Of a stretch of DNA of 33,971 nucleotides, positions 1 to 33,971 are shown piece after piece (the first letter of the stretch is position 1; each line of letters begins with the position of its first letter). Made by a program: the position numbers and the translations under genes. Under the pieces are notes generated by a model. That model was given only the letters and a program-made list of their open reading frames with translations, searched no databases and was not told where the DNA came from. The stretch covers positions 21,712-55,682 of the forward strand of contig JADFZM010000004.1 in NCBI GenBank assembly GCA_015232535.1, read 5' to 3'. Source of the DNA: Candidatus Omnitrophota bacterium (GTDB lineage Bacteria; Omnitrophota; Gorgyraeia; Zapsychrales; Zapsychraceae).

Positions 1-103
1 GGGGGTAAACCGACATCTTAATACCCCCAGAAAACGCCAGAGCGTTTTCGGGGGTAAACCGACATCTTAATACCCCCAGAAAACGCCAGAGCGTTTTCGG
101 GGG
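1..103. repeat. 49-bp tandem hairpin repeat
   Basis: A 49-base unit is present in two identical copies (1-49 and 50-98) and a third begins at 99 (GGGGG) before the sequence diverges. Each unit holds a strong hairpin: AAAACGC, a CAGA loop and GCGTTTT, extended by CCCCC/GGGGG arms with a one-base bulge. The sequence between hairpins is identical in both units, so this is a tandem repeat and not a CRISPR spacer arrangement. It may continue off the left edge. On the minus strand it lies downstream of the riboswitch and terminator at 159-292. Confidence 0.85.
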
Positions 104-116
104 TTAATTCGCCCAT

Positions 117-149
117 CAAACTTACGTTCACTATCGTTCCGTAAGTTTG
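117..149. repeat. Isolated hairpin with 10-bp stem
   Basis: CAAACTTACG at 117-126 and CGTAAGTTTG at 140-149 form a perfect 10-bp stem around a 13-base loop. No run of U follows on either strand, so it does not look like an intrinsic terminator. It sits between the 49-bp repeats and the terminator at 159-193 and may be another palindromic repeat. Confidence 0.65.
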
Positions 150-158
150 GGGCTCATT

Positions 159-193
159 AAAAAAGCCCTGTTCCTCATAAGAGAAACAGGGCT
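159..193 (-). terminator. Intrinsic terminator, probable riboswitch expression platform
   Basis: On the minus strand, a 13-bp stem with one G-T wobble (164-176 with 181-193, ATAA loop) is followed directly by six U (159-164). It lies about 20 bases downstream of the GEMM aptamer, the usual position for a transcription-terminating expression platform. It could also be an ordinary terminator for read-through from the gene ending at 481, but the aptamer immediately upstream makes the regulatory reading more likely. Confidence 0.7.
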
Positions 194-211
194 AAAACAA
201 TCGAAATTTGC

Positions 212-290
212 TATTTCGGCAACCCAGCCTCCCTTAATAAAGGGACTGTCGGCTTTCCGTCCCCCGGTTACCCGAGGTTTGGCTTTGTCG
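212..290 (-). promoter_or_regulatory. GEMM-type (cyclic di-GMP-I class) riboswitch aptamer
   Basis: The minus strand reads in order: CAAACC; a stem closed by a GUAA (GNRA) tetraloop (272-277 with 262-267, loop 268-271); GGGACGGAAAGCC (compare the family's GGGACGCAAAGCC); a third stem (231-235 with 240-244); then GGCUGGGUUGCCGA (compare the family's GGGUUNCCGA end). The order of elements, the GNRA loop and the conserved blocks match the GEMM family, which senses cyclic di-GMP or, in variants, cyclic GMP-AMP. The closing stem has one mismatch. Ligand choice cannot be read by eye. The controlled gene would lie to the left of base 1. Confidence 0.78.
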
Positions 291-326
291 TACTCTTGAT
301 TTTTAAAGAACGTTTACCCAAAAGAA

Positions 327-354
327 AGTATAGTTTATATATGAAAATAAACAA
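327..354 (-). promoter_or_regulatory. Sigma-70-like promoter for the riboswitch leader
   Basis: On the minus strand, TTGTTT (349-354) and TATACT (327-332) are separated by 16 bases. Transcription would begin near 320, about 30 bases upstream of the aptamer, which gives a sensible leader. The stretch 355-480 between this promoter and the DUF4139 gene is AT-rich and shows no gene or clear hairpin. Confidence 0.55.
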
Positions 355-480
355 GTAGCAACATTCATTTTTGAGAAACCGCTTTCTTAAACAAAGGTAA
401 AATAAAGCTTAAAAAATGAAAAATCCAAATAAAAAACTACTGTCTATTTCCTTAAATGCTTACTAAATAATGACTTGCGA

Positions 481-1914
481 CTAATCAATCCCAACCCTTA
501 CGGTATAATTTACTTTAACTTCCCCGTTTTTAGGGACTGCGGCATTGAATTGAACGGTAAAAGCGTCTTTTTTCTCAAAAGGCAAACTACTGAAGACAAT
601 GTTCCAGTTGCCGTGCAATGGCTCAACCACCCCTATTGTAACATCTTCCTCCTTATGATTCCTCAGAGTAATTTCCCAGGAACTTTCATACATCCGGGTG
701 GTTATTTGCTTAAAATCAGTCTGCACCCGCTCGGCAACAACATCAAAAGCTTCCCCGACTAAAAGCTTAATCTCCTCATCTTTCGGGGTATGCTCGATTT
801 TATCCTCTCCTACAAACTGCAGGCTTTCCTCTTGGTCTTTTTTATAAAGCCGCATAATGCCTGCGGGAAGCGGCATACCTAATTTATTTTTTTCTTCATT
901 TTTAAACTTGATATAAACATTAATCGCCTGCTTAGGAATCTTACCCTGATACCGCGACATATAAAAACTCTCCTGCCCGATAAGAAGCATTTCTTTCGTT
1001 ACGGAAACATTGTTTGCCTCAAGCAAGCTGATCTGTTTGGTTTGATTGTCTTTTATAGTTGTCCGTCTTTGCAGGTCATACAAATGATACTCAAAAAGGC
1101 CTTTTTCAACAAATTGGGAACCGCCGAAGCCATCCATCTGCTCCTGCCTTTCAAAAACGTTTGCCTTTTTCATCCTTATGGGTGAAACTTGATTTACTTC
1201 TCCGGCTACCAATTTTAGCTTTGCTTTTTCGTATATAGTGCCGCTTTTATTGTCGATCGTGACCCAGCCGGATAAGTCTGCGGATTTGTCTTCTTTGTCG
1301 ACAACCAAAATATAATCGGCTTTCCAGCTGATATTGTCCGTCAAATACGATACCTGCAGATCATGCTTTAAATCTTCTTTGCTCGAATAAAGCCACATTA
1401 AAGTCGGCTTGGCGATCAGGTTTTCGGGAATCTCCGGCAAAACCCGCATCCCCGGGTAACCGAGATAGATCTCTTTGTCGATCTGATAGATCTGCCCGCT
1501 ATTATTGCTAAGCAAAGTAGCCTCTATGGTTTTTGTCGTATCTTGATATTGATTCTTTTCGATAAGCTTAATTTTCTTGCCGACGAATTTATCCAACAAT
1601 TTAGAATCGCTTATAAGGTCATATTCGTAATTCTGCTCCCAGACGGAAAAGCTATCGGCAGCATTCAAAGACTTCACATGCACCGTCGCCGGATTGATAT
1701 AAGCGGCTACGTCCATAAAGCGAAGCTCCTTCCCTTCGGCAGGCGGCAGGCTGACGCTCCTGGTATCTTTGACCAGCCCCAAATTACTGTTATAAACCGT
1801 TACCTCAACATCCGTTTGGTCATCCAGAGTCGTTTTTAAAACCTCATCGGCCCGGGCATAACCACAAACCAAAACAAAAGCTAAAATGAATAGTAAAAAT
1901 TTCTTTCTTATCAT
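481..1914 (-). CDS. Secreted DUF4139-domain protein
   Basis: A 477-residue protein with a clear Sec signal peptide (basic MIRKK start, hydrophobic core, likely cleavage after ARA at about residue 22). The mature protein is mostly beta-strand-like and carries the NLGLVKDTR motif near the N-terminus. The remainder resembles the DUF4139 family of exported proteins, whose role is not established. GGGAGAG upstream of the ATG supports this start. It lies only 18 bases downstream of the AddB-like gene and may be the last gene of that operon, although its export has no obvious link to DNA repair. No strong terminator is visible directly after it. Confidence 0.75.
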   Translation of the reverse strand: MIRKKFLLFILAFVLVCGYARADEVLKTTLDDQTDVEVTVYNSNLGLVKDTRSVSLPPAEGKELRFMDVAAYINPATVHVKSLNAADSFSVWEQNYEYDLISDSKLLDKFVGKKIKLIEKNQYQDTTKTIEATLLSNNSGQIYQIDKEIYLGYPGMRVLPEIPENLIAKPTLMWLYSSKEDLKHDLQVSYLTDNISWKADYILVVDKEDKSADLSGWVTIDNKSGTIYEKAKLKLVAGEVNQVSPIRMKKANVFERQEQMDGFGGSQFVEKGLFEYHLYDLQRRTTIKDNQTKQISLLEANNVSVTKEMLLIGQESFYMSRYQGKIPKQAINVYIKFKNEEKNKLGMPLPAGIMRLYKKDQEESLQFVGEDKIEHTPKDEEIKLLVGEAFDVVAERVQTDFKQITTRMYESSWEITLRNHKEEDVTIGVVEPLHGNWNIVFSSLPFEKKDAFTVQFNAAVPKNGEVKVNYTVRVGID

Positions 1915-1932
1915 CTGTTACTCTCCCTTTCT

Positions 1933-4740
1933 TTAATATGTTTTACTTTTGTCCTCTATGAAATCAATATCCGGATTCAAGATCTCCGCCATCACAAAAT
2001 CCAAGATACGCAAATAAGATTTTATCGCCGCGTTATAATCGGCTATTTCTTTGCCGATAGAGAGCCTTTTGAACTCCATGGTGCGCAGGCTGTATAACAC
2101 TGCGTCTATTTTATCATTCGGGAAGTTTTTGTGAAGATAATAAATATACAGTGGCAGTTGGAAAGACCTTAAGTTATCTCTGATATTTTCGCGGGACAAT
2201 TCCATAGAATCAAGGGTGGCGAAACCTTTCGGGATTTGATCAAGGCTGCCGGTTTTATAATCGATGACCTGTATCGTGCCGTCTTCAAGAAGGTCGACCC
2301 GATCGACAATATAGCTAAATTTAATATCCCCGCAGGATAAAGATATCGTATCTTTGAATTTTTGTTCCAGAAAAAGCAGTTTTTGGATATTCCTATCGGT
2401 ATTATTCCGCTCTTTTTCTAAAAACCTCTTGAGCCTTTCCTCAAGAATAAATTTTAAAAGGAAATCATCGTTGCGCAGAGAATTCCCAAAGGCCGCGGCA
2501 AATCTCTTCTCAAATTCACCCATAAAATACGCGCAAAAAGCACTGTCAATATCCGGTTTCTTGTTTAAAAATCGTTTGAAACAATTTTCCAAAAGCTCAT
2601 GGACAAATATCCCGATGTGTTTCCCCTCCGGTTCATCAAGGAGGTCCTCTTGGTCCTTAAGCCCCAGCACATAGCTGAAATAAAATTCCATCGGGTCCTT
2701 TAGGTATGTATTGAGGCTGGAGGCTGAAAAAGAATGCCCGCGCAAAAAACGTATTACCGACGGGCTTTTCTTAACGGATCTTTTCCCCGCAGATGTCCCG
2801 GCGTTGAATCCCGCCTCCGACGGCATTAAAACACCTGTCTTTTTCTCCTCCTTCTCTTTCTCCCAGACAAGCTCCTGTACAAAGCGGCTTTTTTCTTTTT
2901 CTTTGTTCTCCTGGTAAAATAGATAAACGTTTTCCGCCGATGAGATAAGGCGCATAAACTGGTAGCGCTGAATCTCCTCCTCAAGCTCCAAGCTGTCAAG
3001 CCGAAGGCTTATTTTTATCTCTCTGGGGACAAGCGGCTCATAGACCTTTAGTTTCGGCCAGGTTCCTTCGTTAACGTCCATGATCACAACATCCTTAAAA
3101 TTAAGCGCCCGGGTTTCGAGCGCGCCTAAAACCTGCAATCCCTTTAACGGGGTCCCCGAGAAAGAAATCGCCGCGCGCGATATCCTGTCTTTAAAAATCC
3201 GGAAAAGCTCTTCTAAAGGGAAATCTTCCGAAGCAAAGCTCAAGGCCTCAAAGCCTTCTTTTATCTCCCACAACCTCTCGGCGGTATTTACATTAAGCGG
3301 GTATTGCTTTATTAACCCCTTTTGGGTAAAAAGACGTAAACTTACCTCAAGCTGCGCGGCAAAATCCGCAAAACTCCTTACCTTTTCCCACCCGGAGAAA
3401 ACCGTTTGGTGAACTGTTTTCAAAGTGTTTTTTAAAAGAGCCGCTTCGGCTTTTTGGCCCATTGCGGCAAGTGTTTCTTTGGCGGAAATAAACAAATCTT
3501 CGCAATCCATTATTTCTGATAGGCTGAGGAAAATCCGCCCAGCGATTTCCGACCGGTATTTCCCTTTTAAAAACTCTTCGATTTTGTGTATAAGTACCCG
3601 GGTAATCGCGCTGCCGCCTTCAAAAGATAAGTTTTTCACAAATGGATGCCGCATTGCCCGAAGATAATCGCGCATATAATACTTGCCTTTCTTGCGCGAT
3701 AGCTGAGATTTCAAGGTAAGTTCAAAAAGGACAAAAAGGCTGCTGCGCTTTGCCGGATAACCCAAAGAAACGTTTAAATCCTCGACTACCGGAGAGATTT
3801 CCGCTAAAAGCGGGATAAGGTTTTCCGCATCCGGCAAGACCACCACGGTTTCATTCAAAGATTTAACGCCTTTCAACACTTCCCTAACCGAGCAAACCTC
3901 CGAATGCAGATCCGGGCAGGATATAAGCCGCAGATTAAAATCCGGCTTAGGAACAGTTTTTCCCTCTTCTATCCGGCAGTTAAAATCCTGGGCTATTTTT
4001 GATAATACCGGCCATTTGCGCTCGTCTCCTTGAAATATCAACCGCGCCAGGCCTTGCTCATGAAGCGTCTTAACCAGCTTTTCCTCGGCCTTGTTGAAAT
4101 AAAAGAAATTGCAGAACAAGGCCTCATCAAAATCAGCAAGGCCTTTCTCGGCGACAACAGAAGATGCCTGCAAGAACTGCAATCCTTTTGATGTGAACAG
4201 CTTTTCTTTAAGCCTCCGGTGATAATCCCTCCTCAATACTACGATATTCTCGAGCAGCTTGTTAATATCCCGAGGGACGGCATATCCTATCTGGGCATTG
4301 GCCTCAACGCTTTTTAACTGGTCATTATCTATCATCTCTAAGTCTAATTGCTCGATAAAGGACAATATCTCCTCCGCCCAAGGCAAGAATTCAGAGAATG
4401 ATTCCCTTCCCGCCAGTATTTCCCGGCACTCTTCTTTTGCAATGAGATAAAGGCAGTAACATGCGTCCAAAGAGGGGATGATTTTAGCTTTTGTTTCCTT
4501 AGATAAGATCCTCTCGACAAATTGCTCAATATTGAATATCTGCGGCGGCAAAAAGCTTTTTTTATGATATCCGGCCAAGGCTTTACGCAGGAACAAACCC
4601 GGCCTTTTCCCCGGGAAAACAACCGCTAATCTTAGCAGGTCCTTTCCCTCTTTTATATAGTTTTCGTTTATATAGGCGCCTAGATTCTCGATATAGCTTT
4701 CGGTAAAAGGGAACGTTAAAACTTTATTTGTGTTCGTCAT
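1933..4740 (-). CDS. addB: AddB-like PD-(D/E)XK nuclease / inactive helicase subunit
   Basis: A 935-residue protein with a degenerate N-terminal helicase-like region (the usual phosphate-binding loop is replaced by VFPGKRPGLFLRK) and a C-terminal RecB-type nuclease. The nuclease shows the conserved His in GIFVHELLE, acidic residues in DRVD near 813-816 and the catalytic VIDYKTG at 825-831. AddB works with AddA to resect double-strand breaks for RecA. The four cysteines that bind an iron-sulfur cluster in Bacillus AddB are not seen: the usual cysteine near the start of the nuclease domain is replaced (YLKDPMEFYF), and the C-terminal segment has none. This resembles the Bacteroidetes-style AddB. 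Its ATG overlaps the stop of the upstream gene by 4 bases. The symbol is used by role and context. Confidence 0.8.
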   Translation of the reverse strand: MTNTNKVLTFPFTESYIENLGAYINENYIKEGKDLLRLAVVFPGKRPGLFLRKALAGYHKKSFLPPQIFNIEQFVERILSKETKAKIIPSLDACYCLYLIAKEECREILAGRESFSEFLPWAEEILSFIEQLDLEMIDNDQLKSVEANAQIGYAVPRDINKLLENIVVLRRDYHRRLKEKLFTSKGLQFLQASSVVAEKGLADFDEALFCNFFYFNKAEEKLVKTLHEQGLARLIFQGDERKWPVLSKIAQDFNCRIEEGKTVPKPDFNLRLISCPDLHSEVCSVREVLKGVKSLNETVVVLPDAENLIPLLAEISPVVEDLNVSLGYPAKRSSLFVLFELTLKSQLSRKKGKYYMRDYLRAMRHPFVKNLSFEGGSAITRVLIHKIEEFLKGKYRSEIAGRIFLSLSEIMDCEDLFISAKETLAAMGQKAEAALLKNTLKTVHQTVFSGWEKVRSFADFAAQLEVSLRLFTQKGLIKQYPLNVNTAERLWEIKEGFEALSFASEDFPLEELFRIFKDRISRAAISFSGTPLKGLQVLGALETRALNFKDVVIMDVNEGTWPKLKVYEPLVPREIKISLRLDSLELEEEIQRYQFMRLISSAENVYLFYQENKEKEKSRFVQELVWEKEKEEKKTGVLMPSEAGFNAGTSAGKRSVKKSPSVIRFLRGHSFSASSLNTYLKDPMEFYFSYVLGLKDQEDLLDEPEGKHIGIFVHELLENCFKRFLNKKPDIDSAFCAYFMGEFEKRFAAAFGNSLRNDDFLLKFILEERLKRFLEKERNNTDRNIQKLLFLEQKFKDTISLSCGDIKFSYIVDRVDLLEDGTIQVIDYKTGSLDQIPKGFATLDSMELSRENIRDNLRSFQLPLYIYYLHKNFPNDKIDAVLYSLRTMEFKRLSIGKEIADYNAAIKSYLRILDFVMAEILNPDIDFIEDKSKTY

Positions 4741-6926
4741 AATAATTTAAAATAATTAAATTTGGTCAAAGACGAGTATATTTCCTTAAGCATTATGAAC
4801 GGGACTACATTCGAATATTTGTCGCTCCACGGACGGACCCGTCCTGAAATATTCGAACTGACTTTATACCAGGACAACTTTTCGGTCAAAGTATCGTAAG
4901 CTCTTCTATCCCAGGTAACAGCTATCCAGGAACTAAAATAAATAGAAAGCGAAATATCCGGACCGTTTTTCAAGCAAACATTAGCCCCCTCGGAAAGAGC
5001 GGTTGCGATAATCGGATACCCGCCGTCGATATAGCGGTTACTGACATGAAATAATATTATACCGTTCTTAGCAATTTTACTCCGGTATAAGGACATCGCT
5101 TCTTTGTTAATCAGATGCGCCGGCAAAGAATCCCCGCTAAAAGCATCCGCTATTATAAGGTCATAAATGCCATCCTGTTTTCCTTTTAGGGCCATACGCG
5201 CATCGCCCAGAATAATATTGATGTTTCCTTCGGCCGATTTTAAGAAACTGAAATATTTATCGGCGACTAAAGCCATATCCCTATCCAATTCAAAGAAATC
5301 CATGTCCCGCCCCGGCTTTGAATAAACCGCTAAGGTTCCTGCCCCTAGGCCGACGACCGCTGTTTTACCGAACTTAAATTCCGGGCTCAAGAATAATTCT
5401 CCGACCGGAGAATTATAAGAAAAATAGGTCAGGGGGATTCTCCTCGCCTTCTCTTCTATATATTGCCCCCCGTGTATGGTTGTTCCGTGCATCAAAAACC
5501 GCACTCCCATTTCGTCGAAGATCCTGGTTATCCCGTAATAATTTCTGTGCCGATAAGAGAAGTTTTCTTTTGACCATAAGGACTCCAGCATATTTTGCGT
5601 TAACAAAAGAAGAAGCAAAGCCAGGCTAAAAGCAATTCCGTTCTTGCTCAAGGGCTTAAAGATCAGATGGGTTATTTCGAAAAGGATAAAAACTCCGATT
5701 ATGCTGTAGGACTGAAAAAGAACAGGCCACAAAATCATAATTGCCATAAAATAAAATAAATAACGCACATAAAGAAAAGAAAATGAAACTCGTTTGGCTT
5801 TCAAGGATAAAGCCACAACGCCCAAACCGATCCCCAGCAGATATTCGGCGAAATTCTCGAAAATCATAGGGGCAATCCAAGAAGTTACAACCCCTCCGAT
5901 AAAACCTCCCAGCGAGATATAAAGATAATACGCCGGCAGAAGTTCCTTTGCCTCGGGTTTCGACTCATACAGCTTTCTTTGGCAAAACATCGAGAAGGCG
6001 AACAATATTAAAAGATAAAAAACGATCTCGATAGTTACCGGCAAAAGAGCCTTTAGAGAGAAGAAATAAAACACCGCGCCGAATGAAGCAATTAGATAGA
6101 ATTTTCGGCTAATCCATTCCGGGGCAAAAGGCTTTTTCTTAAAGTTCAGGACAAAGGACAACAGATACAAAGAAAGCGGCAAAATCCACAAAAGAGGGAT
6201 CGGGGCAACCTCTGAAGTCAAGATATTAGTAACGGCCAAAAAAAGAATAACCGGGGAGGCGCCATAAAGGACCCACGGAATAATATCCGCTCTACCCATA
6301 CTGCCCGAGCTCGATTGCTTTTCCTCTCGCGCAGATGTTTTGATTAATAATGTGGCGGATATCTGTAATAAAAGAAGCAGAAAATACAAAATACGCCAAA
6401 TCGATTGCTGTACGCTCAAATCAAAATACCGCTCGAAAAAGAACGGATATGTCAACAATCCCAGGAATGACCCAAGATTTGATGCGGCAAAAAGCACATA
6501 CGGGCTCCCTTGGTTCTTAAAATCACACCGGGAAATCATAACTTGCCAGAAAACGCTCATGGTCGATAAAACAAAAAACACCGGGCCCAGGAACAAAAGA
6601 AGAATGATAAAAATATCCAAAACCATAGGAATAGGATGAGTATTATATTGAGAAGGGAAATCCTTACCCGGGAAAGCAAAAAGCACGATCAAAGATAAAA
6701 TAATATGCCAATACTTGCATTGCTTCAGAGAAAACCGCTTTGTCGACCAGCTGACATAAAAATATCCCAAAAGCAATACCGCTTGAAAAAAAACAACGCA
6801 AGCTCCCCACACAAAATAACTGCCGCCAAAAACAGGAAGAAAAATCTTCCCGACAATCATCTCGACCTGAAACAACAAAAAAGCCGAGAGAAAAACTATT
6901 ACTGTGACTAACCTCTTTATCATCAT
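4737..6926 (-). CDS. Membrane-fused spermidine-synthase-like protein
   Basis: A 729-residue protein. The first 450 or so residues contain many hydrophobic segments typical of the fused MFS/spermidine-synthase family. The C-terminus is a soluble Rossmann methyltransferase-like domain with GLGAGTL at 526-532, an acidic FELD strand end, GDAR at 574-577 and DAFSGDSLPAHL at 594-605. In true spermidine synthases the domain transfers aminopropyl groups. Here the loop around 594 does not match the usual catalytic pattern, so the substrate is unknown. The gene overlaps both the AddA-like gene upstream and the AddB-like gene downstream by 4 bases, so all three are likely translated together. No link between this family and DNA repair is known to me. 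Confidence 0.82.
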   Translation of the reverse strand: MMIKRLVTVIVFLSAFLLFQVEMIVGKIFLPVFGGSYFVWGACVVFFQAVLLLGYFYVSWSTKRFSLKQCKYWHIILSLIVLFAFPGKDFPSQYNTHPIPMVLDIFIILLLFLGPVFFVLSTMSVFWQVMISRCDFKNQGSPYVLFAASNLGSFLGLLTYPFFFERYFDLSVQQSIWRILYFLLLLLQISATLLIKTSAREEKQSSSGSMGRADIIPWVLYGASPVILFLAVTNILTSEVAPIPLLWILPLSLYLLSFVLNFKKKPFAPEWISRKFYLIASFGAVFYFFSLKALLPVTIEIVFYLLILFAFSMFCQRKLYESKPEAKELLPAYYLYISLGGFIGGVVTSWIAPMIFENFAEYLLGIGLGVVALSLKAKRVSFSFLYVRYLFYFMAIMILWPVLFQSYSIIGVFILFEITHLIFKPLSKNGIAFSLALLLLLLTQNMLESLWSKENFSYRHRNYYGITRIFDEMGVRFLMHGTTIHGGQYIEEKARRIPLTYFSYNSPVGELFLSPEFKFGKTAVVGLGAGTLAVYSKPGRDMDFFELDRDMALVADKYFSFLKSAEGNINIILGDARMALKGKQDGIYDLIIADAFSGDSLPAHLINKEAMSLYRSKIAKNGIILFHVSNRYIDGGYPIIATALSEGANVCLKNGPDISLSIYFSSWIAVTWDRRAYDTLTEKLSWYKVSSNISGRVRPWSDKYSNVVPFIMLKEIYSSLTKFNYFKLL

Positions 6927-9900
6927 TTACTTACCTCTTGTATCTTACAACCCGAGAGATAAATCAAATAGCCGCTTATTTTATGCCCGGGGTAAATACC
7001 TTCCGCCAATCGCATATAATCCCCGACCTGGCTTTGGTCTTCGTCTTTCGGCTCTCCGCTTTTAAAATCTACAAGAATTACCTCTTTATCCTTAATTATC
7101 ATCCGGTCTATCCTGCGCATATTCCCCGACTGGTCGCACACCTCAACTTCGTTTAGAACCCTGCCTCCAGGCACGAACAGCAGTTTCCTTATATTGCCGT
7201 CTTTGATAAATCCCTCCATTTTGGAATAAATTCTTTTTGCAACTGATTCATCTCCTGCGGCCAGTTTTATTTTTTGCTTTATATCGCCTTGCGATAAGAC
7301 ATCCTCTTTCCCTTCAAAGGTTAAAATTTCAGAAAGCAGGCGGTGGATTAATTCCCCGTCTTGGATCTCTCTTCTGCTCGCCAGGACTTCCGGTTCGGGA
7401 AATTCGCTGCTTAGCCGCTTGAGCCAGTCACAATAACCGGAAGGGGATATGAGTTTTGATTTTTCTTTTCTGCCGGCTCGCTTCGGATATACTGCCTTTT
7501 CTCCCTCCCTGCAAACACCTTCGGGAAGAAGATATCTTATCAGATTGTCGGAATTGCCGACTTTCTTCGGGATAAAACCGTAGAGCTCATATTCGCACCT
7601 TGTCAGGGCGACATAGACGCTGTTGAGCTCCGAGATCAGCCCTTTGATATACTCACCACGATAGACTTCAAAGAGTTGGGGAGAATAACGATAATATTCT
7701 TTTTTTAGTTTGATCAGACTGATTCTTTCCTCTTCCTGATGAGCGATATAAGATATCTTGTTATCTTCGCCCTGCGAACCAACCTTTACCCCAATCGATA
7801 AGAATGGGATTATAACGACAGGGAATTGCAATCCCTTGGCCTTGTGGACGGTCATGACCCGAATTGAATTATGCTCTCGTACATCCAAATACAGGTCTTC
7901 CCCCTCCATTTCATCATAGCAATCAAGGAACTCCTCTAATGACGGATACTCGTTCTCTTTTTCCTTGATCAGCTCTAAAAACCGCATTAAAAAACCCTGG
8001 GAGCCATAATAATTGTTCTGGCAGTCAAAACGTCCGTAAATGCCCACAACCAAATCATAAAGCGGGCATAGATCAACGCCTTTAAAGAACTCATCAATAT
8101 ACCCATCCCAAACCGAAGCGAATTTCTTTTGGAACTCGCGATAGACATAGAAATCTTTTTCCTTCGACTCTTTTTCCCGTAATCCCAGGAGAAATTCGTT
8201 GATGGCTTCGCTGCTAATTCCCGCCGCGCGGGTAAAAACATCTCCGGAAATAAATTTAGCAAAAGATAAATTATCTATCGGAGAACTTAAAAACCGCAGG
8301 AAATAAATTATCTCCTCGACAATGTTGTTTCCCTTGATGTTTGAAGTACGCTCGGATTCTACCTCCAGCCCCTTTTCGATTAGCCAGTTAGTAACTTCCT
8401 CCACCTGCGAATTTGTGCGTGTCAATACAGCAATGTCTTTGTAATCAAAACGCCCGATTAATTCTTCGATAAGGCCGAAAATCTTCGTCTTTATTTCTTC
8501 TTTCGGAGCACCCTCTTCCTCTATCAACTCCAGGGACAGGTATCCTTTGTCTTTTTCCTTTAAAGGAGTCTGCCGGGCATCTTTGAAATTGCCGATCACT
8601 ATATCGCGCTCTTCTCTCGTCAGGAAAGTTTTTTTATCCGCTCCCTCCTTTTCCCCTTCGACTGTTTCCTTCTTTGTAATGAACTCCTCGATATTCTCGG
8701 GAGAAAAAAGAAAATTGTTAAAATCAACAATTGTTTTCTGGCTGCGATAATTATTTGAAAGCCTGTCTTCTTTTATCCCGAAAAGAGAAAACTTTGCTTT
8801 GACCGCATCGAAAAGCCGGATGTCGCCCCCGCGAAAACTATAAATCGCCTGTTTTTTATCGCCTACATAAAAAATAGTCCCGCCGGTAGATACCGCCTCC
8901 TCGACCATCTTCTCCAAATTATGCCACTGCAAAAAGCTCGTATCCTGAAATTCATCTAATAAGTAATGCCTGAAACGGGCAGCTAAGCGGTAATAAAGCT
9001 CCTCGACGGTAATATAGTCTTTATCAAAGAGCTGTTTGGCCTTGGAATTCAACTCTCCCAAGAAAAGGTTGTCTTCCTTGCGGGAAAAATCAATAAAATG
9101 CCCCATCACTTCATTAAAGATGGCAATATATGGGTCAAATAACGATACCGCCTCTCCCTCGGATATTTCCTTTAACCCCTTTCTTATCTTCTCCCAGCTT
9201 TTCTCGGTTTCTTTTGTTGTTTGAAACTTTTTCTTTATCGGGAACTGAGGCCGGGCGAAATAATCGGATAAGGAATCAATATCGAACACCCCTTCATTGT
9301 TCCCTATAAATTTCTCTAGGCTGGATTTGAACCTTACCTCCGTCCCATCGGGCAGAGCATTATACAGCGCTCCCATTTCTTTAAAGGCCGCTCTTTTAGC
9401 TTTGATAATATCCTCAGGGCTTATCCCGCTTAAAACAAAATTGCCGCTTAAAGAATTCATCTCGCAAAACAGGTTATGCAGTATCGAAAGGATGTCTTTT
9501 TTCGGGAACCAGCCCAACCGGTTTTCCAAGAATAGATAATTGTCCAGGAATCTGTTTAACAACACAGCAATTCTTTCTTCCTGTACCCTGTCCAAAACCG
9601 CGTCAAAGCTCGCGGCTATCTGCGCTCTGGGATCGGTCTTTATCCTAAAGCCCGATGTCAGCCCGACTTTAAAAGCGCAGCCGGATAAAATCGCGTTTAT
9701 AAACTTATCGATAGTCTGGACCTGAAAATAATTATACCGGTGGATTATTGTCTCCATCACCGCTAAAGACTTTCTTTGGGCCTCTTTCTCTCCTATGGAA
9801 AGAGAATCCAAGATCCCTTTGACTTCATTAGATGTGGTGTCACCCAAAGCAATAGATTTAAGGAGCCCAATTATCCTCTCTTTCATCTCCAAAGAAGCTT

Positions 9901-10066
9901 TATTAGTGAAGGTTATCGCGAGGATATTTTTAATGGGCATTTCGCCTAAATTGAATTCGGGATTTAAAAGCAGCTGCAAATAGCGCTTTGCCAAGGCATA
10001 AGTCTTTCCGCTCCCGGCGGAAGCTTCAACGATATGGACTAAGGAAGACAACTCTTTTTCTTTCAT
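6923..10066 (-). CDS. addA: AddA-like UvrD-family helicase with RecB-type nuclease domain
   Basis: A 1047-residue protein with all the superfamily 1 helicase motifs: Walker A ASAGSGKT (15-22), motif Ia ITFTNKASLEMKERI, DEFQDT Walker B, GDKKQAIYSFRGG, NNYRSQKTI, TVHKAKGLQFPVV and VALTRCE. The C-terminal nuclease has RRIDRM and VDFKSG (999-1004). This is the engine and 3'-strand nuclease of an AddAB break-resection complex. The ATG is preceded by a good -10 element only 8 bases away and no clear ribosome binding site, so the message may be leaderless. It is the first gene of the operon continuing to 1933. Confidence 0.9.
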   Translation of the reverse strand: MKEKELSSLVHIVEASAGSGKTYALAKRYLQLLLNPEFNLGEMPIKNILAITFTNKASLEMKERIIGLLKSIALGDTTSNEVKGILDSLSIGEKEAQRKSLAVMETIIHRYNYFQVQTIDKFINAILSGCAFKVGLTSGFRIKTDPRAQIAASFDAVLDRVQEERIAVLLNRFLDNYLFLENRLGWFPKKDILSILHNLFCEMNSLSGNFVLSGISPEDIIKAKRAAFKEMGALYNALPDGTEVRFKSSLEKFIGNNEGVFDIDSLSDYFARPQFPIKKKFQTTKETEKSWEKIRKGLKEISEGEAVSLFDPYIAIFNEVMGHFIDFSRKEDNLFLGELNSKAKQLFDKDYITVEELYYRLAARFRHYLLDEFQDTSFLQWHNLEKMVEEAVSTGGTIFYVGDKKQAIYSFRGGDIRLFDAVKAKFSLFGIKEDRLSNNYRSQKTIVDFNNFLFSPENIEEFITKKETVEGEKEGADKKTFLTREERDIVIGNFKDARQTPLKEKDKGYLSLELIEEEGAPKEEIKTKIFGLIEELIGRFDYKDIAVLTRTNSQVEEVTNWLIEKGLEVESERTSNIKGNNIVEEIIYFLRFLSSPIDNLSFAKFISGDVFTRAAGISSEAINEFLLGLREKESKEKDFYVYREFQKKFASVWDGYIDEFFKGVDLCPLYDLVVGIYGRFDCQNNYYGSQGFLMRFLELIKEKENEYPSLEEFLDCYDEMEGEDLYLDVREHNSIRVMTVHKAKGLQFPVVIIPFLSIGVKVGSQGEDNKISYIAHQEEERISLIKLKKEYYRYSPQLFEVYRGEYIKGLISELNSVYVALTRCEYELYGFIPKKVGNSDNLIRYLLPEGVCREGEKAVYPKRAGRKEKSKLISPSGYCDWLKRLSSEFPEPEVLASRREIQDGELIHRLLSEILTFEGKEDVLSQGDIKQKIKLAAGDESVAKRIYSKMEGFIKDGNIRKLLFVPGGRVLNEVEVCDQSGNMRRIDRMIIKDKEVILVDFKSGEPKDEDQSQVGDYMRLAEGIYPGHKISGYLIYLSGCKIQEVSK

Positions 10067-10074
10067 AGCCTAGC

Positions 10075-10103
10075 ATTATATATTAACCAGAGCTTCAGGT
10101 AAA
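10075..10103 (-). promoter_or_regulatory. Promoter of the addA operon
   Basis: On the minus strand, TTTACC (10098-10103) and a perfect TATAAT (10075-10080) are 17 bases apart. The expected start of transcription (about 10068) lies two or three bases before the addA ATG, which predicts a leaderless or nearly leaderless message. Confidence 0.5.
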
Positions 10104-10140
10104 TAAAGTCTTGAGATAAGGAGTTTAATTTATATTTGTC

Positions 10141-10169
10141 TTGCGGCAGATAATATGCCCGTATATAAT
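10141..10169 (+). promoter_or_regulatory. Promoter of the peptidyl-prolyl isomerase gene
   Basis: TTGCGG (10141-10146), a 17-base spacer and a perfect TATAAT (10164-10169). Transcription would start near 10176, leaving a leader of about 35 bases with a good Shine-Dalgarno. It faces away from the addA promoter in a 144-base divergent intergenic region. Confidence 0.65.
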
Positions 10170-10210
10170 TTTTAGTAACCATCTTGATACCCATTATAAG
10201 CGGAGGACGA

Positions 10211-11656
10211 ATGTCATACAAAAAAATAGGACTGGCGGTTTTCATTATTATTCTTGCGGCCTTAATCGTTGCTTTAACATGGCAAAATAGTACCGATAAG
10301 GCCCCTGCCGGAGAGATCTTCGGCAAAACTATCACGGCAAAACAGTTCCGGGACAATTACGATTACACCCGCACCCTTGCTATATTCCGTTTCGGAGAGC
10401 TGTTCCCTAAATTCAAGATGTTCCTCGACCTTAAAAGCCAAACCTGGGACCAGATTCTGATCCTTGAAGAGGCCAAACGGCGAAAAATTACGGCAACTAA
10501 AAAAGACCTAATCGAATACTTGGCCAAAAATAAGGCTTTTTATAGCGGTGAGAAGTTCAACCTTGAACTATACAAGCGGCTCATCCGCCAAGCACTGAAA
10601 ACAGATATCGCCACTTTCGAGAAAAGCGTATTGGCCTCATTGACCGTTGAGAAAGTATTTAAGGATGCGACCTCCGGGGTTGGCATCACAGACGAAGAGC
10701 TCTTAGAAGAATACCGCGCCGAAAACGACAAGATCAAACTTTCCTACGCTCTTATACCGCTTGATAAATCGATAAAAGAAGCATCAGCCAGCGACTCCGA
10801 AATAAGCGATTATTATCAAAAGAATAAATCCGACTTCATCGTCAATAATGCGGTCAATTTCGAATATGTGGAATTACTTTATCCCCCGGATGCCGGTGTC
10901 CAGAAAAAAGTCGAAACCAAATATAAGGGCAAGGCTATTTTAGATGATTTCAAGAAGTCTAAAGACCTTAAGAAATCTGCGGAAAAATATAAATTCCAGG
11001 CCAAAGAAACCGGTTTTATTTCCCTGCAGGACCCGGGCAACAATATAGATTGGCCTTATGAGCAGTTGATCGGGTTTTTTGAAATGCCCGAGGGAGAGAT
11101 CAAAGAGCCGGTTGAGACCGAAAAAGGATACCTGATAGTTTTAAGCAAGAAAAAACTCTCGGAATATACTCCTTCCTTGGATGAGGTAAAAAGCAAAATA
11201 CGGGAGAAGATAATCGCCCGGAAAGCCCTGGATTCAGCCTTCAAAACAGCCCAAGAATACATTGAAAAAATCAAAACCTCTTTTAATGGAGACAAAGCAT
11301 CCTTTGATTCGGGCCTGACAGCCTTAAGCCTCAAAGTTGAGGAAAGCGAGCCGCTGTCGAAGAAACTCGCCGCCTCTATGCTCGGTATATTGCCGGATGC
11401 GGAAAAACAACTTTTTGTTCTAAATAACGAAAACAGGCTAAGCCCACCCTTAAAAGCAGTAAACGGCGTTATAATCGCTTTCCTTAATGAATTCACTCCT
11501 TTTGACCCGAAGAAATTTTCCGAGGAAAAACAAGCATTTAAAGAAGAGTTTTTAGCGGGAAAAAAAGAAATAGCTTTTAAGGAATTCTTAGATAACCTTA
11601 AAAAACAGGCAAAGATGAAAACCTATACTTTCGGTTGGTTTAAAGAAGAAGAATAG
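10211..11656 (+). CDS. Membrane-anchored SurA/PpiD-like peptidyl-prolyl isomerase
   Basis: A 481-residue protein from ATG 10211, chosen because GGAGGA at 10202-10207 sits just upstream; a longer reading from TTG 10184 lacks this support. A single N-terminal membrane anchor (about residues 6-24) is followed by a SurA/PpiD-type helical chaperone region. A parvulin-like core follows, seen around FISLQDPGNNIDWPYEQL, FEMPEGEIKEPVETEKGYLIV and the helical DEVKSKIREKI. Such proteins fold exported proteins on the periplasmic side. It is the only sizeable plus-strand gene in the window; its stop codon lies one base from the stop of the convergent CBS gene. Isomerase activity is not certain because parvulin domains are often inactive in this family. 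Confidence 0.8.
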   Translation: MSYKKIGLAVFIIILAALIVALTWQNSTDKAPAGEIFGKTITAKQFRDNYDYTRTLAIFRFGELFPKFKMFLDLKSQTWDQILILEEAKRRKITATKKDLIEYLAKNKAFYSGEKFNLELYKRLIRQALKTDIATFEKSVLASLTVEKVFKDATSGVGITDEELLEEYRAENDKIKLSYALIPLDKSIKEASASDSEISDYYQKNKSDFIVNNAVNFEYVELLYPPDAGVQKKVETKYKGKAILDDFKKSKDLKKSAEKYKFQAKETGFISLQDPGNNIDWPYEQLIGFFEMPEGEIKEPVETEKGYLIVLSKKKLSEYTPSLDEVKSKIREKIIARKALDSAFKTAQEYIEKIKTSFNGDKASFDSGLTALSLKVEESEPLSKKLAASMLGILPDAEKQLFVLNNENRLSPPLKAVNGVIIAFLNEFTPFDPKKFSEEKQAFKEEFLAGKKEIAFKEFLDNLKKQAKMKTYTFGWFKEEE

Positions 11657-11657
11657 G

Positions 11658-12056
11658 TTAAATCTGGTCCAGCTCGTATTTTTCTTTCCAGATTAGCTTG
11701 ATGATATCGCGCCTTGATACTATCCCCACCAATTTGCCGTCTTGAGCTATCGGCACCCGGCGGAAGTTATGATCAAGCAGGAATTTGCAAACATCGACCA
11801 TATTATCATCGGGAGAGAAAGATTGGACATTTTTTGTCATGTAATCCCTCACCGTCTTTTCTTTCAGGCTTTCTTTTTCCATCAAAATACGCATTAAGTC
11901 CTTTTCCGAGACAATACCGACTATAGTACTATCATCGTTGACCACAGGTAATCCGGTAACCCTCTCCATGACCAGAAGTTTTATGGCAACCGATATAGGG
12001 GTTTCAGGCTTAACGGTTAGAACTTCTTTGGTCATTACCTCCATAACCTTGGTCAT
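11658..12056 (-). CDS. CBS-domain pair protein
   Basis: A 132-residue protein consisting of two CBS domains (VMEVMTKEVLTV ... GIVSEKDLMRIL and VRDYMTKNVQSF ... GIVSRRDIIKLI). Such pairs usually bind adenine nucleotides and sense energy state. I chose ATG 12056 over a start at 12110 because an AAGGAG motif lies 8 bases upstream (12065-12070) and the ATG then overlaps the preceding stop as ATGA. It is the last gene of the ABC-transporter run. It resembles the second CBS protein at 17736-18116 in length and in the RRVP...GI(V/I)SRRDI block, so the two are probably paralogues. The partner is unknown. Confidence 0.85.
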   Translation of the reverse strand: MTKVMEVMTKEVLTVKPETPISVAIKLLVMERVTGLPVVNDDSTIVGIVSEKDLMRILMEKESLKEKTVRDYMTKNVQSFSPDDNMVDVCKFLLDHNFRRVPIAQDGKLVGIVSRRDIIKLIWKEKYELDQI

Positions 12057-12367
12057 TGCGAACGCTCCTTGATTAAATGGGATAATTTTTTTTCGTAACG
12101 GGCAAAACATCCTAACATCACCTTATTCACAGAGGCTTTATTCTCCAAGATAAGCTCCAGGCAAAGCACAATCAAATCGCCCGTCTCGATTATAAAATGT
12201 TTATTCTTATTCTCCCAAAGTTTCTCGATTTCATCAATATGTTTTCTAATTAACTCTAAAAGTTTTTTCTCGTGCCTGGTCCGCGTTTTACCGTTAATTT
12301 CCCTGGACAAACGATGTATTGCTTTGACCCTCAGATGCGCCTCTTTGCTTAAGGGGGCTAAAGGCAT
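12053..12367 (-). CDS. Small helical protein, possibly MazG-like
   Basis: A 104-residue, highly charged, helix-rich protein without signal peptide or membrane segment. The central segment (EIEKLWE at 46-52, ETGD at 61-64 followed by the hydrophobic LIVLCLELIL) loosely resembles the metal-binding ExxE...ExxD arrangement of MazG-type nucleotide pyrophosphohydrolases. The match is weak and the function should be regarded as unknown. It starts one base after the GldG-like stop and overlaps the CBS gene start by 4 bases, so it belongs to the same operon. Confidence 0.6.
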   Translation of the reverse strand: MPLAPLSKEAHLRVKAIHRLSREINGKTRTRHEKKLLELIRKHIDEIEKLWENKNKHFIIETGDLIVLCLELILENKASVNKVMLGCFARYEKKLSHLIKERSQ

Positions 12368-12368
12368 T

Positions 12369-13964
12369 TTATTTTACCCCGGTTTTTAACCAGACGCATA
12401 TCCCGATCACAGCAATTATTGCCGGCATAATTAAAAGGATTACGCCTATTACCCTTTTTTGCCCGCTGGTCAGGTTCAATTTCTCAATATCGGCCTTTTT
12501 CTTATCGGCGAAGGTGATATAATCCGCTTCGGAGAGCCAATTGACGGTATTAAGGCCCATCTCGGCATTGCTGTAATAATCGATGAAATTATTGCTTAAG
12601 AAATCGCTATCGGTGAAAACAACCAGCCTCGTGTCGGAGGAATCTTTTCCCTCTTGCGGTTCCCAGGCGACAAATGCCAATGGTACAGGCCCTGTTGTAT
12701 CTACGCCCGGATTATATTTAACATCAAGGTACCTGTCTTTTTCTCCCCAGCTTTCTTTGGCCGATTGGCTTGAAACCAAGGGGGCGAGTTTAATAGTTCC
12801 CCGCCTGCCCGATTTAAATGAAATAGAACGCGGCCGAACATAAAAGGTATAATCGAGGTTTTTCACTATCGCCCGGTGAGTAAAATAATTTTTTGTAGCC
12901 GGGCTTCCGGGATCCCCGCTGATATGGCTGGCGATATCGACCACTATATCATCCCCGACGTTCATCCCCCAACGGTTTAAAATACCGTTCAAAGAGGGGT
13001 TCTTTTTCATTTCCTCCGCGCTTAATGGCTTATCCGGGGTACTGACCAGCACATTTTCGATCAAGAATAAAACATCTCCGCCTTTTAGCAGAAAATCATT
13101 TATGGCATCCTCTTCCTTAGGCCCCAATTCTTCTTTCGCTCCGGCGACGATCAATACTGCGCAATCTTCAGGGATAATGTTGCCTGTCCCCAGAAGCAAT
13201 ATCCGGGGGATAAAATTATTTTTAGAAAGGAGCTCGGCGAACTTCGAGAATCCTTTTTCACTTTCATTTTTGTAATCAGCCTCGCCATGGCCCATTAGAA
13301 AATAAACCTTCAGCGCCGGGCGGATAAGGCGGTTTATTTCGTTAACCAGCTGCCCCTCGGCCAATACCCCGTCGCTGAAATCGATCTCTTTCCTGATCCC
13401 GTTCGGCCTCAAGGACTGCACAAAAGCCTTGCTTTCCTTCCCGCTTATAACATTACCGAAGGAAGAGGCATAACCGATATTTTCTAAGGGATCGATTATC
13501 TCGGTATTTATCCTGCCTTTGGAGATACGGTTGAATTCTTTAAGCAAATCCTCAAGATATTTCGGCGCAATCCCGACATAAAAAACGGTGATCTTAATAT
13601 CTTCCCCGAGCTTAGAGATAAAATCGGCAGTATAGGGGGATAAAGTATGCTGTTTGCCTTTGGTCATATCAAAACGTATATCTTTCTTCGCGACCCCGGC
13701 ATTTACAAGGAACAGGAAAACAAGCAGCAGAAAAGAAAAAAGATAAGGAGAAAAACTCTTTAAAAAATAAGTTTTATTCTTTGCTTCGCTATTTGGCTTA
13801 ATCATCAAGAAAGAAGCGGCAACCGAAATAATTCCGGCGACAAAAAGTACGGAGGCGCTCAGGCTAAAATGATAGTCGATAAACGACTTTGCTGACGAGA
13901 TAATCAAGCAAAGACAGCCCAAGGCAAAAAGAGTAATAACCGTATTTATTCTTTCCTTCCTCAA
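12369..13964 (-). CDS. GldG-like ABC transporter auxiliary protein
   Basis: A 531-residue membrane protein with three N-terminal hydrophobic segments (about 9-28, 36-54 and 70-90), a large extracytoplasmic region beginning FDMTKGKQHTLSPYT, and one C-terminal segment (about 504-524). The FDMT...K..TLS motif and domain order match the GldG / ABC-type uncharacterised transport family (PF09822-like). In Bacteroidetes, GldG acts with GldA and GldF in gliding; elsewhere the role is unknown. The start overlaps the permease stop by 4 bases, so it is translationally coupled. No gliding genes are visible nearby, so motility is not implied. Confidence 0.82.
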   Translation of the reverse strand: MRKERINTVITLFALGCLCLIISSAKSFIDYHFSLSASVLFVAGIISVAASFLMIKPNSEAKNKTYFLKSFSPYLFSFLLLVFLFLVNAGVAKKDIRFDMTKGKQHTLSPYTADFISKLGEDIKITVFYVGIAPKYLEDLLKEFNRISKGRINTEIIDPLENIGYASSFGNVISGKESKAFVQSLRPNGIRKEIDFSDGVLAEGQLVNEINRLIRPALKVYFLMGHGEADYKNESEKGFSKFAELLSKNNFIPRILLLGTGNIIPEDCAVLIVAGAKEELGPKEEDAINDFLLKGGDVLFLIENVLVSTPDKPLSAEEMKKNPSLNGILNRWGMNVGDDIVVDIASHISGDPGSPATKNYFTHRAIVKNLDYTFYVRPRSISFKSGRRGTIKLAPLVSSQSAKESWGEKDRYLDVKYNPGVDTTGPVPLAFVAWEPQEGKDSSDTRLVVFTDSDFLSNNFIDYYSNAEMGLNTVNWLSEADYITFADKKKADIEKLNLTSGQKRVIGVILLIMPAIIAVIGICVWLKTGVK

Positions 13965-14665
13965 TTTCTTCTCTCCAAGCTTAAGCGTGATAAGACCAGC
14001 GAAAATATTATTATGCTTAAATAATAAACCAGGTCTGACAAGGAAATAACCCCTGTATTAAAACCTTCGGCGCGATTCGAGGATGAAAGCTGAGTCAAGA
14101 TCACCGACAAATACTCCGGCACATATTTCTTGAGAATTTCGGCGAAATATATGAAAAAAAGTACTACATAAGTCAGAATCCCCGAAATAGCCTGGCTCTT
14201 AGTCAATGATGAGATAAAAACGCCTATCGCAACCGCCGCGCATCCCTGCAGTAAAACTCCCAGATAACCGCAAAGCGAAGATAGGATATCGGGAGAACCG
14301 AACACCTCAAGTATAAACAGGTAAACCGAACTGACGGCGATGATTATCGACAAAAAAATGCCGCTACCCAAATATTTGCCCAAGACGATAGTGCTCGGGG
14401 TTGTGGGCGTTGTAAGCAAAAACTCAAGTGTCCCGCTAGCTTTTTCTTCCGAAAATACTTTCATAGTAATAATCGGAATTACCGTCATAAATATAAAATG
14501 CATCGCTAAAAACACATCGCGCAAAGTCGCTTCCCTGTTTTCGTCGATAATAACAAAAAAGAAGAAATTAAATATCGCGACACAAATTATAAGGATGATA
14601 TATGCCGAGGGGGACATAAAGTAAGTTTTTAGCTCTTTTACGGCGATCGCAAAAATTTTCCTCAT
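13961..14665 (-). CDS. ABC-2 type permease (GldF-like)
   Basis: A 234-residue integral membrane protein with about six hydrophobic segments. The ABC-2 signature is visible in MRKIFAIAVKELKTYF at the N-terminus and FSEEKASGTLEFLLTTP, typical of GldF/NosY-like permeases. It lies between the ATPase (1-base gap) and the GldG-like subunit (4-base overlap), which makes a three-part exporter. The substrate is unknown. Confidence 0.87.
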   Translation of the reverse strand: MRKIFAIAVKELKTYFMSPSAYIILIICVAIFNFFFFVIIDENREATLRDVFLAMHFIFMTVIPIITMKVFSEEKASGTLEFLLTTPTTPSTIVLGKYLGSGIFLSIIIAVSSVYLFILEVFGSPDILSSLCGYLGVLLQGCAAVAIGVFISSLTKSQAISGILTYVVLFFIYFAEILKKYVPEYLSVILTQLSSSNRAEGFNTGVISLSDLVYYLSIIIFSLVLSRLSLERRN

Positions 14666-14666
14666 A

Positions 14667-15392
14667 TTAAGCCATATCCTCTTTATGAAGGTTAAGGAAC
14701 GTTTCTTCTAAAGTATTTAGGGAGGCATTATTTTCCGCTCTGCCCGAGGGACAATCCAAAACTATTTTTCCCTCCTTAAGTATAATCACTCTTTGCACGG
14801 TTTGATCGATCTCAGATAAAATATGCGTGCTCAAGATAACGGTCCTTTCGCTCCCTAAGTTTCTAATCAAGGCCCTGACTTTGAAGATCTGCAGCGGATC
14901 AAGCCCGCTCGTCGGCTCATCTAGAATGATGAGCTTTGGGTCATTAATGATGGCCTGGGCAATCCCGACCCTTTGGCGGTAACCTTTTGAGAGCGTATAG
15001 ATCAACTCGCTTTTAACATCCTTTATATCGCACACATCCAAAACACGTGCAACCTCAGCTCGAAGCCGTAAATTGGGTACATCCTTTAGTTGCGCCGCAA
15101 AAAGAAGATAATCATAAACCGACATATTCAAATATAACGGGGGGTTTTCCGGCAAATACCCGATCAAAGCTTTAGCCGCGGGAGAGTTTTTAACGATATC
15201 GCAACCCCCGACTGTAACTTTCCCCGAAGAAGGGGACAAAAACCCGGTTAAAACACGCATTAAAGTCGTCTTTCCCGCGCCGTTTCTTCCTAATACTCCG
15301 ACGATCTCGCCCCTCCCGATTTCGAGCGAGGCAACATCAACAGCCTTTTTCTTGCCGTAATATTTTGTCAGGTTTTTAATATCTACTAACAT
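14667..15392 (-). CDS. ABC transporter ATP-binding protein (GldA-like)
   Basis: A 241-residue ATPase with Walker A GRNGAGKT (35-42), a signature region TLSKGYRQRV (133-142) in which LSKGYRQ replaces the common LSGGQ, Walker B LIILDEPTSGLDP (from 154) and switch His190 in STH. The LSKGYRQR form is typical of the ABC-2 drug/Nod/Gld exporter group. It powers the permease encoded directly downstream. Its start overlaps the end of the dehydrogenase gene by 7 bases. Confidence 0.92.
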   Translation of the reverse strand: MLVDIKNLTKYYGKKKAVDVASLEIGRGEIVGVLGRNGAGKTTLMRVLTGFLSPSSGKVTVGGCDIVKNSPAAKALIGYLPENPPLYLNMSVYDYLLFAAQLKDVPNLRLRAEVARVLDVCDIKDVKSELIYTLSKGYRQRVGIAQAIINDPKLIILDEPTSGLDPLQIFKVRALIRNLGSERTVILSTHILSEIDQTVQRVIILKEGKIVLDCPSGRAENNASLNTLEETFLNLHKEDMA

Positions 15393-16246
15393 AGTCTGTT
15401 TATGGCGTTAAAAATTGACGAATAATCCTTCTCGCCGAACCCTAGAGTAATAGCCTTTTGCACTTCCTTTTTTATAGCGGCAGGGACAAGCGAAGATATA
15501 TTCCGCAAATCAGCTTCTTTTATAACAAGCTCGATATCCTTAAGAAGATGCCTGGTCACAAAATTCGGATTATCATAATCACGTTTAAGCCAGTTCCGCA
15601 GTTTTTTATCAAACATCGGGGCGTAAAGAGAACTCCTTCTTAGGATTCCCGCGAAAATCCCGGGATTTATTCCTTCTTTCTCAACCAGCCCCAAGCTTAA
15701 GGAGAAACCGGCGGCGTGAAAAGCAATAAGGTTATTCAAAGCCAACTTTAATGCCGCGGCTTTCGGGACATTACCGATATATTTTGGTGAAGGATCTAGA
15801 ATTTTTAAAAGCCATTTGACCTTATTAAACTGCGCCTTTAAAGATCCGACCATCGCCAATAATGCGCCTTCCTCCGCCTGATGTTTGTTCCCCAAAACAG
15901 GGCATTCGACATAAATCCCGCGCATTTTCTCAACGCGGGACTTTAAAATGAAACTTTCCCGGGGAAGTATAGTGCTCATCTGAACAACTGTTTTCTTCTC
16001 CAAGGTCTTAAGCTTAGGATGAAATAAAACCTTATTTATTGCCGAGTAGTCCGTCAACAGAGTTATTATATAATCTGCCGAACAAACAGCGGAAAAAGCA
16101 TTATCGGCGATTTGCGCCCCTTGCTTTTTTAGGGAAAGCGCCCGGCTTTTAGTACGGTTGTAAACAATAACCTCTTTACCCGAAGATAAAAACCTCCGGG
16201 CAACGCTATAACCCATCACTCCTGTACCAAGAACCGCTATTTTCAT
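15386..16246 (-). CDS. NAD(P)-dependent beta-hydroxyacid dehydrogenase
   Basis: A 286-residue member of the 3-hydroxyisobutyrate dehydrogenase family. It has an N-terminal Rossmann loop GTGVMG (7-12), an NRT segment after the second strand, a VECPVLGNKHQAEEG substrate-loop segment, and the catalytic Lys167 in the KxxxN pattern (K167, N171). The usual glycine-rich stretch before the lysine is altered (GNVPKAAALK). The family reduces or oxidises small beta-hydroxy acids or semialdehydes; substrate cannot be assigned. The Asn after RT suggests NADP preference, but this is weak. It heads the overlapping run with the ABC genes, with no obvious functional link. Confidence 0.82.
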   Translation of the reverse strand: MKIAVLGTGVMGYSVARRFLSSGKEVIVYNRTKSRALSLKKQGAQIADNAFSAVCSADYIITLLTDYSAINKVLFHPKLKTLEKKTVVQMSTILPRESFILKSRVEKMRGIYVECPVLGNKHQAEEGALLAMVGSLKAQFNKVKWLLKILDPSPKYIGNVPKAAALKLALNNLIAFHAAGFSLSLGLVEKEGINPGIFAGILRRSSLYAPMFDKKLRNWLKRDYDNPNFVTRHLLKDIELVIKEADLRNISSLVPAAIKKEVQKAITLGFGEKDYSSIFNAINRLC

Positions 16247-16299
16247 TTCTAAGGCAAAACAATTATCCCTGATAAGATTATCGCTCGGATATATGTGCG

Positions 16300-16578
16300 T
16301 TATTCTTTTTCCACTTCCAGCCCGCCGACAAACTTAACCGCGATATTAAAGAAAAACGCCAAAGCTAATCCGCTCAAAAAGCCAACAATGGAATAAAGAA
16401 TAGGAAGGACTATAACCGAAGCCGCGCCGTAAGTATTTGTTTGCGCACTCGCCGGAAGAGATATCCCAAACAAATGGGCCATAGTAAATAAGAATCCTGA
16501 AACAAGCCCGAAAAAGAAATATATAACCGTCATTAGCTTTGCCAGGCTTAACACATTCATTTTTTTTATCTTAACCAT
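16300..16578 (-). CDS. Small two-helix membrane protein
   Basis: A 92-residue protein with two hydrophobic segments (about 10-38 and 52-80) and a conserved-looking end, VGGLEVEKE. The pattern (LAKLM...G...LPILYSIVGFLSGLALAFFFNIAVKFVGGLE) resembles a widespread small membrane protein family in bacteria and archaea (DUF3566-like), function unknown. GGAAGGGG upstream of the ATG supports the start. It is 53 bases upstream of the dehydrogenase gene. Confidence 0.72.
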   Translation of the reverse strand: MVKIKKMNVLSLAKLMTVIYFFFGLVSGFLFTMAHLFGISLPASAQTNTYGAASVIVLPILYSIVGFLSGLALAFFFNIAVKFVGGLEVEKE

Positions 16579-16642
16579 ACTTAGCCCCTTCCTTATTGTT
16601 TATGTAAAAAGTTCTGCTTCTGTGCTTTGCCTCCCAATTAAG

Positions 16643-16730
16643 ATCCCCCTCCCTCGATGGGAGGGGAAAGGGGAGGGTGGAAATTAAAATTATCACCCCC
16701 ACCTAACCTCCCCCGTCAAGGGGGAGGGAA
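16643..16730. repeat. GC-rich double-hairpin repeat, copy A
   Basis: Two hairpins separated by an AT-rich spacer. The left one is CCCCCTCCC/GGGAGGGG around TCGAT; the right one is CCTCCCCC (16707-16714), a GTCAA loop and GGGGGAGG (16720-16727). Its reverse complement aligns with the element at 19052-19160, including the shared TTAGGTGGGGG block and central TTAA. This is a dispersed intergenic repeat, probably non-autonomous. Confidence 0.75.
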
Positions 16731-16795
16731 ATATTTCATATCTCTAATCCATTTTTATACACAATTTTCATAAAACTTTTAACACTATTTTCTTA

Positions 16796-17329
16796 TTAAA
16801 AAGCGCTTTGTGACTTAAAAATATTCCGATAATGGTAAGCTACTATCGCAAAGGCAGTTGACGCATTTAAAGAATTCTTTTTCCCTTCCATCTCGATTTC
16901 AACAGCGTAATCGCAGTCGCTCAGCAATTGCTCGGATACGCCTTTTATTTCGTTTCCGACGACCAAGCATAAAGGAAACTCCGGCTCGAACTCATTGTAT
17001 AAAACACTTCCCTTAGCCTGCTCCAAAAGAACAATCTGATATTTCTCCTCCCTGAGCTCCCTGATCAATACGCGGGCGTCCTTGCGGTACTCCCAAGAAA
17101 CGGAATTCTGCGACCCTAAAGCGGTTTTCTGAAGCTGCGGATTGGGCGGATACCCGGTAATGCCGCAAAGCCAAACCTTTTCTATACCGGCTCCGTCAGC
17201 AGTACGAAAAACCGACCCGACATTATACAGGCTTCTTATATCATTGAGCAAAACAGCAATCGGGAGCTTTCTTTTATTTGTATTACCTGCCCGGGCAGAA
17301 ACTATCTCTTCGTGGGTACACTTGCGCAT
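16796..17329 (-). CDS. TrmH-family (SpoU) RNA 2'-O-methyltransferase
   Basis: A 177-residue SPOUT methyltransferase with the three family motifs: NDIRSLYNVGSVFRTADG (29-46, containing the catalytic-type Arg42), LVVGNEIKGVS (122-132) and IEMEGKKNSLNASTAF (145-160). The last two form the trefoil knot that binds S-adenosylmethionine. The substrate (a tRNA or rRNA ribose) cannot be decided. It lacks the N-terminal extension of RlmB-type enzymes, so it is closer in size to TrmH/TrmL-like proteins. It starts 3 bases after the response-regulator gene and is likely cotranscribed with it. Confidence 0.9.
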   Translation of the reverse strand: MRKCTHEEIVSARAGNTNKRKLPIAVLLNDIRSLYNVGSVFRTADGAGIEKVWLCGITGYPPNPQLQKTALGSQNSVSWEYRKDARVLIRELREEKYQIVLLEQAKGSVLYNEFEPEFPLCLVVGNEIKGVSEQLLSDCDYAVEIEMEGKKNSLNASTAFAIVAYHYRNIFKSQSAF

Positions 17330-17332
17330 CGC

Positions 17333-17716
17333 TTATAACCGGTTATCTTCAATCTTCAGGGCTTTTCTTATCTTGGCCAATAATGAAGCCTCGGAATAAG
17401 GCTTGACGATGAAGTCAACGACGATCTTCCCGTCTATCGCCTCCTCGGCAACCTCTTTAACGGTCGAAACTATAACGGGAACCGGCTTGATGCCCTTGAT
17501 CCTTTTTAGTTCTTCGATAAACGTATAACCGTCCATATGCGGCATAACCAAATCCAAAATAACCAGATCCGGCTGGTCAACTCCAAGCTTATAGATCCCC
17601 CCGATTCCGTCCTCCGCCGTATCGACGCTAAATCCTAATTCCCCTAACCTGATCCGCAATAATTCGGAGAAACCCAAATCATCGTCGACGATCAAGATTT
17701 TTTTCTTTTTTTCCAC
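17333..17716 (-). CDS. Single-domain response regulator (CheY-like)
   Basis: A 127-residue receiver domain with no output domain. Acidic pocket D11-D13, phospho-acceptor Asp55 (LDLVMP), conserved Thr/Ser at 84-85 and Lys105 followed by Pro. The start is a GTG with GGAAGG six bases upstream. It is one of three stand-alone receivers in the cluster 17333-18963, separated by a CBS protein. Such receivers usually pass phosphate to another protein or act by direct binding; the partner may be the kinase at 19343. Confidence 0.9.
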   Translation of the reverse strand: MEKKKKILIVDDDLGFSELLRIRLGELGFSVDTAEDGIGGIYKLGVDQPDLVILDLVMPHMDGYTFIEELKRIKGIKPVPVIVSTVKEVAEEAIDGKIVVDFIVKPYSEASLLAKIRKALKIEDNRL

Positions 17717-17735
17717 TCCAGGCCTTCCTTTACCG

Positions 17736-18116
17736 CTAATTAGCGGCTTCTTTTAATAATGCGCGCAAAATATCGCGGCGGCTGATTATTCCGACAACTT
17801 CCCCGTCCCTTAAGACCGGAACCCTTTTAATATTATTCTGCAAGAATATATCGTAAATTTCTTTGACTGTCGAAGTTTCTTCCACAAATATAACGTCTCT
17901 GTTTACAAAATCATTGATCGGCCCGTTTATATTCCCGAGCATATCATAGGCGACTATCAAATCTTTTTCGGTCACGACACCTATTGCTTTATTGTTATCG
18001 TCAACAACGACAAGCCCGCTTATCTCTATGTTGACCAGGAATTTTATGGCGTCTTTTATCGAGACATTCGCCTTCACTGTTATAACTTGCCTGATCATAA
18101 TATCTTGTGCGGTCAT
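17736..18116 (-). CDS. CBS-domain pair protein
   Basis: A 126-residue protein made only of two CBS domains (MIRQVITVKANVSI ... VVDDNNKAIGVVTEKDLI; then NDFVNRDVIFVEE ... RVPVLRDGEVVGIISRRDIL). It sits between two stand-alone receiver genes, so it probably belongs to the same regulatory unit, perhaps as an adenine-nucleotide sensor. GGAGA lies just upstream of the ATG. It is similar in layout to the CBS protein at 11658-12056. Confidence 0.88.
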   Translation of the reverse strand: MTAQDIMIRQVITVKANVSIKDAIKFLVNIEISGLVVVDDNNKAIGVVTEKDLIVAYDMLGNINGPINDFVNRDVIFVEETSTVKEIYDIFLQNNIKRVPVLRDGEVVGIISRRDILRALLKEAAN

Positions 18117-18132
18117 AATCTATTCTCCTGTT

Positions 18133-18495
18133 CTATAGCAGCTTTTTGACTGCTTCCAAAAGATGTTTGCAATCCCTGGTCTTAGCGCAGTAATTATCCG
18201 ACCCCGCCTCCCTGGCCTTGGTCGCATCGACGGTTTCTATCAAACCGGTCATAATAACTACTTTTATATCCAGCCCTTCTATCTCCTTTATCCGACGACA
18301 TGTTTCAAAACCATCCATACCGGGAAGCTTGGTATCAATAAGCGCCAAGTCAGGGTGCTTTTGCTCGGCTAAAGCAATACCGTCTCTGCCTGTTTCGGCG
18401 GTATATATATTTTCGTAACCTTCCCGCTGTAATAGCTTAACCAGAAGCTTTTGGTCCTGCAGGCTGTCTTCAATTATCAAGATCTTTTTTTCCAT
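18133..18495 (-). CDS. Single-domain response regulator (CheY-like)
   Basis: A 120-residue receiver with acidic E9-D10, phospho-acceptor Asp54 (LIDTKLPG), Thr83 in VVIMTG and Lys105. The residue after Lys105 is Thr where most receivers have the cis-proline, a modest departure that may alter the switch loop. AGGAAAGG precedes the ATG. It has no output domain. Its neighbours are another receiver and a CBS-pair gene. Confidence 0.88.
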   Translation of the reverse strand: MEKKILIIEDSLQDQKLLVKLLQREGYENIYTAETGRDGIALAEQKHPDLALIDTKLPGMDGFETCRRIKEIEGLDIKVVIMTGLIETVDATKAREAGSDNYCAKTRDCKHLLEAVKKLL

Positions 18496-18522
18496 AATAA
18501 CCTTTCCTCACAAGCGCCTATA

Positions 18523-18963
18523 TTATGGCAAATTTACCAAAATATTCCAATAACAATTAAATATCTCGATTGCTTTAACAAAATCATCATAGCCCAGCGG
18601 CTTTCTTATATAAGAACTGGCGTAAGAAAGATAGCTTTCCCGTATATCCTTTTCGTCTTCCGATGAGGATAACATCACGACCGGAACTGCCCTTAGTTGG
18701 GGGCTTGACTTTATTTTCTTAAGCAGTTCTAACCCGCTTAATTTAGGAAGATTGATATCAAGCAATATAATGTCCGGGAAAGGGAATTCCCTACGGCTTA
18801 TATATTTTCCGGTCGCAGTTAAGTACTCCAGGGCTTCCTGCCCGTCTTTTGCGACAAATATCCTATTTTTCACCTTTGCCTCTCCAAAGGCCCTCAAAGC
18901 GATTTTCGCATCCGCCTCATTATCTTCGACCAAAAGGATATTTAAAATTCTTGTTTTTTCCAT
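18523..18963 (-). CDS. Rcp1-like single-domain response regulator
   Basis: A 146-residue receiver from ATG 18963 (an upstream TTG at 18990 lacks a ribosome binding site). It shows ILLVEDNEADA (acidic pocket), DIILLDINLPKLSG (phospho-acceptor Asp), VVMLSSS and YIRKP (Lys-Pro). The insert after the second helix (YLTATGKYISRREFPFP) is typical of the Rcp1 / phytochrome-partner group. That group is commonly paired with kinases with a YTASHDLKAPL-type dimerisation helix, as in the gene immediately upstream at 19343-21268. The pairing is an inference. Confidence 0.85.
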   Translation of the reverse strand: MEKTRILNILLVEDNEADAKIALRAFGEAKVKNRIFVAKDGQEALEYLTATGKYISRREFPFPDIILLDINLPKLSGLELLKKIKSSPQLRAVPVVMLSSSEDEKDIRESYLSYASSYIRKPLGYDDFVKAIEIFNCYWNILVNLP

Positions 18964-19051
18964 TCTATGTTTTCTCTGGCCTACACCCAAATTTCTTTTT
19001 GTTCAACTTCGTGTTCTTTGAAACTTTGAATGAGCAAAACAGCTATTGCTT

Positions 19052-19160
19052 TCCTCCCCCCGCTAAAGCGTTGGGGAGCTTAGGTGGGGGGATTGCCGTT
19101 AAAACCCCCTCCCGACCATCTTCGATGGCCTCCCTCCCCACTCTTTTCGGGGGAGGGAAT
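19052..19160. repeat. GC-rich double-hairpin repeat, copy B
   Basis: Same element as 16643-16730 in the opposite orientation: a hairpin of CCTCCCCCCGC/GCGTTGGGGAG type, the shared TTAGGTGGGGG block, central TTAA, then CCCCCTCCC and a closing GGGGGAGGG. The hairpin loops differ between copies while the arms are kept, as expected for a selected or mobile palindromic repeat. Together with copy A it brackets the regulator/methyltransferase block. Confidence 0.75.
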
Positions 19161-19221
19161 ACTTGTATCTACCCACTAAAATTTCCAAAGAGGCAACTTT
19201 CACTTATCCTCGGCCTCATTT

Positions 19222-19292
19222 CGTCATTTTAACATGAGCTATAGCGTTGAATCTCTTTAGAGATGTATCGCCCAAAATGGCTCAACATGACG
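19222..19292. repeat. Diverged HPERSEG-type palindromic repeat
   Basis: The minus strand begins GTCATGTTGAGC, contains an inner ATCTCT/AGAGAT stem (19251-19256 with 19259-19264) followed by TCAACG, and ends with GCTCATGTT and ATGAC. This is the layout of the common HPERSEG-type repeat seen in better form at 22841-22906. It is an imperfect inverted repeat and has no coding role here. Confidence 0.55.
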
Positions 19293-19342
19293 TGACCTTG
19301 GAATATGCGCTTGAGCCGGTGTTTTTTTCGCCAATAAAGATT

Positions 19343-21268
19343 TCAAGTCTCGATTTGTTCCAACGGCGCCGCCTTCAAATCTTTAGGTATAGTGAAATAA
19401 AAGGCCGCTCCGCGCCCGATATCCGAATCGATCCAAATCCTGCCTCCCTGATCGTCGATAACCGTCTTAACTATGCTCAGGCCCGCACCTGTTCCGGAAT
19501 ACTCGCTGTCTTTGTGCAGCTTTTTAAACAAGCCGAATACTTTATCCTGGTATTGCGGCTCAATCCCGATTCCGTTATCTTTCACGCTGAAAAGGTGCCC
19601 TTCTTCCGTTTCCCTGTAAGCAACTTCGACCTTCGGATTTAGTCCGTCACTCCTCTTAGACGAGAATTTAACGGCATTGTTCAGCAGGTTCAGTAAAACC
19701 TCGCCCATCTTGATGCGGTCGCAAACAATCCCCGGAAGGCCCTCTTGCACCTTAATCTCGACATTATTTTCTTTGATGTCAAAAGCGATCCTCTCGACGA
19801 TAGACTTAATAAGCTCATTCATATCAACCAGCTCGTAAGGATTTTTGATGCGCGATATCCTGGATAAGGTCAACAGATCATCGATCAAATTATTGAGCCT
19901 TATCGCTCCCTTTTTTATCTCCGAAACATAATCCTTTCCCTCGGCATCAAGAATGTTTTTATAATCTTCCTCCAGAAATGAGGCAAAAGAGGATATTCCC
20001 CGAAGCGGGGCTTTGAGGTCATGGCTTGCGGTATAAACAAAGCTATCAAGTTCTTTATTGGCTTTTTCCAGCTCTATCGTTCGCTGCCGCACCTTTTCCT
20101 CCAAGTGCCCGTAAAGCTCCTCTAATGTTCCGGTCATTTTATCAAAAGCCGAGGACAACTGGCCTATCTCATCAGTTGAATTTATCCCCGTGCGGTGGCT
20201 CAAATCTCCCCGCATGATTATCCCGGAGCTCTTCTCCAGCCTGATTATCGGAGCGCTTATCTTCTTTCCTATCCAGTTTGAGGTGAAATAGATCAACAAA
20301 AAAAGAACTATCCCCACGCCGAGAAATATCGCCAGCAAATGGTTCAAGCTAAGAAAAGCCTCTTTCTGCGAGATCTCCGCGACCAAAACCCAATCCATCC
20401 GCGGGATAAAAACGCTTGTCCCTAATACTTTTTCGTTTCGATAGTTGGTATAAAGTCTCTCTCCCTCAACGTCATTTTTCTTGTCACGGAAACAACTTTT
20501 AATATTTTCCGTATCGACCTTCAGCTTCAGGATAGTGCTCTCCTTGGAATGACGGGAATCAGAACGCATCAAAAAGTCTTTTCCTACTATATAAGTATCT
20601 CCTGTCGAGCCTAAACCGGTATAATCCTTCATCACATCATTTATTTCCTTTATGCTGATTTGAAGAGCCACAACCGCATAAACTTCGTTTTGATCGTTTA
20701 AAGCCGGGGCCCCGATAAACATCGAAGGCTTTTTGTTCGGCCCGTAAAATTCAAAATCAGTAAAATCAACGTCCTTTTTTCCGGCAACCTTTTTCCATAA
20801 AATGGCCAAAGCGCTGTCCTTGTAAGGCCCGGAGCCTAAATTAGTTCCCAGAGAAGTTTCCCTGGTCGCGGTATACATGACATGCCCGTAAGCGGCCCCG
20901 ATAAACAGGATATCGTGGTACTTATAAGTTTCGAGGTAACTTCTAAAGTACGGATCCATCTCTTTATAAATTGTTTTGTAGCGGCTTTTATCAAGATCGT
21001 AAAAACGCTCTTTGTAATAATAAGCCATGATCTTACTGAAGGCGGTTTTTGCATCCTGGGTATCGGCCAAGGCTTTCATGTTCCTTTCCCTTTCAAGCAG
21101 ATAGGAATTTATCCAATTGGCCTTGTTTTGCGCGGCAGTCTTTAAATTATTGGCTACTTCTTTTTTAATATTACCCGCCGAAAAATAGTAAAGGGTGACT
21201 CCCCCGACAATTACCAAGACGGCGCTGCTAATCAGGAAAGTTAAGAATATCTTGCTGCGTATTTTCAT
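19343..21268 (-). CDS. Sensor histidine kinase, Cache-HAMP-HisKA-HATPase
   Basis: A 641-residue membrane kinase. Membrane helix 1 is about 8-28, followed by a periplasmic double-Cache-like sensor (to about 315). Membrane helix 2 is about 318-338, followed by HAMP (about 340-395) and a short coiled coil. The dimerisation helix has His416 (YTASHDLKAPL), and the ATPase domain has LLNNAVKF, DNGIGIEP and GTGAGLSIVK. There is no receiver, so it must signal to separate regulators; three such receivers are encoded immediately downstream. It lies 15 bases after the secretin gene and may be cotranscribed with it. Cache domains usually bind small metabolites such as amino or organic acids; the ligand is unknown. 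Confidence 0.9.
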   Translation of the reverse strand: MKIRSKIFLTFLISSAVLVIVGGVTLYYFSAGNIKKEVANNLKTAAQNKANWINSYLLERERNMKALADTQDAKTAFSKIMAYYYKERFYDLDKSRYKTIYKEMDPYFRSYLETYKYHDILFIGAAYGHVMYTATRETSLGTNLGSGPYKDSALAILWKKVAGKKDVDFTDFEFYGPNKKPSMFIGAPALNDQNEVYAVVALQISIKEINDVMKDYTGLGSTGDTYIVGKDFLMRSDSRHSKESTILKLKVDTENIKSCFRDKKNDVEGERLYTNYRNEKVLGTSVFIPRMDWVLVAEISQKEAFLSLNHLLAIFLGVGIVLFLLIYFTSNWIGKKISAPIIRLEKSSGIIMRGDLSHRTGINSTDEIGQLSSAFDKMTGTLEELYGHLEEKVRQRTIELEKANKELDSFVYTASHDLKAPLRGISSFASFLEEDYKNILDAEGKDYVSEIKKGAIRLNNLIDDLLTLSRISRIKNPYELVDMNELIKSIVERIAFDIKENNVEIKVQEGLPGIVCDRIKMGEVLLNLLNNAVKFSSKRSDGLNPKVEVAYRETEEGHLFSVKDNGIGIEPQYQDKVFGLFKKLHKDSEYSGTGAGLSIVKTVIDDQGGRIWIDSDIGRGAAFYFTIPKDLKAAPLEQIET

Positions 21269-21283
21269 AAATGGGAGCTGAAG

Positions 21284-22960
21284 TTACATCTCTGTGATTG
21301 AAACATCTCCGGTGATAATATGCGGCGTTAAAAAGATAACAAGTTCAGTCTTTCTTACAGAGTCATCTTTGTTCCGGAAAGCAATCCCCAGAAGGGGAAT
21401 ATCGCCTAAAAGCGGGACTTTCTTGGTTGTTTTTATTTTTTCTTCCTTGATCAAACCGCCGATTATTATAGTTATGCCGTCTTTAACCATCACCGTCGTT
21501 TCGGCCTCGGAAGTTTCGACCACCGGAATCTTATTATTATTGCTGGTCTGTACCGTATCGGTCACAGCGCTTACCTCGGGTTTTATTTTCATGGTTATAA
21601 AACCATCGTCATTTATAGTCGGAGTCACATAAAGCTTAACCCCTACTTCGATAAAATTGACAGTTTCGGTGTTTACCGCCGGCCCGGTGGTAGGGTATGT
21701 GGTTGTAGTCGTAACATACGGCTCCGTTGCCCCAACAAGGATCCTGGCTTCTTTATTATTTACCGTCGTGATGTGCGGCGAAGATAAAATATCTGTTGTC
21801 CCAACAGTCTGCAGTGCATCGAGTATTACCTCATAATCGTCTTTATTAATCGTGCCGACGCTCAATTCGCCTTGCTTTTCCGTATCAACGATATTACTAA
21901 AGCTATTGGTAAGCTTCATCCTGTGGAAATCATTGACTATGGCTTTCCAGTCAACTCCGAGCTTTGTTTCATCGCTTAAAATGATCTGAACAATCTTGGC
22001 CTGTATCAGGACTTCCTTGTCTTTGTGGTCAAAAACTTTTATAAGCTCGCCTATTTGCTTGATCTTTGATTCGGTGTCCGACACTATGATGCGGTTTGTC
22101 CTTAAGTCAAACTTTATCTTGCCCAGATCCGGTGTTAATGCCTCTGTAATCTTTCCTGAAATGTCATCTGCAAGAGCATAATTTAGCTGAAAAACTTCCG
22201 TCTTCACCGGCAAATCCACCTTGGCGATCACCGCCATCATCTCTTCAATCTTCTTGGCATTGTCCATAAGTATCAGCGATTGGGATTTATTGTCGACCAC
22301 AACTTTCCCGCCGACGCTCTTTATCTGGTTTAAGATCCCCTCCATATCCTTGGCGCTTACATGGATTAGCTGGATTATTCTTGTCTTGGCCTCCTGCCCA
22401 AATTTGACACCGTATTTGGCCTCGTATTCGGCGGCGGTCATGACTTTTATGACATCTTTTTCCTGCTCGAAAGCCCATCCGTTTGAATCGACTATTATCC
22501 TTAAGGCTTCCAATACGTCGATGTTCCTTAGATATATCGTAACTTTGCCCTGCACGGTTTTCGAGGCAAAGATGTTCAATCCGCTTTTCTGAGAGATCAG
22601 CTTGATCATATCGGAGACCTCCATGCTTTTTAGGTCCAGAACATCAAGGGTGCTTGTTTTCTTCTCAGGCTGGGCAACGGGCGCTTTTTCTTGCGCCGCT
22701 TGCTGCTGAGGCTGATTATCGGCTATCTTCGCTTCCTCCGACATAACCCCGGGACAAAAAACACAAAACGCCGCGATAATAAGATATACAGCTAATTTAA
22801 TCTTAATATCGGGAGTTTTGCGAAATTCGCAATTCTTTTTCATTCTGAGCCCGCAGGACGAAGAATCTCTTAGAGCAAGAGATCCTTCACTACGCTCAGG
22901 ATGACAGAATATGGTATTTTTCAACAGTCCCATATTGCTCAAAAATTTATCGTCTGTCAT
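21284..22960 (-). CDS. Secretin (type II / type IV pilus family outer-membrane channel)
   Basis: A 558-residue secretin. After the N-terminal hydrophobic segment (about 54-71, ending FCPGVMSEEA) come an STN-like domain (DVLDLKSMEVSDMIKLIS...), two secretin N-type domains (...TRIIQLIHVSAKDMEGIL and TEVFQLNYALADDISGKI), and the C-terminal beta-domain with VPLLGDIPLLGIAFR and LVIFLTPHII. Secretins form multimeric gates for export or pilus passage. AAGGGG lies 8 bases before ATG 22960. The first 40 residues are odd: they include a translated HPERSEG repeat (22841-22906), so the export signal begins unusually late. A shorter reading from the Met in LRMKKN is possible. Neighbours are GspC-like and ExeA-like genes. 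Confidence 0.88.
   Translation of the reverse strand: MTDDKFLSNMGLLKNTIFCHPERSEGSLALRDSSSCGLRMKKNCEFRKTPDIKIKLAVYLIIAAFCVFCPGVMSEEAKIADNQPQQQAAQEKAPVAQPEKKTSTLDVLDLKSMEVSDMIKLISQKSGLNIFASKTVQGKVTIYLRNIDVLEALRIIVDSNGWAFEQEKDVIKVMTAAEYEAKYGVKFGQEAKTRIIQLIHVSAKDMEGILNQIKSVGGKVVVDNKSQSLILMDNAKKIEEMMAVIAKVDLPVKTEVFQLNYALADDISGKITEALTPDLGKIKFDLRTNRIIVSDTESKIKQIGELIKVFDHKDKEVLIQAKIVQIILSDETKLGVDWKAIVNDFHRMKLTNSFSNIVDTEKQGELSVGTINKDDYEVILDALQTVGTTDILSSPHITTVNNKEARILVGATEPYVTTTTTYPTTGPAVNTETVNFIEVGVKLYVTPTINDDGFITMKIKPEVSAVTDTVQTSNNNKIPVVETSEAETTVMVKDGITIIIGGLIKEEKIKTTKKVPLLGDIPLLGIAFRNKDDSVRKTELVIFLTPHIITGDVSITEM
22841..22906. repeat. HPERSEG-type palindromic repeat inside a coding region
   Basis: The minus strand runs from TGTCATCCTGAGCG to GGGCTCAGAATG with an internal AAGAGAT-type inverted repeat. 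In the secretin frame it is read as CHPERSEGSLALRDSSSCG, the familiar peptide of a repeat found between genes in many bacteria. Here it lies inside the open frame, between the start region and the signal/membrane segment, without breaking the frame. Confidence 0.88.
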
Positions 22961-22978
22961 TATATCTTTCCCCTTGAT

Positions 22979-23599
22979 TTATGGTTTTAGAATTACTTTT
23001 TCCCCGTTATAAACGAAGATAACCTCTCCGTCGGTAACCTCTTTAAGGACCGCCTCGCCGAATTTTTCGCCTTTACTGATAAAAAGAGTTTCCTTTGTTG
23101 ATAAGTCCTCTATTATTGCCTTCGGGCTATCATCCAAAACAATCCCCACGACCCGCAAACGCTTTGCCAAATCTCCGCCGGGAAGTACCTTATCCCCCGT
23201 ATTGCCGTCACTTTTCTCCCAGGGCAGCATAAAAATATCGCGCTTTTCAATTTTTTTACTGTAATAATCAAAAGGCCGCGCCTCTTTATCATTCAAGTTT
23301 CCGGAAACTTTATTGTTTTTAACCGCTTTTTGCTCCTTTTTTCCGGATTTCGCTTCCTCCTGTTTCATGCCCTTATCAAAAGCGAATATCCGCATTGCCA
23401 GCACGGTAAAAAGCGTTATCCCAAGCAGAACAAGCAGATAACTTCCTATGCTGATAAAGTCGAGCTCTTTTTTTTCTTTGGCGCCCAAATTCTTGTCCTT
23501 GGCCAAAGAAGAGGTATTATCTTTTTTATCCGCGTCCGAAGGTTTTTCCTTCTTGCGGATGATCTGCAGCAGTTTTTCCTCAGAGGTCAATTCTCTCAT
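22979..23599 (-). CDS. GspC-like bitopic membrane protein
   Basis: A 206-residue protein with a charged cytoplasmic N-terminus, one membrane helix (about 49-70), a lysine-rich linker and a C-terminal beta-rich domain. That domain (DYYSKKIEKRDIFMLPW, LRVVGIVLDDSPKAIIEDLSTKETLFISKGEKFG) resembles the homology region of GspC / PilP, which couples inner-membrane machinery to the secretin. There is no PDZ domain. It lies 18 bases before the secretin gene and 4 after the ExeA-like gene, with weak ribosome binding sequence, so translational coupling is likely. Assigned by region similarity and context. Confidence 0.72.
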   Translation of the reverse strand: MRELTSEEKLLQIIRKKEKPSDADKKDNTSSLAKDKNLGAKEKKELDFISIGSYLLVLLGITLFTVLAMRIFAFDKGMKQEEAKSGKKEQKAVKNNKVSGNLNDKEARPFDYYSKKIEKRDIFMLPWEKSDGNTGDKVLPGGDLAKRLRVVGIVLDDSPKAIIEDLSTKETLFISKGEKFGEAVLKEVTDGEVIFVYNGEKVILKP

Positions 23600-23603
23600 A
23601 AAA

Positions 23604-24425
23604 TTATTTCCAACGTTTTTCTTTATCGATAACCTTCTCTATTATCTCCCCCGTTACTACCTCATAATTATCAGCGATAAGAAGCTCCATCGCATTATGA
23701 CAAATAAGCGATATCTGCCTAAGATGCCCCTGCGTATAAGCATGGATAGCATGTATAGCCTCTTTAGTAAAAAGCATCCGCTCTTCCTTATACCCCGCCT
23801 GACGTAAGCGGAAATCAATCATCCTTCCCGTCTCAAATTCGTCGAGGCAATTCAATATGTATTTTGAGCTAACCCGGTCCATGAAATTCCTAATACGTTT
23901 TATCCGCGGCAGTAACTCCATCTGAGCAAAAATGACCAGCTGAAGCATCTTATACTCATTGGTCTCGTAATTAAGAAGTGTCCGCAAAACCTCGAGCTGC
24001 GGCTGAGTAAGTTTTTGGCCTTCGTCGATCAATAATACAACCGTCTTTTTCTCCTCGACACATTTTTGGTAGAGGTATTTCTCTATGGCCTCGCGATGGT
24101 CTATCGTCGAGCGGAAAAAAGGGCTAATATCAAATAACTTGGTGATATGCGATAAAAGTTGATATTCGGATTTAAAATAAGGGTCTAATATTAAGTGAAA
24201 GCAATAATTTTCTTCCCCGTAGAAGGACTGCAACAGCGCGCGGGATAAAGTAGTTTTTCCCGTGCCGACATCGCCTAATATAAGGCTAAGGCCCTTCCTC
24301 AGCCGTATTGCGATCTCAAGGCGGTTAAGCGCCGTATAATGCGAAACAGATTTATAAAAAAATTCCGGGTCCGGGCTGGTTGAAAAAGGCTCCCGCTCTA
24401 ATTGTATGGCCTCAACATAGCTCAT
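23604..24425 (-). CDS. ExeA/GspA-like AAA ATPase
   Basis: A 273-residue ATPase with the ExeA-type start (FSTSPDPEFFY), Walker A GDVGTGKT (51-58), Walker B LLIDE (131-135), a sensor-like NYETNEYKMLQLVIFAQ segment and GHLRQISLICHNAMELL. In Aeromonas, ExeA with ExeB helps place the secretin through the cell wall. This one is about half the length of ExeA and has no peptidoglycan-binding or membrane region, so it probably acts in the cytoplasm. First gene of the ExeA / GspC-like / secretin / kinase cluster. Confidence 0.87.
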   Translation of the reverse strand: MSYVEAIQLEREPFSTSPDPEFFYKSVSHYTALNRLEIAIRLRKGLSLILGDVGTGKTTLSRALLQSFYGEENYCFHLILDPYFKSEYQLLSHITKLFDISPFFRSTIDHREAIEKYLYQKCVEEKKTVVLLIDEGQKLTQPQLEVLRTLLNYETNEYKMLQLVIFAQMELLPRIKRIRNFMDRVSSKYILNCLDEFETGRMIDFRLRQAGYKEERMLFTKEAIHAIHAYTQGHLRQISLICHNAMELLIADNYEVVTGEIIEKVIDKEKRWK

Positions 24426-24509
24426 AGAATGGCCTCAAGAAAATTATTTCCCTAAATTTATATGTAACAACAAGTTATCGGAAACTATCTGGGTAGAGAG
24501 TTATTCTTA

Positions 24510-24537
24510 TTTTTATACGCCCAAGCTTGAGTGTCAA
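24510..24537 (-). promoter_or_regulatory. Possible promoter of the ExeA cluster
   Basis: On the minus strand, a perfect TTGACA (24532-24537) is followed after 16 bases by TAAAAA (24510-24515); an alternative TATAAA is only 14 bases away. It lies about 90 bases upstream of the ATPase start, and the copies of ATTTCCCTAA flank it. The -35 is strong and the -10 is weak. Confidence 0.4.
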
Positions 24538-24572
24538 CTGATATTAGGGAAATTTACCGAGGAAGGTAAAAA

Positions 24573-24647
24573 ATGGCAATTCAAATCAATGATTTGCACT
24601 TAACTATAACTTCAATCTTTATACTTTCTAATTATCAGGATAAGTAA
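24573..24647 (+). CDS. Possible 24-residue peptide
   Basis: An ATG at 24573 is preceded by GGAAGG (24561-24566) and opens a 24-codon frame (MAIQINDLHLTITSIF..., ending QDK). It runs opposite to both neighbouring genes. There is no promoter or conservation evidence, so it may be chance. Confidence 0.2.
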   Translation: MAIQINDLHLTITSIFILSNYQDK

Positions 24648-24762
24648 AGCTGATTAACTATCATTAAAGAAAATATTGCGCCATCATTTCTGCTTGGAGG
24701 GGGATATTGTCAACACCTAACAGCTCGGTTCCGCATTGGCGAGAAAAAAAGAGTGGTTGGCT

Positions 24763-24907
24763 TCACCGGGTTAGAAATTCTCTAATTGCAGAACCAGCGC
24801 CCGTAGTTCTAAACATTTTAAAATTCAGGCCCGTAATCCGCAGGCACACCACAACCGAAAGATTCAATTCAGCAGATGCTCCCTTTACATCCCTTACACA
24901 AAATTCT
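24763..24907 (-). pseudogene. Coding-like remnant downstream of the hybrid kinase
   Basis: The minus strand keeps one frame open with natural-looking protein sequence (EEFCVRDVKGASAELNLS, then LRITGLNFKMFRTTGAGSA, IREFLTR, stop). It is shifted relative to the kinase frame and has no start codon of its own. It could be the tail of a decayed gene joined to the kinase, or a short repeat-derived sequence. I do not recognise a family. Confidence 0.3.
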
Positions 24908-27900
24908 TCATTTTCTCCATCTAATAAGAGCTTCTTTTAATTTACCGAAGTCTATAGGTTTAATCAGGTAATCCGTTACACCGGCAGCATATCCTGAAAC
25001 AATATCCTCCTGCATAACCGCGGCGGATAAAGCGAGAACCGGAAAATCCTTAGAGATCTCAGCGCGGATTATTTGCGTTGCCTCCAATCCTCCCATAACC
25101 GGCATCTGTATATCCATAAGGCAAAGGTCAAAGGCTTTGCCTTTCCGAAGTTCAGCCAGAGCCTCCTCTCCATTACCCACAATCACCACGCTGACTCCCA
25201 GGCTCTTCAAATATTCTTCCATCAGCATCTGGTTGGGAATACTATCATCCGCGACCAGGACCCGCATACCCTGGCAGGCCAGCTCATTGGCCATGTGCCG
25301 GGTAATAATTTCCTCATGCCGGGAACGGACTCCCAACAAGGTCGCGATCACCCGGTAGAGATCCTCCTTAATAAGAGGTTTCGTCAAATAAGCGTCAAAA
25401 CCCGAACCGTGGGCCGCCTTTGCCGTACCTATACCGACATCTGAGGTCACAGCGATCAGTTTTATTCCGGCTAGTTCCGTGTCCCCTTTTATCATCCCGG
25501 CTATTTCATGCCCGCTCGAGCCCGGCATCATGACATCAAGTAGAACAATATCGGGACGGTCCCCTTTATCAACCCGGGAAAGATGTTCATACGCTTCTTT
25601 ACCGCTCTCGAAAGCCCCGGAAACAAGCATCCCCGCCTCCTCGCAATAGCGGGTAAAAATATCCCGGTTCTGCGTTGTGTCGTCAATAATAACAACCCGC
25701 CTGCCTTTAAGCGCGCTGAACGCGACCGGTTGTATATCTTTTCGCGAGGAGGCTTCCGACACTTTCATCGGAATCTCAAAAATGAACTCACTGCCGGCCC
25801 CCTCCTTGGACTCGACCCATATCTTCCCTCCCATGGTCTCAACGATCGCCTTGCAAATAGTAAGTCCCAAACCTGTGCCGCCGTATTTGCGTGTAGTACT
25901 CTCATCAGCCTGCGTAAACGCCTTAAATATCTCCTCGCGCTTATCTTCAGGTATGCCGATGCCCGTATCTTTTAGAGCAAATCGTATCATCTGCTTTCCG
26001 TTTTCTTTAACAGGCTCCTTGCTTACAGACACATCCAAGCGTACAGAACCTTTTTTGGTAAACTTAACGGCATTATTAAAAAGATTGATGAGCACCTGCC
26101 TAAGCCGGGTCGGGTCGCCATTGAGCGATAAATGAACCTCCTTGGCAATGGCAACAGACCCGTCAAGCCCAAGCTCAACCATCCGCGGCCGGAGTAATTT
26201 AAAAACATCATGGCAAATATATTCCAGGTTGAAATCGATACTTTCAAGAGAGATCTTGCCGAGTTCAAATTTGGACACATCCAGGATATCGTTAATGACG
26301 CCCAAAAGCAGGCTGCCCCCGGAGTCGATCATCCCCAGGAACTCCCTTTGTTTCTCATTAAGCGGAGTCTGTTTCATCAAGGAACTATATCCCAATATCG
26401 CGTTCATCGGCGTGCGGATCTCGTGGCTCATGTTCGACAAGAACTGAGTTTTCGCAATATTCGCTTTCTCCGCTTCTTGCTTCGCAATGATTATTTTTTC
26501 CTCAGCTTGCTTAGCGGCAGTAATGTCGGTATGCGATCCGGCCATCCTGATAGCTTTTCCGTTTTCATCGCGAAGAGCTTTCCCCCGCGCCAAGATCCAG
26601 CGATAGGAACCATCCTTATGCCTCATGCGGAATTCGATAGAGTAATTCTCCTTTCGGCCGTTCAAATACATATCCAAATATTCCATGGTACTCTTTTTAT
26701 CTTCCGGGTGAAGCAGGTTTTCAAATGTCACAAAAGCGTTCTCCAGTTCAAGATCGGAGTATCCAAGCTGTTCTTTCCATCTTTCTGAAAAGAAAACTGA
26801 ATTGTGCTTAATATTCCAATCCCAAATACCGTCATTTGACCCTTTGACGGCAAGCATATATTGTTCCGTGATCTTCGCTAAATTTTCCTCCGCCTTCTTT
26901 CGCTCGGTGATGTCCTGCCAAACACAGTGAAGCAGTTTCCTGCCCTTAGAGATAATAGGCGTCAGCGACACTGCAACCGGAAAATCTTCGCCGTTAGCCC
27001 GGCGGTGCATCCATTCAAAACGGTGAAAGCCCTTCACAAAGGCCAGGCGCATCATCTCCTCGGCTTTTTCGAAGGAGTCCCGCCCGTCGGGTTGTTTTGG
27101 CGGCGACAATACAGACGGGTGGGTCTGGAGAAATTCTTCGCGCGTCGGGTACCCGAGCATCCGCGCGGTGGCATCATTGCAGTCAATAAAAGTGTTATCG
27201 CCGATCAAGAGGATCGCGTCTTCGGAAGCATACAGCACATCCAGGAAACGTTTTTCGCTGTTTAAAAGCTCCTCCTCAACTTTTTTCCGGTCCGTGATAT
27301 TCAAAATAATGCCGTCAAGGCAGTCAATATCCCCTTTATCATCAAAGATACCCGTGCCTCTTTCTTGAACCCATAAGATATTCCCATCCTTACCTACGAT
27401 ACGGTATTCGATTTCCCAGGGTTGTTTTGCAGAAATCGCCGAATCAACGCTCTGAGCGACAAAAGAGGTGTCGTCCCTGTGGATCACGCTTTCAAATGTC
27501 CGAACCGCATTACCGACGAAATCGCTTGCCGGATAGCCGGTCATCTGATAGGCCATATCGCTTATGAAGACCATTGTCCAGTCCTTATCATGCTTACAAC
27601 GATAACTAATGCTGGGTGTGTTCTGGAGCATCGATTTGTATTGCTCGTGGGCCCGTTTAAGCTCCTTCTCCATATTCTTAGATTCGGTGATATCATTGAA
27701 AATAGTAGCGAACCGCTTTTCCTCTATTTTGTAAGCGTTAATGGCGTAGTGCCGTCCTAAGGGCTCGGAATACTGTTCGAAAGATACCGGTTCACCAAAG
27801 AGCGCTACCTTGCCGTAGATCTCAATAAACGGCGTCTTCTCAATACCCGGGAACACCTCGGTTGCGCGGCGGCCAATCACCTCGGCCGGCTTAAGGCCGG

Positions 27901-29734
27901 TATGGATCTCAAAAGCCGGATTGACGCTCAAGAATACGTAGTCGACCGGCCGGCCCGCGCTATCAAGCACGATCTCTTGCACGGCAATAGCCGATACCGC
28001 GTGCTCGGTAAGCAGGTGCTGGCGTTCCTCGCTTTCGCGCAAGCTTTTCTGCTGTTTTTGTATACCCTCGTCGGTGCGGCGCAGTATCACGAAAATTATG
28101 GCCAATATCACTGCCAACAGGATCAATCCGGCCGCTCCGCCAAGGTTTATGTCTCGGATGAAGGCGGACTTAAGTCCGGTGATGTCGTTGATGACCAGCA
28201 GGTCGCCAACCTCCTTGCCGGACGCGTCATCAAGGGGCATTACTGTAACGCGCCAGTACTTGTTGTCCGTGAAAATCTCCCTTTCTACTATGCCGTGGTC
28301 GTGGGGGACAGCCGGATCATCGTCGGCTAAAGCCGCAAAGGCGTCAGGTAAACGTCCCTGTGATGCGTAGATGATCACGCTGTTTGGCAGGCGTTCCCAA
28401 TCGGCCTCGCGCCCCAGCAGGCGCATACCCGATTCCCAGAGCTCACGCTTGAGCATGTCTTTATTAATAGTTACCGCCACATCGACCCCGGGGTGATTGG
28501 CTTTGATCCCCTCAAGGACATCTTCTATCTCTTTGCCCAGCTCCACATATCCGACGATGGTCGGGCCGTCAAAAACGGGCTGAACCACCCTCAGGGTGAA
28601 GGTGCCCAGTGGCCCCAGTTCGATGCCTGAGGCGGTCTTGCCGGTGCGCTCGGCCTCAAGGATTGTGAACCGGTCGAAGCGGTCGCCAAATTTTTCTGGT
28701 TTATGGAGGCGCATTAAGCAGACACGCTTAGCATCGGAGAAATAGAAATGAGTAAGGCCTTGTTCCTTATGCAGTGTTTCGTATAACGGTTTCCAGTCGG
28801 CTAAAAGCCGCTCCCGGTCGCCGCTTTTCAGCCCCTGGCGGGCGCGGTCATCCATGGTTATGGCTTGAAGCGCCGTGACAAGCCCTTGTGCCTGCATATC
28901 CAATAACTGGCCCAGTTCGTTCTTGATTTGAACCGCCACCAAAGCGGTTCGTCCGTTAATCCGCTCTTGATGCTGATGCCACAAAAGCGCCCAAGCAAGG
29001 ACCGCAAGCAGGGTCAATATAACAGTCAAAACCGGCATCAAGCGGCGCAGGGCCGGCTTGGCAGACGATTCACCGTGGCCGGAAGCTGTGAGCGCCGTAA
29101 GAAAGCCGATCATTGTCAACAATAGTAAGCCTACCGGAAGCGCGGCGCGGCCGGCCAAATCCCATTTCCAGCTTTTGGCGTCGAAATCCACGGCCAGGAT
29201 AGCCAGGATCTTGCCTGATTTCGGATCGGCCAAAGGCACGCAGCCACTGACGAAGGAACCCCATTTGTCCGTGAAAGGCCCCTCCACTAAAGCTATACCG
29301 GTAGCCAAAACACGCCTGAAACCTTCCGGCACATCATCGTAGATCATCCCCGCCGGGGATTCTTCAGCATCTCCGACCGGACGATCGTCTACAAAAAAGA
29401 AGACTTTGCCGTCCGGTCTTACCCCCATCAGATAAACAAAACGGTAATTTGGTTCGGCGGCGCGGATTTCGGCGAACTGCTCTTTGAGCCGCAGATAGTC
29501 GGGCTTACCAAGGTCGGCATCCGTGCCGGTCAGGGCCCGGACACGTTCGAGGTTGACAGCCCCTGCCACCAGACGGGTTTTTTGAAGGAGTTCCGCGCGC
29601 ATCCGGAGGTCAGTTTGGCCGACGATCCACCAAGCCCCAAGCACTGCGGCGATAAGAATAACCGTCAATAATAACAGTCGCCCGCGTCCTTCGTTCATCC
29701 GGATAAATTTCTTAGCAACATTATTTGCTGTCAT
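24908..29734 (-). CDS. Large hybrid sensor histidine kinase, four PAS domains, two receivers
   Basis: A 1608-residue membrane kinase. Order: membrane helix about 20-38; extracytoplasmic sensor about 40-192; two helices about 197-216 and 232-252; second extracytoplasmic sensor about 255-525; helix about 531-553; four PAS domains (about 570-685, 695-815, 825-945, 955-1073); dimerisation helix with His1104 (NMSHEIRTPM); ATPase with FNNAVKF, DTGIGIPE (1256-1263) and GGTGLGLTI; receivers with Asp1400 (LLDVMMP) and Asp1541 (LMDIQMP). The second receiver may end the phosphorelay or feed a separate Hpt protein not seen here. The region encoding roughly residues 1-600 is more GC-rich than its neighbours, suggesting the sensor half was acquired separately. 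It is transcribed alone. Confidence 0.9.
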   Translation of the reverse strand: MTANNVAKKFIRMNEGRGRLLLLTVILIAAVLGAWWIVGQTDLRMRAELLQKTRLVAGAVNLERVRALTGTDADLGKPDYLRLKEQFAEIRAAEPNYRFVYLMGVRPDGKVFFFVDDRPVGDAEESPAGMIYDDVPEGFRRVLATGIALVEGPFTDKWGSFVSGCVPLADPKSGKILAILAVDFDAKSWKWDLAGRAALPVGLLLLTMIGFLTALTASGHGESSAKPALRRLMPVLTVILTLLAVLAWALLWHQHQERINGRTALVAVQIKNELGQLLDMQAQGLVTALQAITMDDRARQGLKSGDRERLLADWKPLYETLHKEQGLTHFYFSDAKRVCLMRLHKPEKFGDRFDRFTILEAERTGKTASGIELGPLGTFTLRVVQPVFDGPTIVGYVELGKEIEDVLEGIKANHPGVDVAVTINKDMLKRELWESGMRLLGREADWERLPNSVIIYASQGRLPDAFAALADDDPAVPHDHGIVEREIFTDNKYWRVTVMPLDDASGKEVGDLLVINDITGLKSAFIRDINLGGAAGLILLAVILAIIFVILRRTDEGIQKQQKSLRESEERQHLLTEHAVSAIAVQEIVLDSAGRPVDYVFLSVNPAFEIHTGLKPAEVIGRRATEVFPGIEKTPFIEIYGKVALFGEPVSFEQYSEPLGRHYAINAYKIEEKRFATIFNDITESKNMEKELKRAHEQYKSMLQNTPSISYRCKHDKDWTMVFISDMAYQMTGYPASDFVGNAVRTFESVIHRDDTSFVAQSVDSAISAKQPWEIEYRIVGKDGNILWVQERGTGIFDDKGDIDCLDGIILNITDRKKVEEELLNSEKRFLDVLYASEDAILLIGDNTFIDCNDATARMLGYPTREEFLQTHPSVLSPPKQPDGRDSFEKAEEMMRLAFVKGFHRFEWMHRRANGEDFPVAVSLTPIISKGRKLLHCVWQDITERKKAEENLAKITEQYMLAVKGSNDGIWDWNIKHNSVFFSERWKEQLGYSDLELENAFVTFENLLHPEDKKSTMEYLDMYLNGRKENYSIEFRMRHKDGSYRWILARGKALRDENGKAIRMAGSHTDITAAKQAEEKIIIAKQEAEKANIAKTQFLSNMSHEIRTPMNAILGYSSLMKQTPLNEKQREFLGMIDSGGSLLLGVINDILDVSKFELGKISLESIDFNLEYICHDVFKLLRPRMVELGLDGSVAIAKEVHLSLNGDPTRLRQVLINLFNNAVKFTKKGSVRLDVSVSKEPVKENGKQMIRFALKDTGIGIPEDKREEIFKAFTQADESTTRKYGGTGLGLTICKAIVETMGGKIWVESKEGAGSEFIFEIPMKVSEASSRKDIQPVAFSALKGRRVVIIDDTTQNRDIFTRYCEEAGMLVSGAFESGKEAYEHLSRVDKGDRPDIVLLDVMMPGSSGHEIAGMIKGDTELAGIKLIAVTSDVGIGTAKAAHGSGFDAYLTKPLIKEDLYRVIATLLGVRSRHEEIITRHMANELACQGMRVLVADDSIPNQMLMEEYLKSLGVSVVIVGNGEEALAELRKGKAFDLCLMDIQMPVMGGLEATQIIRAEISKDFPVLALSAAVMQEDIVSGYAAGVTDYLIKPIDFGKLKEALIRWRK

Positions 29735-29796
29735 ACGATACCATCCTCTCGGTCCCCGATCAAAAATAAACCGCTTTTAGGAGTAGCTGTGGGAAC

Positions 29797-29825
29797 CCTG
29801 CCTGCCCTGACTACCGGCAGGCAGG
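29797..29825. repeat. Perfect 10-bp hairpin CCTGCCTGCC/GGCAGGCAGG
   Basis: CCTGCCTGCC (29797-29806) and GGCAGGCAGG (29816-29825) with a 9-base loop, between the Fic gene's 3' end and the hybrid kinase's 5' end. There is no U-run on either strand, so it is more likely a dispersed palindromic repeat than an intrinsic terminator, although it could still slow polymerase leaving the Fic gene. Confidence 0.6.
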
Positions 29826-29843
29826 TGAGAACCCGTTTTCAAT

Positions 29844-30764
29844 TTACATATACCTATTAATAATTCTATAAGTCCGCCGCATTTCTTCAACTAAAAACTG
29901 AACTAAAGGATTCTCATTCTTTCTTTGTGAGAATTCCAATACTTCGTAATACTCAGCTTTTCTTGCATTTTCAATTATAACCGGTGCATAATTTTGCTTC
30001 TGACATTGCAAAACCATTATCAACCGTCCTACACGCCCATTACCATCACCAAAAGGATGAATCAATTCAAAGTCACTATGAAATTTTGCAATAGCATGTA
30101 GATTCTTTTGTTTCTTAGAATTCCATTGTAGAATTAATCGGCCCATTTCTTCTGGAATATCCTTAGGATGCGGCAACATAATATCAACTCCTCTAATCCC
30201 CCTAGGATATTTAGAGTATTCCCCTCCGTCTTCCCGAACTCCGTGCATAAGAAGCCGATGAATTTCTTTTATTGTCCCCTCTGTGATTTGCTGAGGAAAT
30301 TCTCTTTTGAATATTTTTCGAAGAACAGTTGAATAATTAACAACATCCAGATGTTCGACCAAAGATTTATCTTTAATGCTTACTTTGTCAAAAATAACAG
30401 CCTCCGTCTCCTTCTTGGTAAATGTTGTTCCTTCAATTGTTGTCGAATTGTAGGTGTGCTCTAGGACTAAATAATCTTGCAGATTTTGATTATTTCCTAT
30501 TATTGTCCAAATGCTTCTTTTTTTGTAATTATTTGCCTCTGTGATTATTCGGCTTATATCTTTTGCAGTAAGAGAACTATAGCCAACAACATCTCTATGC
30601 AATCGGCCAATTTGTTCAATTCTTTTTTTGTGAGGAATCGCATGCTTATTAAGCCAGCGATTCAAAGCTGCAAATGATACCCCCAATCTTTTTGCTAATT
30701 CTTGTTGGGACAGTGCTTCTGTAGCCAGAATCTGCTTCAATTGTGATATATAGTCTTCATTCAT
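29844..30764 (-). CDS. Fic-family protein with N-terminal helix-turn-helix
   Basis: A 306-residue protein from ATG 30764. An N-terminal Cro/XRE-like helix-turn-helix (about 10-42, LSQQELAKRLGVSFAALNRWL) precedes the Fic domain, which carries HPFGDGNGRVGR (236-247, catalytic His236). A self-inhibiting helix with the S-x-x-x-E-G motif (Ser107, Glu111, Gly112) places it in the class where the inhibitory glutamate lies before the Fic core. Fic enzymes usually transfer AMP from ATP to target proteins. The upstream GTG at 30806 is rejected because the promoter overlaps those codons. No antitoxin-like partner gene is adjacent, as expected for a self-inhibited enzyme. The helix-turn-helix suggests DNA binding, perhaps autoregulation. 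Confidence 0.9.
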   Translation of the reverse strand: MNEDYISQLKQILATEALSQQELAKRLGVSFAALNRWLNKHAIPHKKRIEQIGRLHRDVVGYSSLTAKDISRIITEANNYKKRSIWTIIGNNQNLQDYLVLEHTYNSTTIEGTTFTKKETEAVIFDKVSIKDKSLVEHLDVVNYSTVLRKIFKREFPQQITEGTIKEIHRLLMHGVREDGGEYSKYPRGIRGVDIMLPHPKDIPEEMGRLILQWNSKKQKNLHAIAKFHSDFELIHPFGDGNGRVGRLIMVLQCQKQNYAPVIIENARKAEYYEVLEFSQRKNENPLVQFLVEEMRRTYRIINRYM

Positions 30765-30773
30765 AACTCGATA

Positions 30774-30802
30774 AGTATATACTAAACTATATAACCTGTC
30801 AA
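30774..30802 (-). promoter_or_regulatory. Consensus promoter of the Fic gene with palindrome
   Basis: On the minus strand, TTGACA (30797-30802), exactly 17 bases, TATACT (30774-30779). The -10 lies inside a perfect palindrome AGTATATACT (30774-30783), a possible operator for the protein's own helix-turn-helix. The expected transcription start (about 30767) is only a few bases before ATG 30764, so the message would be nearly leaderless. Confidence 0.65.
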
Positions 30803-30880
30803 TCACATAAAAACGGTCCGGTAAAAACTTCCTGTTCTTTTCCTCTCCAATGAAAAGGTTCTAACTTTAACAAAAGGGTA

Positions 30881-30919
30881 AAGAAAAACCCGTTGTAAAC
30901 TATTAATTTACAACGGGTT
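30881..30919 (-). terminator. Intrinsic terminator after the pirin unit
   Basis: A perfect 13-bp stem (30887-30899 with 30907-30919, 7-base loop) followed on the minus strand by TTTTTCTTT. It is correctly placed to end transcripts from the pirin gene and the TMEM175 fragment. A smaller GGGGCC/GGCCCC hairpin (30927-30941) lies just before it. Confidence 0.75.
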
Positions 30920-30946
30920 AGAAACTGGGGCCCCTGGCCCCTTCTC

Positions 30947-31102
30947 TTAACTCAAAAAAGAGGGCAGCAAAGGGCTTAAGGCAACCAGATCCGTTCCATG
31001 CGGAAGTTTAAGTTCCAAAACCATGAACGAGATAATAATTTGTAAAACTCCGTCACTAAATGATTCTAAGCAGTCTTTGGGAATATTATTCCTGGAAGCC
31101 AT
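30947..31102 (-). pseudogene. TMEM175/DUF1211-family N-terminal fragment
   Basis: A 51-codon frame with a good start (GGGG about 6 bases before the ATG). It contains CLESFSDGVLQIIISFMVLE and LKLPHGTDLVALSPLL, which closely matches the first transmembrane helix of TMEM175-type potassium channels: the FSDxxxxI motif and following VLELKxP are hallmarks. Full bacterial members are about 200 residues with six helices; here a stop follows FLS, just where helix 2 should begin, and the next bases are a GC-rich hairpin and a terminator. It lies 24 bases after the pirin gene in the same direction. Either a truncated pseudogene or a surviving one-helix peptide. Confidence 0.7.
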
Positions 31103-31126
31103 AACATCCCCTTTGTAAATACAGTT

Positions 31127-32047
31127 TTACGATACCTTCGTTAAATTTTTTGATTTGATAAATGTATTGTTATTATATTCTTCAAAAGCTTTCCTAATCT
31201 CCTCCTTGGTATTCATAACGATCGGCCCATACCAAGCGACCGGTTCCTTTAGGGGTTTTCCGGAAATTAGGAGAAATCTCACCGGCCTTTCTTTTGTCGT
31301 CACCTGAATCTCGTCCCCTTGTCCATACAGCACAACACTCGCGGAGTCGATCAGGCACTCCCGTTTAAAATCAAAATAATTTTTACCTTCAACTTCATAG
31401 TCAAAGGAATCTTTGCCCTTATCAAAATAACCTTCACCTTCAAAGACATAAGCAAAAACCGTATGATCCGGATTTACCTTATGACTGAACGTAATATTCG
31501 CCAACACCGATATGTCCAAATATTCGGGATCAATGACAATATCCTTAACTGGGCCCTCGACGCCATCAACTTTTCCTGCGATAATCTTTATCAGGGTTCC
31601 ATCTTTGCGCTTGACCTGCGGAATTATATTTTTCTTCACATCGCGATAACGGGGATCCATCATCTTTTTTTTAGCCGAAAGATTCGCCCACAATTGGAAT
31701 CCGCCCATGCGTCCTTTATCATCGCCCTTTGGCATCTCTTGGTGAATTACGCCGCTTCCGGCCGTCATCCACTGTACGTCACCGGCTTTGATAACCCCTT
31801 TATTGCCCATGCTGTCGCCATGTTCGGCATAACCCTCGAGCATATAAGTTATCGTCTCGATCCCCCGATGCGGATGCCAGGGAAAACCCGGCAGATAATG
31901 TTCAGGATCATCATTTCGAAAGTCATCGAACATCAAAAAAGGATCAAACTGCGGCACCTGATCATAGCCAAATCCCCTTTTTATACGCACGCCGGCGCCT
32001 TCGATCATCGGCTTGCCTTTAAAGACCTTTTTTATCTTTCTTACCAT
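31127..32047 (-). CDS. Pirin family protein
   Basis: A 306-residue double-cupin protein. From ATG 32047 the metal-binding set is His58, His60 (FPWHPHRGIETITYML), His102 and Glu104 (GSGVIHQEMP), matching human pirin positions 56, 58, 101 and 103. A C-terminal pirin domain follows. Pirins are iron proteins; some oxidise quercetin, others act as regulators or respond to stress. I chose ATG 32047 because AAGGAG lies 5 bases upstream; the GTG at 32053 would overlap that site. It is probably cotranscribed with the downstream TMEM175 fragment and ends at the terminator near 30881-30919. Confidence 0.9.
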   Translation of the reverse strand: MVRKIKKVFKGKPMIEGAGVRIKRGFGYDQVPQFDPFLMFDDFRNDDPEHYLPGFPWHPHRGIETITYMLEGYAEHGDSMGNKGVIKAGDVQWMTAGSGVIHQEMPKGDDKGRMGGFQLWANLSAKKKMMDPRYRDVKKNIIPQVKRKDGTLIKIIAGKVDGVEGPVKDIVIDPEYLDISVLANITFSHKVNPDHTVFAYVFEGEGYFDKGKDSFDYEVEGKNYFDFKRECLIDSASVVLYGQGDEIQVTTKERPVRFLLISGKPLKEPVAWYGPIVMNTKEEIRKAFEEYNNNTFIKSKNLTKVS

Positions 32048-32098
32048 CCGCACTCCTTATTTTTTATTTTCTCCTGCGAGGACGAGGAAGAGGAAGGC

Positions 32099-32144
32099 TC
32101 CGGGTAACTTAAAAAGAGACAGGTCAATGCCGTAAACCTGTCTC
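32099..32144. repeat. Dispersed repeat, copy 1 (TCCGGGT...GACAGGTCAATG)
   Basis: Positions 32099-32129 match 33017-33047 over 31 bases with three differences, in the same orientation. This copy also forms a hairpin, GAGACAGGT (32116-32124) with ACCTGTCTC (32136-32144). It lies between the pirin and the small secreted protein genes and may be a remnant of a palindromic or transposon-end sequence. Confidence 0.65.
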
Positions 32145-32182
32145 CCAAGAGGTACCTGGTCCGTTCTACCCGTTCTACCGTT

Positions 32183-32278
32183 CTATTCAGTTAAATTAAT
32201 AAATGCAGATAGCGACATTGAGGCACTATTAATCCCAACGGACATATTGAAGCATTGTTTATACATATCTACTGACAA
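32183..32278 (-). CDS. Possible 31-residue peptide
   Basis: A minus-strand frame from TTG 32278, with GGGG 8 bases upstream, reads MSVDMYKQCFNMSVGINSAS and ends FINLTE. The frame stays open about 14 codons further upstream. The composition looks protein-like and the segment lies just after the small secreted-protein gene, so it could be the next gene of that unit or a decayed end. No family is recognised. The nearby CCGTTCTAC units (32161-32187) form a short 9-base tandem repeat. Confidence 0.22.
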   Translation of the reverse strand: MSVDMYKQCFNMSVGINSASMSLSAFINLTE

Positions 32279-32310
32279 TACATCTACCCCTGCAAGTTTT
32301 AATATCCATA

Positions 32311-32757
32311 TTAAGGTTTTAATTTCTTACTTGGTTGCTTTCCCCCTGATTTGAGCCCTCCGGCCGCCGGGCGCACTCCCCCTGCGTTCGTTCCTGGATC
32401 ATTAAACAGGACGCTTCTTTGTTCCTTGATGGCGTCCAATTTTTTTATCGCCTCTTCGCGCGCCTGGGCATCACCTTTTGCTTCGGCCTCGCGCAAGGCT
32501 TTACGGGCCGCCGTTGTTTGCAAATTTAACTCGCGCTCCTTTTTTTGTCTTTCTTTGACATAGCCCTTCTCCTGCCGAACAGTTTTGGCAACCCCAGCCG
32601 CTGGCTTGCTCTTAATACTTGCTGCTGGCGGCTTGGTATTTTTAGAAGTAACGCCCGGCAGCGCACTCTGCGCGCACGCCGGCCGCCCGCACACAACCCA
32701 AACGGCTGCCGTCAATACCGCAATGCCCGTACCCAAAAACAATTTTTTGTTCCTCAT
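32311..32757 (-). CDS. Small exported lysine/alanine-rich protein
   Basis: A 148-residue protein with a strong start (AAGGAGG 5 bases before the ATG) and a signal peptide (MRNKK, hydrophobic core to about residue 22, likely cleavage after CAQ or ACA near 28-30). The mature part is low-complexity and very basic: a proline/serine/lysine linker, a central charged helix likely to form a coiled coil (about 62-115, KERQKKERELNLQTTAARKA), and a Gly/Pro/Lys tail. No catalytic motif is seen and no family is recognised. It may bind an acidic polymer or the cell wall; that is only an idea. It lies between two direct repeats (32099 and 33017). Confidence 0.72.
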   Translation of the reverse strand: MRNKKLFLGTGIAVLTAAVWVVCGRPACAQSALPGVTSKNTKPPAASIKSKPAAGVAKTVRQEKGYVKERQKKERELNLQTTAARKALREAEAKGDAQAREEAIKKLDAIKEQRSVLFNDPGTNAGGVRPAAGGLKSGGKQPSKKLKP

Positions 32758-33016
32758 CTCAGCCTCCTTATTAACTTGTTATCAGTCTCACTGTAAACCT
32801 TTTACTTTTTGACCTGAGTCACCTAAAACACAGGTACCGTTTATATAAGCCATTTTAATGCGTATCTATTTTTAATTTGAACCTCTTGAAGGCGATTGTC
32901 AAGGGAAATTAAAGGAGAGGATCGGTGCACTTTTCACAACCTTTTCAAAAGCAGGAGAAAGTAGAAAAAAAGAGAGCAGAAGAAAGACAAGTTGAAAGAT
33001 AAGAGAATTAGATGGT

Positions 33017-33047
33017 TCCGGGTCACTTAAAAAGTGACAGGTCAATG
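33017..33047. repeat. Dispersed repeat, copy 2
   Basis: Direct copy of 32099-32129. Here the left part forms a short palindrome, GTCACTT-AAA-AAGTGAC (33022-33038), that is mutated in copy 1. The sequence just after it again contains CTGACAGG. It is followed directly by the coding-like remnant at 33072. Confidence 0.65.
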
Positions 33048-33071
33048 TCCTGAAAGTGTCCACTGACAGGT

Positions 33072-33152
33072 ATAGACGAATTTATCAACGAACAGCTCGA
33101 CACCGGCTCCTCATTCTTCAACCCCGATCACAGCTGGGAAGTTTTCCATTGA
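33072..33152 (+). pseudogene. Short C-terminal gene remnant
   Basis: Plus-strand codons read IDEFINEQLDTGSSFFNP, then DHSWEVFH and a stop. There is no start codon or upstream frame. The sequence looks like the end of a real protein cut off by the repeat at 33017-33047, perhaps a transposon-associated protein. No family is recognised. Confidence 0.25.
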
Positions 33153-33309
33153 AAATATTATTAGGTTATTAAGAAGATTCCCTTCCCAACAAGACAGCCT
33201 TTGCTAAAATAAATCATAAAAGCATTAAATAAATTGAATTCTTGTTAAACGATAGCCCTGGCAAATGCTTAAATTTTTAATCCCTAATGAGGCTTTTTAT
33301 GGCTTTCTC

Positions 33310-33321
33310 TTGCACGTGCAA
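33310..33321. promoter_or_regulatory. Perfect 12-bp palindrome TTGCACGTGCAA
   Basis: A perfect inverted repeat of the size of many operators. It lies between two genes that end or begin far away, so no regulated promoter is evident, and it may be chance. Confidence 0.2.
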
Positions 33322-33356
33322 ATTGAATTGAGTAAACAATGATTTCAAGCTATATC

Positions 33357-33385
33357 AAAAGCCCGGCTTTTTAAGCCGGGCTTTT
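33357..33385. terminator. Bidirectional intrinsic terminator
   Basis: A 13-bp stem (33357-33369 with 33373-33385) around a TTT loop, with AAAAGCCCGGCTT and its complement giving a U-run in both directions. On the minus strand it lies about 36 bases after the beta-helix gene's stop and is its natural terminator. Confidence 0.85.
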
Positions 33386-33420
33386 GTGTGATTCTCTGTC
33401 TTTATTGAAAACATTCGTTT

Positions 33421-33971
33421 TTATCTCGGAACCATTACTGCATGCTCGATTTTAGGTGGTTTAACTTTATGGAAATAATAAGCTCCCATATCCGCCCTTG
33501 TCCCATCCGGGTCACGCGGTGAATTGGGGTCGCCGGAATCTATACAGGGAGAAGACCTAAGAAGATGGAAATCTCCATTTTCTTGGTTAACAAATAAGGG
33601 ATCAGCACTTATATTTCCTACGCCATTAACAAATTCCGGAAACTCTTCTGAATCAGAGTAATTAATGCTCATTGCCTCTTCAGAACAGTAAAAACCCGAA
33701 CAATGAATTGATAAAGATTCATTGGCATGGTTACCCCAAACAATATCATTAAGAAGTGACAAATTGAATTGATTGTTCACATAAATTCCACCGCCTGCAT
33801 CTTGAGAACTGTTATTTGCGATAGTATTGTTAGCTAGTGAGTAATCTGAATATCCTGAAATATTGATTCCTCCACCATCCCCAACAGATGAATTATCGTG
33901 AATTAAATTTTTCTTGATAAAATGGATAGAATTCGAGCTTGAATAACGAAGTCCACCTCCTTCATAATTTG
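33421..33971 (-). CDS. Parallel beta-helix surface protein, choice-of-anchor Q type (5' end outside window)
   Basis: The frame stays open to the window edge, giving about 183 residues of C-terminal sequence; a GTG at 33780 is only an internal codon. The upstream part shows repeating turns such as GGGLRYSSSNSIHFI, GDGGGINISGYSDYSLANNT and GGGIYVNN, the ladder of a pectin-lyase-like right-handed beta-helix. The end carries ADPLFVNQENGDFHLLRSSP, CIDSGDPNSPRDPDG and RADMGAYYF, the hallmark of choice-of-anchor Q / parallel beta-helix secreted proteins. It is probably exported or surface-attached and may bind or cut polysaccharide. A terminator follows at 33357-33385. Confidence 0.85.
   Translation of the reverse strand, partial: NYEGGGLRYSSSNSIHFIKKNLIHDNSSVGDGGGINISGYSDYSLANNTIANNSSQDAGGGIYVNNQFNLSLLNDIVWGNHANESLSIHCSGFYCSEEAMSINYSDSEEFPEFVNGVGNISADPLFVNQENGDFHLLRSSPCIDSGDPNSPRDPDGTRADMGAYYFHKVKPPKIEHAVMVPR

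Follow-up and report, generated by a model that had tools for sequence, protein, structure and literature searches.

A MITE-like element enclosing a REP-like palindrome lies in frame in the secretin gene of a Candidatus Omnitrophota bacterium

Introduction

Selfish DNA lying in frame within bacterial genes is best known from Rickettsia, where the Rickettsia palindromic elements (RPEs) were reportedly described by Ogata in 2000 and 2002. Extracts of two papers characterise RPEs as palindromic repeats of about 150 bp, found in frame in unrelated genes (PMC10969869), and mention that proteins whose N-terminus carries RPE-1 are reportedly expressed in vivo (PMC3733652). The occurrence of REPs inside genes is reported, in excerpted text of the latter article, for the CGTC-tagged REPs, short palindromes with CGTC, or often TGTC or CCTC, as a terminal tag, whose families are defined there by a stem of 8-9 bp and a loop of 4-5 nt (Di Nocera 2013, PMC3733652). 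Among the MITE-like repeats of enterobacteria, ERIC, RU-1, RU-2 and RU-3 are likewise short and, according to portions of one account, provide open frames within annotated genes, including that of a putative exported protein (Delihas 2007, PMC2759123).

Here we describe an element in Candidatus Omnitrophota that appears to work like the RPEs, in that it is inserted in frame in unrelated genes; the likeness is one of behaviour, drawn from descriptions, and not of sequence kinship. It differs from them in its 16-bp inverted ends and 5-bp duplications, and in its hosts, which are Omnitrophota bins and not Rickettsia. The resemblance to the ERIC and RU repeats, which occur in other hosts, is also by description and not by sequence. 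In open-licence PMC full text, "HPERSEG", the peptide motif by which the element was recognised, gave no match, a search for a frame-neutral in-frame MITE (multiple of three, target-site duplication) returned ciliate work only, and one for an Omnitrophota MITE returned only unrelated work.

The secretin gene and its insertion

The window, as we call the whole 33,971-nt stretch of DNA analysed, carries at 21284-22960 (minus strand) an intact open reading frame of 558 codons for a secretin of the GspD/PilQ type (Pfam Secretin, E 1.2e-50; GspD and PilQ are the best NCBIfam matches, each below its cut-off). The product is 69% identical to that of a congener (G001) over residues 78-555, and the second-best match to it in the window's own genome (G000) is far weaker (E 6e-56). 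The original prediction placed an HPERSEG repeat in frame within this gene, and we indeed find the peptide CHPERSEGSLALRDSSSCG there, downstream of the ATG at 22960 and ahead of the signal peptide's hydrophobic core (LAVYLIIAAFCVFCPG, residues 56-71, 22748-22795, minus strand). The N-terminus reads MTDDKFLSN-MGLLKNTIFCHPERSEGSLALRDSSSCGLRMKKNCEFRKTP-DIKIKLAVYLIIAAFCVFCPGVMSEEAK, where hyphens bound the element.

The repeat is thus real, but it is merely the core of a longer, transposon-like unit, and its extent had been misplaced at 22841-22960: the inserted unit is a MITE-like element of 121 bp at 22811-22931 (minus strand), whose in-frame reading starts at the third base of codon 10 and ends with codon 50. 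Its ends are 16-bp terminal inverted repeats with the consensus GGGNCTGTTGCRAAAY, represented by GGGAGTTTTGCGAAAT at 22811-22826 (plus strand, two mismatches to the consensus) and GGGACTGTTGAAAAAT at 22916-22931 (minus strand, one mismatch), and it is flanked by the two copies of a near-perfect target-site duplication, ATATC at 22806-22810 and ATATT at 22932-22936 (both plus strand, 4 of 5 bases shared). With the unit and its 5-bp flanks so placed, 22937-22960 reads as original gene sequence. The HPERSEG palindrome forms the inner REP-like dimer of the element, two arms facing each other at 22840-22904 (minus strand), encodes HPERSEG...LRM and is predicted to fold into a stable RNA hairpin. 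The element is MITE-like in the inverted repeats at both ends, the constant size of the duplication, and the short, multicopy sequence without a transposase gene; indeed, the element encodes no genes of its own.

Element and duplication together add 126 bp, or 42 codons, after codon 9 and ahead of the signal core, and leave the frame unchanged. The window copy has a single stop-free frame among its six; it is the one used in the secretin, and the copy in the gene for MoeA is in the same frame. Residues 8-54 of the secretin match translated element copies in other genomes (best E 3.3e-12), several of which contain stops. From its end mismatches (two and one) and its identity of 72-76% to its nearest relatives in G000, we take the window copy not to be recent.

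The inner arms recall CGTC-tagged REPs in their tags, in facing each other as dimers and in the AT at the stem base. On 30 inner arms of G000 the tags are CGTC in 19, TGTC in five, CCTC in one and other in five (24 of 30 thus being CGTC or TGTC), while the two arms of the window carry TGTC and TTTC. The stems are, however, shorter than the 8-9 bp of those families, the three typed arm sequences folding into five pairs, an internal loop and two pairs, and we therefore rejected an assignment of the inner palindromes to CGTC-tagged REPs on stem length, despite the likeness in tag and dimer.

Elsewhere in the window, positions 1-98 hold a perfect 49-bp tandem duplication, and 214-292 (minus strand) a c-di-GMP-I-GGC riboswitch, which lies away from the element and is the only feature detected by Rfam at the gathering threshold over the whole window. 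A repeat search within the window gave no HPERSEG-containing family among the families shown; it was the genome-wide search that revealed the repeat.

The element family and its lengths

In the 2.2-Mb genome G000, a draft of 210 contigs, the arm motif TCATYCTGAGC occurs 30 times, compared to once for a reversed-pattern control, so the repeat is not a product of chance. Its copies lie mostly outside clear genes, in agreement with the earlier view of it as a repeat normally found between genes. Six pairs of ends like GGGNCTGTTGCRAAAY are present, each exactly 121 bp apart, and a seventh copy (contig C23) is interrupted by the contig end. Among the five other paired copies in this genome, 5-bp duplications are perfect in three (ATTAT, ATTAT and ATCAA) and 4/5 in one, and none is left around the MoeA copy. 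At the end of contig C188 (L064), a contig break falls inside a REP arm, within an open frame of 503 residues.

In a single scan of named genomes, 46 stretches showed the end-plus-arm pattern; they came from several Omnitrophota bins, a Bacteroidales bin and some Clostridia. The ends alone, at no more than one mismatch, gave 38, 95 and 29 hits in the three Omnitrophota genomes G055, G056 and G058 (none for the control), and 121-bp copies are also present in G056, G057, G058 and G059. The sharing of the 121-bp element, with the secretin matches, makes Omnitrophota the likely affiliation of G000. The copies sampled are mostly from Omnitrophota bins, with partial sets of hits for G055, G056 and G058 and one locus each for G057, G059 and G060. 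The sampled loci hold 82 end pairs with spacings of 40-420 bp, and 38 of these have an exact 5-bp duplication; exact duplications of 4 bp occur in two, of 6 bp in three, and of 3 or 7-10 bp in none. We left out the clostridial hits, whose pairs show no 5-bp duplications at these borders and which may represent another element. In L110, L114 and other clostridial loci, similar ends, both preceded by AAAA, enclose the same TCATYCTGA arms, possibly as a sister element with longer ends.

PF01609 matches were found in 8 of the 10 genomes searched, and in 20 fetched PF01609 loci with short flanks no end pair encloses a transposase, so that these yielded no autonomous parent with the ends of our element. 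G023 has an end motif at a distance of about 130 bp from an open reading frame for a DDE transposase, with one end seen before the contig stops; this recalls DDE insertion sequences of the IS5/IS982/IS1182 type, from which our case differs in that the loci examined hold no complete parent with the element's ends. Of 55 genomes, 54 contain no match to the G023 protein, which we treat as a lead only.

The lengths of the elements are biased. Among the 55 pairs whose duplication has at most one mismatch, length plus 5 bp is a multiple of three in 44, the lengths seen at least three times being 121, 130, 139, 142 and 181 bp, and 62 of the 76 elements chosen for clustering (with pairing and clustering cut-offs of our choosing) are frame-neutral in the same sense. 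The bias extends to copies outside open reading frames (39 of 49), and frame neutrality is therefore a property of the family and not merely of survivors in genes.

Two explanations have to be weighed here. We give an even chance to descent from a few founders, in place of selection for coding compatibility, as the source of the family-wide frame-neutral lengths. One cluster comprises 26 copies, of which 24 are 121 bp long; survival in genes alone does not explain the 39 neutral copies outside open reading frames; and the rule is broken in 6 of the 17 interior-similarity clusters and by five of the eight copies in a cluster split between 181 (three), 182 (three) and 191 bp (two). Against founders alone, the modal length is frame-neutral in the remaining 11 of 17 clusters (binomial p 0.008 against one third), and the main cluster of G055 combines a 142-bp form (12 copies) with variants longer by 33 and 36 bp (175 and 178 bp), all frame-neutral; a 153-bp element of G055 outside that cluster is not. 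These figures are suggestive only of selection for frame-neutral length, as clusters may share history. That the family is frame-neutral by design, its footprint kept a multiple of three and its ends stop-free in the frames used, is a possibility we put forward tentatively.

Copies inside other genes

We counted as lying inside genes those elements of at least 90 bp that sit in an open reading frame with no fewer than 150 residues and, on either side after removal of the element, no fewer than 30, which selects 16 of 73. At 13 of these 16 sites the frame is read through (p 1e-5 against an expectation of 0.27 for a random copy, strand and phase, and 9e-4 against 0.40 for these copies); the exceptions are L185, L186 and L243. 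With a margin of 8 residues, 15 of 24 sites read through (p 2.5e-4 against 0.27 and 7e-3 against 0.36) and nine do not. One copy, that in MoeA, entered the set manually once it had been seen in frame; without it the count is 12 of 15 (p 3e-5 against 0.27 and 2e-3 against 0.40). Duplications at the 13 read-through sites have at most one mismatch in eight cases, two in three and four in two, and the in-gene copies use all three forward phases.

The following host genes are recognisable: 1) in RNase Y it covers residues 160-193, between RNase_Y_N and KH; 2) in PriA, residues 124-181, where it separates the 3'-binding domain from the helicase part that follows; 3) in MoeA, about residues 356-396, where it follows the MoCF domain and precedes domain IV, the Pfam match of the latter being just under the cut-off; 4) in the polymerase III delta-prime subunit, residues 76-134, where an alignment to the gamma-subunit structure 1njf proceeds to template residue 72 and resumes from 76, query residues 72-145 falling between; and 5) in a CHASE2-SpoIIE protein, residues 185-243, within CHASE2 itself. 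The glutamine synthetase copy (L094) was counted as inside its open reading frame, the Pfam match of which begins after the element, and may lie upstream of the true start. The open reading frames at L193, L213, L216, L232 and L184 have no Pfam match and that at L244 has below-cut-off matches only, so these are less certain as genes. In another Omnitrophota bin (G057, contig C6, L289-L305), an open frame of 57,099 codons, which spans 1-171297, has no withheld bases and runs off the contig start, contains a 121-bp copy in frame at 87039-87159 with a perfect TTATT duplication.

Where translation of the secretin starts

The export signal had been placed about 50 residues into the protein; the core now starts about 55 residues after M1, and without the element the distance would be 13. 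Usable orthologues number 28, the window's own locus and L017, which a contig end truncates, being set aside from 30 loci, and in every one of the 28 the nearest ATG precedes the core by 3-21 residues. The shared N-terminal extension that the original prediction named as refuting an insertion is absent from all 28. Neither the exact core nor the end motif of the element occurs in any of 29 orthologue loci, the HPERSEG peptide is missing from the orthologue N-termini compared, and the congener G001 has no N-terminal extension and no GTCATYCTGAGC anywhere in its genome.

Two secretin loci deserve separate mention. In G005 (L024), whose genome is without GTCATYCTGAGC, the n-region is longer, with ATG codons 21 and 23 residues before the core, and its sequence MRMKKICDDN recalls the LRMKKNCEF of the window, a likeness that is probably coincidence. 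In G025 (L006), a REP-like palindrome, ATCATCCTGAAGCCCGAAGGGCAAAGGAT, adjoins the secretin just before the stop that precedes its open reading frame, so the secretin junction may have been hit more than once.

Between the element and the core there is no ATG, GTG or TTG, and the start used before the insertion consequently lay upstream of the element; M1 is the obvious candidate, with a TTG at codon 7 as sole alternative. This argument is firmer than that from the strength of the ribosome sites. M1 (22958-22960, minus strand) is preceded by AAGGGG at about 22970-22975 and has the best ribosome site of the candidates upstream of the core, with anti-SD pairing of -7.6 kcal/mol, compared to -1.9 for M10 and -2.5 for M40, the ATG of MKKN (22841-22843, minus strand), although such values are a weak guide here: the median over random window positions is -3.0, their 5% quantile is -8.5, and a score of 0 is obtained for 4 of the 16 other window genes. 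M40 itself lies within the element, at the foot of the hairpin: the palindrome is predicted to fold into a long stem that ends just before this ATG, which would leave the ribosome-binding region for M40 paired.

The original prediction left two options, a later start, for example at LRMKKN, or a tolerated cytoplasmic extension; the second is the better supported, by sequence alone, and the first would place the start inside the element. A start supplied by the element, with translation from residue 40, a normal signal peptide and an untranslated leader upstream, nonetheless deserves consideration, unlikely as we hold it to be. It would put the start 16 residues before the core, within the orthologue range and with an ordinary n-region, and weak ribosome sites are common among the window genes. 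Passages of Di Nocera 2013 (PMC3733652) argue that many N-terminal REPs are untranslated. In G057, a 145-bp copy with ATGAT duplications immediately precedes the evident start of a lipoyl ligase gene, where it is probably a leader only; the secretin differs from that case in that no usual start codon downstream of its element could be original. Against a start at MKKN stand the weak ribosome site, the pairing of its upstream region in the hairpin stem, and the intact M1 with its own ribosome site, in frame, from which initiating ribosomes would read through.

Element copies can, by the look of their junctions, also bring a start codon of their own. AT is a frequent ending of the duplications (21 of 52 on one side, 17 of 52 on the other) and G is the first base of the element, so that an ATG (MGLLxN...) in the HPERSEG frame is a frequent result of insertion; examples are the junctions at window 22931-22933, L182 and L287.

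The reading we favour, and consider probable, is that a 121-bp non-autonomous transposon, a MITE enclosing a REP-like dimer, inserted in the secretin gene and that the extended n-region is translated and tolerated. The element would have entered just after codon 9 with production of a 5-bp target duplication, and the gene would have stayed open by virtue of the 126-bp footprint and the one stop-free frame in the orientation of insertion, the n-region of the signal peptide thereby gaining 42 codons. Translation would still begin at M1, the ribosome unwinding the hairpin; the 55-residue n-region would remain cytoplasmic, its end, RMKKNCEFRKTPDIKIK, keeping positive charges before the core, and the signal would still be used for export. 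The family as a whole would be selfish DNA, retained within genes chiefly at sites where the frame is read through.

Two further alternatives are very improbable. Many copies in G000 appear by eye to be REP-only, without ends, as though the HPERSEG palindrome (REP dimer) alone were mobile and the surrounding inverted repeats coincidental, but six copies share one length and identical borders, the duplications abut the inverted repeats, and in G056 these ends bound elements in the same range of sizes that lack the TCATYCTGA arm. An inactivated secretin gene or a repeat assembly artefact, conceivable in a draft of 210 contigs given that repeats break assemblies, is just as hard to reconcile with the intact open reading frame, its conservation in the congener and an insertion that has its own near-perfect duplication.

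Significance

An element with inverted ends and target duplications inserts in frame, mostly in Omnitrophota bins, into genes that include those for RNase Y, PriA and a clamp-loader subunit of polymerase III. In it, REP-like palindromes are part of a transposon structure; for CGTC REPs this question was left open, in the part of the article concerned, by Di Nocera et al. (PMC3733652). For annotation, it means that the true start needs checking wherever an HPERSEG-like N-terminus is encountered. Whether the length of a mobile element is under selection for frame neutrality is now testable and, if the tentative reading of frame neutrality by design is true, we would have here a mobile element that has adapted to life within protein-coding sequence across Omnitrophota and that introduces peptides of about 35-60 residues into core enzymes.
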